The notes beneath the pieces were generated by a model. That model saw nothing but the letters and a program-made list of their open reading frames with translations. It made no database searches and had not been told where the DNA came from. A stretch of DNA of 64,000 nt, from positions 186,001 through 250,000 of the forward strand of contig NZ_SCVC01000036.1 of NCBI RefSeq assembly GCF_004297405.1. Reading direction: 5' to 3'. The DNA comes from Reyranella sp. (GTDB lineage: Bacteria > Pseudomonadota > Alphaproteobacteria > Reyranellales > Reyranellaceae). Of the stretch, positions 1-64,000 are shown in pieces. The position numbers and the translations under genes were made by a program. The first letter of the stretch is position 1. Each line of letters begins with the position of its first letter.

Positions 1-2
1 TC

Positions 3-278
3 ACCGAAGGCAGCCGCAACTTCAGCCATGGCTGCATCCGCCTGCAGAACCCGCTCGACTTCGTCGAGAAGGTCTTCAACGGCAAAAACGGCTTCAGCAA
101 GGACCGCGTGCGAGCGGTGATCGAAGCCGGGCAGCAGGCGCACTACACCTTCCCTGAATCAGTCACGCTCTACGTGACCTACCGCACTGTGGCAGTTAGC
201 GCCGACGGCGTGCCGGTCTTCCGCGACGACGTCTATGGTCGCGACCGCCGCGTCGCCAAGGCGATGCAGAAGCCCTAG
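3..278 (+). CDS. L,D-transpeptidase (YkuD/YcbB type), C-terminal part only
   Basis: The 3' end of a gene that begins before the window; 91 codons and a TAG stop are visible. The fragment opens with the catalytic SHGCIR motif of YkuD-fold L,D-transpeptidases (His at visible residue 9, nucleophilic Cys at 11), followed by LQNPLDF, as in the YcbB (LdtD) group. These periplasmic enzymes cross-link peptidoglycan stems through 3-3 bonds or attach proteins to them. About 80 residues follow the Cys and end in a basic tail (RDRRVAKAMQKP), which fits a YcbB-like C-terminus. The stop codon is interlocked with that of the convergent rarA gene (shared CTAG at 275-278). The N-terminal domains, and therefore the exact subfamily, cannot be judged. 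Confidence 0.85.
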   Translation, partial: TEGSRNFSHGCIRLQNPLDFVEKVFNGKNGFSKDRVRAVIEAGQQAHYTFPESVTLYVTYRTVAVSADGVPVFRDDVYGRDRRVAKAMQKP

Positions 279-1564
279 CGCTTCTTCTCGCGCAGCTTCT
301 TCCAGTATTCGAGGCGCTTCAGGATCTCGCGCTCGAAGCCGCGCTCGACTGGCTGGTAGAACTCCTCGCGCGCCATCCCGTCGGGAAAATAGTTCTGGCC
401 GGAGAAGCCGTCGGCGGCATTGTGGTCGTACTCGTAGCCCTTGCCGTAGCCGATCTCCTTCATGAGCTTGGTCGGCGCATTGAGAATGTGCATCGGCGGC
501 GTCAGCGAGCCGTGGGTCTTGGCCGAACGCTTGGCGGCGCCGAAGGCGACATAGCCGGCATTCGATTTCGGCGCCGTGCCGAGATAGATCACCGCCTGCG
601 CGATCGCGAGTTCGCCCTCCGGTGAGCCCAGCCGGTCATAGGTTTCCCAGGCCGCCAGGGTCTGGGTCAGCGCCTGCGGATCGGCCATGCCGATATCCTC
701 GACGGCGAAGCGCACCAGCCGACGGGCGATATATTTCGGGTCCTCGCCACCATCGAGCATCCGGGCGAACCAGTAGAGGGCCGCGTCGACATCCGATCCG
801 CGCAACGACTTGTGCAGCGCGCTGATCAAGTTGTAGTGCGCTTCCTGCGCCTTGTCGTAGAGCGGCGCCCGCTTCTGCAACAGGGTCGCGAGCCGCGCCG
901 GCGGCACGGGTCCTTTGTCCTTGAGCTGCGCCAGTTGCTCGGCGATCCCGATCAGGTAGCGGCCGTCACCGTCGGCCATGGCGAACAACGCCTGACGACC
1001 CGTCTCGTCGACGGGCAGTGGGCGGCCCAACGCTTCCTCGACACGCGTGAGCAGCGTACCCAGCGCGGCATCGTCGAGGCGACGCAGGACCAACACCTGG
1101 CAGCGCGACAGGAGCGCGGCATTGAGTTCGAAGGATGGGTTCTCCGTCGTGGCACCGATCAGCGTGACGGTGCCATCCTCGACGTAAGGCAGGAAACCGT
1201 CCTGCTGCGCCCGGTTGAAACGATGGATTTCATCGACGAACAGCAAGGTACCCTTGCCATCCTTGCGGCGCTGGCGGGCGGCCTCGAAGATGCGCCTCAA
1301 GTCGGCGACACCGGAAAAGACGGCCGACAGCGGCTCGAAATGCAGGTCGCTGGCTTCCGCGAGCAGGCGCGCGATCGTGGTCTTGCCGCAACCCGGCGGC
1401 CCCCACAGGACCAACGAACCGAGCTTGCGCGCCGCCAGCATGCGGCCGAGCGGACCCTCCGGCCCGAGCAGATGGTCCTGGCCCAGAATCTCGCCCAGCA
1501 CCTTGGGCCGCAGGCGTTCGGCGAGCGGCGTCGGGGCGAGCGAGGCGAAGAGTTCAGCCGGCAC
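275..1564 (-). CDS. rarA: Replication-associated recombination protein A (RarA/MgsA AAA+ ATPase)
   Basis: 429-residue AAA+ ATPase of the RarA/MgsA (WRNIP1) family, which acts at stalled replication forks. Visible features: Walker A GPPGCGKT at residues 55-62, Walker B LLFVDEIHRFN at about 107-117, sensor-1 region LIGATTENPSFELNAALLSRC, and the C-terminal family block ending in a Lys/Arg-rich tail. The N-terminal PLAERLRPKVLGEILGQ is characteristic. Length is normal for the family. The start is GTG at 1564 and no strong Shine-Dalgarno is seen. It lies 32 nt downstream of the DegQ-type protease gene on the same strand, so the two are probably co-transcribed. Confidence 0.95.
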   Translation of the reverse strand: MPAELFASLAPTPLAERLRPKVLGEILGQDHLLGPEGPLGRMLAARKLGSLVLWGPPGCGKTTIARLLAEASDLHFEPLSAVFSGVADLRRIFEAARQRRKDGKGTLLFVDEIHRFNRAQQDGFLPYVEDGTVTLIGATTENPSFELNAALLSRCQVLVLRRLDDAALGTLLTRVEEALGRPLPVDETGRQALFAMADGDGRYLIGIAEQLAQLKDKGPVPPARLATLLQKRAPLYDKAQEAHYNLISALHKSLRGSDVDAALYWFARMLDGGEDPKYIARRLVRFAVEDIGMADPQALTQTLAAWETYDRLGSPEGELAIAQAVIYLGTAPKSNAGYVAFGAAKRSAKTHGSLTPPMHILNAPTKLMKEIGYGKGYEYDHNAADGFSGQNYFPDGMAREEFYQPVERGFEREILKRLEYWKKLREKKR

Positions 1565-1596
1565 GATGGAAAGCTACCACGGCGTGCAGCCCCGAT

Positions 1597-2991
1597 TCAG
1601 CGGAACTGGACGGTGGAGACCATCCCGTCGCGGCCGATGCTGACGCTGCTGACCGGACCGGCAGCCAGACGCTTCTTGAGCTCGTCGACGTTCTTCACGT
1701 CCTGACCGTTGATGCCCAGGATCAAGTCGCCCTGGCGCACGAAGCGGCCGGCATAGGCGCCGGGCTTCACTTCGATGACAACGGCGCCGGGCCGCCATTC
1801 GGCAAGGCCCATTTCTTCCGCCACCGCCGGCGACATGTTGACGACCGTGGCGCCCGACAAGGGCTGGCGGCCTTCGAGCTGAGACTTGTCGCGCGGTGGA
1901 TTCTCCGGCGGCGCGGCCAGCTTGACGGTCACGACCATTTCCTTGCCGCCGCGAACGATCCTCACCGGCACCGCTACATCGACGTTCAGGGTGGACAGAC
2001 GAAAGCGCAGGCCGGCCTCGTCGTCGATTATCTGCTCGCGGATGCCGATGATGACGTCGTTGCGCTTCAGGCCCGCGGCTGCGCCCGGTCCGTCGGGAAA
2101 CACCTCCTTGACGATCAGACCTGCCGGTCGCGCCAGGCCGAGCCCCGTCGCAAGGTCCGGTGTCACGCGCTGCATGCTGACGCCGAGCCAGGGCCGCACG
2201 ATACGGCCGCCCTGCGTGCCGGTGGAGATCATGCGTTCGACGATGTTCGACGGCGTGGCGAAGCCGATGCCGACCGAGCCGCCGGACTGCGAATAGATCG
2301 CGGTGTTGATGCCGATCAGGCGTCCGTCGAGACTGACCAGCGCGCCACCGGAGTTGCCGGGGTTGATGGCGGCATCGGTCTGCAGGAAGAAGTTGGAATC
2401 GTTCACGCCGCCGGCACTGCGCGCCACGGCCGAGATGATGCCGCTCGTCACCGTCTGGTTCAGACCGAACGGATTGCCGATCGCCAGCACGACATCGCCG
2501 ACCTCGATCGAATCGGAGTCGCGGAGATCGAGATAGGGGAACTTCTCGTCGCTACCCTCGATGCGCAGCAGGGCAAGGTCGAAGCGCTCGTCCTGGGTGA
2601 TGAGCTTGGCCTCGAACTCCCGCCGATCGGCCAGCACGACGCGGATTTCGTCAGCGCCACGCACGACATGGGCATTGGTCACGATCAACCCGTCCGGCTT
2701 CACCAGCACACCCGAGCCCAGCGAGTTCTGCAGGCGCTCACCTGCCTGTGGCGGGAACGGCATGCCCGGAAAAGGGAACGGCAGGCGGCGCTGCACCCGC
2801 GCCGTCGTCGTTGTGTAGATATTGACCACGGCCGGCGACACGCGCTTGACCAAGGGCGCATAGGAATAGGCGAGATCTGTCCGCGAACTGGGCAGCGGCT
2901 GCGCCAGAACCGTCGGTGAATAGGCAGTTGCGGCACCACATCCGATAACAACCGCCGCCAGAACCGCCTGCCGCATTGCTCGCCGAATCAT
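1597..2991 (-). CDS. degQ: DegP/DegQ-type periplasmic serine protease (HtrA family)
   Basis: 464-residue trypsin-like Do/HtrA protease for periplasmic protein quality control. A cleavable signal peptide (about residues 1-30, ending ...TVLAQ) precedes the protease domain. The catalytic triad reads His108 (TNAHVV), Asp138 (ERFDLALL) and Ser214 in GNSGGAL. Two PDZ domains follow, at about residues 275-360 and 385-460; the first contains RPWLGVSMQ. The LGSGVLVKPDGLIVTNAHVV block is typical of the family. ATG at 2991 has an AGGAGG site just upstream. Which Deg paralogue it is cannot be settled from sequence alone, so the symbol is indicative. It appears to be transcribed with rarA. Confidence 0.92.
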   Translation of the reverse strand: MIRRAMRQAVLAAVVIGCGAATAYSPTVLAQPLPSSRTDLAYSYAPLVKRVSPAVVNIYTTTTARVQRRLPFPFPGMPFPPQAGERLQNSLGSGVLVKPDGLIVTNAHVVRGADEIRVVLADRREFEAKLITQDERFDLALLRIEGSDEKFPYLDLRDSDSIEVGDVVLAIGNPFGLNQTVTSGIISAVARSAGGVNDSNFFLQTDAAINPGNSGGALVSLDGRLIGINTAIYSQSGGSVGIGFATPSNIVERMISTGTQGGRIVRPWLGVSMQRVTPDLATGLGLARPAGLIVKEVFPDGPGAAAGLKRNDVIIGIREQIIDDEAGLRFRLSTLNVDVAVPVRIVRGGKEMVVTVKLAAPPENPPRDKSQLEGRQPLSGATVVNMSPAVAEEMGLAEWRPGAVVIEVKPGAYAGRFVRQGDLILGINGQDVKNVDELKKRLAAGPVSSVSIGRDGMVSTVQFR

Positions 2992-3142
2992 CCACTCGCC
3001 TCCTGGGTTGGGCCGGATTTGCGGTCACTCTTATGGCAAATCAAGGGCTGAATCACACGGCTGGCATATCGATTGCAGGGTTTCCGGACAATGCGCGCCG
3101 CCTTCGCCCTGGGGGCTGGGGCGCGGGGAAAGGGAGCACTTC

Positions 3143-4144
3143 ATGAAACTGACCCGTCGCAATGTCCTGACTGCCTCCGCCGCCGCTCTGGGATCGTCAC
3201 TCGCCGCACCCGCCGTGAAGGCAAGTCCCGGCTGGCCGACCAAGGCCCCGATCAAGCTGATCGCGACCTTCCCGCCCGGCGGCACCGCCGACACGATTTC
3301 GCGCATCCTGGCGCCCAAGCTTTCGGCCGCGCTCGGCACCCAGGTCGTGGTCGAGAACAAGCCCGGCGCCGGTGGCACGATCGGCTCGGACCTCGCTGCA
3401 AAAGCCGCGCCCGATGGCTACACCTTGGTGATCTCGCATGCCTCGCCGCTCGGCATCGCGCCCGGCATCTATCCCAAGTTGCCCTACAATGTGTTGGCCG
3501 ACTTCACCCACGTCACCCTGATCGGTCACACACCGAACGTTCTGATCGTGCCGGCCGACGCACCCTTCAAGACACTTGCCGACTACATCGCCGCCGCCAA
3601 GGCAAAGCCCGACCAGATCGCCTTCGGCAGCTCGGGCATCGGCTCCAACACACACCTGATGGGCGAACTGCTGTCGAGCCTGGCGGGCATCAAGCTGAAG
3701 CATGTGCCCTATCGCGGCTCGGCGCCGTCGCTGCAGGACATGCTGGCTGGCGTCATTCCTTCGATGTTCGACCCGATCACGACCAACGTGCCGCATATCA
3801 ACTCCGGCAAGGTCCGCCTGCTGGCGGTGAGTTCGGAGAAGCGCCTCGACATGTATCCCGACGCACCGACCTTTGCCGAACAGGGCTTCCCCAAACTAAC
3901 GACGTCGACCTGGGTGGGCGTTTCCGGTCCCAAGGGCATGTCACCTGAGATCGTCGCGCGTCTCTATGACGAGTTGCAGAAGGCCTACAAGGCGCCGGAA
4001 GTCGTCGAGCGCTTCAAAGACGTCGTCCTGCTGCCCGGCGACAAACCGATGACCCCGCCCGAATACACCCAGTTCGTCGGCGACTTCTCCGTACTCTGGG
4101 CCGGCGTCAGCAAGTCGGCCGGCATCGAACTCGAACTGGGCTGA
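3143..4144 (+). CDS. Tripartite tricarboxylate transporter (Bug/TctC) family substrate-binding protein
   Basis: 333-residue periplasmic binding protein of the Bug/TctC family, which captures carboxylates or other small organic ligands. A twin-arginine-like or Sec signal (MKLTRRNVLTAS..., cleavage near residue 26) is followed by the Bug hallmarks KLIATFPPGGTADTISR, VVENKPGAGGTIGSDLAAK and the VPYRGSAPSLQDMLAG block. I chose ATG 3143 because a GGGAAAGGGAG site sits about 6 nt before it; an upstream in-frame start at 3008 would add 45 residues without signal-peptide character. No TctA or TctB membrane gene is adjacent, so this is an orphan receptor. The ligand is unknown. Confidence 0.9.
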   Translation: MKLTRRNVLTASAAALGSSLAAPAVKASPGWPTKAPIKLIATFPPGGTADTISRILAPKLSAALGTQVVVENKPGAGGTIGSDLAAKAAPDGYTLVISHASPLGIAPGIYPKLPYNVLADFTHVTLIGHTPNVLIVPADAPFKTLADYIAAAKAKPDQIAFGSSGIGSNTHLMGELLSSLAGIKLKHVPYRGSAPSLQDMLAGVIPSMFDPITTNVPHINSGKVRLLAVSSEKRLDMYPDAPTFAEQGFPKLTTSTWVGVSGPKGMSPEIVARLYDELQKAYKAPEVVERFKDVVLLPGDKPMTPPEYTQFVGDFSVLWAGVSKSAGIELELG

Positions 4145-4154
4145 GCCAGCCAAC

Positions 4155-6479
4155 TCACCCGCAGCGGGAATAGCCGCAGTTCAGGCAAACGTCGCAGCCT
4201 TCCTGATGCGTCAGGGCGGCTGCGCCGCAGTTGGGACACTGCCCCATCGTCACCGGCGGTGTCACGCTTGGCCCTTCGCCACCGGAAGAATCGCGGGCGC
4301 CGGCCGTCAGGCGCATGCGTGGCTCGGAGGCGTCCGTGAGACGGGGCGTCTCGGCCGGTGCCAGGAAACCGATCTCCACGAGATGGCGCTCGATCACGCT
4401 GCCGATCGCCGCCAGCAGCGAGGGCACGTAACGCCCCTCCATCCATTGCCCGCCGCGCGGGTCGAATACGGCCTTCAGTTCTTCGACCACGAACGACACG
4501 TCGCCGCCGCGCCGGAACACCGCCGAGATCATGCGCGTCAGCGCCACCGTCCAGGCGTAGTGCTCCATGTTCTTGGAGTTGATGAAGATCTCGAACGGCC
4601 GGCGGCGGCCGTCCTGCATCACGTCGTTGATCGTGATGTAGATCGCGTGATCGCTGCCCGGCCATTTGATCTTGTAGGTCCGGCCCGGCAGCTCTTCCGG
4701 CCGGTCGAGCGGCTGGGCGATATAGACGACGCCAGTGTCGCGCGGCGGCGTAGGCGCCGGCACCAGCGCCGGAGGTGCGGACTCGGCGGCCGGCTTCACC
4801 TCGAGCACGGCGCCGGTGACATCGTTCGGCCGGTAGGTCGTGCAGCCCTTGCAGCCTTGCGCATAGGCTTCTTCATAGATGCCCTTGAAGGCCTCGAAGG
4901 AGATATCGCGCGGCAGGTTGATCGTCTTGGAGATCGAGCTGTCGACATAGTCCTGCGCTGCCGCCTGCATCGCCAGATGATCGGCGGGCGAGAGCGTCTG
5001 GGCATCGACGAACACGTCCTCAGGGGGGGCCTCATTGCCACGCAGTTCCCGCCAGGTACGGAAGGCATGATCGTCCACCCTCTCCTCGCGCTTGGAGCCA
5101 TCGGGCTGCAGCACGTGGCGCACATAACTGAACGCAAAGACCGGCTCGATGCCGGAAGAGACATTGTCGGCCAGCAGCGAGATCGTGCCGGTGGGCGCGA
5201 TTGAATTTAGCAGCGCGTTGCGGATGCCGTAGCGGCCAATGGCGGTGCGCACATCGTCCGGCAGGCCGCGGATCGTCTCGCCCGCGAGATAGCGCGTGCG
5301 CTCGTAGAGCGGGAAGAAGCCCTTCTCCGCCGCGATGTCGGCCGAGGCGAGATAGGAGAAGCGCTGCACCGCACCCAGCCATTCGCGCGTGAGCCGCACG
5401 GCTTCGGGCGAGCCGTAACGCACACCGCAGAAGATCAGCGCATCGGCGAGCCCCGTGACTCCGAGTCCGATCCGGCGCTTGGCCTTGGCCTCCTTCTCCT
5501 GCTGCGGCAACGGGAAGCGCGATACATCGATGACGTTATCGAGCATACGCACCGCGACAGGCACCAGCCGCTCCAGCGCTTCGAGATCGAGGTGCGCCCC
5601 GGCGGTGAAGGGATCCTTCACCAGCGCAGCGAGATTGATCGAACCCAGCAGGCAGGCGCCATAAGGCGGCAACGGCTGCTCGCCACAGGGATTCGTCGCT
5701 TGGATCGTCTCGCAGTAGTGCAGGTTGTTCCGGCGGTTGACGCGATCGATGAAGATTACGCCGGGCTCCGCGACCTCGTATGTCGCGTGCATGATGCGCT
5801 CCCACAGCGCCTTCGCCTTCACCGTCTTGAAGGTCTTGCCGTCGAACACGAGGTTCCAGTCGGCATCGTCCTTCACCGCCTTCATGAAGGCATCAGTGAC
5901 CAGCACAGAGACGTTGAACATGCGCAGCCGCTTGGGGTCGCGCTTGGCGTCGACGAAGGCTTCGATGTCGGGATGATCACAACGCAAGGTCGCCATCATG
6001 GCGCCACGGCGCGAGCCGGCGCTCATGATGGTGCGGCACATCGCATCCCACACATCCATGAAGGAGAGCGGACCGGAGGCATCGGCACCGACACCCTTCA
6101 CCGGCGCGCCCTGCGGACGCAGAGTCGAAAAATCGTGCCCGATGCCCCCGCCCTGCTGCATGGTCAGCGCGGCCTCGCGCAGGTTCTCGAAGATGCCCGA
6201 CATGTCGTCAGGGATCGCGCCCATCACGAAGCAGTTGAAGAGCGTGACGGTACGGCCCGTGCCGGCTCCAGCGATCACGCGGCCGGCCGGCAGGAACTTG
6301 AACCCGGCCAGCACCTCGTGAAAGCGCTCCGCCCAACGGCCCGGATCACGTTCCGGTGCCGCCAAGGCACGCGCGACCCGCCACCAAGTGGCATCGAGAT
6401 CGGCATCCGCCTGCCCCGCGGTGTCGCGAAAACGGTATTTCATGTCCCAGATACGCTGGGAAACTTCAGCCCATTCCAT
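4155..6479 (-). CDS. nrdJ: Adenosylcobalamin-dependent (class II) ribonucleoside-diphosphate reductase
   Basis: 774-residue class II ribonucleotide reductase, reducing ribonucleotides to deoxyribonucleotides with a radical generated from adenosylcobalamin. The active-site NPCGE motif lies at about residue 263, an upstream substrate-site Cys is in TLFNCFVMG, and the GTISLLADNVSSGIEPVF block is typical of NrdJ. The C-terminus carries a Cys-rich zinc-ribbon-like tail (CPNC...CDVCLNC...CG), which includes candidate Cys for re-reduction. At under 800 residues it is much shorter than the ~1200-residue NrdJ I recall from many alphaproteobacteria. ATG 6479 is preferred; a TTG two codons upstream (6485) is also possible. 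No class I nrdAB is in the window. Confidence 0.93.
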   Translation of the reverse strand: MEWAEVSQRIWDMKYRFRDTAGQADADLDATWWRVARALAAPERDPGRWAERFHEVLAGFKFLPAGRVIAGAGTGRTVTLFNCFVMGAIPDDMSGIFENLREAALTMQQGGGIGHDFSTLRPQGAPVKGVGADASGPLSFMDVWDAMCRTIMSAGSRRGAMMATLRCDHPDIEAFVDAKRDPKRLRMFNVSVLVTDAFMKAVKDDADWNLVFDGKTFKTVKAKALWERIMHATYEVAEPGVIFIDRVNRRNNLHYCETIQATNPCGEQPLPPYGACLLGSINLAALVKDPFTAGAHLDLEALERLVPVAVRMLDNVIDVSRFPLPQQEKEAKAKRRIGLGVTGLADALIFCGVRYGSPEAVRLTREWLGAVQRFSYLASADIAAEKGFFPLYERTRYLAGETIRGLPDDVRTAIGRYGIRNALLNSIAPTGTISLLADNVSSGIEPVFAFSYVRHVLQPDGSKREERVDDHAFRTWRELRGNEAPPEDVFVDAQTLSPADHLAMQAAAQDYVDSSISKTINLPRDISFEAFKGIYEEAYAQGCKGCTTYRPNDVTGAVLEVKPAAESAPPALVPAPTPPRDTGVVYIAQPLDRPEELPGRTYKIKWPGSDHAIYITINDVMQDGRRRPFEIFINSKNMEHYAWTVALTRMISAVFRRGGDVSFVVEELKAVFDPRGGQWMEGRYVPSLLAAIGSVIERHLVEIGFLAPAETPRLTDASEPRMRLTAGARDSSGGEGPSVTPPVTMGQCPNCGAAALTHQEGCDVCLNCGYSRCG

Positions 6480-6536
6480 CGTCAAAAAGTAGGCTTCGGA
6501 CCGGGCGATATCAACAAGATTGTTCTTTCTTTGTTC

Positions 6537-7259
6537 CTATCGCTGGGCTGCCTTCACGAGCCGGTCGGTAGCCTCTTCTATGCGCGCACGCAGCGTGGTC
6601 ATGAAGGTCTCGCGATCGAGCCCTGGCGGGATCGCCGGCAGGACCTCGACGTCGATGACGCCCGGCCATTTGATGAACTTGCGCCGGCCCCAGAAGACTC
6701 CCGAATTCAGAGCCACCGGCACGACCGGCACGCCGAGCTGGCGGTAGAGGGCTGCGGTGCCGACCTGATAGGGCTTCTCGGCACCGATTGCCACCCGTGT
6801 GCCTTCGGGAAAAATCAGAATGGACCGCCCCTCGGCCAACGTCTGCTTGGCCTGCCGCACCAGGCTACGCAGCGCCTTGGCGCCCTCACCACGCTCGACC
6901 GCGATATTGCCGACACGCGCCATCGCCCAGCCGACGACAGGAATGAACAGCAGCTCGCGCTTCAGCACGGTGGCGCTCTGCGGAAAGATCTTGGAGAAAG
7001 CGAGCGTCTCCCACGAGGATTGATGCTTGCAGGCGAGGATGACCGGTCCTGCCGGTAAATTCTCCAGACCGCGCACGCGATGCGTCAGCCGGCAGGTGAG
7101 ACGCAGCCAGCCGAGGCAGAAATCGATCCAGAACAGAGACCAGGCGACGACGTAGCGCCGCGGCAGCACAAGGATCGGCGCGCCGACGATCGCGATGATC
7201 GTGGTGCCGACATACCAGCCGACATTGAACAGGAAGGAGCGCAGCCCGAGGCTAAACAT
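6537..7259 (-). CDS. plsC: 1-acyl-sn-glycerol-3-phosphate acyltransferase (PlsC-like)
   Basis: 240-residue membrane acyltransferase that would convert lysophosphatidic acid to phosphatidic acid in phospholipid synthesis. The N-terminus is strongly hydrophobic (about residues 5-55, probably two membrane passes). Catalytic motif I reads HQSSWE at 79-84, an H-X4-E rather than the textbook H-X4-D. Motif III is FPEGTR at 150-155, followed by the VPVVPVALNSG block. I place the start at ATG 7259; an in-frame TTG at 7301 would add 14 residues and has no ribosome-binding site. It is transcribed in the same direction as nrdJ, 57 nt apart, and divergently from the zinc-ribbon gene. Confidence 0.88.
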   Translation of the reverse strand: MFSLGLRSFLFNVGWYVGTTIIAIVGAPILVLPRRYVVAWSLFWIDFCLGWLRLTCRLTHRVRGLENLPAGPVILACKHQSSWETLAFSKIFPQSATVLKRELLFIPVVGWAMARVGNIAVERGEGAKALRSLVRQAKQTLAEGRSILIFPEGTRVAIGAEKPYQVGTAALYRQLGVPVVPVALNSGVFWGRRKFIKWPGVIDVEVLPAIPPGLDRETFMTTLRARIEEATDRLVKAAQR

Positions 7260-7359
7260 CGACGGAATGTATGGCGGCAAGTGGTGTTGCTTGTAACCCA
7301 AGTTTTAGTGGCCTAATGTCCGCTCGCAAGCACATCTAGTGGGGAAATCCCCGCTCATC

Positions 7360-8025
7360 ATGCACGTTTCCTGTTTAAGCTGCGGCGCGCGGTATGCCGT
7401 CGATCCGACGGCGATCGGTCCCTCGGGTCGCACCGTTCAGTGCGCCCGTTGCAATCATCGTTGGTTTCAGAGGATCGAGCCGCCGGTTCCTCCAGCCGAG
7501 CCGTCCGGCGCGCCGGCCGAGCCTGTGGCCTCTCCCGTCCCGGATATCGTGATCCGGCCCTCCGTGCCGGGGGCCGGCCTGCCCGCGCTCTCTCCACAAC
7601 GGCGGAAGAGCCCGTGGAGAACCTGGCTCGCCGTCGGCGCCGGCTTGGTCGTGCTGCTGGTCGGCGCGGCCTACGTCTATCGCGCCAGCATCCAGGGCTG
7701 GCTGCCGCCCGAATGGCGGACGGCCCTCAAGATCGACACGCAGCGCGCGGCGGGTCGAGCCCATCTTTACATCGATCTTGCAGCCAGCAGGATCGACTTT
7801 GTCGACGGGCGCTATGTTGTTACCGGCGAAGTCACCAACGGCGGCTCGGCAGCAGGCTCGACCCAGACGCTGAAGCTCACCTTCCGCGCCGGCGAGCAGG
7901 TGGTCGGCCAGCGCATCGTGCCACTGGTCGAGGGGCCGATCCCACCGGGCGGACGGACTCGCTTCAGCTTACCGCTTGACGATCCCCCCGCTGGCACGAC
8001 CAACATCGTGCCGACCATCGACTAG
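7360..8025 (+). CDS. Zinc-ribbon, single-pass membrane protein (MJ0042 / DUF3426 type)
   Basis: 221 residues. The N-terminus is an MJ0042-type zinc ribbon with paired cysteines (C5-x2-C8 and C28-x2-C31). A Pro/Ala-rich linker follows (about 40-80), then one transmembrane helix at about 88-108, and a C-terminal beta-rich domain of DUF3426 type containing VTGEVTNGGS, presumably outside the membrane. The family is widespread in proteobacteria without an assigned function. ATG 7360 is preferred; a GTG at 7339 would add seven residues. It is followed after 12 nt by hpt, so the two form a likely transcription unit. Confidence 0.8.
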   Translation: MHVSCLSCGARYAVDPTAIGPSGRTVQCARCNHRWFQRIEPPVPPAEPSGAPAEPVASPVPDIVIRPSVPGAGLPALSPQRRKSPWRTWLAVGAGLVVLLVGAAYVYRASIQGWLPPEWRTALKIDTQRAAGRAHLYIDLAASRIDFVDGRYVVTGEVTNGGSAAGSTQTLKLTFRAGEQVVGQRIVPLVEGPIPPGGRTRFSLPLDDPPAGTTNIVPTID

Positions 8026-8037
8026 CGAGAGCCGCCA

Positions 8038-8577
8038 ATGCCTGACCGTCCAACCGTTTCCATCCGCTTCTCCGCTGCCGAGATCGCTGCTCGCGTGGAT
8101 GAGATGGCAAGCGAGCTCGCTCATGAGCTGGCCGCCGACACGCTGGTCGTCTCGGTGCTGAAGGGCAGCTTCGTCTTCGCCGCCGACTTGATTCGCGCGC
8201 TGAGCCGCACTGGCGCCGACTGGTCGATGGATTTCCTCACCCTCTCGAGCTACGGCACCGCAACGGAAACCACCGGCAGCGTAAAGGTGGTCCGCGACAT
8301 CGTCGACGACGTGCGCGGCCGCGACGTCCTCCTGGTCGACGACATCCTCGAATCTGGATACACGCTCAGCTTCGCCAAGAACCTGCTGCTGGAGCGCGGC
8401 GCCAAGCGCGTGTCGATCTGCACCCTGCTCGACAAGCCGGCCAAGCGGCGCACCAAGCTCCAAGCCGACTTCGTAGGCTTTCAGGCCGGCGATGAGTTCC
8501 TCGTCGGCTATGGGCTCGACTGGGCCCACCGCTTCCGCGGCCTGCCCTACATCGGCGTCGTCGAGAAGACGAATTAG
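8038..8577 (+). CDS. hpt: Hypoxanthine phosphoribosyltransferase
   Basis: 179-residue purine salvage enzyme, making IMP or GMP from hypoxanthine or guanine and PRPP. The PRPP-binding loop VLLVDDILESGYTL at about residues 97-110 is diagnostic. The substrate flap region SYGTATETTGSVKV and the C-terminal FVGFQAGDEFLVGYGLDW block are typical of bacterial Hpt. Length is normal. ATG 8038 follows a GCGAGAG stretch. It is convergent with the next minus-strand gene, with only 9 nt between the stop codons. Confidence 0.94.
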   Translation: MPDRPTVSIRFSAAEIAARVDEMASELAHELAADTLVVSVLKGSFVFAADLIRALSRTGADWSMDFLTLSSYGTATETTGSVKVVRDIVDDVRGRDVLLVDDILESGYTLSFAKNLLLERGAKRVSICTLLDKPAKRRTKLQADFVGFQAGDEFLVGYGLDWAHRFRGLPYIGVVEKTN

Positions 8578-8586
8578 GACACAACG

Positions 8587-9051
8587 CTACGGGGCGAGCG
8601 CAATCGTTGCGTTCATCGACGCGCTGCGTGTCAGCACGTCGCGGCCGGTACTTATGACGCCAAGTTTCACGAGCCCGGGCGAATAGCGGAAATCCTTGTA
8701 GAAGATCGCGATATTTCCCCACGGCGCGTAGTAGGCGATATCGCCCGCACGGGGTTCGTAACCGTCCGGCGCGCCCTGGATTGTGAGCTTGCGCGGCAGG
8801 TGGAAAATCTTCTCAGTCGCCGCATAATCTTCCAGCGTGACCGAGAGCGGCAGCAGATTCAGAAAATCCCTGGCAGTAGGGTTGCCTTCGAGCGTTGCCA
8901 CGATCGTTGCTCCGTCCAACGCAATCTCGATCTTCATGCCTGCCTCGTCTCCGGTCGTTGGACGTACCGGCTGGGCGCAGGCCGCAACTCCGAAACCCTT
9001 CGTCAGAAACACGCCGCAGGCTGCGGCCATGCTCAATCGTCTTGAGAGCAT
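8587..9051 (-). CDS. Exported cyclophilin-like fold protein
   Basis: 154 residues. The first ~27 look like a signal peptide (MLSRRLSMAAACGVFL..., possible cleavage at ACAQP). The rest resembles the small cyclophilin-like family (Cyclophil_like-type domain), with KIEIALDGATIVATLEGNPTA, an FLNLLPLSVTLEDYAATEKIFHL block, GDIAYYAPWGNIAIFYKDF and RYSPGLVKLG. Such proteins share the cyclophilin beta barrel but generally lack the catalytic Arg/His set of true prolyl isomerases, so I make no enzymatic claim. Family members are often cytoplasmic, which makes a secreted form slightly unusual. It is last in the argH-lysA-TIGR02302 run, 20 nt after the upstream stop. An internal ATG at 9030 is an alternative start. 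Confidence 0.7.
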   Translation of the reverse strand: MLSRRLSMAAACGVFLTKGFGVAACAQPVRPTTGDEAGMKIEIALDGATIVATLEGNPTARDFLNLLPLSVTLEDYAATEKIFHLPRKLTIQGAPDGYEPRAGDIAYYAPWGNIAIFYKDFRYSPGLVKLGVISTGRDVLTRSASMNATIALAP

Positions 9052-9071
9052 AGAGCTACTGGGTTTCGGCC

Positions 9072-11690
9072 TTAGTATGTCCGCAGCAGGCGATCGATGT
9101 AGTCGAGTTCGTCCTTCGGCCGCTGTTGCTCGCCGGCACGGCGGCGCAGTTCGTCGAGGATTTCGCGGCTGCGCTGGCGTTCCAGTTCGAGCGGCACTTT
9201 GTCGACACCGGTATCGACGGCGTCGCCGTAGTTGCCGTCAGAACGGCCGAGCGGATCGCGATCTTCGCCGCGCCGCTCGCGTTCCTCGATCTCGGCAATG
9301 TCCTGATTGTTGCCGGGCCCGCGCTGCTGGCGCATCTGCTCGGCGAGATCGCCCATGCCCTGCTGCAGATTGTCGAGCGCCCGACGCTGCGAACGTGACG
9401 CCTCGCGCGGCTCGCCACGGCGCAGCGCCTCCTCGGCCTCGCGCATCGAGCGCTCGGCGCGACCGAGCGATTCCGGCATCGGCATGCCGTTCTCGTCGAG
9501 CTTGTTCATGAAGTCGCCGAGCTGCCGGCGCAGGCCTTCCTGCTGACCGCGCTGCTGTTCGCCCCACTGGCCGTCACCGGGCTGGTTGCCGCCCGGCTGA
9601 TTGCCCTGGCCCTGCTGACCCTGCTGCCCGCGTTGTCCTTGCTGCCCCTGTTGGCCTTGTTGGCCCTGCTGACCTTGCTGGCCGCGCTGGCCCTGCTGCT
9701 GTTGCTGGCGGCCTTCGCGCTCGGACTCGCCCAGGAGCTGGTTTTGCCGCCGCGACAGCCGGTCGAGCTGGTTCATCATCTCGCGGCCCTGCTGGCTGCC
9801 CTGCCCCTGCTGACCCTGCTGCTGGCGCTGCTGGCCGTTGGGGTTCGCCATCATCGGGGTGGCGTTCTCCATCATCTTGCGCAGTTCTTCGAGCAGACGC
9901 TTGGCTTCTTCGCGCTGGCCGTTCTTGGCCATCTCGCGAATCTTATCGAGCATCTTCTGCAGGTCGTCGCCGGTGATGGTGTTGTTGGGATCCATCTTCT
10001 CCGCCTGCTCCTGCATGCGGCGACGTTCCTCGGGATCCTTCATCTTCTCGGCGAGTTCACGCTGCCAGCGGCCCATGGCGTCGTAGAGCTGCTGGATCAG
10101 GCGCTCGATTTCCTCGTCGCCGGCCTGGCGCTGCATGGCGTCACGCAGCTCCTGGCGAGCCTGTTCGACGGCACGCTCTGCATCCGAGGTCGCCCCGCTT
10201 TCCAGGCGCATGGCGAGATCCCAGAGAAGCTTTTGGGTATCGGTGATCGTCGGCTTGTCACCGCTCTGAACCAGCCGCGCCGCGCCAATGCGCAGGCCGA
10301 GCTGTACCACAGGGTCCTCGCGATAGCTCTCTGGCCTCGCCTGAATCAGGCGCATGCCATCGGCCACATCCATGCGGAAGCCCTTGGGATCGCGCGTCAG
10401 CGCCTTGCGCAGCACGATCAGGGCACGCGCCGTCGGATCGTTGAACACGCGCTCCGGCAGCAGGAAGGTCTCGACGGAGCTGCGGCCCTTCTGGCCCAGC
10501 GCGTCGCTGGCGAACAGCATCACCGTGACCTTGAGGCCCGCCCAGGGATGGCTGGTGAGGTCGCGCACGAAGGTGTCGGAGACCTTCTTGGCGCTGCCGG
10601 CGACCGGCAGGTCGATACGCAGGACTTCCGGTTCCTCGTCGTCGCTCAGCGCATCGTCGCCCAGGACGCTGCCGTGCAGGCGAACCTGGAGCTGAACGCC
10701 CGTTACGCCGAAATCGTCACCGGCGACGTACTCGATCTTGGTCGACCACTTGTCGACGCCGATGGGCCGCGAGAAATCGATCGTGGGCGGAAGATCGGGA
10801 ATGACGTGCAGCTTCCAGCGCGCCTGCTCGTCGCCCCGCGCCTGCAGCGTGATCGTCTTGCCGTCGGTGATGGTCTGCTCGACCTGGTACTTGCCCTTGC
10901 CGACGGTCGAAAAGTCCGTCGATTCCTTCTTCGATCCCTCGCCCTCGATGACGAGCTGTGGCGGCTTGCGGCCGCGTACATCGTCGACGAAGCCCGCAAT
11001 CTTGCTGCCGACAGGCACGCGCAGCAGCTTGTCCTTGTCGGCCATGTCGAGATAGACGGGCGGCTTGCCGGTATAAGCCGGCGGCGCAATCCACAGGTTG
11101 GCGACGACCGGCGGCGGCGGCGGAAAGGCAGGCGTGACCGCGGCGGCCATGCGGTCACTGCGCCAGCCACCGGCGATGGCGATGGCCACGACCAGCGCCA
11201 GGATCGGCACGAAGCGAAGCGCCCACTTGTCGAGAGAGGCCAACCCCGGACGCGCCGGGCCATTGCTGAGGCCTGCCAGACGTTCGGCCTCGCGACGGCG
11301 ATGCGCTTCCCAGAGCGCGGTCGCCATCGGGTCGGTTTCGCCCGCGGCCAGACGATCTTGTACGGCGACCAGCGGCCGGTGCGGCACGTTACTGTCGCGC
11401 TCAAGCCGACGGATCGCGACTTCCCGCGCGGGCCAGGCAAAATCCCTGAGGCGCCACCAGGCGAGCCCAGCAAAGCCCAGCCCCAACGCAACCAGAATAC
11501 CGGTATGAACCCAGGGATCGAGACCGGCGAAGAGGTCGAGATGGGCGGCCGCGATGAACAGGGCCACGAAAGAAAGCAACGGCACAAGACGCGGCCAAAG
11601 GCCTTCCCAGGCCAACGCTGCCCATGCCAAGCCGACTTTACGCCCCAGTCCGGGCGCTTGGATCGTCGGTGTGGTCTGGCTCGCGTCCAT
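9072..11690 (-). CDS. TIGR02302 / DUF4175-type membrane protein with a Gln/Gly-rich region
   Basis: 872 residues. Two or three N-terminal hydrophobic helices (about 18-80, and again at 150-172) anchor a large extracytoplasmic part. The middle (about 180-480) is beta-rich and contains WIAPPAYTGKPPVYLD. A helical, Glu/Arg/Met-rich coiled-coil region then surrounds a low-complexity Q/G stretch of repeated GQQ units at about residues 615-715 (DNA about 9540-9840). The C-terminus returns to charged helices and ends RPKDELDYIDRLLRTY. This is the alphaproteobacterial 'aProt_lowcomp' family; its function is not established. Its position directly after argH-lysA is a recurrent alphaproteobacterial arrangement. 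There is a 12-nt gap from lysA. Confidence 0.88.
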   Translation of the reverse strand: MDASQTTPTIQAPGLGRKVGLAWAALAWEGLWPRLVPLLSFVALFIAAAHLDLFAGLDPWVHTGILVALGLGFAGLAWWRLRDFAWPAREVAIRRLERDSNVPHRPLVAVQDRLAAGETDPMATALWEAHRRREAERLAGLSNGPARPGLASLDKWALRFVPILALVVAIAIAGGWRSDRMAAAVTPAFPPPPPVVANLWIAPPAYTGKPPVYLDMADKDKLLRVPVGSKIAGFVDDVRGRKPPQLVIEGEGSKKESTDFSTVGKGKYQVEQTITDGKTITLQARGDEQARWKLHVIPDLPPTIDFSRPIGVDKWSTKIEYVAGDDFGVTGVQLQVRLHGSVLGDDALSDDEEPEVLRIDLPVAGSAKKVSDTFVRDLTSHPWAGLKVTVMLFASDALGQKGRSSVETFLLPERVFNDPTARALIVLRKALTRDPKGFRMDVADGMRLIQARPESYREDPVVQLGLRIGAARLVQSGDKPTITDTQKLLWDLAMRLESGATSDAERAVEQARQELRDAMQRQAGDEEIERLIQQLYDAMGRWQRELAEKMKDPEERRRMQEQAEKMDPNNTITGDDLQKMLDKIREMAKNGQREEAKRLLEELRKMMENATPMMANPNGQQRQQQGQQGQGSQQGREMMNQLDRLSRRQNQLLGESEREGRQQQQQGQRGQQGQQGQQGQQGQQGQRGQQGQQGQGNQPGGNQPGDGQWGEQQRGQQEGLRRQLGDFMNKLDENGMPMPESLGRAERSMREAEEALRRGEPREASRSQRRALDNLQQGMGDLAEQMRQQRGPGNNQDIAEIEERERRGEDRDPLGRSDGNYGDAVDTGVDKVPLELERQRSREILDELRRRAGEQQRPKDELDYIDRLLRTY

Positions 11691-11702
11691 CGTTTCCTTT
11701 CG

Positions 11703-12977
11703 CTAGGCCTTGATCTTCTCCATCCAGGGCGGGAACCGCTCGGCGGAGAGCATCTCCTCGATCGTCGGCCGCGGTCTGACGACCGCAAACCGCGTGCCAT
11801 CCACCATCACTTCAGGGGCCAGAGGCCGAGTATTGTAGCTCGACGACATGACCGCCCCGTAGGCTCCTGCCGAGCGTACCATGATGAGATCGCCAGCTAC
11901 CAGCGGCGGCAGATCACGGTTCTGTGCCAGGAAATCCCCTGATTCGCAGATCGGACCGACAATGTCGCAACGGATCGTGGCGGCATCGGGGCGCGGCTGC
12001 TGCACCGGCAGAATGTCGTGCCAGGCTTCGTAGAGTGTGGGTCGGATGAGATCGTTCATCGCTGCGTCCACAATGACAAAAGTTTTCGCAGAGCCCGGCT
12101 TTACCAGAATAACTTCGCCGACCAGGACCCCGGCCTCGCCGACGAGCCGGCGGCCGGGCTCGAAGGTTAACTCACAACCCAGCCCAGCGGTTTCCTTGGC
12201 GACGACGGTCATGAATTCGGCAATCGAGGGCGGCTTCTCGTCGGCATAAACAATCCCCAGGCCGCCGCCGATGTCGAAACGGTCGATCTTGTGGCCGTCG
12301 GTCCGTAACTGCGCGATCAGCTCGCGCACGCGCACGATGGCGTCGCGATAGGGCTGGACCGCCGTGAGCTGCGAGCCAATGTGCATCGCCACTCCCACGA
12401 CCTTGAGGTTGGGCAGCTGCCCGGCCAGCGCAAAGGCCTCGCGCGCCAGGTCGATGTCGATGCCGAACTTGTTCTCCTTGCGGCCCGTCGTGATCTTGGC
12501 GTGCGTCTTGGCGTCAACGTCCGGGTTCACACGGATGGTGATGTCGACCTTCACGCCGAGCTGGCCTGCCACGGCATTCAAGGTTTCGAGTTCGGATGAA
12601 CTCTCGACATTGATCTGGCCGACGCCCGCTTCCAAGGCAGCCATCAACTCCGAGGCCTTCTTGCCGACGCCGGAATAGATGATGCGGCCGGCCGGGATGC
12701 CGGCGGCGAGCGCCCGGTGCATCTCGCCCACCGACACGATGTCAGCGCCGGCGCCCATCTCGCCGAACAGGCGGACCACCGCGAGATTGCTGTTCGCCTT
12801 CATGGCGTAGCAAACACTCGCGTTCATGCCCTTCATGCCGTCGGCGAATTCCTTCCAGGCGGCCCGCAGGGCGCCGGCCGAGTAGCAGTAGAAGGGCGTG
12901 CCGACTTGGGCCGCGATTGACGCGAGCGTCACGCCTTCAGCGTGCATCTCGCCGTTCTTGTAGGTGAAGAAGCTCAT
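11703..12977 (-). CDS. lysA: Diaminopimelate decarboxylase
   Basis: 424-residue PLP enzyme converting meso-diaminopimelate to L-lysine, the last step of lysine synthesis. The PLP lysine is in CYAMKANSN (Lys60). The phosphate-binding Gly loop is FDIGGGLGI, the PLP/substrate motif is EPGRRLV, and the active-site Cys lies in [10 protein letters not shown]. The N-terminal [14 protein letters not shown] matches alphaproteobacterial LysA. It overlaps argH by 4 nt (12974-12977), indicating translational coupling. Confidence 0.97.
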
Positions 12978-14428
12978 CGACCGCGCCCCTTTGCGCTCCG
13001 GGGCGCCTTTGCGAGAAACCGACTGCGCGCCTCCTTGACGGCGCGCGCCACGTTCGCCGGCGCCGTACCGCCCAGGCTCTTGCGTGCGGCAACCGACGCC
13101 TCGATCGTCAACACGCGATAGACACCGCGATCGATGCTCGGCTCGACGGCCTGCATCTCGGCAAGTGAGAGCTTGTCGAGATCGATACCCTTGTCGGCAG
13201 CGATGCCGACGAGCGTCCCTGTCACGTGATGGGCCTGGCGGAACGGCAGGCCGACCTTGCGGACCAGCCAGTCGGCAAGATCGGTCGCCACGGAATAGTC
13301 AGCAGAGGCTACGGCACGCATTCGCAGCGGATTGGCCTTGAGGTCGCGGATCATGCCGGCCATCGCCGCAACACCGAGCTCCAGCGAGTCGGCGGCATCG
13401 AACAGCGGTTCCTTATCTTCCTGCATGTCCTTCTGATAGGTGAGCGGCAGGCCCTTCAGGATTGTGCAGATCGCCACGAACGAACCGAGGATGCGGCCGG
13501 TCTTGGCACGCGTCAGCTCGGCAGCGTCGGGGTTGCGCTTCTGCGGCATGATCGAGCTGCCGGTGGTGAAGGCATCCGACAGCGAGATGAACCGGAACGG
13601 CGCCGAGCACCAGATCACGATCTCCTCAGCGAGGCGCGAAAGATGGACCGCCGTGAGCGAGGCTGCAGCGATGAACTCGACCACGTAATCACGGTCGGAC
13701 ACGGCATCGAGGGAGTTGGCCATTGGCCGATCGAAGCCCAGCGCTTTTGCCGTCTTGCGCGGATCGATCGGGTGCGGCGAGCCCGCAAGTGCGGCGGCCC
13801 CCAGCGGCGATTCATTCAGCCGCGCACGGCAGTCAGTGAGCCGGCCGCGGTCGCGACCGAACATCTCGACATAGGCCAGCAGATGATGGCCGAAGGTGAT
13901 GGGCTGCGCCGTCTGCAGGTGCGTGAAGCCCGGCATGATCGTGGCCGCATACTCCTCAGCGCGTTCGATCAGGGCGGCCTGCAGGTCGGCGAGCATCGGC
14001 TCCAGCCGGTCGATCGCGTCGCGTACCCACAGCCGCACGTCGAGCGCCACCTGGTCGTTGCGCGAGCGCGCCGTATGCAGGCGGCCAGCGGCCGGACCGA
14101 TCAGGTCGGCAAGCCGCGCCTCCACGTTCATGTGGATATCCTCGAGCTTGGTCGAGAACTTGAAACGGCCCGACTCGATTTCCTCGCGCACCTTGGCGAG
14201 GCCGCGCTTGATGGCGTTCCCGTCCTTGGCCGTCAGAATGCCTTGAGCCACCAGCATATCGCAGTGGGCGATCGAGCCCGTGATGTCCTGCGCGTAGAGC
14301 CGCCGGTCAAAACCGATCGAGGCGTTGATCTTCTCCATGATCTCCGCCGGGCCGAGCTTGTAACGCCCTCCCCACATTGTGTTGGAGCGACTCTTCGGCG
14401 CTCGCGCAGCCCTGTTCTTCCGTGCCAT
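12974..14428 (-). CDS. argH: Argininosuccinate lyase
   Basis: 484-residue fumarase/aspartase-superfamily enzyme splitting argininosuccinate into arginine and fumarate. The superfamily signature [12 protein letters not shown] is at about residues 290-301, with the catalytic Ser in the GSS loop. [12 protein letters not shown] and the [12 protein letters not shown] block (catalytic His) are present. A basic N-terminal extension precedes the usual MWGGRY start, so ATG 14377 is an alternative start. Only 35 nt separate this start from the divergent tlpA-like gene. Confidence 0.97.
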
Positions 14429-14463
14429 GAATTGACGCCACTTGTGCTTTAGGATCGCGGCTT

Positions 14464-15048
14464 ATGGCATATCCCGAACGAGATTTCTTCCCCGGCAGAC
14501 GGCTGGTGCTGGCCGGCGGCTTGGCCGCCCTGGCCTTGCCGGCCACGGCCCGGCGTAGTTTCGCTGGCATCAATCCGGACCTGGCCAGGGGCGCGATGGA
14601 GCGTTTCGTGCTGGTCAAGAGGCCAAAGCCGCTGGCCAATGTCGAATTTCAGGACGCCAACGACAAGCCGCTCAACCTTAGCAAGTTTCGCGGGAAGGCC
14701 GTGTTGCTGAACTTCTGGGCGACCTGGTGTGCGCCCTGCGTGAAGGAAATGCCCAGCCTCGACCGCCTGCAGGCGGCTCTACCTAAGGACCGGTTCATCA
14801 TCGTTCCGCTGTCGATCGACGGGCCGACCAAGCCCAAGGTCGGGCCCTTCTACAAGGATCAGAAGCTCAGCCAGCTCGGCATCTACTTCGACAAGGGCCG
14901 CAAGGCGATGCAAGGGCTCGACGTCACCTTGCTGCCGACCTCGATCCTTGTCGATCCAGCCGGCCGCGAGCTCGGCCGTATCGAAGGCGACGCCGATTGG
15001 GACATGCCCGAGTCGATCGAGCTGATGAAGGCGGCGATCGCCGCTTGA
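14464..15048 (+). CDS. tlpA: TlpA-family thiol:disulfide oxidoreductase
   Basis: 194-residue thioredoxin-fold protein with redox motif WCAPC (Cys89, Cys92), preceded by LLNFWATWCAPCVKEMPSL. An N-terminal Arg-Arg plus hydrophobic stretch (about 11-30) looks like a signal or membrane anchor, so it should act in the periplasm, typically keeping cysteines reduced, for example during cytochrome c or oxidase assembly. The cis-Pro region is TLLPTSILVDPAG. It diverges from argH, a common alphaproteobacterial arrangement. The next gene, nrtR, starts 1 nt after its stop, so the two are co-transcribed. Other thioredoxin-like partners in cytochrome maturation cannot be excluded. Confidence 0.88.
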   Translation: MAYPERDFFPGRRLVLAGGLAALALPATARRSFAGINPDLARGAMERFVLVKRPKPLANVEFQDANDKPLNLSKFRGKAVLLNFWATWCAPCVKEMPSLDRLQAALPKDRFIIVPLSIDGPTKPKVGPFYKDQKLSQLGIYFDKGRKAMQGLDVTLLPTSILVDPAGRELGRIEGDADWDMPESIELMKAAIAA

Positions 15049-15049
15049 T

Positions 15050-16003
15050 ATGACGCCGCCGCCTGCGATCTCCGATGCTGTTACGATCGAGCTGAACGCG
15101 GTCCTCGTCGCGCTCACGGAGAATCAGCCACTGGTGCTGACTTTGGAGGATGGCGCCCTTCTTCCGTCGGGTCCTTTCGCGACCGAGCATCCGACCTTGC
15201 AGAGCGGCGTGCGCGCCTGGGTCGAGCGGCAGACCCGGCATCCGCTCGGCTACGTCGAACAGCTCTACACCTTCGCCGATCGCAACAGGCCTGCCTCGGA
15301 CGGCCAGCGCCGCGTCGTGTCGATCAGCTATCTCGGCCTGACCCGCGAACGGCTGTCAGCCGGTGCACGCGATCCCGAATGGCGGAGCTGGTACCGTTAT
15401 TTCCCCTGGGAAGACTGGCGAGCCGGCCCCTCGCCGCTGGTCGCACAAACGATCCTGCCGCAGTTGTCGACATGGGCCGATGCAACGGTCGACGCCGCGA
15501 AGCAGCGCGAGCGGCGGCAGCGGATCGACGTCAACTTCGGCGACGGGGTGGAGAACTGGAACGAGGATCTGATCCTGCAGCGCTATGAGCTGCTCTACGA
15601 AGCAGGCCTGGTTCCTGAAACCCTGGAGGAACGGAACCGGGCGACACCACCAGGCATCGAGCCCGTACCGGGCATGCCGATGCGGCACGACCATCGCCGC
15701 ATCCTCGCCACCGGCATCGCGCGGCTCAGGGCCAAGATCAAATACCGTCCGGTGTTCTTCGAGCTAATGCCACCGGAATTCACCCTCCTGCAGCTCCAGC
15801 GTGCCGTCGAAGCGTTGGCAGGCCGGCCGATGCACAAACAGAACTTCCGGCGCCTCATTGACCAGCAGGGTCTGGTCGAGCCCACCGGCGCGTTGACCTC
15901 GGAAACCCGCGGACGGCCCGCCAAGCTGTTCCGGTTCCGCCGCGAAGTCGTCCTCGAACGGGCGGTCCAGGGCACCAAGCTTCCCCTCTCCCGACCGATC
16001 TAG
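15050..16003 (+). CDS. nrtR: NrtR-type Nudix-related regulator of NAD synthesis
   Basis: 317 residues. The N-terminal half has a Nudix fold, but the Nudix box is degenerate: where G-x5-E-x7-REUxEExGU is expected, the sequence reads GPFATEHPTLQSGVRAWVE, so hydrolase activity is not expected. The C-terminal half (about 215-300) matches the winged-helix domain typical of NrtR, with PPEFTLLQLQRAVEAL, the FRRLIDQQGLVEPTG turn and RGRPAKLFRF. NrtR proteins repress NAD biosynthesis or salvage genes and are released by ADP-ribose or related metabolites. Its position immediately upstream of nadABC, with palindromes in between, strongly supports this role. Confidence 0.9.
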   Translation: MTPPPAISDAVTIELNAVLVALTENQPLVLTLEDGALLPSGPFATEHPTLQSGVRAWVERQTRHPLGYVEQLYTFADRNRPASDGQRRVVSISYLGLTRERLSAGARDPEWRSWYRYFPWEDWRAGPSPLVAQTILPQLSTWADATVDAAKQRERRQRIDVNFGDGVENWNEDLILQRYELLYEAGLVPETLEERNRATPPGIEPVPGMPMRHDHRRILATGIARLRAKIKYRPVFFELMPPEFTLLQLQRAVEALAGRPMHKQNFRRLIDQQGLVEPTGALTSETRGRPAKLFRFRREVVLERAVQGTKLPLSRPI

Positions 16004-16040
16004 TTTTCGTCCCTCCTTGCGGAACGATGGGCTTGATTAT

Positions 16041-16091
16041 CGTTATGCTCATTCTTAGTATAATCAGTAAATGCTCCTTATGAGCATAACG
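16041..16091. promoter_or_regulatory. Candidate NrtR operator region upstream of nadA
   Basis: The 97-nt gap between nrtR and nadA is strikingly AT-rich for this genome and contains a perfect 12-bp inverted repeat: CGTTATGCTCAT (16041-16052) and ATGAGCATAACG (16080-16091). Each arm also belongs to its own smaller palindrome. TTAT-CT-A...T-AG-ATAA spans 16043-16063 (8 of 10 pairs), and ATGCTC-CTTAT-GAGCAT spans 16071-16087. The second ends just before the GAGGTG ribosome-binding site. The symmetry is seen directly; assignment to NrtR is inferred from the adjacent regulator and the nadABC target. Confidence 0.6.
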
Positions 16092-16100
16092 AGGTGTTCA

Positions 16101-17093
16101 ATGTCCCTATCCTCTGCCCCGGACCTGATGGTCCACACGGCCCCGCTCTACGACCGCGTGAAGTCGGTGATCCCGTCGATCGAATGGCCGGCCTTTGCCG
16201 AGGACATCGACGCCATCCTCGAGCTGAAGCGCGAGCGGGATGCCGTCATCCTGGCGCACAACTACCAGACGCCGGAGATCTTCCACTGCGTCGCCGACAT
16301 CGTAGGCGACAGCCTTGCGCTGGCCCGCGAGGCGATGAAGGTCGACGCCAAGGTGATCGTGCTCGCCGGCGTCCATTTCATGGCCGAGACGGCGAAGCTC
16401 CTCAATCCGGCCAAGCGTGTTCTGATCCCCGACCTCGACGCCGGCTGCTCGCTCGCCGCGTCGATCACCGCCGCCGACGTCCGCCTGCTGCGCCAGCGCT
16501 ATCCCGGCGTTCCAGTCGTGACCTATGTGAACACCTCGGCTGCCGTGAAGGCCGAAAGCGACATCTGCTGCACCTCGGGCAATGCGCGGAAGATCGTCGA
16601 GGGTCTCGGTGTGCCGAAGGTCATCATGCTGCCGGACGAATACCTGGCGCAGAACATCGCCGCCGAAACCGGCGTCGAGATCGTCACCTGGGCCGGCCAC
16701 TGCGAGGTGCATGAGCGCTTCTCCGCCGCCGATATCAAGCAGCTCCGCGCCGGCCATCCGGGCATCGTTGTTCTCGCTCATCCCGAATGCCCGCCCGAGG
16801 TTGTGGCCGTGTCCGACTTCACCGGCTCGACCGCGGCGATGATCGACTATGTCGGCAAGGAGAAGCCAGCGCGCGTCGTGTTGGTGACGGAGTGCTCGAT
16901 GAGCGACAACGTCGCCGTCCAGCATCCTGACATCGAGTTCGTGCGGCCCTGCAATCTCTGCCCGCACATGAAGCAGATCACCCTGCCGAAGATCCGGCAC
17001 GCGCTGGAGACGATGCAGCACGAGGTGACGATCGACCCTGCCGTCGCGGCCCCTGCCCGCCGCGCCGTCGAGCGCATGCTGGAATTCCGCTAG
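16101..17093 (+). CDS. nadA: Quinolinate synthase A
   Basis: 330-residue [4Fe-4S] enzyme condensing iminoaspartate with dihydroxyacetone phosphate to form quinolinate. Candidate cluster cysteines are in DAGCSLA (Cys116), AHPECPPEV (Cys230) and the late CNLCPHMK (284-287). [10 protein letters not shown] at about 51 and [13 protein letters not shown] at about 142 are family blocks. I prefer ATG 16101, with GAGGTG at 16091-16096. The in-frame ATG at 16071 would place the start inside the candidate operator. nadB follows after 8 nt and nadC overlaps nadB, giving a nadABC operon for the aspartate route to NAD. Confidence 0.96.
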
Positions 17094-17101
17094 AGGGTTC
17101 G

Positions 17102-18658
17102 GTGGAAACGATCCCTTCCAGCCTCGTCGGCGCGCCGATCATCGTCGGCGGCGGCCTTGCCGGCCTCATGACGGCGCTGAAGCTCGCACCGCAGCCGGCG
17201 ATCCTGCTTGCGAAGACGCCGCTGACTGAGGGCGCCGCCTCGACATGGGCTCAGGGTGGTATCGCGGCCGCCTTGGGCGACGACGACCGGCCATCGTTGC
17301 ATGCCGACGACACGCTCGCCGCGGGGGACGGCCTCACCAACCCGGCGGTCGCCAACCGCATCGCCGCGGCTGCACCGGCTGCCATCGCCTCCCTCGAACG
17401 TCTGGGCGTCGTCTTCGATCGTGACGCCAACGGTCGGCTCGCGCTCGGCCTCGAAGCAGCGCACGCCCGCCGCCGGATCGTCCACGCGGCGGGAGACGGT
17501 ACGGGCGCTGCCATCATGCGTGCCCTGGTCGCCGTAGTGCGCGCCACGCCCTCGATCACGGTGATCGAAGGACTCGAAGCACGCCGCCTGCTGGTCGACG
17601 ACCGCGGCATCGCCGGGGTGCTGGCGGCAGGACCACGGAACGCCTGTGTACTGCCGAGCCGGCAAGTGGTGCTGGCGACCGGTGGACTGGGCGGTCTTTT
17701 CGCCCACACGACCAACCCGTTGGGCGCCATCGGCCAGGGTATCGCGCTCGCCGCCCGTGCCGGCGCCGTACTCGCCGACATGGAGTTCGTGCAGTTCCAT
17801 CCAACCGCACTCGATGTCGGGCTCGATCCCATGCCGCTGGTCAGCGAAGCCGTGCGCGGCGAAGGCGCCGTGCTGATCGATGAGACCGGTGCGCGGTTCA
17901 TGGCGGGGCAAGGTCGTGCCGAGCTCGAACCGCGTGACGTCGTCTCGCGTGCCGTCGCTGCGCACATCGCCCTCGGCCATCGTGTCTTCCTCGATGCCTG
18001 CGAATCGCTGGGTGCGGATTTTGCCAACCACTTTCCCGGCATCACGGCGCGCTGCTGCGCCGCCGGGATCAATCCCGCGTTGCAACCGATCCCCGTACGC
18101 CCCGCGGTCCACTACCACATGGGCGGCATCGCCGTGGACGAAGCCGGCCGTAGCAGTGTCGAAGGCCTGTGGGCCTGCGGCGAGGTATCGGCGACGGGCT
18201 TGCATGGCGCCAACCGGCTGGCGAGCAACTCGCTGCTCGAAGCCGTGGTCGGCGCAGGCCTTGTCGCTGAAAGCATCGCCGGCACATCGACCGCGCCGCT
18301 GCCAGCGCCACGACCCGTGGCGTTGCCCGCGTCACCCGACGCAGCCGTCCTGCGCACGTTCGCCAGTGAGACCCTCGGCGTGGTGCGCGAACGCAAGAGC
18401 CTGCAGACCGCGATCGATCGGCTGGGGTCAATCGCCTTCGCAGACGGTGTCGCCGCCGATCCCGCCCTCGTGGCGCTGATGATCGCAACGGCGGCACTCG
18501 CGCGCGAGGAGAGCCGCGGTGGTCACTGGCGCCGCGATTTCCCTCACGCCTCGCCTGCCTGGGCCTGCCGCCTGGTGCAGCATCTCGAGAACAACCGCAT
18601 CGTCTACAAACGGAACCCTGCTCATGACCATCCCGTCGCTTCCCATGCTCATGCTTGA
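17102..18658 (+). CDS. nadB: L-aspartate oxidase
   Basis: 518-residue FAD enzyme oxidising L-aspartate to iminoaspartate, which NadA consumes. The N-terminal dinucleotide-binding fold reads IIVGGGLAGLMTALKL. The succinate-dehydrogenase-type blocks GAASTWAQGGIAAALG, LATGGLGGLFAHTTNP and MEFVQFHPTAL, and the C-terminal GLWACGEVSATGLHGANRLASNSLLEA, are all present. The start is GTG 17102, supported by AGAGGG at 17092-17097. The 3' end overlaps the likely nadC start by 35 nt. Confidence 0.96.
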   Translation: METIPSSLVGAPIIVGGGLAGLMTALKLAPQPAILLAKTPLTEGAASTWAQGGIAAALGDDDRPSLHADDTLAAGDGLTNPAVANRIAAAAPAAIASLERLGVVFDRDANGRLALGLEAAHARRRIVHAAGDGTGAAIMRALVAVVRATPSITVIEGLEARRLLVDDRGIAGVLAAGPRNACVLPSRQVVLATGGLGGLFAHTTNPLGAIGQGIALAARAGAVLADMEFVQFHPTALDVGLDPMPLVSEAVRGEGAVLIDETGARFMAGQGRAELEPRDVVSRAVAAHIALGHRVFLDACESLGADFANHFPGITARCCAAGINPALQPIPVRPAVHYHMGGIAVDEAGRSSVEGLWACGEVSATGLHGANRLASNSLLEAVVGAGLVAESIAGTSTAPLPAPRPVALPASPDAAVLRTFASETLGVVRERKSLQTAIDRLGSIAFADGVAADPALVALMIATAALAREESRGGHWRRDFPHASPAWACRLVQHLENNRIVYKRNPAHDHPVASHAHA

Positions 18659-19475
18659 ACCGGTCGTGCGAGCTGCACTGCTGGAGGATCTCGGCCGAGC
18701 GGGTGACATCACTACCGACGCCATCGTGCCTGCGACGACGAAAGCCGAAACGGTTCTGGTCGCACGCCAGCCCGGCATCGTCGCCGGCCTCGACTTGGCC
18801 GCGACGGCGTTCCGCCTGGTCGATCCCGCCATCAAGATCGAGATCGAGCGGCCGGATGGCACGCGACTGGCACCCGGCGACCGCATTGCCACGATCGCCG
18901 GCCCGGCGCGCGGCATGCTGACGGCCGAGCGCGTGGCCTTGAACTTCCTGGGGCATCTCAGCGGTGTGGCGAGCGCGGCGGCAACGCTGGTTGAAGCCGT
19001 GCGCGGCCACAAGGCGCGCATCTGCTGCACCCGCAAGACCATGCCGGGCATGCGTGCGCTTCAGAAGTATGCCGTCCGTGTGGGCGGCGGCTCCAATCAC
19101 CGCTTCGGCCTCGACGATGCCGTCCTCATCAAGGACAACCATGTCGCCGTTGCCGGCGGCATTGGCCCTGCGATCCGCGCAGCTCGCGAGGGTGTCGGCC
19201 ATCTGGTGAAGATCGAAGTCGAGGTCGACACGCTCGCGCAGCTCGACGAGGCGATGGCGATCGGCGTCGATGCCGTCCTGCTCGACAATATGACGCCGGA
19301 AGAGCTGACCCAGGCCGTTCGTACGATCGGCGGTCACGCCATTGCCGAAGCATCGGGCCGCATCACGCCGCAGACGGCGCCCGCCATCGCAGCGAGCGGC
19401 GTCGATCTCATTTCAGCCGGGTGGCTGACTCACAGCGTCAGCGTGCTCGATATCGGCCTCGACTGGCGGAGCTAG
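18624..19475 (+). CDS. nadC: Nicotinate-nucleotide pyrophosphorylase (quinolinate phosphoribosyltransferase)
   Basis: 283-residue enzyme converting quinolinate and PRPP to nicotinate mononucleotide. Diagnostic blocks: LNFLGHLSGVAS, the active-site CTRKTMPGMRALQKYAV, GGGSNHRFGLDDAVLIKDNH and the C-terminal ISAGWLTHS. I place the start at ATG 18624, inside the 3' end of nadB. An upstream in-frame start at 18519 lies deep in nadB and encodes no family sequence. Third gene of the nadABC operon. The convergent neighbour's stop lies 3 nt away. Confidence 0.96.
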   Translation: MTIPSLPMLMLEPVVRAALLEDLGRAGDITTDAIVPATTKAETVLVARQPGIVAGLDLAATAFRLVDPAIKIEIERPDGTRLAPGDRIATIAGPARGMLTAERVALNFLGHLSGVASAAATLVEAVRGHKARICCTRKTMPGMRALQKYAVRVGGGSNHRFGLDDAVLIKDNHVAVAGGIGPAIRAAREGVGHLVKIEVEVDTLAQLDEAMAIGVDAVLLDNMTPEELTQAVRTIGGHAIAEASGRITPQTAPAIAASGVDLISAGWLTHSVSVLDIGLDWRS

Positions 19476-19478
19476 GGC

Positions 19479-19943
19479 TCAGTTACTCACTTCGCAATGT
19501 TTGTGCATCTCCTTGCAGACACGCAGGACGGCGTGCACGACCATCGAGGCCGTGGAGCTTTCACCGGCGCCGGCGTGACCTGCGATCAGGAGTTGCGAGA
19601 CGTCGTCGCTGAAGGGCACGACGTTAAGAGTCGCCGTACGATCACCTTCGGCGATCTGCAAGCGGCGGGCGTGGGAGTCGTGCATCAGGATGCGTACCGA
19701 CTTGTTCTTGCGGGCAAGGTCGAGCGCCGTAGCGAACACCTTGTCGGCCGAGACATCGAGGATGACCGTCGCGAAATCGTAACCCGGCCGGCCATTCTGC
19801 TGGCCTTCGGTCATCTGATGGATGCGTCCCATCGCCTTGCGCGCCAGGAATACCCATTGGGCTTCCGCAGCACCAAACGGCACGGCCGCCAGCACCAGGC
19901 CGCCGAGCGCGGCCAGCATCGTCAGTCGGTTGAGTCTCTTCAT
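19479..19943 (-). CDS. Small secreted protein of unknown function
   Basis: 154 residues with a clear signal peptide (MKRLNRLTMLAALGGLVLAAVP..., cleavage near AEAQ). The mature part starts QWVFLARKAMGRIHQM, has alternating hydrophobic segments (DFATVILDVSADKVFATALDLARK, ILMHDSHARRLQIAEGDRTATLNVVPF) and two Cys near the C-terminus (RVCKEMHKHCEVSN). I do not recognise a family with confidence. I chose ATG 19943 because it begins the signal peptide and follows a GTGGGG stretch; the longer frame upstream encodes nothing coherent. It is probably periplasmic, with a possible Cys-Cys disulphide. Confidence 0.75.
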   Translation of the reverse strand: MKRLNRLTMLAALGGLVLAAVPFGAAEAQWVFLARKAMGRIHQMTEGQQNGRPGYDFATVILDVSADKVFATALDLARKNKSVRILMHDSHARRLQIAEGDRTATLNVVPFSDDVSQLLIAGHAGAGESSTASMVVHAVLRVCKEMHKHCEVSN

Positions 19944-19974
19944 GAATGCTGCCCCACTTTTTGAGGGCGGCATT

Positions 19975-21075
19975 TTACGCAAGCGTAGCCAATGACGAAG
20001 CAGAAAACGGCGCCAGCTCGGTGAAGCGACCCTCGCGCACCTTGGCGGCCCAGTGCGCGTCGGCCAGCAGCGCGCGGCCGACAGCGACCAGGTCAAACTC
20101 GTCGCGCTCCAGCCGTGCTTCGAGCTCACCCAGTTCGCCGACGTCGGAGGTCTCGCGCGTGCGAAAGGTCTGCACGAAATCCGCGCCCTTGAGGCCAACC
20201 GATCCGACAGTAATGGTGGGCTTGCCCGTGAGCTTCTTGGTCCATCCCGCGAGGTTCAGCGACGAGCCCTCGAACTCGGGCTCCCAGAAGCGACGCGTCG
20301 AGCAATGGAAAATGTCGGTGCCGGCCGCAGCCAGCGGTTCGAGGAAGCGCGCCAACTCATCCGGCGTCTGCGCGAGGCGAGCCGTGAAGTCCTGCTGCTT
20401 CCATTGAGAGAAGCGTAGGATGATCGGATAAGTCTCGCCGACCCGGGCGCGGATCGCCTTCACGATCTCGGCGGCAAAGCGCGTGCGTCGCACGAAGTCG
20501 CCGCCCCAGGAATCGTCGCGCTGGTTGGCGCCTTCCCAGAAGAACTGGTCGATCAGATAGCCATGTGCACCATGGATCTCGACGGCGTCGAAGCCGATCT
20601 CCTGGGCCGCGCCTGCCGCCTTGGCGAAGGCGTCGATCGTATCGGCGATGTCGGCCTCGCTCATCGGCTCGCCGACCTGCTTGCCCGAAGCGGCGAGACC
20701 CGAGGGGCCATCTGACGGCGCCTCGGGGTTGGGTCCCGTGCCGGGTTTGCGCATCATGCCCTGGTGCCAGAGCTGCGGCGCGATCCGGCCGCCCGCTACG
20801 TGCACTTCCTCGACGACGCGCCGCCAACCGGCAAGGCTCTCTGGTGCATGGAAGTTCGGCACGTTGGCGTCGTTGGTCGCGGCTGGCCGATCCACCGTCG
20901 TGCCTTCCGTGACGATGAGGCCGACACCGCCTTCAGCGCGACGGCGATAGTAGGCCGCCACATCCGGACCGGGCACGCTCTCGGGACTCTTGGAGCGCGT
21001 CATCGGCGCCATCACCAGGCGATTGGCGAGCGACAGCGACTTGCAGGCGAAGGGACGGAAAAGCGGACTGGTCAT
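19975..21075 (-). CDS. Old yellow enzyme family NADH:flavin oxidoreductase
   Basis: 366-residue FMN-dependent TIM-barrel ene-reductase. The N-terminal LFRPFACKSLSLANRLVMAPMTRS, the substrate-binding region GGRIAPQLWHQG, and GFDAVEIHGAHGYLIDQFFWEGANQRDDSWGG are classic. The pair normally HN or HH in OYE falls in the EIHGAHGYL region. These enzymes reduce activated C=C bonds of enones or nitro compounds with NAD(P)H; the natural substrate cannot be told from sequence. The M81-family gene lies 13 nt upstream on the same strand, so they may be co-expressed. Confidence 0.9.
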   Translation of the reverse strand: MTSPLFRPFACKSLSLANRLVMAPMTRSKSPESVPGPDVAAYYRRRAEGGVGLIVTEGTTVDRPAATNDANVPNFHAPESLAGWRRVVEEVHVAGGRIAPQLWHQGMMRKPGTGPNPEAPSDGPSGLAASGKQVGEPMSEADIADTIDAFAKAAGAAQEIGFDAVEIHGAHGYLIDQFFWEGANQRDDSWGGDFVRRTRFAAEIVKAIRARVGETYPIILRFSQWKQQDFTARLAQTPDELARFLEPLAAAGTDIFHCSTRRFWEPEFEGSSLNLAGWTKKLTGKPTITVGSVGLKGADFVQTFRTRETSDVGELGELEARLERDEFDLVAVGRALLADAHWAAKVREGRFTELAPFSASSLATLA

Positions 21076-21088
21076 CGGATCATCGGCC

Positions 21089-22561
21089 TCAGGGGAAAGC
21101 GACGTCGCCGTAAGGGTAGAACTTCTTCAAATCGACGTTGCGGTACGGCAGGCCATCGAGACGGACGGTGCCGAGGAAGGGCTCGACGGGCTCGACCAGC
21201 AGGATGGTCTTGGCGAAACCCGAATCGTCGAAGCCACGGCGGAAGTGAACGCGCGACTTGATGGCAAACGCCTTGAAGGAGGACACATCGAGGCCCAGCG
21301 CTTCGAGCGACAAGGGCTCCTGCACCTGCACGAGATAGCGGCTCAGCACCAGCACGTTGCCGCGGCCGAACTCCACGACGATCCAGAGCTGGCCATATCC
21401 TTCGGCGGCATTCAGGACCGTACCGGTGATACGCACGGGTTGGCCGGCCGATTCATCGGCGAGTCCGCCCACATTCATGTCGAACGGATCGCCCGCCTTC
21501 ACGCCGCCGGCCGCCTTGAGCGCATCGCCCACCTTGGCATCGGCGATGGTCGCGATCAGCACGCCCGAGAGATCCTGCTCGATGATCTCCTTCAGGAGCC
21601 ACGTCGCCGAGCCGGAGCGATCGCTGTGATCGGCCAGGACGACGGGCGTCTCGCCACGCGCGATCGCTTCTTTTGCGAGCTGCACGCCGTCGGGAATGGC
21701 GTGCACCTTGGTCGAAGTCAGCAGGGCTTCGCGCCGGCGCCAGGCCCAAAGTGCCAGATCGTCGGCGGCCTTGCGCGCAAGCGCGTCATTGCCGTTGCTC
21801 ATGACCTGGATCGTCATGCCGACATCGGGAACGTCGGCGAAGGGAAAGCCGAAGAAGACGTTCACGTAGAGGTCGGGCTCACGCGCCTCCCAGACGAGTG
21901 CGCGCTGCACCAGATCCATCCACGGCGACGCGCCGGTCCATTGCAGCACCGTAGGCGAGATGATCGGCACCTTCACCATCACGGTCTTCGGCACATAATC
22001 GCCACGGATGGCGCGCACCAGCATACGGGCCGCCCGCTCGCCCTGCAGGTAGCTGTCATAGTGCGGGAAATACTTCACCGTGAACGCCATGTCGGCGTGT
22101 CGCAGGAATTCCTCGTCCTCGTTGCCGTGCGGATCGAACGTCCCGACGATGAAGGCGCCGCTACCCACGACCTCGCGGACACGGCGAGCGATATCGGCTT
22201 CCGGCCGCGCCACGCCGCGAACGCCCATGGCGCCGTGCAGGCTGAGATAGACGCCGTCGAATTTCCCGCTGGCCCGGAGGTCGGCGATCATCCGGCCGAG
22301 CAAGGTCTCGTAGGCTTCCTCGGTGATCCAGCCGGAGCCGGTGCCGGTCCTCGGCCATAGCGGCGATTCGATGCCCACAAGCTCGACGTCGTCGTGCTCG
22401 CGCGCCACTTTCACGAAGCCGCCCATGTAAGACTTGGCGTCGTGCGCCAGCAGCGCCTCGCCCTTGGCCGGTGAGCCTTTGTAGGTGAAGTCGGCCAACG
22501 TGGTGTCGTTCGGAAGGAACGTCACCGTCTCGTGGGCAAAGTAGAGGACGGCGATACGCAT
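21089..22561 (-). CDS. M81 / MlrC-family metallopeptidase-like protein
   Basis: 490 residues, matching the M81 (MlrC, microcystin-degradation C-like; DUF1485 plus MlrC C-terminal) family. The start MRIAVLYFAHETVTFLPN contains an His-Glu pair, and IVGTFDPHGN carries the metal-site block seen in the family. VLADHSDRSGSATW and a C-terminal region with RSRVHFRRGFDDSGFAKTI follow. MlrC opens the linear peptide from microcystin hydrolysis, but most homologues sit in unrelated bacteria and their substrates are unknown. ATG 22561 is chosen for the conserved MRIAV start; the upstream extension of 40 residues is not family-like. hbd precedes it by 17 nt. Confidence 0.88.
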   Translation of the reverse strand: MRIAVLYFAHETVTFLPNDTTLADFTYKGSPAKGEALLAHDAKSYMGGFVKVAREHDDVELVGIESPLWPRTGTGSGWITEEAYETLLGRMIADLRASGKFDGVYLSLHGAMGVRGVARPEADIARRVREVVGSGAFIVGTFDPHGNEDEEFLRHADMAFTVKYFPHYDSYLQGERAARMLVRAIRGDYVPKTVMVKVPIISPTVLQWTGASPWMDLVQRALVWEAREPDLYVNVFFGFPFADVPDVGMTIQVMSNGNDALARKAADDLALWAWRRREALLTSTKVHAIPDGVQLAKEAIARGETPVVLADHSDRSGSATWLLKEIIEQDLSGVLIATIADAKVGDALKAAGGVKAGDPFDMNVGGLADESAGQPVRITGTVLNAAEGYGQLWIVVEFGRGNVLVLSRYLVQVQEPLSLEALGLDVSSFKAFAIKSRVHFRRGFDDSGFAKTILLVEPVEPFLGTVRLDGLPYRNVDLKKFYPYGDVAFP

Positions 22562-22578
22562 CGACGCCGCCCCTGTCG

Positions 22579-23451
22579 TTAGCGTGTCGGAACCGGACGT
22601 TCGCCCGAATAGTCGTAGAAGCCGCGCTTGACCTTGCGGCCAATCCAGCCGGCTTCGACATACTTCACCAGCAGCGGGCACGGCCGATACTTCGAATCGG
22701 CCAGGCCCTCATGCAGCACCTGCATCACCGACAGGCAGGTATCGAGGCCGATGAAGTCGGCGAGCTCGAGCGGGCCCATCGGATGGTTGGCGCCCAGCTT
22801 CATGCCGGTGTCGATCGCCTCGACGTTGCCGACGCCCTCGTAGAGGGCATAGACCGCCTCGTTGATCATCGGCAGCAGGATGCGATTGACGATGAACGCC
22901 GGGAAGTCCTCGGCATTCACCGGCTTCTTGTCGAGCTTGACCACGACCTCGCGCACGGTGCGGAAGGTCTCCTCTTCCGTGGCGATGCCACGGATGAGCT
23001 CGACGAGCCCCATGAGCGGCACGGGGTTCATGAAGTGCATGCCCATGAACTTGCCCGGACGGTCGGTGACCGACGCGAGACGCGTCACCGAGATCGACGA
23101 GGTGTTGGTGGCGAGCAGCACGTTCGGCGGCAGATCGATGCAGACCTTCTTGAAGATCTCGCGCTTGATCGCCTCGTTCTCCGTCGCCGCCTCGACCACC
23201 AGGTCGCATTCGGCGAAGGTCTTGTAGTCGATGACCGGCACGATGCGCTTCAGCGCAGCGTCCTTTTCCTCCGGCCGGATCATGCCACGGCTGATCTGGC
23301 GGTCCATGTTGCGGCCGATATTGTCGAGGCCCTTGTCGAGGTGCGCCTGGTCGACATCCGCGAGTTGGATGTCGTAGCCCTTCAGCGCGCAGACATGGGC
23401 GATGCCGCTGCCCATCTGGCCGGCACCGATAACGCCGATGCGCTTGATCAT
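22579..23451 (-). CDS. hbdA: 3-hydroxybutyryl-CoA dehydrogenase
   Basis: 290-residue NAD(P)-dependent dehydrogenase interconverting acetoacetyl-CoA and 3-hydroxybutyryl-CoA. Rossmann motif GVIGAGQMGSGIAHV is at about 6-20. The catalytic His lies in MHFMNPVPLMGLVE. The C-terminal all-helical domain contains NRILLPMINEA and the GANHPMGPLELADFIGLD signature. The etfA stop lies 39 nt away on the downstream side of the operon order etfB-etfA-hbd. The product connects short-chain beta-oxidation, polyhydroxybutyrate and ethylmalonyl-CoA metabolism. Confidence 0.95.
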   Translation of the reverse strand: MIKRIGVIGAGQMGSGIAHVCALKGYDIQLADVDQAHLDKGLDNIGRNMDRQISRGMIRPEEKDAALKRIVPVIDYKTFAECDLVVEAATENEAIKREIFKKVCIDLPPNVLLATNTSSISVTRLASVTDRPGKFMGMHFMNPVPLMGLVELIRGIATEEETFRTVREVVVKLDKKPVNAEDFPAFIVNRILLPMINEAVYALYEGVGNVEAIDTGMKLGANHPMGPLELADFIGLDTCLSVMQVLHEGLADSKYRPCPLLVKYVEAGWIGRKVKRGFYDYSGERPVPTR

Positions 23452-23490
23452 GATGGGTATCCCCTTGGAGTTCTGGCTACGGGGTTCTGG

Positions 23491-24429
23491 CTACTTCTTC
23501 TCGACCGCGGCCGTCAGCTCCGGAACGATCTGGAACAGATCACCCACGAGGCCGTAATCGGCGACCTGGAAGATCGGCGCTTCCTCGTCCTTGTTGATGG
23601 CCACGATGGTCTTGCTGTCCTTCATGCCGGCGAGATGCTGGATGGCGCCGGAAATGCCGATGGCGATGTAGAGGTCGGGCGCGACCACCTTGCCGGTCTG
23701 ACCGACCTGGTAGTCGTTCGGCACGTAGCCCGCGTCGACAGCGGCGCGGCTGGCGCCGAGGCCGGCGCCAAGCTTGTCGGCCAGCGTCTCGAGCATCTTG
23801 AAGTTCTCGCCACTCTGCAGGCCACGGCCGCCGCTGACGACGATCTTGGCGCTGGTGAGCTCGGGCCGCTCGCTCTTGGAGAGCTCGGCGCCGACGTACG
23901 ACGAAAGACCCTTGGCACCCTCGCCGCCGATCTTCTCGATCGCCGCCGAGCCGCCGGTCGTTGCACCTGCCTTGAAGTTGGTCGGACGGATGGTCACGAC
24001 CTTGACCTTGTCGGCGGTCTGCACGGTCGCCATGGCGTTACCGGCGTAGATCGGGCGCACGAAGGTGTCGGGCGAGACGACCTGGATCGCCTCGGAAACC
24101 TGCGCAACGTCGAGAAGTGCTGCAACGCGCGGCGCGATGTTCTTGCCGACCGAGTCGGCCGCCATCACGACGTGGCTGTAGTTCGGCGCGAGCTTCACGA
24201 CGAGCGGCGCGATGTCCTCGGCCAGCCAGTTGGCGTAGGCGGCATCGTCCGCCTGCAGCACCTTGGCAACGCCCTGGATCGCGGCAGCCGACTTGGCGGC
24301 TTCGTCGCAATTGGAGCCAGCCACCAGCACGGTGACATCGGAGCCCATCTGGCCGGCAGCCGCCACCGCGTTGGCGACGTTGGCGCGGACCGTTTTGCCG
24401 TCATGCGCGGCAACGACGAGAATGGCCAT
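23491..24429 (-). CDS. etfA: Electron transfer flavoprotein, alpha subunit
   Basis: 312-residue FAD-binding subunit of ETF, which passes electrons from acyl-CoA dehydrogenases to ETF:quinone oxidoreductase. The C-terminal FAD domain is textbook: [55 protein letters not shown] (abridged across that block), and the [20 protein letters not shown] loop. The start is ATG 24429, 2 nt after the etfB stop; the longer upstream frame is antisense-like junk. Partners in the window include the long acyl-CoA dehydrogenase at 35237-36877. Confidence 0.95.
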
Positions 24430-24431
24430 GG

Positions 24432-25181
24432 TCAGATGACTCCCGCTTCGTTCTTCAGCTTGTCGACCAGCTCGGCAACGGTCTTCACCTTGATACCGGC
24501 CTTGCGCTTCGGCGGCTCCTCGACCTTCAGGGTCTTGAGGCGCGGCGCGACATCGACGCCCAGCGCGTCCGGCGCCAGGGTCTCGATCGGCTTCTTCTTC
24601 GCCTTCATGATGTTCGGCAGCGACGCGTAGCGCGGCTCGTTCAGGCGCAGGTCGGTGGTGATCACCGCCGGCATCTTGATCTTGATGTTCTCGAGGCCGC
24701 CGTCGACCTCGCGCTTCACCTCGATCGAACCGTCGGCGACGTTGAGCTTGTTGGCGAAGGTGCCCTGCGCCCAACCCAGAAGCGCGGCCAGCATCTGGCC
24801 GGTCTGGTTGGAGTCGTCATCGATCGCCTGCTTGCCGACGATGACGAGACCGGGCTGCTCCTTGTCGACCACGGCCTTCAACAGCTTGGCGACGGCCAGC
24901 GGCTGCAGTTCGCCATCGGCCTGCACGAGGATGCCGCGGTCGGCGCCCATCGCGAGCGCGGTGCGGATCGTCTCCTGGCACTGGGCCGGGCCGGCGGAAA
25001 AGGCGATGACTTCAGTCGCGGCGCCCTTCTCTTTCATGCGGATCGCCTCTTCTACGGCGATCTCGTCGAAGGGATTCATGGACATCTTGACGTTCGCCGT
25101 CTCGACACCCGTGTTGTCGGCCTTGACGCGGATCTTGACGTTGTAGTCGATGACCCGCTTGACCGCGACCAGCACTTTCAT
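24432..25181 (-). CDS. etfB: Electron transfer flavoprotein, beta subunit
   Basis: 249-residue AMP-binding ETF subunit. It starts [19 protein letters not shown] and has the [13 protein letters not shown] block. The beta-subunit signature runs [18 protein letters not shown], followed by [12 protein letters not shown], and the C-terminal [10 protein letters not shown] loop matches the region that contacts acyl-CoA dehydrogenases. It heads the etfB-etfA-hbd transcription unit. A 156-nt gap upstream (25182-25337) should hold the promoter; I see no clear palindrome there. Confidence 0.95.
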
Positions 25182-25337
25182 CGCGTTGCGCCTATCGGTG
25201 AGTTACCGCCCGGCTCAAACGCCCGGCGAAGGGGTTTTCGTGTAGGGGTGTTCAGCCGATCATGTCAAGGCTATGGCGCACTGCACAAAATCGCAGGGTG
25301 AAAGCTTTTTGCCCTATCTTTCAACAGCTTGGAGCGG

Positions 25338-25934
25338 CTAGCGCGCCCCGCCCGGTACCCACAGCACATCTGCTGCGCCGTTGTCGTTCAGTCGGCGTGC
25401 AAGCACGAACAGATGGTCCGACAGTCGGTTGATGTACTTCACCGCCTCGGGATTGATCGGTTGTTCGGCGGCCAGATGCGTCATGCAGCGCTCGGCCCGG
25501 CGCGCCACGGTCCGCGCCAGATGCAGCCAGGACGCCGCTTCGCTGCCACCCGGCAGGATGAACGACTTCAGCGGCTGAAGCTCGGCGTTCATGGCATCGA
25601 TCTCGCGCTCCAGCCGTTCGACCTGCGACGGCACGATGCGCAGCGCCTGCTCGTCGCGCTTGGTCTTGCCCTCGGGCGTGCAGAGATCGGCGCCGAGATC
25701 GAAGAGATCGTTCTGGATGCGGCTGAGCATGGCGTCGGCTTCGCCGAACCGCGGATCTTTCGCGCCAGCACGCGCGATCGCGTTGCGCGCCAGGCCGATC
25801 ACAGAATTGGCTTCGTCGGTCGTGCCGTAGGCTTCGACGCGGATGTCGTGTTTGGCCACCCTCTCGCCGCGACCGAGAGACGTCTGCCCGGCGTCGCCGC
25901 CGCGCGTGTAGATGCGCGTGAGATTGACTGCCAT
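25338..25934 (-). CDS. Cob(I)alamin adenosyltransferase (PduO/MMAB type)
   Basis: 198-residue ATP:cob(I)alamin adenosyltransferase producing adenosylcobalamin. The N-terminal ATP-binding motif TRGGDAGQTSLGRGERVAK (about 9-27), RVEAYGTTDEANSVIG, and the C-terminal RRAERCMTHLAAEQPIN...INRLSDHLFVLAR block are diagnostic of the PduO fold. In this genome it would supply NrdJ and the methylmalonyl- and ethylmalonyl-CoA mutases. It is transcribed in the same direction as etfBA; the HIG1 gene ends 3 nt upstream, a grouping common in alphaproteobacteria. No cobalamin riboswitch is visible. Confidence 0.94.
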   Translation of the reverse strand: MAVNLTRIYTRGGDAGQTSLGRGERVAKHDIRVEAYGTTDEANSVIGLARNAIARAGAKDPRFGEADAMLSRIQNDLFDLGADLCTPEGKTKRDEQALRIVPSQVERLEREIDAMNAELQPLKSFILPGGSEAASWLHLARTVARRAERCMTHLAAEQPINPEAVKYINRLSDHLFVLARRLNDNGAADVLWVPGGAR

Positions 25935-25937
25935 CGT

Positions 25938-26150
25938 CTAGCTCCGGCTCGCGAAATACCACAGCAGGATCAGCACGATTGTCAGGAGCTGCAGACGCAC
26001 GCGCCACCACATCAGACGGTTGCTGCGGCGGCTGCCGTCGATGCTGCCTTCCTGGTTGCGGCTCATGCTGATCAGGCCGGCGAACAGAGTGCCGAGCGTA
26101 GCGAAAGCCGACACCAGAACGAGGACGAAAAGGACGTTGGCGAGGGTCAT
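25938..26150 (-). CDS. HIG1-domain twin-transmembrane small protein
   Basis: 70 residues with two transmembrane helices (about 5-28 and 48-66) separated by a polar loop. The loop and second helix contain RRSNRLMWWRVRLQLLTIVLILLW (abridged), matching the HIG1 signature (SN-lM--RV-lQ). Bacterial HIG1 proteins are small inner-membrane proteins, and some associate with respiratory complexes; no role is proven here. It is 3 nt upstream of the adenosyltransferase start and 6 nt from the amine-oxidase-like stop, so the whole minus-strand run may be one unit. Confidence 0.8.
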   Translation of the reverse strand: MTLANVLFVLVLVSAFATLGTLFAGLISMSRNQEGSIDGSRRSNRLMWWRVRLQLLTIVLILLWYFASRS

Positions 26151-26156
26151 AGGGGC

Positions 26157-27578
26157 TTATCCCGCATTGTGCCGACCCGCGCCAGTACGGGCCCCAGCCC
26201 AGGGCCGCGCGGCGCGCGATGCTGCCGTGCCCGTAACGGTACGGAAAATCGCTTCGGCCGTCTGCTCGCCCGACCAGAGCGCTGCGTGCACCGTGCCGTA
26301 TTCGACGGGTTCGGTCGCTTCGCCCGCGAAGAACACGCGGCCACCCAGCGGACGGGCATGCGTCGTGCAGTCTTCCGGATCGCTGCCGACGCCGGGATAA
26401 GAGTAACCACCGCGCGACCAAGGGTCGCTCAGCCAGCGTGGGAAGGCCATGGCCTCGGGTTCGGGAATGTCATCACCGAACATCGCCCGCAACGAGGCCA
26501 TCGCGACCTTCACGACATCTCCGTCAGACGTGTTGCGATCGAGGCGAATGGCGGTATCGCCGTTGGCGAAGCTCAGCAAGACCGGCAGGCCCGTCTCCTC
26601 CTGGTGGTTCACCCATATGTTGAAGGTGCCGCGCTGCTGCGGCGAATTCGGCAGCCGGCCGAACCATTTCGGCTGCTCCGGCCAGAAGCATTTCGGGAAG
26701 CGCAGATAGATCTTGCCGAGGATGCCGGCGCCATAACCCAGACGGCCGATCGCAATTTGCTGCGCCTCGGGCGGTGCCGGATCGAGTGCGGGCAGACCTG
26801 CACGCAGGAGGCCGACCGGAACGGCCACGACCGCACGATCCGCTTCGAGCCGCTCACCGCCCTGGAGATGGACGGTCACGCCCTGCCCGGTCCACACGAT
26901 GCGCTCAGCCGCCACACCGTGACGGATCGCAAGGCCGCACGCAGCATCGTCGATCAGCGTGTGAAAGCCGCCTTTGGGCTGGGCGTTGCGGTCAAGGCCT
27001 TCGGTCGGAAACCATTCCTCGGCGGCCACCGCTTCCCACGGCGCACTCTGCACGCCCTCACTCATCTCGACGAAGGTCGCCACGACCAGCCGGTCGATCT
27101 CCGGCAGCCAAGACGCGCGGAGCAAAGGCTCCACGGCATCACGCACAGAGATCGAACGCGGCCCGCGCACGCGGGCCATCGCCTTGCTCTTCCACGTCGC
27201 CCACTCGATGGCAGCCTTGAAAGCGACGCGTCCCTTGATGGCGCGACGACGCTGGCCTTCGCGCGTCGGTGCTGTCGCTCGCTTGTCGATCAGGAGGCGC
27301 TCGCCATGAGATTCGATCAGCGGGATGCCGAGCTTGCTGCACCACAGCGCCAGCGGATTGCCCTCGACGCCGTGGACCCACGAGCCGCCGAGATCGACGG
27401 GCGCGCCGATGCGGCTGTCCGTCCAGACGCGGCCGCCGGTACGGTCGCGCGCCTCGAGCACGGTGACGTCGAAACCAGAATCGTGAAGCAGGCGCGCGGT
27501 CACGAGCCCGGCCATCCCGGCGCCGATCACCACGACCGTCTCGGGCCGACCACTGCCCATCGACCAGTTTCCGGTCAT
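26157..27578 (-). CDS. FAD-dependent amine-oxidase-family oxidoreductase
   Basis: 473 residues of the flavin monoamine oxidase family. Dinucleotide-binding motif VVVIGAGMAGLVTARLL is at about 15-31. The GGRVWTDSRIGAPVDLGGSWVHGVEGNPL block follows. The C-terminal FAD motif GRVFFAGEATEPVEYGTVHAALWSGEQTAEAI (abridged) is near 420-450. The substrate may be an amine, polyamine or amino acid; it is not predictable. The N-terminal 4 nt overlap with the upstream HAD gene (27575-27578) indicates coupling. Confidence 0.88.
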   Translation of the reverse strand: MTGNWSMGSGRPETVVVIGAGMAGLVTARLLHDSGFDVTVLEARDRTGGRVWTDSRIGAPVDLGGSWVHGVEGNPLALWCSKLGIPLIESHGERLLIDKRATAPTREGQRRRAIKGRVAFKAAIEWATWKSKAMARVRGPRSISVRDAVEPLLRASWLPEIDRLVVATFVEMSEGVQSAPWEAVAAEEWFPTEGLDRNAQPKGGFHTLIDDAACGLAIRHGVAAERIVWTGQGVTVHLQGGERLEADRAVVAVPVGLLRAGLPALDPAPPEAQQIAIGRLGYGAGILGKIYLRFPKCFWPEQPKWFGRLPNSPQQRGTFNIWVNHQEETGLPVLLSFANGDTAIRLDRNTSDGDVVKVAMASLRAMFGDDIPEPEAMAFPRWLSDPWSRGGYSYPGVGSDPEDCTTHARPLGGRVFFAGEATEPVEYGTVHAALWSGEQTAEAIFRTVTGTAASRAARPWAGARTGAGRHNAG

Positions 27579-28222
27579 GACCTGACCAGGGCCGGCAGCT
27601 TCGACATATTGTCGAACGGACGGCCGCCGGCGGCCTTCAGTGCCGCGGCATCAGTATGCGTCGCGCCGACATAGGCCATGGCACGCATGCCCGCAGCGCG
27701 TGCCGCCTGGATGCCCGGCAACGAATCCTCGATCACGGTACAGGCGAACGGCTGCTGGTCCATGCGCAAGGCAGCATGCAGGAAAAGATCAGGGAACGGT
27801 TTTCCGCGCGGCACCTCAGTGGAACTGAAGATGCGGCCCTCGAAGCGCTGCCACAGGCCGGTGATGTCTAAGGACACGCGCATCTTGTCGAGGCCACCCG
27901 AGCTCGCCACGCAAGTGACCGCGCCGGCCGCTTCGATGGCGTTGATCGCCGCGATGACTCCAGGCACGGCGCGCAAGGGCGCGTCCTGAAACGCCTGCAT
28001 CGTGTCGGCCTGCAGCCGATCGACGAAATCCGTCGGCAAGGCGCGGCCAAGTTCGCCCTCGATGATCTCCACGCAGGATTTCATCGAGCGGCCCATCAAC
28101 CGGCGCATCGTTTGCTCGACGCTCCAGTTCAGTCCCTCGCGCTGGAGGGCGCGAGCAAAGCAGGTGTTGGCGATCGGCTCGCTGTCGACCAGCACGCCAT
28201 CGCAATCAAAGATTACGAGCAC
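27575..28222 (-). CDS. HAD-superfamily phosphatase / phosphomutase-like hydrolase
   Basis: 215 residues of HAD subfamily IA (beta-phosphoglucomutase/phosphoglycolate phosphatase type). Motif I is FDCDGVLVDSE with nucleophile Asp6 and acid/base Asp8. Motif II is in CVASSGG, and motif III/IV in GKPFPDLFLHAA...CTVIEDSLPGIQAA. A helical cap domain lies between about 15 and 80. The start is GTG 28222 with GACGGGG upstream. The substrate is unknown; it is coupled with the flavoprotein that follows. Confidence 0.88.
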   Translation of the reverse strand: MLVIFDCDGVLVDSEPIANTCFARALQREGLNWSVEQTMRRLMGRSMKSCVEIIEGELGRALPTDFVDRLQADTMQAFQDAPLRAVPGVIAAINAIEAAGAVTCVASSGGLDKMRVSLDITGLWQRFEGRIFSSTEVPRGKPFPDLFLHAALRMDQQPFACTVIEDSLPGIQAARAAGMRAMAYVGATHTDAAALKAAGGRPFDNMSKLPALVRS

Positions 28223-28250
28223 GCCCCGTCAGTATCACGCCCGGGCAGTA

Positions 28251-29132
28251 TCAGTAAGGCTTGTCGCCTGCCACTGTGACCCGGTTCCCGCTGCGCGTAT
28301 GCGGCCAGTAGTCCCACATCGCCCGATGCTGGACACAGCGGTTGTCCCAAAAGGCGATCGAATTTTCGCGCCACCGGAAACGGCACTGGAAGAGCGGATT
28401 TTCCATGTGCTCGAACAGGTACCGCAGGATGCCGTCGCTCTCGTCGCGCGGCACGCCGGCCAGGCGCTTGGTGAAGCCGCGGTTGACGTAGAGCGCCTTG
28501 CGGTTGGTCACCGGATGGGTGCGGATGACCGGATGCTCGGCACGTGGATAGACCGGCTTGTCCTTGACGCCGAGGTTGGCGTAGGTGCCGCGATAGGCAT
28601 CCTCGCCATCATGGATCGCCGTCAGGCCATCGAGATAGGCCTTCATGCGGTCGGACAGCGCCTCGTAGGCGGCATACATGTTGGCGAACAGCGTGTCGCC
28701 GCCCTTGGGCGGGCATTGTTTGATGTAGAGGATGCTGCCCATCGGCGGCTCGACATCGCAGCTCACGTCAGTGTGCCAGCCTTCGCCATTGGCGCGCGGC
28801 GAATCCTTGTCGGCGCGGATGATCATCAGCTCCGGCTTGCCGGGCTCCGCGGGCGCGGCGGGGTGGATATGCAGGTCGCCGAACAGCCGGCCGAAGGCCA
28901 GATGCTGGTCCTGCGTGATATGCTGGTCGCGGAAGAAGATCACGCAGTTCTCGGCGAGCGCGCGATGCAGTTCGTCGATCTGCCGGTTACCCAGCGGCTT
29001 CGACAGGTCGATGCCGCCCACTTCCGCGCCGATGATCGGCGTCAGCTTGTCGATCTGAAGGGTTTCGTATGGTGCCGACTCGTCGGCGACATGGCGGTAG
29101 CGAGGTCCCTTGTTGCCACGCAGGCTGCTCAT
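28251..29132 (-). CDS. TauD/TfdA-family Fe(II)/2-oxoglutarate dioxygenase
   Basis: 293 residues. The iron-binding motif H-x-D is EGWHTDVSC (His120, Asp122). The distal His is in NRCVQHRAMWDY and the 2-oxoglutarate-binding Arg follows in RSGNRVTVAG. The N-terminal LTPIIGAEVGGIDLSKPL is a TauD hallmark. Members act on taurine, alkyl sulfates, phenoxyacetates and similar compounds. I selected ATG 29132 because AAGGAGA lies just upstream. The Bug binding protein gene ends 10 nt upstream, so uptake and oxidation are probably co-regulated. The nearby arylsulfatase hints at organosulfur chemistry, but this is inference. Confidence 0.92.
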   Translation of the reverse strand: MSSLRGNKGPRYRHVADESAPYETLQIDKLTPIIGAEVGGIDLSKPLGNRQIDELHRALAENCVIFFRDQHITQDQHLAFGRLFGDLHIHPAAPAEPGKPELMIIRADKDSPRANGEGWHTDVSCDVEPPMGSILYIKQCPPKGGDTLFANMYAAYEALSDRMKAYLDGLTAIHDGEDAYRGTYANLGVKDKPVYPRAEHPVIRTHPVTNRKALYVNRGFTKRLAGVPRDESDGILRYLFEHMENPLFQCRFRWRENSIAFWDNRCVQHRAMWDYWPHTRSGNRVTVAGDKPY

Positions 29133-29142
29133 AGGTGTCTCC

Positions 29143-30111
29143 TTATTCGACCTTGATGTTGGCGCGACGGATGATGTGACTCCAGCGCTCCTTCTCGGAG
29201 CGCCCGAAGGCCGCGAACCCATCCACACTCATCAGCTTCGGACTCGAGCCCATGGACTCGAGTTTGGCGGCCGTTTCCGGCATGGCGGCGACGGTGTGGA
29301 TGTCGGCGTTGATCTTGTCTACGACCTCGCGCGGCGTACCCTTCGGCACGTAGAAGCCCGACCAGGTGGTGAGCAGCATGTCAGCCATCCCCGCTTCCGC
29401 CGCCGTCGGTACGTCGGCGATCGGCGGATACCGTTCCGTATCGGTAAGCAACAACCCCTTCAGCGCGCCGCGATCGATGGCTAGCTTGGCATTGGTCGTG
29501 TCGATCATCATGAAAGTGACCAGGCCGCTCTGCACGTCGGGGATGGCCTGCGGGTTGCTCTTGTAGCCGACATAAACCGCTTCGACGCCGGCCAGCATCT
29601 TGTAGAGTTCCGAGGCCACGCGCGACGGCAACGACCCCGCGGCGAAGTTGTGCTTGCCGGGTTCGGCCTTCAGCTTCGCCGTGAGCTCCTTCACCGTGTT
29701 AATCGGGCTGTTCCTGTCTACCAGCAGCACGAACGGCGAAAGGCCCATGCGCGTGACCGCTTCGAAGCTCTCGATCGGATCGTAGGGCAGCTTGTCGTAG
29801 ATCGCTGGATTGACAACCTGGGTCATCGCCGAGGTCGCGAAGATCGTGAGCCCGTCCGGCTTGGCCCGTGCCACGAACTCCGCCGCCGGAATGCCGTTGC
29901 CTCCGCCCTTGTTGTCGACCACCACGGGCTGCCCCCAGAGCGCCGACAGCCGCTCCGAATAGACCCGCGCACCGAGATCCGTCGCCGCGCCGGCCGGAAA
30001 CGGCACGACCATCGTCACACGGCTCGCCGGGAACTTCTGGGCCCGCGCGATGGCTGGCGCTGCGAGCGATGCAGCGGCGCCCGCCACGACAAGGCGTCGT
30101 CTTCCGAGCAT
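29143..30111 (-). CDS. Tripartite tricarboxylate transporter (Bug) family substrate-binding protein
   Basis: 322 residues with a Tat-like signal peptide (MLGRRRLVVAGAAASLAAPAIARAQ). Bug features: RVTMVVPFPAGAATDLGARV, VVDNKGGGNGIPAAEFVARA, and the DVPTAAEAG motif late in the protein. GAGAGGAAAC precedes ATG 30111. It is first in a two-gene unit with the TauD-like dioxygenase and diverges from an IclR regulator, a typical layout for an inducible catabolic cluster. Again no TctAB membrane genes are nearby, so the uptake route is unclear. The ligand may be the dioxygenase substrate (inference). Confidence 0.9.
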   Translation of the reverse strand: MLGRRRLVVAGAAASLAAPAIARAQKFPASRVTMVVPFPAGAATDLGARVYSERLSALWGQPVVVDNKGGGNGIPAAEFVARAKPDGLTIFATSAMTQVVNPAIYDKLPYDPIESFEAVTRMGLSPFVLLVDRNSPINTVKELTAKLKAEPGKHNFAAGSLPSRVASELYKMLAGVEAVYVGYKSNPQAIPDVQSGLVTFMMIDTTNAKLAIDRGALKGLLLTDTERYPPIADVPTAAEAGMADMLLTTWSGFYVPKGTPREVVDKINADIHTVAAMPETAAKLESMGSSPKLMSVDGFAAFGRSEKERWSHIIRRANIKVE

Positions 30112-30182
30112 GTTTCCTCTCGTCTTCTTGGGGGCAAGCCTACTCCGACCCGCACGGCATTTCTGCGGCCAAGTCGACAGAG

Positions 30183-30195
30183 TCCGTAATACGGA
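30183..30195. promoter_or_regulatory. Perfect palindrome between the Bug gene and iclR-type gene (candidate operator)
   Basis: TCCGTA-A-TACGGA, a perfect 13-bp palindrome centred on A30189, with one further matching pair outside (A30181 and T30197). It sits in the 98-nt divergent gap, 72 nt from the Bug start and 15 nt from the regulator start. IclR-family operators are typically short palindromes of about 13-15 bp with a central A/T and pyrimidine-rich left arm, so the adjacent IclR protein is the natural binder. Binding is inferred, not shown. Confidence 0.6.
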
Positions 30196-30209
30196 ATAGT
30201 TTCGCCAGC

Positions 30210-30932
30210 ATGATCGAGCCGGTGCGCCGCAGCTTTACCGTCCTCGAGGCGCTGAGCCGACGTCCGCAGGGCACCGTCGCCGTACTGGCCGACGAAACTG
30301 GCCTGCCGCGCCCAACCGTCATGCGGCTCCTCAAGACGCTGATCGAGCTGGGCTATGTGACCCAGGTGTCGCGCCATCTTGGTTATCGCCTCACCGATCG
30401 CGTGCTGGGCCTCGCCCAGGGCATCCGCTTCGTCGATCACTTCGTCGATGCCGCCGCCCCGCACATGCGCCGCTTCACGCAGAAGCACGGCTGGCCGCTT
30501 TACCTCGGCACGATCAGCCATCGAGCCATCACCATCCGCTACTCGACGGCACCGGAGAGTCCGATGTCCTTCGAGCGCTCGGCATTGCAGCGTCGCAGCC
30601 CGATCCTGACGGGCGCACTCGGCCGCGCCTGGCTCGCCTTCTGCTCAGACGAGGAGCGCCGCGCCGTGCTGCGCGATCTCGGCGCACGCAGCAATGCGAG
30701 CCTTGCCGCCGCCTTCGCGCGGATACGGCGCGACGGCTACGCTTTCGCCGTCCTGCCGCGACCAAGCCGTCTGCAGGGTATCGCCGTCGCCATCCGGAAT
30801 GGTCCGCGCGTGCTGGGCAGCATCTCCATGCGCTTCACGCGTTCGGCCATGACCGAGACCGAAGCCGGTGCGCGCTATGGCATGCCACTCAACGCCCTCG
30901 CCCGCACCATTGCCGCCGACGTCGCACGTTAG
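30210..30932 (+). CDS. IclR-family transcriptional regulator
   Basis: 240 residues. The N-terminal winged helix-turn-helix (about 5-65) reads RRSFTVLEALSRRPQGTVAVL, then the recognition helix LPRPTVMRLLKTLIELGYV, and YRLTDRVLGLAQG. The C-terminal effector domain (about 80-235) has the IclR pattern GRAWLAFCSDEERR and ends with the TEAGARYGMPLNALARTIA helix. ATG 30210 follows the palindrome closely; a longer frame upstream is antisense to the Bug gene and is not used. It probably controls the divergent Bug-dioxygenase unit and itself. Confidence 0.88.
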   Translation: MIEPVRRSFTVLEALSRRPQGTVAVLADETGLPRPTVMRLLKTLIELGYVTQVSRHLGYRLTDRVLGLAQGIRFVDHFVDAAAPHMRRFTQKHGWPLYLGTISHRAITIRYSTAPESPMSFERSALQRRSPILTGALGRAWLAFCSDEERRAVLRDLGARSNASLAAAFARIRRDGYAFAVLPRPSRLQGIAVAIRNGPRVLGSISMRFTRSAMTETEAGARYGMPLNALARTIAADVAR

Positions 30933-31017
30933 ACTGTCGGCTACCTGTCCATGAGCGATTCTGTTTTGCCGTTGGAGCGTCGGACGATAGCGTGACTCAA
31001 AATCACGCGGAGGAAGC

Positions 31018-32556
31018 ATGCCGACATTCGATGCCATCGCCACATCAACTGTACGCAAGGCCGATCATCTCGAGCCGGGCTTCGTGCACCAGGCTAACAT
31101 CGAGATCGCGGCACGCAAACTCGCGGCGCGCAAGAAGAAGCCCAACATACTGATCTACCTGATGGACGATGTCGGCTGGGGTGACTTCGGCTGCTATGGC
31201 GGCGGCGTGGCTGTCGGCGCTCCGACGCCCAACTTCGACAAGATCGCGCGCGGCGGGCTGCAGCTTACCTCCTGCTATTCTGAACCGTCCTGTTCGCCGT
31301 CCCGCGCCACGCTGCATACCGGCCGCGTGCCCAACCGGCACGGCCTGCATCGCCCGCCAATGTACGGCGAGCCGGGCGGCATGCAAGGCGAAGTCACCCT
31401 GCCCATGCTGCTCGGCCAGGCCGGCTATACGACCCAGGCAGTCGGCAAATGGCACATCGGCGAGAACATCGAATCACAGCCGCAGAACGTGGGCTACGAC
31501 GACTTCTACGGCTTCCTGTCCGTCTCCGACATGTACACGGAATGGCGCGATCCGCATTTCTTCCCGGAGATCGTCTACTCCGACGCCCGGACCGAGTGGA
31601 TCAAGAACATGCCCTTCAACCGCTGCTTCGTGCACGCGACGAAGGGCAAGGAGGCCACCAACGTCGAGGAAGTCACGATCCCCGTGCTCTCCGAACTCGA
31701 CGAGAAGTGGTGCCGATACTCGATCGACTTCATCAAGAAGCAGGCGACGTCCGACAAGCCGTGGCTGCTCTACCATTGCACGCGCGGTGCGCACTTCGAC
31801 AACTATCCGCACGAGAAATATCTCGGCAAGTCACCGGCCCGGCATCCCTACAAGGACACCCTGCTCGAACTCGACGAGATCATGGGCCGGTTGGTCGAAG
31901 CACTCCGCGAGTCGGGCCAGCTCGAGGACACGCTGATCTTCATCTCCTCGGATAACGGTCCGCATATGGAAACCTGGCCGGATGCGGCCTTCACGCCGTT
32001 CCGTTGCGCCAAGGGCTCGACCTGGGAAGGCGGCGTGCGCGTCCCCGGCCTGCTCTACTGGCCGGGCACGATCGAAGCCGGGCGCCAGAGCGATGGCCTG
32101 TTCGACTTCAACGACATCCTGCCGACGGCACTCGCGCTCGCTGGCGCGTCCGACCTGCTGCCCTCGGATCGCTATATCGACGGCATCGACCAGAGTTCGT
32201 TCATCCTGGCGCCCGAAGGTCTTTCCAGCCGCAAGTATCACTACTACTGGCTGTCGCAGACTTTTTCCGGATTGCGTTGCGGTGAATACAAGATGGTCCT
32301 GTCGGCGACGAGCGACGATTCGACCGACGCGGCCGGTACCGGCGGCTTTACCGGCGTGCTGGAACGCTTCGCCTATCCCAGGCTCTACAATCTCTATCTC
32401 GATCCCAAGGAGCAGCACAATTACCTGACGCGCAAGCTCGCCTACGTCGAGGCCTTTCAGCTCGGCATGCGCAACCATCTCGGCACCTTCAAGCGCTTCC
32501 CGCCCAAGAAGGTCATGGGCATCAAGGTCGCCGACACGAGATCGCCATCTTCGTGA
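31018..32556 (+). CDS. Arylsulfatase (type I, formylglycine-dependent sulfatase)
   Basis: 512-residue sulfatase hydrolysing sulfate esters. The maturation motif CSPSRA (Cys92) is the substrate for formylglycine conversion. Asp50-Asp51 in YLMDDVGWGDFG bind the metal, and KWHIGEN plus the ISSDNGPHMETW block complete the active site. There is no obvious signal peptide: the first ~40 residues are polar and Lys-rich, so the enzyme may be cytoplasmic. GGAGGAAGC precedes ATG 31018. It lies 85 nt after the IclR gene on the same strand. No anaerobic or FGE-type maturase gene is in the window. Confidence 0.93.
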   Translation: MPTFDAIATSTVRKADHLEPGFVHQANIEIAARKLAARKKKPNILIYLMDDVGWGDFGCYGGGVAVGAPTPNFDKIARGGLQLTSCYSEPSCSPSRATLHTGRVPNRHGLHRPPMYGEPGGMQGEVTLPMLLGQAGYTTQAVGKWHIGENIESQPQNVGYDDFYGFLSVSDMYTEWRDPHFFPEIVYSDARTEWIKNMPFNRCFVHATKGKEATNVEEVTIPVLSELDEKWCRYSIDFIKKQATSDKPWLLYHCTRGAHFDNYPHEKYLGKSPARHPYKDTLLELDEIMGRLVEALRESGQLEDTLIFISSDNGPHMETWPDAAFTPFRCAKGSTWEGGVRVPGLLYWPGTIEAGRQSDGLFDFNDILPTALALAGASDLLPSDRYIDGIDQSSFILAPEGLSSRKYHYYWLSQTFSGLRCGEYKMVLSATSDDSTDAAGTGGFTGVLERFAYPRLYNLYLDPKEQHNYLTRKLAYVEAFQLGMRNHLGTFKRFPPKKVMGIKVADTRSPSS

Positions 32557-32604
32557 TAAGGATGCCGGCGACTTTTCGTTCAGCTTAGTTCAGAGGTCCC
32601 GGCG

Positions 32605-33627
32605 ATGAATGCAGTAACTCCGCGCATGGATGATGCGAACGATGCCACGTCCCAGTCGCGTCGCGATTGGACTCGTGCGGAAGCCGAAGCGCTCTATGCC
32701 CTGCCCTTCGCCGACCTGGTGTTTCAGGCGCAGACCGTTCATCGCCGCAACTTCGATCCCAACCACGTCGAAACCGCCAGCCTGCTCAGCATCAAGACCG
32801 GCGGGTGCCCGGAAGATTGCGGCTACTGCTCGCAGAGCGCCCACTACGACACCGACGTGAAAGCCACGCGTTTGATGGACCAGTTGGGTGTCGTGGAAAC
32901 GGCGCGCCGTGCGCGGGACGCCGGCGCGACCCGCTTCTGCATGGCTGCCGCCTGGCGCAATCCGAAGGACCGCGATCTCGATCGCGTCTGCAACATGGTG
33001 AGCGCGGTGAAGGGCCTCGGCATGGAAACCTGTGCAACGCTCGGCATGCTGACGCCCCCGCAGGCGGCACGGCTGCGCGAGGCCGGTCTCGACTTCTACA
33101 ATCACAACGTCGACACCTCGCCGGAGTTCTACGACAAGATCATCACGACGCGGACCTTGCAGGACCGTATCGACACGCTGGCCCATGCCCGCGACGCCGG
33201 CCTCAAGCTCTGCTGCGGCGGCATCATCGGCATGGGCGAACAGGTCGAGGACCGGCTGGGCATGCTTCTGCTGCTGGCCAATCTGCCCAGCCCGCCGGAA
33301 AGCGTGCCGATCAACATGTGGAACGAGGTCAAGGGCGTGCCGGTCAACGACACGGCCGAACGCCCCGATCCGATCGCGCTGGCCCGGCTCGTCGCCGTCG
33401 CCCGCATCCTGATGCCGGGCAGCGTCGTCCGCCTGTCGGCCGGGCGTCAGTACATGACCGACGAACTGCAGGCGCTTTGTTTCCTAGCAGGCGCCAATTC
33501 GATCTTCATCGGCGACGTTCTGCTCACGACCAAGAATCCGCAGCGCAACCGCGACGCGGAGCTGCTCGACAGACTGGGCATCAAGTCGGGTCTGGCGAAC
33601 CGGACGGAAGCGCCAGAGGCTCGCTGA
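32605..33627 (+). CDS. bioB: Biotin synthase
   Basis: 340-residue radical-SAM enzyme inserting sulfur into dethiobiotin. The CxxxCxxC cluster motif is at Cys68, Cys72 and Cys75 in [16 protein letters not shown]. Later blocks [29 protein letters not shown] and [10 protein letters not shown] (Arg ligand of the [2Fe-2S] cluster) are typical. An AGAGGT site precedes ATG 32605. It is a solitary bioB; bioF, bioD and bioA are not here. It follows the arylsulfatase by 48 nt and may read through from it. Confidence 0.96.
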
Positions 33628-33649
33628 GCCGATGACGCAGTGAGCGCGG

Positions 33650-33676
33650 GCATCGTCGCCCTAACGGCGACAATGC
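33650..33676. terminator. Terminator-like hairpin between convergent bioB and lipoprotein gene
   Basis: GCATcGTCGCC (33650-33660) pairs with GGCGACaATGC (33666-33676) around a CTAAC loop; 10 of 11 pairs match. There is no T-run on either side, so it is not a classical intrinsic terminator. Its position between two convergent stop codons favours an RNA-end or transcript-blocking role. Confidence 0.4.
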
Positions 33677-33712
33677 AGCCATCTCGATTGCAGCCTCTTA
33701 CGTAGAGCCTCT

Positions 33713-34159
33713 CTAGAGGTTCGCCGCGTCAACGATCCGGCACAGGTTGCGCCGGACAATGGTGGAGTCGGACGTCTGGCCTTGCAGGATCATGAAGATG
33801 GCATCGACGCGTACACCGGCGCCGACCTTCCGCGCTGAAACGCGAAGCGTCGGTGCCCGGCTGGGGATGGAATGGGCCTGAACCGCCGTGAGCGCGCCGG
33901 CCGAGGCATCGACACCGATATTGCTGAATCCTTCCGCCATCATCGCCGAGCGGAGATTGTTGAGCGCGCGTTGCTGATCGGCGAGACCGGGAAACTCGCG
34001 CCAGCTCCGGTAGTTCACGTTCGAGATGCCGGGCGTACCTTCGACCACGAAGTTCTGGTAGCACGCGCTTTGCACATCGCCCGGTGCATCGGGCTTAGTC
34101 GTCTGGACGCAACCAGTGACCAGGAACAGGGCAGCAATGGCTGCAACAATGCGCGTCAT
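33713..34159 (-). CDS. Putative lipoprotein of unknown function
   Basis: 148 residues. The signal ends in a lipobox LVTGC with the lipid-bearing Cys at about 17, so the mature protein should be membrane-anchored. The mature part (VQTTKPDAPGDVQSACYQNFVVEGTPG, abridged) has two further Cys, one near each end, that could pair. It is not recognisable as a named family. It stands alone on the minus strand. Confidence 0.75.
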   Translation of the reverse strand: MTRIVAAIAALFLVTGCVQTTKPDAPGDVQSACYQNFVVEGTPGISNVNYRSWREFPGLADQQRALNNLRSAMMAEGFSNIGVDASAGALTAVQAHSIPSRAPTLRVSARKVGAGVRVDAIFMILQGQTSDSTIVRRNLCRIVDAANL

Positions 34160-34181
34160 ACAATCTCCAACAAAACAATGA

Positions 34182-36877
<2,696 letters not shown>

Positions 36878-36941
36878 TTCAACGCTCTCTGGAAGGTGGT
36901 CTTCAGGTCGCCTGACTGGCCCTTGTTCAGGCAATAGTCGG

Positions 36942-38069
36942 CTATGTCGTTCGTGCCGGTTGTTGTTGGGTCGCGCAGTGGATGCCGCCCCCTGCTTCTC
37001 CCAAGGGGTCGACATTGAGGCTCACGACCTCGCGCCCCGGATAGAGGCGCGCCAGAATGGCCTTCGCCTCGGTGTCGGCCTTGTCATCACCGAACTCGGC
37101 GCCGATCACGGCGCCGTTGCAGACGTAGTAGTTCACATAGCTCGACACGAAGCTGCGGGAACGGGACCGGATGTCCACAGGTTCAGGAATGACCACGATG
37201 TCGAGCCTGCGCCCTTGCGCATCCCTCGCCGACTTCAGGATATCGTAGGTCTCAAAGGCCGCAGCCGACCACGGATCGCTGTGATCCCGCTTCTCTCCGA
37301 GCTGAATGACGATCTGGCCCGGCTTCACAAATCGGGCGAGCGCATCGATGTGGTAGTCGGTGATGTCAGCCCCTTTGATGCCAGGCGCCCAGATCACCCG
37401 CTCCGCGCCCAGCGCGTTCAACAGGAGTCGCTCGACCTCTGCCTTGCTTCCCTTGTTCCGGTTGGCATTGATCCAGGAACTCTCGTGCGCCAGCACCGTG
37501 CCCGCGCCATCGACCTCGACGCCGCCACCCTCTCCGACAATGCCGCCGCCGTAGACGGCGAAGCCGAGTTTCTCGGCGACAGCCTTGGCGATCAAACCGT
37601 CGTCAGCGTGGCTCTGCTTGTTGCCCCAGCCGTTGAATCCAAGATCGGAGACCGCAAGCTTTCCGGAATTCGAGACGACGAAGGTCGGGCCCGAATCCCG
37701 ACACCACAAATCTTCAGTCCTGATGGGCCACACCTCGATGCCGGGTCCGAGCGCCTTCGTGGCCGTCTCGATCTGCTCGGGGCGAGCCAGCACGACAACC
37801 GGCTCGAAGCGGTCAATCGATTTGGCGATCAGCGCAATCTTGGAGCGAACAGCATCGAGTGCCTGCTTGCTTCCATAGATACTCGAGCGCGACGGCCATT
37901 GCATGAACGTGCGCTCGTGCCGGTCGCTTTCCAGTGGCATGCGGAAGCCGGCGTCTTTGGCCGACGCACCATCGCGGGCGAGCGCAGACGATGTCATCCC
38001 CAAACGGTCCAGGAGAGGAAGGATAGCGGTCGCACCTGCGGCCCACATGAACTTTCGACGGCCTGTCAT
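36942..38069 (-). CDS. Exported agmatine deiminase / peptidyl-arginine deiminase family protein
   Basis: 375 residues. The N-terminus MTGRRKFMWAAGATAILPLLDRLG looks like a Tat or Sec signal. The catalytic domain has the guanidino-modifying layout: ESDRHERTFMQWPS, the RTEDLWCRDSGPTFVV block, GEGGGVEVDGAGTVLAHESS and the nucleophilic Cys in GGGIHCATQQQP near the C-terminus. Usual agmatine deiminases are cytoplasmic, so an exported member is noteworthy and may act on extracellular agmatine or peptidyl-arginine. It is a stand-alone gene. Confidence 0.87.
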   Translation of the reverse strand: MTGRRKFMWAAGATAILPLLDRLGMTSSALARDGASAKDAGFRMPLESDRHERTFMQWPSRSSIYGSKQALDAVRSKIALIAKSIDRFEPVVVLARPEQIETATKALGPGIEVWPIRTEDLWCRDSGPTFVVSNSGKLAVSDLGFNGWGNKQSHADDGLIAKAVAEKLGFAVYGGGIVGEGGGVEVDGAGTVLAHESSWINANRNKGSKAEVERLLLNALGAERVIWAPGIKGADITDYHIDALARFVKPGQIVIQLGEKRDHSDPWSAAAFETYDILKSARDAQGRRLDIVVIPEPVDIRSRSRSFVSSYVNYYVCNGAVIGAEFGDDKADTEAKAILARLYPGREVVSLNVDPLGEAGGGIHCATQQQPARTT

Positions 38070-38179
38070 AGGCTCACGCTACTCGGCAGGGATCACGAGA
38101 TCCCTGCCGGGAATGTCGGCAATCGACACAAGAGCCCTCTGCTGATTGCGCAGAACAAAGCTCGGTTGCCGCCCGCGCT

Positions 38180-39469
38180 CTAGTCGTCGATTGCGTCTTC
38201 GAGGGTACGCATGCCAGGACGCTTGGCAGAGACGAGCACCGCCATGTTTCCGGGCTTGTGCTGGTTCTTCCACATCTTGGTGTGAGCCTTGGGAATATCG
38301 GCCCAGTCGAAGACCTCGCTCATGCAGGGATCGATGCGGCGCTCGATCACGAGCTGGTTGGCCTGGCTGGCCTGCAGCAGGTTGGCGAAGTGGCTGCCCT
38401 GGATGCGCTTCTGGCGCATCCATACGAAGCGTGCGTCCATAGTGAGGTTGTAGCCGGTGGTGCCGGCGCAGAAGACCACCATGCCGCCGCGCTTCACGAT
38501 GAAGCACGAGACCGGGAAGGTCTGTTCGCCGGGATGCTCGAAGACAAAGTCGACATCGTTGCCCTTGCCGGTATGTTCCCAGATCGCCGCGCCGAACTTG
38601 CGGCACTTCTTCATGTACTCGGCATAGCCCGCCTGGTCGTCGACGTCGGGCAACTGGCCCCAGCAGTCGAAATCGTTGCGGTTGATGACGCCGCGCGCGC
38701 CGAGCGACATCACGAAGTCCTTCTTCGACGGATCGGAGATCACGCCGATGGCATTGGCGCCCGCGGTGGCGATGAGCTGCACGGCCATCGAGCCGATGCC
38801 GCCCGCCGCGCCCCACACCAGCACGTTGTGGCCGGGACGCAGGATGTGCGGACGATGGCCGAACAGCATGCGGTAGGCCGTGGCGAGCGTGAGCGTGTAG
38901 CAGGCGCTCTCTTCCCAGGTGAGATGCTGGGCGCGCTTCATGAGCTGGCGCGCCTGCACCTTGCAGAACTGCGCGAACGAACCGTCGGGCGTCTCGTAGC
39001 CCCAGATGCGCTGGCTGGTGGAGAACATCGGATCGCCGCCGTTGCACTCCTCGTCGTCGCCATCGTCCTGGTTACAATGGATGACGACCTCGTCACCGAC
39101 CTTCCAGCGCTTCACCTTGGCGCCGACCGCCCAGACGATGCCCGAGGCATCGGAGCCCGCGATGTGGAACGGCTGCTTGTGGACGTCGAACGGCGAGATC
39201 GGCAGGCCGAGACCCGCCCAGACGCCGTTGTAGTTCACGCCGGCGGCCATCACGAGAACCAGCACCTCGTCCTCGCCGATCGCGTGCGTCGGCACGACTT
39301 CGAGCTGCATGGACTGCTCGGGCGGACCGTGACGGTCGCGCCGGATAACCCAGGCATACATGTTCTTCGGCACGTGCCCCAGCGGCGGAATCTCACCGAC
39401 TTCGTAGAGATCCTTCTTCGGCTGGTTGGCCGTGGGATGCTGGCGAGCCGCAAAAGCGACGACGGTCAT
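38180..39469 (-). CDS. ccrA: Crotonyl-CoA carboxylase/reductase
   Basis: 429-residue NADPH-dependent reductive carboxylase making (2S)-ethylmalonyl-CoA from crotonyl-CoA and CO2, the key step of the ethylmalonyl-CoA pathway. It is a medium-chain dehydrogenase fold with the family blocks MAAGVNYNGVWAGLG, HIAGSDASGIVWAVG, TWEESACYTLTLATAYRMLFG (abridged), LVWGAAGGIGSMAVQL and the C-terminal HFANLLQASQANQ. AGGAGG lies just before ATG 39469. This supports C2 assimilation without isocitrate lyase, to be confirmed elsewhere in the genome. A palindrome in its upstream gap may control it. Confidence 0.95.
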   Translation of the reverse strand: MTVVAFAARQHPTANQPKKDLYEVGEIPPLGHVPKNMYAWVIRRDRHGPPEQSMQLEVVPTHAIGEDEVLVLVMAAGVNYNGVWAGLGLPISPFDVHKQPFHIAGSDASGIVWAVGAKVKRWKVGDEVVIHCNQDDGDDEECNGGDPMFSTSQRIWGYETPDGSFAQFCKVQARQLMKRAQHLTWEESACYTLTLATAYRMLFGHRPHILRPGHNVLVWGAAGGIGSMAVQLIATAGANAIGVISDPSKKDFVMSLGARGVINRNDFDCWGQLPDVDDQAGYAEYMKKCRKFGAAIWEHTGKGNDVDFVFEHPGEQTFPVSCFIVKRGGMVVFCAGTTGYNLTMDARFVWMRQKRIQGSHFANLLQASQANQLVIERRIDPCMSEVFDWADIPKAHTKMWKNQHKPGNMAVLVSAKRPGMRTLEDAIDD

Positions 39470-39635
39470 GGCTAAGCCTCCTGCAATGCGGCAAAGCTAT
39501 TGTTGCGCTCGCGAGATTGCAACGCACAAAATACTATTCCGAAAGAATGACGCAGGGGAAAAACAATAAAATTACGCCTGCCTTGCGGAAATCACAGATT
39601 GCGCAGCCCGTCGGAGTCGGGGCAGGCTCCCTCGT

Positions 39636-39655
39636 AGGTAAACGGTCGTTTACCT
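39636..39655. promoter_or_regulatory. 20-bp palindrome between ccrA and LLM gene (candidate TetR-type operator)
   Basis: AGGTAAACG-GT-CGTTTACCT is symmetrical over 20 bp with only the two central bases unpaired. It lies 29 nt before the LLM gene start and about 167 nt upstream of ccrA. TAAACG-N2-CGTTTA resembles operators of TetR-family repressors of acyl-CoA metabolism. No TetR gene is in the window. The same 215-nt gap is AT-rich close to ccrA and holds a weaker GTTGC...GCAAC inverted repeat (39502-39523). Confidence 0.6.
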
Positions 39656-39684
39656 CAAAGGCCTGAGTTTAGGGAGAAAGCACC

Positions 39685-40959
39685 ATGAAGCTCATGTGGT
39701 TCCACCTGATGCCGTACACGGAGCTTCCCGACGACTTCAATCAGAAGCACCCGAGCGTCTGGGTCGACATCCACTCTTCATTGTTCGACCCCAAGCGCGC
39801 GCACCACATGTACAACGACTTCATGGACGAGCTCGAATACGCCGCCGAGCTTGGCTACGACGCCGTCTGTGTGAATGAGCATCATTCAAACGGCTACGGT
39901 CTGATGCCCTCGCCCAACCTCATCGCCTCCTCGCTGGCCCGCCGCACGACCGACACCGCGCTCTGCGTCATGGGCAATTCGCTGGCCCTCTACAATCCGC
40001 CGACCCGCGTGGCCGAAGAGTTCGCGATGATCGACTGCATCTCGGGTGGCCGGCTGATCGCCGGCTTCCCGGTCGGCTCGCCGATGGACACCTGCTACGC
40101 CTATGGCCAGAACCCCAGCCTGCTGCGCGAGCGCTACTACGAAGCGCACGACCTGGTGAAGAAGGCGTGGACCGAGAAGGACACCTTCGCCTTCTCCGGC
40201 CGCTACAACCAGCAGCGCTACGTCAACATCTGGCCGCGGCCGATCCAGAACGACCCTCACCCGCCGATCTGGATTCCAGGCGGTGGATCGGTCGAGACGT
40301 GGCGGTGGTGCGCGGAGATGGATTACGTCTACTGCTACCTCTCCTACTACGGCTACAAGGCCGGCCTTACGACGATGCAGGGCTTCTGGAACGAGATGGA
40401 AAAGCTCGGTAAGGATCGGAACCCTTACCGCGCGGGCTTCCTGCAGTTCGTCGGTGTTGCCGAAAGCCGCCAGCAGGCTCTCGATCTCTACACCGAGCCT
40501 GCCGAGTATTTTTACGGCCGCTGCCTGCACGTCGACGCGCGCTTTGCGACTCCGCCCGGCTACACGACCGAGGCCACGCAGCGCGCCGGCATCGAGAGCA
40601 TGGTCGCCAAGGCCGCCAACACAGCGAGCTATTCGAGCAAGCTCAGCCTTAAGGCCACCAACATGAAGGACATCGTGGATGGTGGTTACGTCATCATCGG
40701 TTCGCCCGATGAAGTCGTCGAGCAGATCCGCCACGTCGCCAAGAGCCTCAACGTCGGCCATCTCATGCTGCTGCTGCAGTACGGCAACATGAGCAAGGAT
40801 ACGACCAAGTACAACACACGGCTGTTCGCGGAGAAGGTGATGCCGAAGGTCAAGGACCTGTTCGGCGAGTGGGAAGACAAATGGTGGCCGAAGCCCCTGG
40901 CCAAGGGCCAACGCGCCGCCGTTCCCGCCTTCCGTCCGCAAACCGTCGCCGCGGAGTAG
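39685..40959 (+). CDS. LLM-class flavin-dependent oxidoreductase
   Basis: 424-residue luciferase-like monooxygenase, requiring reduced FMN or F420 from a partner. MKLMWFHLMPYTELPDDF begins the TIM barrel, YDAVCVNEHHSNGYGLMPSPN and ALYNPPTRVAEEFAMIDCISGGRLIAGFPVG (abridged) are typical, and GSPDEVVEQI sits near the C-terminus. GGGAGAAAG precedes ATG 39685. The alpha/beta hydrolase gene starts 5 nt after the stop, making a two-gene operon. The substrate is unknown; monooxygenation then hydrolysis is a plausible pair. Whether it uses FMNH2 or F420 is undetermined. Confidence 0.9.
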   Translation: MKLMWFHLMPYTELPDDFNQKHPSVWVDIHSSLFDPKRAHHMYNDFMDELEYAAELGYDAVCVNEHHSNGYGLMPSPNLIASSLARRTTDTALCVMGNSLALYNPPTRVAEEFAMIDCISGGRLIAGFPVGSPMDTCYAYGQNPSLLRERYYEAHDLVKKAWTEKDTFAFSGRYNQQRYVNIWPRPIQNDPHPPIWIPGGGSVETWRWCAEMDYVYCYLSYYGYKAGLTTMQGFWNEMEKLGKDRNPYRAGFLQFVGVAESRQQALDLYTEPAEYFYGRCLHVDARFATPPGYTTEATQRAGIESMVAKAANTASYSSKLSLKATNMKDIVDGGYVIIGSPDEVVEQIRHVAKSLNVGHLMLLLQYGNMSKDTTKYNTRLFAEKVMPKVKDLFGEWEDKWWPKPLAKGQRAAVPAFRPQTVAAE

Positions 40960-40964
40960 TTCCA

Positions 40965-41756
40965 GTGTCCCAGCCTGTGACGACGACCGTCGAGGTCAAC
41001 GGTTTCCCCTGCCGTGTCTGGACGAAGGGCAAAGGCCCCAAGGTCGGCTTCCTGGCAGGCCTCGGCGGCCTGCCGCGGTGGCTGCCGTTCCTCGACAAGC
41101 TTGCCGAGACCCGTACGGTGATCGCGCCGTCGCTGCCGGGCTATCCGGGCGCGACCGGCCACACGGAACTCGACAGCCACCTCGACTGGGTGCTGGCGGT
41201 GCGCCAGTTGATCGACAAGGCGGGTCTCGCCGGGGCGGATCTGGTCGGCGCCTCGGTAGGTGGTGCCTTCGCGGCCGAAATGGCCGCGATCTTTCCGGAC
41301 CAAGTCGGCCGGCTGGTGCTGATCGCGCCCTTCGGCCTGTTCGACGACCAGGAACCGGCTGCCGACCCCTGGGCCCAGCGCCGGGACGTGTTGCCCGGCC
41401 TGATGTGCGCCGATGGCGACAAGTGGACCGCCCTTGTGACGCCCCCCGAGGGGGCTAATTCCGTCGAATGGCCGATCGAAATGAGCCGGGCGTCCGAAGC
41501 CGCCGCCCGCGCCTTCTGGCCACTCGGCAATACGCGGCTGGAAAAGCGTCTCGGCCTGATCGCGGCGCCCACCCTCGTTCTGTGGGGCGACCGGGATACC
41601 CTCCTGCCGCCGAGCTATGCACAGAAATTCGCGGCAGGGATCAACGGGGGAATTAACGGCGCGACACGGGCCGAAACCGTCCCCGAGGCCGGCCACCTCG
41701 CCTACCTCGATCAGCCCGACGCAGTCGCTCGGGCCGTCCTCGCCCATCTCGGTTGA
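40965..41756 (+). CDS. Alpha/beta hydrolase coupled to the LLM oxidoreductase
   Basis: 263-residue alpha/beta hydrolase with nucleophile Ser97 in GASVGGAFA, oxyanion region FLAGLGGLPRWLPFL, acid near LWGDRDTLLPP and His in PEAGHLAYLDQP. I chose GTG 40965, which sits just after the LLM stop codon and is served by CGGAG at the end of that gene; a start 32 codons upstream would run antisense-like through the LLM gene. Close spacing implies translational coupling. Likely substrates are esters or lactones made by the upstream monooxygenase (inference). Confidence 0.85.
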   Translation: MSQPVTTTVEVNGFPCRVWTKGKGPKVGFLAGLGGLPRWLPFLDKLAETRTVIAPSLPGYPGATGHTELDSHLDWVLAVRQLIDKAGLAGADLVGASVGGAFAAEMAAIFPDQVGRLVLIAPFGLFDDQEPAADPWAQRRDVLPGLMCADGDKWTALVTPPEGANSVEWPIEMSRASEAAARAFWPLGNTRLEKRLGLIAAPTLVLWGDRDTLLPPSYAQKFAAGINGGINGATRAETVPEAGHLAYLDQPDAVARAVLAHLG

Positions 41757-41873
41757 CAACTACGTGATCGGATAAAATCCCAAAGTTGTTGGGAAAACTG
41801 GCGCCCTTGGAGGTTGCGTCGCCAGTTCTGATCGCTATTGTCCGGCGCGTTGGGTTTTGCGAGGTGCACGGCA

Positions 41874-42473
41874 ATGACGATCCGTTCGACAAAGTTGACC
41901 GCGGTTTTTTCCTTGTTTGCGGCAGTTCTGGCGGTCGGCATGAGCCTGCCGGAGCGGCAGGCATCGGCCCAGGTGAAGGCCGTGCCGCGCGAAGGCGTGG
42001 CGTTCAACGATACGGTTACGCAGCGGGTCAAGATCGAGTCGGTCGATCCGGAAAGCCGCACCGTCGCCTTCACCTCGACGACCGGCCAGCTCGTGATCCT
42101 TCCGGTGACTGACAGTGTCACCAACCTCGCGGCGATCGAAGACAACTCGATGGCCAACGTCACCTATACCGAGGTGATCACCATGCTGAACCTGCGCCAG
42201 AAGGGCCCGGGCTCGCAGCTGGCGCGCCGCGATCAGATGGACACCAAGCCCAACGCGACGGATGTCGAGGCCGGCCGCTTCACGCTGACGGTCGTCGGCG
42301 TCGACCTCGCCAAGAACACCGTCTCGGTGATCGATGGCCGCGGTGGTGCGGTCCGCACCTACGCTGCCAACACGATCGCCAAGCAGGACATGCTGAAGAA
42401 GATCAAGGTAGGCGATGTCGTGATCGGCATGACGACGCCGCTGCTGGTCACGGCGATCGCGCCGGCGCGCTGA
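41874..42473 (+). CDS. Secreted protein of unknown function
   Basis: 199 residues with an N-terminal signal peptide (MTIRSTKLTAVFSLFAAVLAVGMSL, abridged, cleavage near ASAQ). The mature domain is beta-rich with repeated V-x-x-V patterns (VKIESVDPESRTVAFTST and FTLTVVGVDLAKNTVSVIDG look like two copies of a similar fold). This could be a small beta-barrel/OB-like module, but I recognise no family. GAGGTG is 7 nt before ATG 41874. It ends before a strong bidirectional terminator. Confidence 0.75.
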   Translation: MTIRSTKLTAVFSLFAAVLAVGMSLPERQASAQVKAVPREGVAFNDTVTQRVKIESVDPESRTVAFTSTTGQLVILPVTDSVTNLAAIEDNSMANVTYTEVITMLNLRQKGPGSQLARRDQMDTKPNATDVEAGRFTLTVVGVDLAKNTVSVIDGRGGAVRTYAANTIAKQDMLKKIKVGDVVIGMTTPLLVTAIAPAR

Positions 42474-42497
42474 TTCACAGCTTCAGATCAAGATGAA

Positions 42498-42525
42498 AAA
42501 ACGGCCAGCGAATGCTGGCCGTTTT
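42498..42525. terminator. Bidirectional intrinsic terminator
   Basis: Perfect 12-bp stem AAAACGGCCAGC/GCTGGCCGTTTT (42498-42509 and 42514-42525; GAAT loop) with a run of A on the left and T on the right, so it serves both strands. It lies between the convergent secreted-protein gene and the DUF427 gene. Confidence 0.9.
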
Positions 42526-42541
42526 CTTTTGCAGCCTCTCC

Positions 42542-42826
42542 CTAGCTCGCAACGCTGACGTCTTCCCAGAAGCCGATCCAGTGATCGACCGGCTGCATGC
42601 GTTGCTGTGGCGCTTCGTAGGACCAGGCCGCGCGCGGACTGCGCCGATCGCCTTCAGCGACATCGTAGAACTGGACGCCGTGGGGACATTTGAGATCGTT
42701 CGCCGTCTTGGGCGTGATCTGCAGCAGGTCCATGCGCACCGATTCGCGCGGGAAATAGCGGTAGCCATCGACTTCGAGAGTCCGATCGCTTTCGGCGATC
42801 ACCTTGCCCTGCCAAATAGCCTTCAT
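42542..42826 (-). CDS. DUF427-domain protein
   Basis: 94 residues: MKAIWQGKVIAESDRTLEVDG, YFPRESVRMDLLQ and the late QPVDHWIGFWEDVSV match the small DUF427 family, a compact beta fold of unknown function. The family often carries WxG-like and conserved Tyr/Phe positions, as here. It is convergent with the secreted protein across the terminator. No partner gene is evident. Confidence 0.9.
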   Translation of the reverse strand: MKAIWQGKVIAESDRTLEVDGYRYFPRESVRMDLLQITPKTANDLKCPHGVQFYDVAEGDRRSPRAAWSYEAPQQRMQPVDHWIGFWEDVSVAS

Positions 42827-42989
42827 GACGGTCGTCCTCCGGTCATGACCAGCATATGGGAAGCGCCCTTCGCCCTGTCGAGGCTACGCCTGGCGCAACG
42901 TCATTACCTTCCACATCATCGCTAGAACGCCGAATCGGGCGCATTTCCGAGGCACGGGCGGGTTACGCCCGAGTGACCAGGAGATCATC

Positions 42990-43802
42990 ATGCCCCGCCC
43001 CGCTTTCGTCGAAACCCGCGACGGCCACCTTCTTGCCTATCGTGACGAAGGCAACGGCTCACCGGTCGTGTTCATCCATGGCTGGTCGCTGTCCGGTGCG
43101 ATCTGGCAGCCGCAGCTCGACTATCTCGTCGCCAACGGCCATCGCGTCATCGTCTACGACCGGCGCGGCCACGGCCATTCAGCCAAGCCGCCGACCGGCT
43201 ACGACTACGACACTCTCTCCGACGATCTCGCGGCAATCCTCACCCATACCGGCGTCACCGGTGCAACGCTCGTTGGCCACTCGATGGCCAGCGGCGAGAT
43301 CGCACGTTACTTCGCACGGCACGGCGGCAGGCATGTCGCTCGGACGTTCTTCGTAGCGCCGACCACGCCTTTCGCTCTCAAGACATCCGACAATCCCGAA
43401 GGTACGGACCGAGCAGCCTTCGACCAGCTCGTGGCCGCCCTCGAAGCCGATACGAAACAGTACCTGACCGCTGGCGCACCGAGTCTCGTAGGTCCGGACG
43501 CCACGCCGGAAACGCTGAAGTGGGCGCTCGACATGGCCTTCCAGGCCGATCCCGCGGCTCTTGTGAAATGCGTGCGCGCCTTCACCGAGACCGACTTCCG
43601 CGCCAACCTGCGGACGATCAAGGTGCCGACCTTGGTCGTCTACGGCACCGCCGATCTGCCTATGATCGCCCGCAATGCCTATCGCACGAGTGCCGCGATT
43701 GCCGGCAGCCGCCTCGACGCCTATGAAGGCGCCCCCCACGGCTTGTTCATCACCGACCGAGAGCGCTTCAATGCCGACCTGCTCCGGTTCGCACGGAGCT
43801 AG
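42990..43802 (+). CDS. Alpha/beta hydrolase (haloperoxidase/esterase-like)
   Basis: 270 residues; nucleophile Ser98 in GHSMASGE, oxyanion HGW at 30-32, RRGHGHSAKPPTGYDYDTLSDDL typical of cofactor-free haloperoxidase-type esterases, acid near YGTADLPM and His in GAPHGLFITD. AGGAGAT precedes ATG 42990. It begins a three-gene same-strand run with the thioesterase (5 nt away) and the ABM-domain protein (11 nt further on). Confidence 0.85.
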   Translation: MPRPAFVETRDGHLLAYRDEGNGSPVVFIHGWSLSGAIWQPQLDYLVANGHRVIVYDRRGHGHSAKPPTGYDYDTLSDDLAAILTHTGVTGATLVGHSMASGEIARYFARHGGRHVARTFFVAPTTPFALKTSDNPEGTDRAAFDQLVAALEADTKQYLTAGAPSLVGPDATPETLKWALDMAFQADPAALVKCVRAFTETDFRANLRTIKVPTLVVYGTADLPMIARNAYRTSAAIAGSRLDAYEGAPHGLFITDRERFNADLLRFARS

Positions 43803-43807
43803 AGAGT

Positions 43808-44581
43808 ATGGAGTCGATCTATCGCGTCGATGGCGCCGCCGCCGAAACCAGCGCATTTGCAGGCGGCCCCTGGAATCCAAAGCTGCAGCATGGGGCTGCG
43901 CCCTCTTCGCTCATCTGCTGGGCGGTCGAGCGGCTTCCTTCGCCCGTGCCGATGCGAGTGGCGCGGTTGACCGTCGATCTCATGCGGCCGGTGCCCGTCG
44001 CCCCGCTCTCGATCGAAACGGAGATCGTCCGCGAGGGCCGCAAGATCCAGCTCGTGTCGGTGAGGCTGCTGGCCGACGGCGCCGAGGTCGTGCGCGCGAG
44101 CGCGCTGCGTATCCGCATCGAGCCCAAGGAAACACCCGCCGTCGCACAGGGTCCGAACGTCGAACTGCCGATGCCAGAGCTCTGCGGGGCTCCTGATTTC
44201 TTCGCGACCGAGACGCCGTTCCTGAAAGGCATCGACATGCGCGTCGCTGGGGGCGGCTTCCGCATTCCCGGCCCCGCGGCCGTCTGGTATCGCGCGACGC
44301 GGCCGATCGTGGCCGATGCCGCCATCTCGCCGTTGATGCGCGCCACCATCGCCGCCGACTTCTGCAACGGCACCTCGTCGGTCTTCGACATGAAGGACTG
44401 GACCTTCATCAACGCCGATTTGACGGTGAGCCTCGGCCGCGAGCCGGTCGGTGAATGGATCCTGCTCGATGCTGAAACCTGGGTCGGGCCCGATTGCGTC
44501 GGCATCGCTGCGGCACGACTTGCCGATACAAAGGGCTACTTCGGCCGCGCCGTACAGAGCATCATCTTCGAGAAGCGCTGA
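43808..44581 (+). CDS. TesB-like acyl-CoA thioesterase family protein
   Basis: 257 residues of hot-dog thioesterase type (4HBT_3-like). The N-terminal FAGGPWNPKLQHGAAPSSLICWAVERL and RVARLTVDLMRPVPVAPL are diagnostic; the C-terminal half repeats the fold (LMRATIAADFCNGTSS, LDAETWVGPDCVG). It should cleave or bind acyl-CoAs. Acyl chain preference is not predictable. It is in an operon with the preceding hydrolase. Confidence 0.85.
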   Translation: MESIYRVDGAAAETSAFAGGPWNPKLQHGAAPSSLICWAVERLPSPVPMRVARLTVDLMRPVPVAPLSIETEIVREGRKIQLVSVRLLADGAEVVRASALRIRIEPKETPAVAQGPNVELPMPELCGAPDFFATETPFLKGIDMRVAGGGFRIPGPAAVWYRATRPIVADAAISPLMRATIAADFCNGTSSVFDMKDWTFINADLTVSLGREPVGEWILLDAETWVGPDCVGIAAARLADTKGYFGRAVQSIIFEKR

Positions 44582-44592
44582 GGGGGCCAAAA

Positions 44593-44904
44593 ATGCTGAT
44601 CGTTCTCGCCGATGCCCGTTTCGATCCGGCCCAGGCCGATCAGGTGCGTGCCCTCGCGCGGCCGATGATCGAGGCCTCACGCGCCGAGCCGGGCTGCGCC
44701 GGCTACGACTACGCGTTCGACCTGCTCGAGCCCGACCTGATGCGCGTGCGTGAATGGTGGAAGGACGAGCAGGCGCTCAAGGACCACTTCGCGACGCCGC
44801 ACATGGCCGCCTTTCTCAAGGGCCTGCATACCCTCAAGCCCAAGTTCATCGCGATCAAGTGCCACGAGCTCGGGCCCGAGCGGAAGATGCCGAACGCGGC
44901 TTAG
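44593..44904 (+). CDS. Antibiotic-biosynthesis-monooxygenase (ABM) domain protein
   Basis: 103 residues of the ABM / quinol monooxygenase ferredoxin-like family: [34 protein letters not shown], then [21 protein letters not shown] and the [12 protein letters not shown] block (all abridged). These small dimers oxidise aromatics or quinols without cofactor, or degrade haem. AGGGGG sits before ATG 44593; an upstream in-frame start lies inside the thioesterase. The stop interlocks with the cysS stop (TTAG 44901-44904). Confidence 0.85.
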
Positions 44905-46232
44905 CCGCGTTTCCAGGTCGTACCCTTCGGCCCGTCCTCCAGGATGACGCCTTTGGCCTTGAGGTCATCACGGATGCGATCGGACTCCTTGAAGTCCTTG
45001 GCCTTGCGCGCCGCCTGACGGGCAGCGATCGCAGCTTCGATCTCCGCGTCCGACGGGCCGGCCGACGCCGCTGCCGGCATCCAGCGAAACCAAGCTTCGG
45101 CATCCTGCTGCAGCAAGCCGAGTGCGCCGGCGCCGGCCCTCAACTCTGATGGATCACGCAACTGGTGAACGGCGCTGATGGCTTGGGGCGTGTTGAGATC
45201 ATCCGCCAGCGCTTCCTCGACACTCGCAGGCACGGGAACTGACTTCAGTTCCTTGCCGCGCAGCGCACCGTACCAGCGGTCGAGCGTCGCCTTGGCTTGC
45301 GTCAGCCCTTCATGCGTGAAGTCGAGCGGCTGGCGGTAATGCGCCGACAGCAGCAGCAGGCGGATGGCCTCGCCAGGATATTGATCAAGCAGCTCGTGGA
45401 CGGTGAAGAAGTTGCCCAGCGACTTGCTCATCTTCTCGCCGGAGATGTTCAGGAAGCCGTTGTGCATCCAGTACTTCGCCATGATGGCGTGACCGAAGGC
45501 CGAGCGGCTTTGCGCGATCTCATTCTCGTGATGCGGGAAGATGAGGTCGAGACCGCCGGCATGGATGTCGAAGGTCTCGCCGAGGTGAGCGGCGCTCATG
45601 GCCGAGCACTCGATATGCCAGCCCGGCCGGCCACGGCCCCATGGGCTCGTCCATCCTGCCTGCGCCTCGGTCGAGGGCTTCCACAGCACGAAGTCGGCCG
45701 GGTCTCTCTTGTAGGGCGCCACGTCGACGCGGGCGCCGGCGATCAATTCATCGCGCGAGCGGCGCGACAGGCGGCCGTAATCGTCCATGCTCGGCACGCT
45801 GAAGAGCACATGTCCCTCCGCAGCATAGGCATGGCCGCGCTCGATCAGCCGCTCGATCAGCGCAATCATCTCGCCGACATACTGTGTCGCGCGCGGTTCG
45901 ACGTCGGGCGGCAGCGCGCCGAGCCGGGCCATGTCGCTCTGATAGGCGGCGGCGGTGCGCTCGGTGAGCTGCTCGATCGGCTCCTTGTTCTCCGACGCGC
46001 GGGTCATGATCTTGTCGTCGATGTCCGTGATGTTGCGGACATAGGTGACGCGCGGATAGCGCCGCTTCAGCAGTCGGTAGAGCACGTCGAAAGCGACGAC
46101 CGGTCGGGCGTTGCCGATATGGACATAGTCGTAGACCGTCGGGCCGCAGACATAGAGCCGGACATTGGCGGCATCGAGCGGCGCAAACGGTTCTTTTTCG
46201 CGCGACAGCGTGTTGTAGATGACGAGGGACAT
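44901..46232 (-). CDS. cysS: Cysteinyl-tRNA synthetase
   Basis: 443-residue class I synthetase. The zinc/HIGH region is [13 protein letters not shown] (Cys29, HIGN 38-41). Further zinc ligands are Cys209 in HIECSAM and His234/Glu238 in [16 protein letters not shown] is at 267-271 in [11 protein letters not shown]. The C-terminal anticodon-binding domain ends with the [16 protein letters not shown] helix. It is a single normal-length copy. The 171-nt gap upstream (46233-46403) has no recognisable feature and probably holds its promoter. Confidence 0.97.
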
Positions 46233-46403
46233 CGCCCCTTGCTCCCGAATTCACATACGAACGAAGGCTGACTGGACCCGGACGGGTCTCAGACCTCGAT
46301 ACATCGCGCGCTGGACGCGCCGGGGAGGAAGAACAGCGACATGGCGGCAACCTATACGAAGGGTTCTTGCCGCGCAATTGACGCCCGGCGGCAATGGCTT
46401 TCC

Positions 46404-47756
46404 TCAGGCGGTGCGGCCACCGAGCCGCGCCTCGACCCGGGCACGTCCAATCAGCGGCAGGAGCTTCGCCATCTCCGGCCCCTTCTCCTGCGCCGTCAGC
46501 GCCAGCCGCAACGGATGGAAGAGCTGGCGGCCCTTGCGGCCCGTCGCTGCGGTGACAGCGCTGGTCCACGCCTTCCAGCTCGTTTCGTCCCAGGGATCCG
46601 CCGGCAGCAGGCCGCCTGCTTCGGCGAGAAAGGCCGGATCTTCGAGGACCGGCGCGACGGGCCCAGTCACGACCATGGCCCACGCCTTGGCATCGCCCAA
46701 GGTCGAGAGGTTGCCGCGAATGGCGAGCCAGAAGGCCTCGCCAAGATCGGAAGCGATCTCGGCGAGCCGTTCCTTCACCGTCGCGTAGGGCAGCATGTGC
46801 AAAGTGCGCGCGCTGAGCTGCGCAAGTTCATCCTCCGAGAATCGTGCGGACGCGCGCCCGACCCTCGTGAAGTCCATCGACGCCACGAGCGTTTCGAGCG
46901 AGGCCACGGGCTCGACGGCATCGGCGGTTCCCAGCCGCGCCAGCAAGGCGGAGATGGCCAGCGCCTCGATGCCACGCTCGCGCAAGTCGGCGATGGAGAG
47001 AGAGCCCGTACGCTTGCTCAAGCCGCCACCCGCTGCATCGACCAGCAACGGCAGATGCGCGAAGACCGGCACCACGGCACCCAGCGCCTCGAACATCTGG
47101 ATCTGCGCACCGGTATTGGTGACGTGATCTTCACCCCGGATCACATGCGTCACGGCAAAGGCGATGTCGTCGACCACCGAGGTGAAGCTGTAGAGATAGG
47201 TGCCGTCGGCGCGCACGAGCACGGGATCGCTCTGGCTCGCCTCGTCGACATGCTGGGCCCCGCGCACCAGGTCGTCCCAGCGCACTTCTTCGGCGACCAG
47301 CTTGAAGCGCCAATGCGGCCGGCGGCCCTCGCCTTCGAACCGGCGACGATCATCGTCCGAAAGCTTGAGCGCCGCGCGGTCGTAGACCGGCGGACGTCCC
47401 TGCGCGAGCAACCGCTTGCGCTTGAACTCGAGTTCCTCCGGCGTTTCATAGCAAGGGTAGAGTCGGCCGGCTGCGATCAGTTGATCGCGCGCAGAGTCAT
47501 AGTGCGCCAGGCGGTCCGACTGTTTCTCTTTGCGATCCCAGTCGAGGCCGAGCCAGCCGAGATCGCGCTCGATCCCCTGCTCGAACTCCACGCGGCTGCG
47601 AGCACGATCCGTATCGTCGAGACGCAGGATGAACGTGCCGCCCCGCTGTTTGGCGAAGAGCCAGTTGAACAATGCAGCCCGGATGTTGCCGACATGCAGC
47701 AGCCCGGTGGGGCTCGGCGCAAAGCGGACGACCGGTGGGGAGGCAGAAGAAACCAT
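46404..47756 (-). CDS. gltX: Glutamyl-tRNA synthetase (GltX family)
   Basis: 450-residue class I synthetase attaching glutamate to tRNA. RFAPSPTGLLHVGNIRAAL contains the HIGH-like HVGN (21-24). FILRLDDTDRARS is the substrate motif. The KMSKS equivalent is SKRTGS in GLSKRTGSLSI (about 246-255), a Lys-Arg form common in the alphaproteobacterial GltX2-type enzyme, which may belong to the second, tRNA-Gln-preferring group. Only one is in the window; a gatCAB pathway elsewhere would clarify. It lies on the same strand as cysS, 171 nt upstream of it. Confidence 0.94.
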   Translation of the reverse strand: MVSSASPPVVRFAPSPTGLLHVGNIRAALFNWLFAKQRGGTFILRLDDTDRARSRVEFEQGIERDLGWLGLDWDRKEKQSDRLAHYDSARDQLIAAGRLYPCYETPEELEFKRKRLLAQGRPPVYDRAALKLSDDDRRRFEGEGRRPHWRFKLVAEEVRWDDLVRGAQHVDEASQSDPVLVRADGTYLYSFTSVVDDIAFAVTHVIRGEDHVTNTGAQIQMFEALGAVVPVFAHLPLLVDAAGGGLSKRTGSLSIADLRERGIEALAISALLARLGTADAVEPVASLETLVASMDFTRVGRASARFSEDELAQLSARTLHMLPYATVKERLAEIASDLGEAFWLAIRGNLSTLGDAKAWAMVVTGPVAPVLEDPAFLAEAGGLLPADPWDETSWKAWTSAVTAATGRKGRQLFHPLRLALTAQEKGPEMAKLLPLIGRARVEARLGGRTA

Positions 47757-47840
47757 GCGAGGCGACTTGTGGCGAGCGCGTGTTGGCGGGTCAAGCCGGC
47801 TCCGGCAGAGCAGCCCAAGCTGCTCTGGATTCCCTAGATT

Positions 47841-47892
47841 CTAGAGCACGACCTCCCACCCGCTGCTTCCAGCCGGGTGAGACGTGCTCTAG
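47841..47892. repeat. Intergenic palindromic element (CTAGAGCACG hairpin)
   Basis: CTAGAGCACG (47841-47850) and its exact complement CGTGCTCTAG (47883-47892) flank an inner pair CACCCG (47857-47862)/CGGGTG (47874-47879), forming a ~52-nt hairpin in the gltX-dlh gap. There is no T-run. CTAGAGCA-type palindromes are a known class of dispersed intergenic repeat in Hyphomicrobiales-like genomes, and this may be one. Only one copy is seen in the window. Confidence 0.5.
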
Positions 47893-47925
47893 TGTCCCCC
47901 GCAACTGGAGAGGAAACCAACAAAC

Positions 47926-48642
47926 ATGCACACGCAGGACATTGAATACAGTGCCGACGGCGTCCGCATGATCGGACAGTATGTCGTCGATGACGGCAAG
48001 CCCGGCCGCCGCGCGGGCGTGCTGGTCTGCCATGAGGGGCCGGGCCTCACGGACCATACGAAGAAGATCGCCGCACGGCTGGCGGGCCTTGGCTACGCGG
48101 CCTTCGCGATGGACTACCACGGCGACGGCAAGCCGTTGGCCGACAGGACCCAGACGATGGCGCGACTGGCGCCCTGGATGGCCGATCCCACCGGCATCCG
48201 CACCCGTGCACTCGCCGCCCTCGACGTGCTGAAGTCTCAGAAGGAAGTCGATCCCGCGAAGCTCGCCGCCATTGGCTATTGCTTCGGCGGCACCACGGCG
48301 CTCGAGATCGGACGCAGTGGCGCCGACGTGAAGGCGATCGTCGGTTTCCATTCCGGCCTGGCGACGGCTCGACCGCAAGACGCGAAGAACATCAAAGGCA
48401 AGGTGCTGGTCTGCATCGGCGCGGATGATCCGATCATCCCGCCGGCGCAGCGCGCCGGATTCGAGAACGAGATGACGGCCGCAGGCATCGACTGGCGTCT
48501 GCAGCTCTATGGCGGCGCCGGCCACAGTTTCACCAATCCAGCGGCGGATTCGCGGGGCATGAAAGGCTTCTTCTTTCACGAGGCAACCGATCGCCGCTCG
48601 TGGAATGCCATGATCGAACTGTTCAATGAAACGCTGAACTAG
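47926..48642 (+). CDS. Dienelactone hydrolase family protein
   Basis: 238 residues with the DLH Cys nucleophile in GYCFGG (Cys119); acid in IGADDPIIPP and His in GGAGHSFTNP. It opens MHTQDIEYSADGVRMIGQYVVD (abridged). Family enzymes hydrolyse dienelactones or other esters. GAGAGGAAACC precedes ATG 47926. The Bug binding-protein gene follows after 32 nt and may be co-transcribed. Confidence 0.9.
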   Translation: MHTQDIEYSADGVRMIGQYVVDDGKPGRRAGVLVCHEGPGLTDHTKKIAARLAGLGYAAFAMDYHGDGKPLADRTQTMARLAPWMADPTGIRTRALAALDVLKSQKEVDPAKLAAIGYCFGGTTALEIGRSGADVKAIVGFHSGLATARPQDAKNIKGKVLVCIGADDPIIPPAQRAGFENEMTAAGIDWRLQLYGGAGHSFTNPAADSRGMKGFFFHEATDRRSWNAMIELFNETLN

Positions 48643-48674
48643 AAGCTAAAGAGACTCTTGGGAGGATTCCGACA

Positions 48675-49649
48675 ATGAAACGCCGTCAACTCATCGTGGC
48701 GGGCGCCGCCGCATTGGCCGCTCCGTCGATTGCACGCGCCCAGGCCAAGTATCCCGATCGCCCGGTGCGCCTCGTCGTGCCGTTTCCGCCGGCCGGCCCG
48801 ACTGACATCATCGGCCGCATGGTCGCGGAGAAGATGACCGGGCTGCTCGGCCAGAACATGGTCGTCGAGAACAAGGCCGGTGCTGCCGGGTCGATCGGCG
48901 CAGTCGAGGTCAAGAACGCCAAGGCGGACGGCTACACCTTCCTCTTTGCCCCTTCCTCGACCCACGCGATCAATCCCACCGCGTTCGTGAAGCCGCTCTA
49001 CGACCCCATCAAGGACTTCACGCCGATCTCCTCGATCTGCGTCAACCCGCTGGTCATCGTCGCCCATCCCTCGATGCCCGACACGCTGATGGGCCTGGTC
49101 GAGTTGATGAAGAAGAACCCCGGCAAATACTCCTACGGCTCGTCGGGCGCCGGTGGCATCACCCACCTCGCCGGCGAATATCTCAAGATGTCGGTCGGCG
49201 GCATGAACGTGGAGCACGTCCCCTATCGCGGCTCGATGCCCGCCCTGCAGGACATGATGTCGGGCAACGTCGTCTGGATGTTCGAGACCATCAGCACGAC
49301 CCTGCAGTTCCACCGCCAGGGCCGCGTGCGCATCCTGGGCTACGCCCATGCCAAGCGCGCCCCTGCCGCACCGGACATCCCCACGGTGATCGAGGCCGGT
49401 GTGCCAGGTTACGAGGCCTATACCTTCAACCTGGTCCTGGGCCCCGCCAATACGCCCAAGGACGTCGTCGACACGATCGATCAGGCCACGCGCAAATTGA
49501 TGACCGACAAGGCCTTCACCGATGCGCTGGAGAAGATCGCAGCCGTGCCGGCATTCGACACGACGCCCGAGCGCACGGAAAAGTTCATCAAGGACGAGCT
49601 GGCCAAATGGGCGCCCGTGATCAAGGCGGCCGGCGTGAAAATCGAGTAG
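48675..49649 (+). CDS. Tripartite tricarboxylate transporter (Bug) family substrate-binding protein
   Basis: 324 residues, with a Tat/Sec signal peptide (MKRRQLIVAGAAALAAPSIARAQ, abridged). Bug signatures: VRLVVPFPPAGPTDIIGR, VVENKAGAAGSIGAVEVKNA, HVPYRGSMPALQDMMSGN, DIPTVIEAGVPGY. GGGAGGA precedes ATG 48675. It is the third orphan Bug protein in the window. Linked to the dienelactone hydrolase gene, so an aromatic or lactone-derived ligand is conceivable but unproven. Confidence 0.9.
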   Translation: MKRRQLIVAGAAALAAPSIARAQAKYPDRPVRLVVPFPPAGPTDIIGRMVAEKMTGLLGQNMVVENKAGAAGSIGAVEVKNAKADGYTFLFAPSSTHAINPTAFVKPLYDPIKDFTPISSICVNPLVIVAHPSMPDTLMGLVELMKKNPGKYSYGSSGAGGITHLAGEYLKMSVGGMNVEHVPYRGSMPALQDMMSGNVVWMFETISTTLQFHRQGRVRILGYAHAKRAPAAPDIPTVIEAGVPGYEAYTFNLVLGPANTPKDVVDTIDQATRKLMTDKAFTDALEKIAAVPAFDTTPERTEKFIKDELAKWAPVIKAAGVKIE

Positions 49650-49672
49650 GGAAAGCCCCGCTCAGAAGCAAA

Positions 49673-50113
49673 TCAACGATAGCCGGCGGGCGGCGGCACG
49701 TTGCCGGGCGCCGGTGTGATCGGCGCCTGCTGCGGCATTTGAGACGGCGTCGGCAGGTTCATGGCCCCGGGGCCCGCCCCTACGCCGGCTCCCGCCCCTT
49801 CGCTGGGAGCGGCGACACGGCCGGGGGCGTTCTGGCCGGTGGTGCTGATATAGTAGCCTGCGACGGCATTGGATCCGTCGCCCGCCGTCTTGGCCGGCAC
49901 GTCGATGATGCCGACGCGCTCGCCGCTCTTGTCGACGCGGTAGCCTTCGGCATCGAGCTGGTAGCCTTCATTGTCGATGCGAACGCCGCCCGGGTGGACC
50001 CTGAAGGCGGCCGGCGGTGTCACTTCGTTGTACAGCGGCTGGGGCAGCGGATCGCCGCAGGCAGCGAGCGTCGACGCACCGAGCATCGCGGCAATCAAAC
50101 GTCTCGCAGCCAT
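49673..50113 (-). CDS. Pro/Gly-rich lipoprotein of unknown function
   Basis: 146 residues. The signal ends in a lipobox TLAACG (Cys at about 19). Mature protein LPQPLYNEVTPPAAFRVHPGG, then several short repeats of the form VRIDNEGYQLDAEGYRVDKSGE (abridged), and a C-terminus rich in Gly, Ala, Gln and Pro. GAGGGGGATTG precedes ATG 50113; the longer upstream frame is not convincing. Family unknown. It is convergent with the Bug gene 23 nt away. Confidence 0.75.
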   Translation of the reverse strand: MAARRLIAAMLGASTLAACGDPLPQPLYNEVTPPAAFRVHPGGVRIDNEGYQLDAEGYRVDKSGERVGIIDVPAKTAGDGSNAVAGYYISTTGQNAPGRVAAPSEGAGAGVGAGPGAMNLPTPSQMPQQAPITPAPGNVPPPAGYR

Positions 50114-50202
50114 CAATCCCCCTCGGAAACCGGTTCCGCGGCCATCATAGCGGAAACCGCGTTCGTCCTGAAAGGCCTCCCTACCCCCAATCGGCGAGCC
50201 CG

Positions 50203-51891
50203 TCAGGCGGCTTTTTTGACCACGGCGTCCCGCAATTCCCGCCGCAAGATCTTGCCAACGTTGGTTTTCGGCAGCTCGCTGCGGAACTCGATGTATTTGG
50301 GCCGCTTGTAGCCCGTCAGTTCCTTGGCGCAGTAGGCCGCGAGGGCTTCCTTGGTGAGCGCTGGATCCTTCTTCACCACGAACAGCATGACGGCCTCTCC
50401 GGATTTCTCGTCGGGCACGCCGATTACGGCGCATTCGAGGACACCCGGATGAGCGGCCACGACGCCCTCGACCTCGTTGGGGAAGATCTTGAAGCCCGAG
50501 ACGATGATCATGTCCTTCTTGCGATCCACGATCTTGATGTAGCCTCGCGCGTCCATCTCGCCGACATCGCCCGACTTGAAGAAGCCGTCAGGCGTCATCA
50601 CCAAGGCAGTCTCGTCGGGACGCTGCCAGTAGCCCTGCATGACCTGCGGCCCACGGATCGCAATCTCGCCGGCTTCACCCAACGGCACGTCCTTGCCGTG
50701 ATCATCGAGAATACGCACTTCGACATTCGGCAGGGGCAGGCCGATCGTGCCGGTATACTGCTCGGAGTCGGTCGGGTTGCAGGTCACGCCTGCCGAGGTT
50801 TCGCTAAGGCCATATCCTTCGACGATCGGACAGCCGGTGACCGCAAGCCATTTCTTCGCCACGGCCTCCTGGATCGCCATCGCACCACCGTTGGAAATCA
50901 CGAGCGAGGAGAAGTCGAGCTTGGCGAAGTCGGGCTGGTTGAGCAGACCGTTGAACAGCGTGTTGACGCCGGGGAAGACGTTCATTCTGTACTTGGCCAG
51001 ATCCGTGATCGTGGCCTTCATGTCGCGTGGATTGGGGATCAGGATGTTGAGCGCGCCCGTGCGCATGCCGAGCAGGCCGCAGGTGATGAACGCGAAGACG
51101 TGGTAAAGCGGCAAGGCGCAGACGATGGTCAACTGACCTTCCAGCTTCTTGCGCTTCAGCCCCGGTTGCATCCATGCTTCCGAGGCCAGCAGGTTCGCCA
51201 CGATCGTGTGGTGAAGGAGTGTGGCGCCCTTGGCCACGCCTGTCGTGCCGCCGGTATATTGCAGAACCGCCACGTCCTGCGGCCCGAGATCGGGACGATC
51301 GAGCCGCATCGAACGGCCGGCCGCAATCACATCGTTGAACTTGAAATGCCCCGGCAACGACCAGGCCGGGATCTGCTTCCGCACATTGCGAAGGACAAAG
51401 TTGATGACCATGCCCTTGAGGAAACCCATGAGGTCGCCGACCGAGGCGACGACGACATGTTTCACCGGCGTGCCGGCGATTGCCTTCTGGAGCGTCGACG
51501 CGAAGTTCTCGAGAACGATCACGGCTTCCGCGCCGGAATCCTCGAGCTGATGATGCAGTTCAGGCGCCGTATAGAGCGGATTGACGTTGACCGCGATGAA
51601 CCCGGCCCGCAGCACGGCAGCGATAGCCACCGGATACTGCAGCACGTTGGGCATCATGATCGCGACCCGTGCCCCCCGCTTCAGCCCCCAGCTCTGCAGC
51701 CAGGCAGCGAGCGCTTGCGACAGCGTATCGACCTCGCCGAAGGTCAGCGCCTTGTCCATGCAGACATAGGCCTTGGCGTCGCGATACTTGGCAAAGCTCT
51801 CTTCGAGCAGCGACACGACGCTGGGATAGACCGACGGATCGATGTCCGCGGGCACGCCCGGCGGGTAACTCTTGAGCCAGAACCGATCCAT
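50203..51891 (-). CDS. fadD: Long-chain fatty-acid--CoA ligase
   Basis: 562-residue ANL-superfamily enzyme activating fatty acids with ATP and CoA. AMP-binding P-loop VLQYTGGTTGVAKGATLLH is central, GYGLSETSAGVT follows, and the later motifs KSGDVGEMDARGYIKIVDRKKDMIIVSG (abridged) are present. The C-terminal Lys is in ELPKTNVGKILRREL. The N-terminal FWLKSYPPGVPADID marks the FadD group. It stands beside the lipid-storage genes and would supply acyl-CoAs to WS/DGAT or beta-oxidation. Confidence 0.95.
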   Translation of the reverse strand: MDRFWLKSYPPGVPADIDPSVYPSVVSLLEESFAKYRDAKAYVCMDKALTFGEVDTLSQALAAWLQSWGLKRGARVAIMMPNVLQYPVAIAAVLRAGFIAVNVNPLYTAPELHHQLEDSGAEAVIVLENFASTLQKAIAGTPVKHVVVASVGDLMGFLKGMVINFVLRNVRKQIPAWSLPGHFKFNDVIAAGRSMRLDRPDLGPQDVAVLQYTGGTTGVAKGATLLHHTIVANLLASEAWMQPGLKRKKLEGQLTIVCALPLYHVFAFITCGLLGMRTGALNILIPNPRDMKATITDLAKYRMNVFPGVNTLFNGLLNQPDFAKLDFSSLVISNGGAMAIQEAVAKKWLAVTGCPIVEGYGLSETSAGVTCNPTDSEQYTGTIGLPLPNVEVRILDDHGKDVPLGEAGEIAIRGPQVMQGYWQRPDETALVMTPDGFFKSGDVGEMDARGYIKIVDRKKDMIIVSGFKIFPNEVEGVVAAHPGVLECAVIGVPDEKSGEAVMLFVVKKDPALTKEALAAYCAKELTGYKRPKYIEFRSELPKTNVGKILRRELRDAVVKKAA

Positions 51892-51932
51892 TCCACTCCT
51901 CCCGAAGTTCCGCCTTTGGAGACACTATAGGC

Positions 51933-52493
51933 ATGCCTGCAGAAGAACGCTCCTTCATCACCTCTTTTCACGTCATCACGGGTGGCCCGGGATCGGGCAA
52001 GACGACGCTGATCGATGCACTCGTCGCCGCTGGCTTCGCGCGCACGATCGAAGCCGGTCGCGCCATCATCCAAGACCAGACCGCCATAGACGGACCGGCT
52101 CTGCCGGTGCGTGATCCCGGGTTGTTTGCAGAGCTGATGCTTTCGTGGGAGCTGCAGTCCTACCGTTCGGCTCAAACTCAGGCCAAGCCGGTATTCTTCG
52201 ATCGCGGCGTGCCCGATATCGCGGGCTACTATCGACTGATCGGACGCACGGTGCCGCCGCACGTGACTGCCGCTGCCAACCGCTTCCGCTACAACCGGCG
52301 TGTCTTCGCGGCGCCGCCCTGGCCAGAAATCTTCGGACACGATGCCGAGCGCAAGCAGACCTTCGACGAAGCAGTTCGCACGTTCGAGGCGGTTACGGGC
52401 GCCTATCGAGATTTCGGTTACGAGCTGGTGCTTTTGCCGCTCGTGCCCGTGCCGCAGCGCGTGAAGTTCGTGCTCGATGCGATCGGCCAATGA
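51933..52493 (+). CDS. AAA family ATPase / nucleotide kinase-like protein
   Basis: 186 residues. Walker A ITGGPGSGKTTLIDAL is at about 15-30 and an Asp-rich region VFFDRGVPDIAGYYRL at about 86-101. It resembles the AAA_28 family of small kinase-like ATPases. Family members are found next to varied metabolic genes and few have known substrates; NAD- or vitamin-kinase-like roles have been proposed in some. It diverges from fadD, whose start is 41 nt away. A terminator hairpin follows. Confidence 0.8.
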   Translation: MPAEERSFITSFHVITGGPGSGKTTLIDALVAAGFARTIEAGRAIIQDQTAIDGPALPVRDPGLFAELMLSWELQSYRSAQTQAKPVFFDRGVPDIAGYYRLIGRTVPPHVTAAANRFRYNRRVFAAPPWPEIFGHDAERKQTFDEAVRTFEAVTGAYRDFGYELVLLPLVPVPQRVKFVLDAIGQ

Positions 52494-52495
52494 AA

Positions 52496-52521
52496 AAGGC
52501 CCGTCCTCGCGGACGGGCCTT
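52496..52521. terminator. Intrinsic terminator between convergent ATPase and phasin genes
   Basis: Perfect 11-bp stem AAGGCCCGTCC/GGACGGGCCTT (52496-52506 and 52511-52521), TCGC loop, preceded by AAAAA. The U-run is best on the minus strand, so it mainly ends the phasin transcript; it could also act in the other direction. Confidence 0.85.
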
Positions 52522-52544
52522 CTTCTAAAGACGGCGGAAGTCGC

Positions 52545-52994
52545 TTAGGCGGCGGCCTTCGCGAACTTTTCGATGCGCTCCTGCACCGGGCGGACGACAT
52601 CGTCGGCGGCCTTGCGCACGTAGGCGCCGAGGTCCTGCGCCTGGGCGATGCGGGTCTCGATGCGGCCGCGCCAGTACTTGGCCGAGACGTCGAACGCCTC
52701 GAGCGGCGACTTGGCCGCGAGGAAGTCGCGCATGGCGGCGAAGCCGGCGTCGGCATCTTCCTTGGCGACATCGAGCAGCTTCAAGCTGGCCTTGGTGGCG
52801 CCGTCGCGGGCCTGGTTGACCTGAGCGTTCAGCTCTTCCGACGCGCTCTGCACGGCCTTGCTGATCTGCTCGACACCTTCGGTGGCCTTGCGGACACCGA
52901 TCTGCGCGAATTCGCGGACGCGCTCGCCGGCGGCCTTGGTGGTTTCATTGGCATGCTCGATCACGGTGTCGAGCGCGGCATTGTTGGTGGTCAT
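52545..52994 (-). CDS. Phasin family protein (granule-associated), copy 1
   Basis: 149 residues, amphipathic and almost wholly helical (for example VIEHANETTKAAGERVREFAQIGVRKATEGVEQIS, abridged), with the phasin-2 pattern. Phasins coat polyhydroxyalkanoate granules. AGGAAC precedes ATG 52994. The 229-nt region upstream has the direct repeats described separately. A second phasin lies 2.6 kb away on the other side of the WS/DGAT and esterase genes. Confidence 0.87.
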   Translation of the reverse strand: MTTNNAALDTVIEHANETTKAAGERVREFAQIGVRKATEGVEQISKAVQSASEELNAQVNQARDGATKASLKLLDVAKEDADAGFAAMRDFLAAKSPLEAFDVSAKYWRGRIETRIAQAQDLGAYVRKAADDVVRPVQERIEKFAKAAA

Positions 52995-53015
52995 GTGATG
53001 AGTTCCTGCAATTGA

Positions 53016-53090
53016 TTGGTGTGCGCTACGCGGTGAGGAGGCGTATATGGGATCGCTATTGTGCGTTGCAACATAAATTTGTGCGCTGCG
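53016..53090. promoter_or_regulatory. Direct repeats of GTGCGYT-type sites in the phasin/WS-DGAT divergent gap
   Basis: TTGTGCGTTGC (53059-53069) and TTGTGCGCTGC (53079-53089) are direct repeats spaced exactly 20 nt; a weaker third copy GTGCGCT begins at 53021, 40 nt before the GTGCGTT of the first. The whole gap 52995-53223 is AT-rich for this genome, including an A/T stretch at 53095-53130. A regulator reading the same DNA face every two helical turns would fit. PhaR-like polyhydroxyalkanoate regulators control phasin genes at GCA/TGC-type sites, so PhaR is a candidate (inference). Confidence 0.45.
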
Positions 53091-53223
53091 GGAAGAAAAA
53101 TAGAATATCTATATTTTTCAATTAGTTATGTGAACAGACAAGCGATACCCTCTTGCCTAATGCGAGCTCGCCGGAGGACAAATCGTCCAACGACTAAAAA
53201 CCGGCGACCGTGGGAGGACGCCA

Positions 53224-54678
53224 ATGGAAACGCAGCAACTTTCGGGCATCGATGCGTCGTTCCTTTACCTGGAGACGCCAGAGACGCCCATGCACGTGGC
53301 CGGGCTTACTTACTTCGAACTGCCGCCGGGCTTCGAAGGAAGTTTCTACCAACACTTCCGCAAGTTCTTCGAAAGCCGCCTGCACACCATCCCGATCTTC
53401 TCCAAGCGGCTGGCGCCATCGCTCTACGACCTCGACCATCCGGGTTGGGTCGACGAGCCTGAACTCGACCTCGACTATCATCTGCGCGAAACCGCTCTGC
53501 CCGCCCCCGGCACCGAGGAGCAGCTCGAGGAAGTGATCTCCCGGCTGCACGCCAACACCCTCGATCGCAGCCGACCGCTCTGGCAGTTCTATGTCATCAC
53601 CGGCCTGTCGAACGGACAGGGCGTTCTCTATTCGAAGGTGCACCACGCCGCGATCGACGGCGGCGCCGGCATGGCGATCAACAAGGCGCTCTACGACGTC
53701 AGCGCCACACCACGCGACGTCGCGCCCGCACCACCCAAGCCTTCGTCATCGACCACCGCGCCTGTCTCCCCTACCGCCGTTGATCCGGTGAAGGGCGTCG
53801 CCGACATCATGACCAACATGATGCGCCAGCAGATCAAGCTCTGGCAGGCCGCGCCCGACATCGTGAACTCGATGACCAATGCCTTCCTCGGCAAGCCCGG
53901 CGAAGCGCCCAAGGCGCTTAGCACGTTGCAGAACCTGGCCAGCCAGCTCCCGACGCTCAGCGCGCCCAAGACACCCTTCAACGCAACGATCACGCGCGAG
54001 CGCAGCTACGCGGCCCGCACGATCTCGCTGTCCGACGCCAAAGCGATCGCCAAGGCGAGCGGCGCCAAACTCAACGATGTGGTGATGGCGGTGTGCAGTG
54101 GTGCGCTCCGGCGTTACCTGCAGGAGAAAGGCCAGCTCCCCGACAAGCCGCTCATCGCCGGCGTGCCGATCAGCCTGCGCGAGCCCGGCGACACGCGGCA
54201 GAACAATCAAGTGTCCGGCATGCTTTGCCAGATCGCGACTGACATCGCCGATCCGGTGGAGCGGCTGAAGGCAATCGTGAAGTCATCGACCGACTCCAAG
54301 CAGATCGCAGGCACGTTCCGCGACGCCGTCCCACAGGACTTCGCCTTCGTCGGCGCGCCGATCCTGTTGCAGCTCATGATGCTGGTCTATGGCCGCAGCG
54401 GTCTGGCCGACAAGCTGCCGATGCCGATGAATGTCACCATCTCCAACGTGCCTGGCCCACCAATGCCGCTCTACTGCGCCGGCGCAAAGGTGACGGCGCT
54501 GCATCCGGTTTCCATTCCGGCCCATGGCGCAGCGCTCAACATCACGGTGCAGAGCTACATGGATGCGCTCAACTTCGGCCTCACCGCCGATCGCCGCGCC
54601 GTGCCGGATGTTGCACGGCTTGGCGATTATCTGGTCGAGGCGACGGCCGAGCTCAAGACGGCGGTCGTAAAAGGTTGA
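53224..54678 (+). CDS. Wax ester synthase / diacylglycerol O-acyltransferase (WS/DGAT)
   Basis: 484 residues. The catalytic HHxxxDG motif is HHAAIDG at 140-146, and PLW (118-120) with the preceding DRSR marks the WS/DGAT family. GTMPISLREPGDTRQNN-like block reads GVPISLREPGDTRQNNQ; the C-terminal NVTISNVPGPPMPLYCAGA (abridged) is conserved. It transfers acyl-CoA to a long-chain alcohol or diacylglycerol, making wax ester or triacylglycerol. GGGAGGA precedes ATG 53224. Its neighbours (phasins, esterase, fadD, P450) suggest a storage-lipid locus. Confidence 0.93.
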   Translation: METQQLSGIDASFLYLETPETPMHVAGLTYFELPPGFEGSFYQHFRKFFESRLHTIPIFSKRLAPSLYDLDHPGWVDEPELDLDYHLRETALPAPGTEEQLEEVISRLHANTLDRSRPLWQFYVITGLSNGQGVLYSKVHHAAIDGGAGMAINKALYDVSATPRDVAPAPPKPSSSTTAPVSPTAVDPVKGVADIMTNMMRQQIKLWQAAPDIVNSMTNAFLGKPGEAPKALSTLQNLASQLPTLSAPKTPFNATITRERSYAARTISLSDAKAIAKASGAKLNDVVMAVCSGALRRYLQEKGQLPDKPLIAGVPISLREPGDTRQNNQVSGMLCQIATDIADPVERLKAIVKSSTDSKQIAGTFRDAVPQDFAFVGAPILLQLMMLVYGRSGLADKLPMPMNVTISNVPGPPMPLYCAGAKVTALHPVSIPAHGAALNITVQSYMDALNFGLTADRRAVPDVARLGDYLVEATAELKTAVVKG

Positions 54679-54736
54679 AACCCTTCCGTTGCCTACCGAT
54701 ATGTGAGAGTCTGCGGGAACGATAAGGAGGCCCAAA

Positions 54737-55513
54737 TTGACGGCTGCCGCTGAGACATTGCGTCCCCCTTCGCGTACGTTGCTGTTCCTCGAAGGTCGTG
54801 CTGTCCAGGAACTGGGCGCCTTCATGTTGCTGCGGCCCTGGCTCTCCGCCGCGCCGCGCGGCGATGGTCATCCCGTCCTTGTTCTCCCGGGTCTTCTCGC
54901 GAGCGATCTCTCCACGCAGCCCCTGCGCTCCTTCCTGAAGGCGCAAGGCTATGCCGTGCATGGCTGGAAGCAGGGCCGCAATCTCGGCCTGCGCCCGGGC
55001 ATCGAAGGCGCCATGCTGGATCGCGTCGACGAACTCTACGAGCGCCACGGCCACCGCAAGATCAGCCTCGTTGGCTGGAGCCTGGGCGGCATCTACGCGC
55101 GCCAGCTCGCCAAACGCTGCCCCGAAAAGGTGCGTTCGGTGATCAGCCTCGGCAGCCCCTTCACCGGCAGTCCGAAGGCAACCAACGCCTGGCGCGTCTA
55201 CGAGTTCGCTTCGGGGCAGAGCGTCGAAGACCGCGACCACCACATTGCCGGCCCGCTCGCCGATCCGCCGCCGGTGCCGACGACGTCGATCTTCAGCCGT
55301 ACCGACGGCATCTGCGCCTGGCAGACGTGCCTGAACGTCGAAAGCGAGCAGGTCGAGAATATCGAAGTCTACGGCAGCCATTGCGGCCTCGGGCATCATC
55401 CGGCCGCCGTCTATGCCGTCGCAGACCGGCTGTCGCAGCCGGAAGGTCAGTGGAAGCGCTTTGACCGCTCCGGCTGGAAGAGCTTCGTCTTCCCGGATTG
55501 GCGCCGCGCTTGA
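54737..55513 (+). CDS. Alpha/beta hydrolase (lipase/esterase-like) next to WS/DGAT
   Basis: 258 residues; PVLVLPGLLASDLSTQPLR opens the fold, nucleophile Ser115 in LVGWSLGGIYAR, and the His in GSHCGLGHHP. Start TTG 54737 is strongly supported by AAGGAGG six nt before it. It lies 58 nt after WS/DGAT on the same strand and is convergent with the second phasin. A lipid-mobilising or granule-associated esterase role is plausible by context only. Confidence 0.85.
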   Translation: MTAAAETLRPPSRTLLFLEGRAVQELGAFMLLRPWLSAAPRGDGHPVLVLPGLLASDLSTQPLRSFLKAQGYAVHGWKQGRNLGLRPGIEGAMLDRVDELYERHGHRKISLVGWSLGGIYARQLAKRCPEKVRSVISLGSPFTGSPKATNAWRVYEFASGQSVEDRDHHIAGPLADPPPVPTTSIFSRTDGICAWQTCLNVESEQVENIEVYGSHCGLGHHPAAVYAVADRLSQPEGQWKRFDRSGWKSFVFPDWRRA

Positions 55514-55518
55514 GTTTC

Positions 55519-55540
55519 TCGCTGGGGTACGCCCCAGCGA
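55519..55540. terminator. Terminator-like hairpin between esterase and second phasin
   Basis: Perfect 9-bp stem TCGCTGGGG/CCCCAGCGA around a TACG loop, sitting between convergent stop codons (55513 and 55550). No T-run follows, so termination is likely but not of the classical form. Confidence 0.5.
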
Positions 55541-55549
55541 CATCCCGCT

Positions 55550-55975
55550 CTAGGACTTCTTCTCGAGACCGGCGCGAATCTCGTCGTAGGACTCCTTCAT
55601 CCGGTCCTGCACGATCTTGAACGCCTCGGTGCTCGACTTCTGCACCAGCTCGGTAATGTCGCGCGTGTTGGTGATGGCGGCATCCATCGCCTTCTTGGCG
55701 AACTCGCTCTGCTTGGCCATGACGTCCTGCGCCGAACCGCCAGGCTTGTACTCCTGCACCATCGCGGTGACATCTTTGATCGCGGCTTCGAAGATCTCGC
55801 GCTGCTTCTTCGCGATCTCGTTGGCGCCACCGGCCATCGCCTGCCAGGAGCGCGTCATCGCATCCAGATTCTTCTGATGGTGCTCCATGATCTTCGCCAT
55901 GTCGAAAGCGGGAACCTTGAGCTGTTCGCCGAGCGATTTGAACATGTCGGTGAAGTTCTGCGGGGCATCGGCCAT
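55550..55975 (-). CDS. Phasin family protein, copy 2
   Basis: 141 residues, highly helical: MFKSLGEQLKVPAFDMAKIMEHHQKNLDAM (abridged), then AIKDVTAMVQEYKPGGSAQDVMAKQSEF (abridged), with the TIGR01841-type phasin pattern. It is different in sequence from copy 1 and not a recent duplicate. A ribosome-binding site AGGAGG is visible upstream. The DUF445 gene ends 16 nt upstream, so they may be co-transcribed. Confidence 0.88.
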   Translation of the reverse strand: MADAPQNFTDMFKSLGEQLKVPAFDMAKIMEHHQKNLDAMTRSWQAMAGGANEIAKKQREIFEAAIKDVTAMVQEYKPGGSAQDVMAKQSEFAKKAMDAAITNTRDITELVQKSSTEAFKIVQDRMKESYDEIRAGLEKKS

Positions 55976-55991
55976 TTGAACCTCCTGTAGA

Positions 55992-57275
55992 TTACAGGTG
56001 CAGCTTCAACCCCTGCTCGAGGGCGTGCAAGGCCAAACCCGCGAGCCCGCCGATCATTGCGCCATTGAAACGGATATATTGCAGATCACGCCCGACAGTG
56101 AGTTCGATGCGACCAATCAGCATATCGATGTCCCACGACTTCACCTGATCGGCAATGAAGCGCCCGACGCCGCTCTTCTGGCTCTCCACGAAGTCGGACA
56201 GGACCTGCACCATGCCGCGGTTGATCTCGGCGCGGATGGCAGGCTCGCGCGCAAGCTGGCTGCCGACATCGACCAGCATGGCTTCGAGCTGGCGTCGCAC
56301 CTGACTGTCTGGCGCCCGTGCATCCTGTTCGAGGAAGCTGCGCAAACTCTCCCAGGCACCCTCGGCAACAGCAGCGATCTCCGGACGCGCGAGCATGTCG
56401 CGCTTCAGGCTTTCTGCACGCCGCGCGAAGGCCTGGGAGTGACGCAACCGTTCGATGAAGCCTGACACAAAACTGTCGAATTCACGGCGCAGCGGATGGC
56501 TGGCATCGGCCCGCGCATCCTGGATGAAGGCCGTCGTCGAGGCGACGATCTTGCGCAGCAGATAGGCATCGGCGCGGTAGAGATTGAACAGCGCCGGCAG
56601 CTCCTGCCGGATCTTCTCGCGCAAGGCCGCCAGCGTTTCCTCGTTGGCCAGCACCTTCTCGAGCGCGCCCAGCAGTTCGTCGAGCAGCCTCTGGTGGCGG
56701 TTCTTCTCCGTGACGGCGCTCAGCAAGCCAGCGGCCAGTGGCGCCAACTCGATCCGCTCCAGTTCGGCCATGACACGCTTGCCGAGAAAGCCTTTCAGGC
56801 CGGACTGGTCGATCGAGGTCAGGGCCTGCGGCACCAGACGCATCACGAAGCCGGCCAAAGCGGCGCTGCGCTCTCGATCGCTCAGCCACTCCGAGACCAG
56901 AGCAGCGAAGTCGACCTCGCGCAACCGCGCCTCGACGGGTTCGCGCGCCAGGAAGTTCGTCTCGATGAACTCGCCGAGAGTCTCGGCGATACGATGGTGG
57001 TTGCGCGGCACGATGGCGGTGTGCGGAATCGGCAGACCGAGCGGCCGGCGGAACAGCGCCACGATTGCGTACCAGTCCGCAAGGCCGCCCACGGTGGCGG
57101 CAGCGGCAAAGGCAGCAAGGTAGCCCCAGGCCCAATGCTGGGGCTCGTAGTGCCGTGCCAGCACGAAGAGGCCCGCCGTAAATACCAGCAGCGCCGTGGC
57201 CGCAGCCTTGACGCGCCGAAGCTCGCGCGCCTTCTGCCGGTCGCGATCGTTGAACTCGGTCAGCTGCTCGCCCAC
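55992..57275 (-). CDS. DUF445 membrane protein
   Basis: 427 residues. Two transmembrane helices near the N-terminus (about 25-65, AATALLVFTAGLFVLARHY and AWGYLAAFAAAATVGGLADWYAIVALFRRP, abridged), a long helical region, and the C-terminal MIGRIELTVGRDLQYIRFNGAMIGGLAGLALHA (abridged). This is the DUF445 family, function unknown. The start GTG 57275 overlaps the P450 stop by 16 nt with no clear ribosome-binding site, implying translational coupling. Confidence 0.88.
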   Translation of the reverse strand: MGEQLTEFNDRDRQKARELRRVKAAATALLVFTAGLFVLARHYEPQHWAWGYLAAFAAAATVGGLADWYAIVALFRRPLGLPIPHTAIVPRNHHRIAETLGEFIETNFLAREPVEARLREVDFAALVSEWLSDRERSAALAGFVMRLVPQALTSIDQSGLKGFLGKRVMAELERIELAPLAAGLLSAVTEKNRHQRLLDELLGALEKVLANEETLAALREKIRQELPALFNLYRADAYLLRKIVASTTAFIQDARADASHPLRREFDSFVSGFIERLRHSQAFARRAESLKRDMLARPEIAAVAEGAWESLRSFLEQDARAPDSQVRRQLEAMLVDVGSQLAREPAIRAEINRGMVQVLSDFVESQKSGVGRFIADQVKSWDIDMLIGRIELTVGRDLQYIRFNGAMIGGLAGLALHALEQGLKLHL

Positions 57276-60200
57276 ACGTCCAGCACGTAGCGATTGTCCG
57301 CGGCGAGCTTCGCCATCCAGGCCTCGCCGGTTGCCTCATCGGCGCCCGTCTTCTCGCGATGAAGCGCGATCAGAGCACGTTTCACGTCGGGCTCCATCCG
57401 GCCGCCATCGCCGCAGACATAGACGATCGCGCCCTGGTCGATCAGCGCCGACACCTTCTCCGCCTTCTCCTTCAAGAGATCCTGCACGTAGGTCTTCTTT
57501 CCGTCATGACGCGAGAACGCGACTTCGAGATCGACGACGCCGATGTCGGCCTGCTCCTTCAGCTCATCCTCATAGATGTAGTCCTGATCCGGGTGACGGC
57601 AACCGTAGAACAGCAAGGCCGGTCCCAGGGCACGACCCTGCGCCTTGAGCGCAGCGCGCTCGCGCAGGAAGCCGCGGAATGGTGCCAGGCCGGTGCCCGG
57701 CCCGACCATGACGATCGGCGCCGCCGGATCGACCGGGAGCCGGAAGCCGACCTTCGTTTCCTTCACGAAGGCCTGGACCGTGCTACCGGCAGCCTGCCGC
57801 GAGAGATGGTTCGAACAGACACCGTGATAGACGCCGGCGCCAGCCCGCGCCGGCCCTTCGACGACGGCCACCGTGACCGAGCAACGCGCGCCATCGGCCA
57901 TGGGCGACGACGAGATCGAATAGTAGCGCGGCGTCATCAACGGCAGCATTTCGAGGAAGGCCGCGAACGGCAGTTCGCAGGCGGGATGCTCCTCCAGCAG
58001 GTCGAGGACCGATTTGCGCTTGGCCAGGATCTCGGCACGGAACCGCTCCTCCTCCAATAGCGCCTCGAGCTTGGGCCGCGTGAACGGACAGCGCGTATGC
58101 TGCGCCATGGTCTGGATCTGCTTGCGCGTCGCCGGGAGCTGTAATTCGAGATAGTCGGAGAGCAGGCGATGGACGGAGATCGCCTCGCCGACGGGCAACG
58201 CCGCTCGGCGTCCTTCGGGCGCCGTCAGCAGCACATGGGCGCCAGGAGTGAAACCGAAGCGGCGGATCGCACGCTCAACCAGTACCGCGCTGTTCTGCGG
58301 CACGATGCTGAGATGGTCGCCCGCTCGATAGCTGACGCCGTCTGGCAACAACACTTCGATATGGCGCGTGCTGCGACCCGACTTGTCCGGGTTCTGCAGT
58401 TCGCGATTGGCCAGCACGCGCATCGGCAGAGCCCCATGGCCGCCGATGATCGGGTTTGCAGGCGGCTTATCGACCGGCTGCACCTGGTAGAGCGGTTCCT
58501 GCGCCGCGGCCGCCTCGGCATCGAGCTTGACGCCGAGCTTGCCGGCGACGTCCGGCAGCATCGGCTCGTACCAGGCCTGGAAGTTGCCATCGAGGTCTTC
58601 GCGGGCATCGCCTTCGCCGCGCGTGTAGAGTCGCTCTGCGCCCTTGGCTGCCAGCAGTTCGTCAACCTCACGCGGGATCGCCTGATAGGTCGAAGCCCAG
58701 TCGCGATTGCCACATCCGAAGACAGTGTAGCGCACACCCTTCAGAGCGCCGTCCGGCATCTCCCGCAACGACCTGAGGAACTGCACGGCATTGTCCGGCG
58801 GCCCGCCATTGTACGACGCGCAGACGACTGCGATGGCGCCCTCTGTCGGCAGCTTGCCCGCCATATCGTCGAGGCTCGCCAGGGTCGTGGCAAAGCCCGC
58901 CGCTTCGGCATCCTCCGCAATTGATCGCGCCAGTTCCTCGGCCGTGCCCATGTTGGAGCCGAACAGCACGGCGAGCTTGGTGCCGTGGCTGGCGGCGGCC
59001 TTCTTTGGCGCCTTGCGCGGCGCCGGCTTTGCAGAGACCGCGACCTGACCACTGCCGCGCACGACATCGGGCCGCAGCCGTACACGCATCATCAGCCCCT
59101 CTGGCTTGATGGTGAGCGACTCCTTGATCTTGAGCTGATAACGCGCGTGGTCGACCAGACGGAAACGCTGAAGGATCATCCCGATGACCAAAGTCGCCTC
59201 GGTCATGGCGAACTGGCGGCCGATACAGGCGCGCTGGCCGTTGCCGAATGGCTTGAAGGCATGCGGCGGCATCTTGGCTTCGCGGTCCGGCGCGAAGTTG
59301 TCCGGATTGAAGACCTCGGCCTGCGGGCCCCATACTGACTTGTCGCGATGGAGCATCGCCGTCAGCACCGTGACGAAGGTGCGCTTGCGGAGCTTGTATT
59401 TTCCGCCAATCGTTTCGTTCTGGTACGGGTAGAGGCCGAAGGCCGGCGCTGTCGGCCACAGTCGCAGCGACTCCTTCAGTATCTGACCGATATAGACGAG
59501 CTGATTGACCTGTTGCGCCGTGGGCTTGGCGTTGATGTCCCGGCCCAGGACGCGGTCGACTTCCTCGTAAGCCTTCTGCAGCACGTGCGGATTGTTCAGC
59601 AGGAAGTAGATCGCAAACGACAGCATCCCGCTCGTGGTCTCATGACCCGCGATCAGGAAGGTGTTCATCTGGTAGCGGATATTGACGTCGTCCAGCCGCT
59701 CGCCGGTCTGCTTGTCGAGACCGCTCAGCATGAAGCCCAGCAGATCCGGCTTGGCGGCATCGTCCGCCGGCACCTCGCGGCGCTCCTTGATGATGCGGTC
59801 GGCAATGCCGTTCATGAAACCGACATCCTGTTCAAGCTTCTTGCGACTCTTGCGCTGGGTAATGTCCTCCAGCGGCAGGCCACGCATCTTCATAACCGCT
59901 TCGAGTGCACGGACCAGCGACTCGACATAGGGATGGTTGTCACTGCGATAGAACGAGTTGAAGCGATAGTTGAAGCCGCACAAGCCGATCGTATCGAGCG
60001 TGAGCGCAGTCATGTCGCGCACCACGTCGATCTCCTCGTCGGCATTCAGCCGCTCCCACTTGGTGACGAGCTGATCGGCGATATCGAGCATGCCTTCGTG
60101 ATAAGTCTGCATCATGCGATGCGCGAAGGTCGGCAGCAGGATGTTGTGCGCCTTCTGCCAGTTCGGCTCCTGGGTCTCCGCCGTGAACAGCGCATCGCCG

Positions 60201-60457
60201 CCCAGCATGCGCACGCGCCGCAGAGAGCCGCGCACCGCCTTGTCGAAGCGCTTCTCGTCGCAAAGCTCGGCCACGAGGTCGGCGCCGGAAACCACGACCA
60301 GCGGCGTCCCCATCATATCCAGCCAGAAGATCGGCCCCTGCTCCCGCGCGATCCGCATCAGGTCCTGGATCGGTGCTCCGCCATCGACGGTGAGCATGTT
60401 GCCCAGCACGGGCGTCCGTGGCGGATGCGGGATGGGATGCAGCTTGTTGTGCGCCAT
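57260..60457 (-). CDS. Self-sufficient cytochrome P450 / NADPH-P450 reductase fusion (CYP102-like)
   Basis: 1065 residues. Haem domain about 1-460: oxygen-binding AGHETT (270-275), ExxR (Glu329-Arg332), and haem Cys411 in FGNGQRACIGRQ. Reductase about 475-1065: FMN loop LFGSNMGTAEELA, FAD RYYSISSSP, NADPH GPGTGLAPFRGF and the C-terminal VWAS. Length matches CYP102A (P450 BM3). The equivalent of BM3 Phe87 appears to be Phe91. It is likely a cytosolic subterminal fatty acid hydroxylase. ATG 60457 has GGGAGGAAG upstream; the upstream frame to 60514 adds nothing. Confidence 0.95.
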   Translation of the reverse strand: MAHNKLHPIPHPPRTPVLGNMLTVDGGAPIQDLMRIAREQGPIFWLDMMGTPLVVVSGADLVAELCDEKRFDKAVRGSLRRVRMLGGDALFTAETQEPNWQKAHNILLPTFAHRMMQTYHEGMLDIADQLVTKWERLNADEEIDVVRDMTALTLDTIGLCGFNYRFNSFYRSDNHPYVESLVRALEAVMKMRGLPLEDITQRKSRKKLEQDVGFMNGIADRIIKERREVPADDAAKPDLLGFMLSGLDKQTGERLDDVNIRYQMNTFLIAGHETTSGMLSFAIYFLLNNPHVLQKAYEEVDRVLGRDINAKPTAQQVNQLVYIGQILKESLRLWPTAPAFGLYPYQNETIGGKYKLRKRTFVTVLTAMLHRDKSVWGPQAEVFNPDNFAPDREAKMPPHAFKPFGNGQRACIGRQFAMTEATLVIGMILQRFRLVDHARYQLKIKESLTIKPEGLMMRVRLRPDVVRGSGQVAVSAKPAPRKAPKKAAASHGTKLAVLFGSNMGTAEELARSIAEDAEAAGFATTLASLDDMAGKLPTEGAIAVVCASYNGGPPDNAVQFLRSLREMPDGALKGVRYTVFGCGNRDWASTYQAIPREVDELLAAKGAERLYTRGEGDAREDLDGNFQAWYEPMLPDVAGKLGVKLDAEAAAAQEPLYQVQPVDKPPANPIIGGHGALPMRVLANRELQNPDKSGRSTRHIEVLLPDGVSYRAGDHLSIVPQNSAVLVERAIRRFGFTPGAHVLLTAPEGRRAALPVGEAISVHRLLSDYLELQLPATRKQIQTMAQHTRCPFTRPKLEALLEEERFRAEILAKRKSVLDLLEEHPACELPFAAFLEMLPLMTPRYYSISSSPMADGARCSVTVAVVEGPARAGAGVYHGVCSNHLSRQAAGSTVQAFVKETKVGFRLPVDPAAPIVMVGPGTGLAPFRGFLRERAALKAQGRALGPALLFYGCRHPDQDYIYEDELKEQADIGVVDLEVAFSRHDGKKTYVQDLLKEKAEKVSALIDQGAIVYVCGDGGRMEPDVKRALIALHREKTGADEATGEAWMAKLAADNRYVLDVWASS

Positions 60458-60573
60458 GAGTCCGTTCTTCCTCCCGAGGCCCGCTGCACTGCGGGCTCTT
60501 TCGCCCAGCAACACTAGGCGGCGGCGATTCCGGCGTATAGTCGGCGGGTAAATTTTCTTTTCAGGAGGAAGCC

Positions 60574-61464
60574 TTGAAGGTCGGATATATCGGCGTCGGC
60601 AACATGGGTGGCCCCATGTGTCGCAACATCATCAAGCGCAGCAACCATGCCGTGACCGTGTTCGATCTGAACCCGGCGGCGGTGAAGACCTGCACCGACC
60701 TCGGCGCCACGGCCGCGAAATCCGTGGCCGAGGCGACCAAGGGTGCCGACGTCGTCATGACCTCGTTGCCCATGCCGCGCGACGTCGAGGCCGTGACCCT
60801 GGGCGACAACGGCATCCTGGCCAACATCTCCAAGGGCCAGACCTATATCGACCTCAGCACCAACGCGCCTTCGATGGTGAAGAAGATCGGCGCCGCCATG
60901 GCCGCCAAGGGCATCGCCATGCTGGATGCGCCGGTGAGCGGCGGCACGGTCGGCGCCGAGGCCGCGACCATCGCCATCATGGTAGGCGGCGACAAAAAGG
61001 TGTTCGACGACGCCCTGCCCGTCCTGCAATCGTTCAGCGCCAACGTGATCCACATGGGTGAGCTCGGCACCGGCACGGTGGCCAAGCTCGTGAACAACAT
61101 GATGGCCTTCTGCAATGCCGCGGCCGCAGCCGAGGGCCTGATGCTGGGCGTCACGGCCGGCCTCGATCCCAACAAGCTGGTGCAGGTCATCGCCAGCTCG
61201 AGCGGCAACTCCGCCGTCTTCAAGGCCTTCTCGGAGCGCGCCCTCTCGGGCAAGTTCTCGCCGCCTTCCTTCGCGCTGAACCTCGCACACAAGGACCTCC
61301 ACCTTGCGATGGAACTCGCCGACGAACTCGACGTGCCGTTGCCGCAGGGCTCGGCCACCCACAACCTGCAGCGCATGGCGCGCCGTATGGGGATGGGCGA
61401 CAACGACTCTTCGACGATCCTGCAGGTCTACGAGACGGTCCTGAAGCGGACGGTGAAGCCCTAG
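60574..61464 (+). CDS. Beta-hydroxyacid dehydrogenase (3-hydroxyisobutyrate dehydrogenase family)
   Basis: 296 residues. Rossmann motif GVGNMGGP is at about 7-14, substrate-binding signature DAPVSGGTVGAEAATIAIMVGG at about 112-133 (abridged), and the catalytic Lys in GTVAKLVNNMM. Candidates are 3-hydroxyisobutyrate, tartronate semialdehyde or a related acid. The TTG start at 60574 is supported by AGGAGGAA at 60563-60570. It diverges from the P450 gene with a 116-nt gap. The stop interlocks with the next gene (CTAG 61461-61464). Confidence 0.9.
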   Translation: MKVGYIGVGNMGGPMCRNIIKRSNHAVTVFDLNPAAVKTCTDLGATAAKSVAEATKGADVVMTSLPMPRDVEAVTLGDNGILANISKGQTYIDLSTNAPSMVKKIGAAMAAKGIAMLDAPVSGGTVGAEAATIAIMVGGDKKVFDDALPVLQSFSANVIHMGELGTGTVAKLVNNMMAFCNAAAAAEGLMLGVTAGLDPNKLVQVIASSSGNSAVFKAFSERALSGKFSPPSFALNLAHKDLHLAMELADELDVPLPQGSATHNLQRMARRMGMGDNDSSTILQVYETVLKRTVKP

Positions 61465-62060
61465 GCGAGATGCCCGGCGATCAAACGCGCGACGTGGTCG
61501 GCATGCGTGCTGGCCACGTCATGACTGCCACCGGCAACGATCTCGAGCCGCGCCTTCGGCAGGCGTTGCTCAAGATGCCGGCCCACTGCAACGGGGCTGA
61601 TCGCGTCGGCATCACCCCAGATCAACAAAGTGGGCACGTCGATCTTCTCGACGGGCAACAGTGAGGCCGACCGGCTCGCCGTGATCCAGTCCGCAGCATT
61701 GGGAAACGATGCACGATAGTCGGATCGCCAATCGCTGGCGCCGAGGCCCGTCATGTCGACACCGCCCGACGTTACGCAGAGAACCAGCCGGCGCACCTGT
61801 TGTGGCCGTTCAAGCGCCAGCCGCGCGGCAACGACCCCACCCATAGACTGCGCCACCAGATCGACCGGCCCACTTTCCATCTTCGCGGCGACCAACTGCA
61901 CCAGATCGTCCAGGCCCTTGATCGCCGGATCGTGCGGCTGATTGCCGAGGCCCGGCCAACCGAAATACTCCTTTGGCCAATCCGCCGGCAGGCGCGTGCC
62001 CACCGGATGCCAGAAGCCCGGCGAACCACCGGCGCCGGGCAGAAACAGGATCTTCGTCAT
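61461..62060 (-). CDS. Alpha/beta hydrolase
   Basis: 199 residues; FLPGAGGSPGFW opens the fold, nucleophile Ser72 in AQSMGGVVA, acid in LIWGDADAISP, His in AGGSHDVAS. It resembles small esterases. The start ATG 62060 lies 2 nt after the stop of the glutathione S-transferase gene, indicating co-expression. Substrate unknown. Confidence 0.82.
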   Translation of the reverse strand: MTKILFLPGAGGSPGFWHPVGTRLPADWPKEYFGWPGLGNQPHDPAIKGLDDLVQLVAAKMESGPVDLVAQSMGGVVAARLALERPQQVRRLVLCVTSGGVDMTGLGASDWRSDYRASFPNAADWITASRSASLLPVEKIDVPTLLIWGDADAISPVAVGRHLEQRLPKARLEIVAGGSHDVASTHADHVARLIAGHLA

Positions 62061-62062
62061 GG

Positions 62063-62740
62063 TCAGTTGCTGAGCTTGGCCAGAAACGGCGGCAGCGTAC
62101 GCCCTTGCGAAAGCAGATAGCGGCCCATGGCGCCGGCGACTTGGCCCACGGCAGGACGCGCGCTCATACGATCGCGCCAGGCGTTAAGCTTCGGATGCGC
62201 GTCGGTCATGGGCGCACCCATTCGGGCGCCGAAGAGTTGCGCCATGTAGAAGGCGATGTCGGCATAGGAATAGCTGCCGGCCAGCCATTCCTGTTCACCG
62301 ACGATCTGCTCCATCTCGTCATAGAATTTCGCCGCACCGTCACGCGCCACGACGGCGGCCGGATCTTCCGGTGCTCCCTGCAGCCCCATCAATCGGATGA
62401 TGTGTGGGAAATAGACTTCGTCCGATTTGTGCTCAAGCAGCCGCGCCCGAGCGCGGGCCTTTGGCTCAATGGGCCACAGTGGCGGCTCGGGTTTCACGGT
62501 TTCGAAATATTCAAAGATCTGTGTCGAGTCGAAGATCTCCAGGTCACCACCCGGACCGTCGTCGATCAGCACCGGCACCTGGCGCTTGGGATTGATCCGC
62601 AACACTTCAGGATGCTTCGGTTCATAAAGCCGCTTCATCTCGAAGGGCACCATGATGAGCTCGACGTCGAGCCTCTTCTCACGGGCTGCGATCTCGGCCT
62701 TGGCGCCGAACATGCTGAGCGGTCCGGAATAGAGCTTCAT
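62063..62740 (-). CDS. Glutathione S-transferase family protein
   Basis: 225 residues. Thioredoxin-like N-terminal domain (MKLYSGPLSMFGAKAEIAAREK, abridged) with VPVLIDDG and the DSTQIFEYFE motif, and an all-helical C-terminal domain. The first residues hold Ser rather than Cys or Tyr in the usual glutathione-activating place, as in several bacterial groups. It could detoxify electrophiles or serve as an isomerase. It is paired with the downstream hydrolase. Confidence 0.88.
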   Translation of the reverse strand: MKLYSGPLSMFGAKAEIAAREKRLDVELIMVPFEMKRLYEPKHPEVLRINPKRQVPVLIDDGPGGDLEIFDSTQIFEYFETVKPEPPLWPIEPKARARARLLEHKSDEVYFPHIIRLMGLQGAPEDPAAVVARDGAAKFYDEMEQIVGEQEWLAGSYSYADIAFYMAQLFGARMGAPMTDAHPKLNAWRDRMSARPAVGQVAGAMGRYLLSQGRTLPPFLAKLSN

Positions 62741-62796
62741 AACCGGAAGGTTAACATGACTTGCCCCGCGTCACGCACGACCTAAGCTAGGCCGCA

Positions 62797-63933
62797 ATGG
62801 TAAGACTTCTCATGCTTGCGCTGGCAGTGCTTGCATTCGCTGCGCCCCTACACGCGCAGGAAGCGAAGAACTGCGGCATGCCTGCCGACATCGGCGACGG
62901 CTGGAGCCTGGCCACACCGGCCGACGTCGGGATCGACGCCGACCGCCTCTGCGATCTCGACAAGCTCATTGCCCAATGGCCGGACGCCAACATCCATGCG
63001 GTGGTCGTCGTTCGCCACGGCAAGCTGGTGATGGAGCGCTACTACACCGGCACGGACCAGCGCTGGGGCATGCCTCTCGGCAAGGTCGATTACGCCGCCG
63101 ACGTGAAGCACGACCTGCGGTCGATCTCCAAGAGCGTCACCTCTCTTTTGGTCGGGATCGCGTTGGCAGAAGGAAAGTTCCCCGCGCTCGACTCGTCCGT
63201 GTTCGAAGCGTTTCCAGAGTTCGCCCACCTCGGCACGCCTGAGAAGATGAAGATCACGTTTCGTCATCTGCTGACCATGGCCTCGGGGCTGAAATGGGAC
63301 GAGACCACGCCCTACAGCAATCCGGCGAACAGCGAGCGCAAGCTCATCGCTTCCGCAGATCCTGTCCGCTACGTACTGGAGCAACCGCTCGCGGCGCCTC
63401 CGGGCACGGTCTACAACTACAGCGGCGGCGACACGATGCTGCTCGCCATGGCGCTGGAAAAGACGACGGGTCGTCGTCTCGATGACTATGCGCGGGAGAA
63501 GCTGTTCGGCCCGCTGGGCATCGTGGACTTCGAGTGGGTCGAGATGCCGCTCAACCGCAAACTGGCCGCCGCTTCGGGTTTGCGACTTCGGGCACGGGAT
63601 AGCGCCAAGCTCGGCCAGCTCCTGCTGACCGACGGACAATGGAACGGCAAGCAGGTCCTTCCCAAGGGGTGGGCGGCAGAGTCGCTGAAGCCATCGATCA
63701 ACGGCGATGGGCTCTACTTCTACGGTTATCAATGGTGGCTGGGACGCACCCTGCTTCGTGGCCGCGACCTCAAATGGTCAGCCGGCTTCGGCTATGGCGG
63801 TCAGCGGCTCTATGCTCAACCCGACCTCGGCCTCGTTGTGATGATCAACGGCGGCCACTATGGCGGGCCGCTGCAGGGCATCATCCCGTTCGCCATCTTC
63901 ACGCGACTGGTCCTGCCGGCGACGAAGGACTGA
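62797..63933 (+). CDS. Exported serine hydrolase (class C beta-lactamase-like fold)
   Basis: 378 residues. A signal peptide (MVRLLMLALAVLAFAAPLHAQ, abridged) is cleaved near 20. The S-x-x-K motif reads SISK at 109-112 and the Y-x-N motif is YNYSGGDT. Such beta-lactamase-fold enzymes include esterases and peptidases; a true beta-lactamase is not implied. It is on the plus strand with its own promoter; the gap to the GST start is 56 nt. Confidence 0.88.
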   Translation: MVRLLMLALAVLAFAAPLHAQEAKNCGMPADIGDGWSLATPADVGIDADRLCDLDKLIAQWPDANIHAVVVVRHGKLVMERYYTGTDQRWGMPLGKVDYAADVKHDLRSISKSVTSLLVGIALAEGKFPALDSSVFEAFPEFAHLGTPEKMKITFRHLLTMASGLKWDETTPYSNPANSERKLIASADPVRYVLEQPLAAPPGTVYNYSGGDTMLLAMALEKTTGRRLDDYAREKLFGPLGIVDFEWVEMPLNRKLAAASGLRLRARDSAKLGQLLLTDGQWNGKQVLPKGWAAESLKPSINGDGLYFYGYQWWLGRTLLRGRDLKWSAGFGYGGQRLYAQPDLGLVVMINGGHYGGPLQGIIPFAIFTRLVLPATKD

Positions 63934-63954
63934 CAACGCAGAGGCGATCAGGTC

Positions 63955-64000
63955 TCAACTGAACGGGCGCGGCCCTTCGTAAGATCCGACATAGCTCAGA
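63955..64000 (-). CDS. Possible 3' end of a minus-strand gene
   Basis: The last 14 visible codons and a TGA stop on the minus strand read SYVGSYEGPRPFS. The fragment looks protein-like and would be convergent with the serine hydrolase 21 nt away. It is too short to name a family or to exclude chance. Confidence 0.3.
   Translation of the reverse strand, partial: LSYVGSYEGPRPFS

Follow-up and report, generated by a model that had tools for sequence, protein, structure and literature searches.

Transcriptional regulators of the TetR family that control acyl-CoA regulons are already known as a class, and several described systems resemble the one reported here for Reyranella, a regulon with an unusual gene content. 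Nearest to the Reyranella TetR by sequence or by fold are regulators of the KstR2, PfmR, AibR and MbdR type. KstR2, AibR and MbdR belong to CoA-ester pathways, the structure entries of AibR naming isovaleryl-CoA; since identity to these proteins is only about 20-30% over the model, their ligands cannot be carried over. CcrR of Methylobacterium extorquens, reportedly a TetR activator for a gene of the ethylmalonyl-CoA pathway, is similar in being a TetR regulator named in connection with ccr, whereas the Reyranella site does not follow ccrA. In Betaproteobacteria, the TetR regulator FadP governs many unlinked operons for acyl-CoA breakdown and occurs in some lineages only (PMC5343134, PMC12543098). 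Compared by description only, FadP shares with the Reyranella regulator the many unlinked acyl-CoA operons and the confinement to a lineage, but it comes from another bacterial class, and the Reyranella regulon has ACAD11-type enzymes, phaR and luciferase-like monooxygenases at its centre. PaaR, the TetR of the phenylacetate pathway of Thermus thermophilus, is described with the operator CNAACGNNCGTTNG (PMC6651687). This system also combines a TetR with an acyl-CoA pathway and the palindrome core AACG-N2-CGTT; it differs in the phenylacetate pathway and in the outer C/G of its consensus, which are T/A in Reyranella (C against T two places outside AACG), and the PaaR operator does not match the Reyranella consensus, the core alone being common to both. 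Finally, a further report describes that ACAD10 and ACAD11 phosphorylate 4-hydroxyacyl-CoA on the way to 2-enoyl-CoA and that Pseudomonas putida uses a similar pathway for levulinate (PMC12440821). In the lva operon of P. putida and in the mammalian ACAD10/ACAD11 (PMC12440821), the kinase and the dehydrogenase come from the families that are also present in Reyranella, where in contrast the two genes are unlinked, share a common operator and have a predicted activity. Among the leading matches in the open-licence literature we found no study of a Reyranella regulator or of such a regulon.

The window, a stretch of 64,000 nucleotides from a Reyranella genome (6.46-Mb assembly, 50 contigs), carries the palindrome AGGTAAACGGTCGTTTACCT at positions 39636-39655 (no strand assigned), where two perfect 9-base arms flank a 2-base centre, AGGTAAACG-GT-CGTTTACCT, exactly as the earlier note had given it. 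It lies in the gap between ccrA and a gene for an LLM-class flavin oxidoreductase (39470-39684 in its entirety), with 29 nt from its end to the ATG of the LLM gene at 39685 and 166 nt from its start to the ATG of ccrA. The LLM gene (39685-40959, plus strand) encodes a distant luciferase-like protein (Bac_luciferase, PF00296, E 1e-32; best PDB match E 1.1e-13), for which no NCBIfam model scored above its cut-off. Directly behind it, a gene for an alpha/beta-hydrolase (40965-41756, plus strand; fold name read from the sequence, GTG start at 40965 chosen by comparison) probably forms one operon with the LLM gene. On the minus strand, ccrA (38180-39469) encodes a crotonyl-CoA carboxylase/reductase (TIGR01751, 611.7 bits against a cut-off of 378.55). 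The palindrome pattern at up to 3 mismatches matched once in the window and in none of 100 shuffles. Palindromes with 9-base arms and 0-4-base spacers as such are not rare there (the window has 8, while five mononucleotide shuffles gave 3-5), so that a mere palindrome proves little and the case rests on further copies and on conservation.

Matches to the LLM at E <= 1e-80 were obtained in 62 of 101 genomes (the own genome and 100 relatives), a count that includes paralogs of 50-55% identity. The predicted operator was present before the LLM gene in all 30 loci that were read, the best of those returned by the ortholog search, 29-44 nt upstream as measured from the 16-base core, and it departed from GTAAACGNNCGTTTAC by 0 mismatches in 24 loci and by 1, 2 and 3 mismatches in two loci each. 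In 21 aligned LLM loci the arms were constant, with the two centre bases and the flanks variable. This conservation before LLM orthologs lifts the palindrome above chance. LLM homologs from outside the genus (75, 55 and 53% identity) lacked the site. The own genome holds a paralog of 53% identity (C44:323382) that is also without the site, thus just one of these two LLM copies is in the regulon.

Across the genus, GTRAAYGNNCRTTYAC was found at 186 sites in 63 of 65 Reyranella genomes, compared with a single site for the reversed pattern. Exact sites of GTRAACGNNCGTTYAC occurred in 12 of 13 selected genus genomes, its reversed pattern in none. Among 289 genomes of the class, a stricter pattern was present in 3 genus members, in one genome from a different genus within the family and in 2 of the 285 others, the reversed pattern in 11 of 289. 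The site in the other genus sits between an enoyl-CoA-hydratase-like and a flavodoxin-like gene (names read from the sequence), while the two lone matches outside the family (G098, G168) look like chance against the background set by the reversed pattern. Looser matching was noisy, as the own genome at 2 mismatches held 26 sites versus 40 for the reversed control, that is, no more than the control, and mismatched sites were therefore used solely where position or orthologs back them. The earlier note had proposed a search of the full genome and had named the lack of other copies and of conservation as the case against its idea; copies turned up at unlinked genes, making a regulon of about eight sites, and conservation runs through the genus. 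Judged from these sequence comparisons, the palindrome most likely serves the LLM-hydrolase operon as its operator and belongs to the sites of a genus-wide Reyranella regulon.

The sites lie about 14-50 nt before, or over, the starts of recurring genes. Neighbours were assigned for 63 sites, 5 from the own genome and 58 from relatives, chosen among the pattern matches listed and with the LLM sites of the relatives deliberately excluded. They comprised phaR (17 sites; PhaR equivalog TIGR01848), a second LLM gene divergent from a lolA-like gene (13), an APH-type kinase gene divergent from that of a MaoC hydratase (13), an acyl-CoA dehydrogenase (9), a CaiB-type CoA-transferase, caiB (3), the LLM gene (1) and others (7), of which three precede an ACAD11-type dehydrogenase. 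In the own genome the sites are located at C49:225638 (the LLM of the window), C46:56592 (second LLM), C32:47988 (phaR), C7:134222 (acyl-CoA dehydrogenase, at a contig end), C25:31088 (kinase/maoC), C43:37206 (caiB) and C18:307203 (ACAD11-type dehydrogenase), with a degenerate site at about C20:188941 before a kinase-tetR operon. The distance to the gene start is nearly fixed for each target (phaR 28-32 nt, second LLM 27-40, acyl-CoA dehydrogenase 14-17, caiB 19), and the start codon of the APH-type kinase falls inside the site in all 13 sites read (own site at L010:3589-3604), which fits a repressor better than an activator. All 25 genomes searched have the site 49-70 nt upstream of the ACAD11-type dehydrogenase, 4 as an exact copy and 21 with a single mismatch, compared with none of 75 control windows at up to 2 mismatches. 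The site was absent before the dehydrogenase in G011, G102 and G016 and before phaR in G011. A loss profile was of no help in finding the regulator: G011 and G102, which have no strict site, were expected to have lost it, and as they retain degenerate sites at some targets the profile did not discriminate. Further candidate sites of the own genome lie before an indolepyruvate-oxidoreductase-like gene (C32:95162) and near an IclR-like gene (C48:50710), both names being read from the sequence; we do not count these two among the regulon. An exact site in G019 (L173:2530-2545) lies between two tandem genes that read as TRAP-type substrate-binding-like, and these genes possibly encode a transporter of the pathway.

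With regard to the regulator, a scan of 47 TetR loci of the own genome, reaching 1.4 kb or more to either side of the HTH, gave no site at up to 2 mismatches of GTAAACGNNCGTTTAC, and neither a strict PWM scan nor a promoter scan with a looser pattern of the own TetR loci gave anything convincing. The candidate escaped detection here, since about 1.1 kb separates it from its operon promoter, whose site is degenerate. With a joint query assembled from segments of 41 TetR proteins of the own genome, 30 TetR loci were retrieved from five relatives, and a site at up to 1 mismatch was present in only four of them, which are in-genus orthologs of one TetR. In these four the site is located about 1.1 kb upstream of tetR, before an ACAD11-like kinase gene that runs into tetR. 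Among the 30 best kinase loci of the genus, the site was present in all (1, 2 and 3 mismatches in 16, 10 and 4 loci), and so was tetR behind the kinase. In an overlapping set of 69 named kinase-tetR loci, 7 of which were not evaluable, the predicted operator stood before the operon at up to 2 mismatches in 50 of 62 loci (1 mismatch in 32, 2 in 18; 3 mismatches in 4, at least 4 in 8), compared with 0 of 179 control windows. The eight loci without the site are L350, from a group of 80% identity, and seven more distant relatives; G228, a family relative with a TetR ortholog, lacks it before the kinase like six other relatives from outside the genus. The distant relative L363, with a TetR of 51% identity, has the site. 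The kinase-tetR site overlaps CAGGAG/CAGGGG, which may be the ribosome-binding sequence of the kinase and might explain the usual mismatch at the last base. An ortholog of the kinase (at least 84% identity) was found in 59 of 65 genus genomes; in G007, G017, G036, G041, G043 and G051 only paralogs of 50-56% identity were seen. Four of these six genomes are less than 80% complete, G036 and G041 being 100% and 91% complete, and G036 still has exact sites.

The own TetR gene is located on C20 at about 190,007-190,708, and its product has a TetR_N domain (60.9 bits, cut-off 24) and a TetR_C_24 ligand domain (84.3 bits, cut-off 26.4). Its closest solved relatives by sequence are 3him, 2ibd, KstR2 and PfmR. 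The AlphaFold2 model (pLDDT 83.8) has a helical TetR fold over the whole protein and superimposes on 3him with Z 25.4 (rmsd 1.8 over 189 residues); PfmR (Z 21.9), AibR with isovaleryl-CoA (21.6) and KstR2 (20.9) are among the best structural matches. The sequences show where the sites lie, which genes they precede and how far they are conserved, as well as what the TetR is and where in the operon it is encoded; this unlinked TetR is likely the regulator of the site. The idea of the earlier note that an unlinked TetR-type protein may control the LLM operon gains support from the finding of such a gene, with the site at its operon promoter in relatives. Its suggestion that the TetR gene would carry the same site in its own promoter held in these relatives, but not in the own genome, where the site, like that of the closest relatives, has degenerated and now shows 3 mismatches.

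More distant relatives of the TetR (30-36% identity) were seen in 29 plasmid records, of which 10 were read. A match to the Reyranella pattern at up to 2 mismatches was present in 3 of 10 of these promoters versus 1 of 100 background windows, while the other seven, those of Methylobacterium included, gave no match at this threshold. A Georgenia TetR of 34% identity is divergent from genes for an acyl-CoA dehydrogenase and a phosphotransferase family protein, and its promoter holds two similar sites, ATGAACGTTTGTTTAC and GTCAACAAACGTTCAC. Two Methylobacterium copies are divergent from an isovaleryl-CoA dehydrogenase gene and carry AACGAACGTACGTTCGTT, one of them also the perfect palindrome ACGAACGGCCGTTCGT; the palindromes before isovaleryl-CoA dehydrogenase in these relatives have the form CGAACGNNCGTTCG. 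In L419 and L420 the TetR promoters of Methylobacterium, at about 3790-3850, hold palindromes of the form GAACG-N2-CGTTC, and this TetR is probably a leucine-pathway regulator of the same clade. The operators of the distant relatives are supportive of the TetR assignment, not proof of it.

Other explanations of the site have to be weighed against this one. The position of the palindrome within the upstream gap of ccrA, together with the naming of CcrR as a TetR activator of the ethylmalonyl-CoA pathway, would suit a site that belongs to ccrA and is read by a CcrR-like activator, and the earlier note had likewise allowed for control of ccrA and a tie to this pathway. We searched ccrA in 26 genomes, obtained 22 matches, aligned 20 promoters and read one more, that of L388 (L387 came without a gene start). 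The site was present at 0-1 mismatches in 12 of 12 ccrA promoters with the LLM gene as divergent neighbour and in 0 of 9 without it (best 4-5 mismatches), and hence it follows the LLM gene and is not conserved at ccr as a CcrR-type site. Moreover, LLM and site persist in G001, G028 and G036, in which no ccrA match was found, so that neither the proposed control of ccrA nor the tie to its pathway was borne out. A separate conserved block of the ccrA promoter, outside the palindrome at 39497-39534 (minus strand; approximately TTTGTGCRTTGCA...CTCGC...GCARCAATA), recurred in 18 of the 20 promoters aligned, irrespective of whether the LLM gene was the neighbour; ccrA is therefore probably under its own control, and the block is a candidate site of the true ccrA regulator. 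On present evidence ccrA does not appear to be a target, and we regard its ownership of the site as very improbable. Practically negligible is the reading as a chance palindrome or as a hairpin of a leader RNA, which could draw on the abundance of palindromes of this size in the window. Against it, the same particular sequence is met again at unlinked genes throughout the genus, the start codon of the APH-type kinase is spanned in every site read, and half-sites change without a change that would restore pairing, e.g., GTAAACG with CGTTCAC.

A weightier objection concerns the protein and not the site: the palindrome could be a real operator of another regulator, the TetR behind the kinase being a co-transcribed passenger. 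The TetR was found via an operon promoter rather than a private one, the copy before the own kinase-tetR operon is degenerate, and 6 of 65 genomes showed no kinase ortholog. Furthermore, co-transcription falls short of proof that the TetR is what binds, as an identical trace would be expected from whichever protein regulates the kinase. We nevertheless consider a passenger rather unlikely, as the same tetR follows the kinase in all 30 loci, its ligand domain is of an acyl-CoA type, and some distant relatives have N2-spaced palindromes of the same core before their own or divergent acyl-CoA genes. In addition, two other conserved TetR genes have different motifs at their own promoters, which led us to reject both: L049 (own C49:166535), beside an isovaleryl-CoA-dehydrogenase-like gene, has TACACA/TGTGTA, and L040 (own C30:117379) has TGTAAA/TTAACA. 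No conserved motif was seen at the promoter of the TetR L023. The phasin-linked TetR L060 was also rejected, having no site at up to 3 mismatches in its own 12-kb stretch; of three stretches from its relatives, two held one 3-mismatch match each and the third none. In 8 of 25 genomes, among them the own one, the gene of the TetR L031 (C18:304592) begins no more than 1.5 kb behind the ACAD11-type gene, but it was not seen there in the other 17, in which a flank of 1.5 kb was read; in the own genome a gene on the opposite strand lies in between, and G011 has no ortholog among the matches listed, yet keeps sites. That L031 is the regulator is thus hardly credible.

Our preferred reading, to which we assign a probability of roughly 0.78, is that the site is the operator of the LLM-hydrolase operon in a genus-wide regulon of the unlinked TetR, with an acyl-CoA, perhaps a hydroxyacyl-CoA, as the release signal. 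Binding and repression by this TetR, its ligand and the substrate of the pathway are what we infer from the sites and their genes. A TetR dimer bound to GTRAAYG-N2-CRTTYAC, near the gene start or across it, would block expression until an acyl-CoA, perhaps a hydroxyacyl-CoA of the pathway, releases it. The kinase before tetR matches the kinase domain of ACAD11 with E 2.7e-78 and the ACAD11-type dehydrogenase matches ACAD11 with E 9.8e-129 (ACAD11 structures 8v3v, 8v3u); for the APH-type kinase found at the maoC locus, the match to the ACAD11 kinase domain is weak (E 9.4e-8), and the other acyl-CoA dehydrogenase resembles caffeyl-CoA reductase and general acyl-CoA dehydrogenases more closely. 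The ACAD11-type kinase and dehydrogenase would turn 4-hydroxyacyl-CoA into 2-enoyl-CoA, and the regulon would join to them the second kinase with the MaoC-type hydratase, the CoA-transferase and the other acyl-CoA dehydrogenase, and would also take in phaR, a regulator of PHB, and the two luciferase-like monooxygenases, of which one is accompanied by a hydrolase. The presence of ACAD11-type enzymes along with MaoC hydratase, CoA-transferase and phaR suggests hydroxylated acids entering beta-oxidation and PHB metabolism. Apparently, this is a TetR acyl-CoA regulon built around the catabolism of 4-hydroxyacyl-CoA. The undefined oxidation that the earlier note had connected with the LLM-hydrolase operon thereby gains a context in 4-hydroxy-acid catabolism from its ACAD11-related partners, but not the link to the ethylmalonyl-CoA pathway. 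As a guess, LLM and hydrolase might convert ketones to hydroxy acids via esters or lactones. Going further, the TetR might be a dedicated regulator of the ACAD10/11-type hydroxy-acid route that senses hydroxyacyl-CoA or phospho-acyl-CoA and links the LLM enzymes and the hydrolase to the kinase-dehydrogenase route and, via phaR, to PHB; we hold this only tentatively and rather doubt it.

An isolated palindrome has become a testable regulon with a candidate regulator, and two uncharacterised luciferase-like oxidoreductases gain a metabolic context. If the effector is a hydroxyacyl-CoA, the TetR would provide the kinase-dehydrogenase route for 4-hydroxy acids (levulinate-type substrates, PHA monomers) with a regulator and perhaps with a biosensor. 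If the dedicated regulator exists, the similar operators in the actinobacterium Georgenia, together with its TetR, would make this regulatory logic older than the Reyranella lineage.
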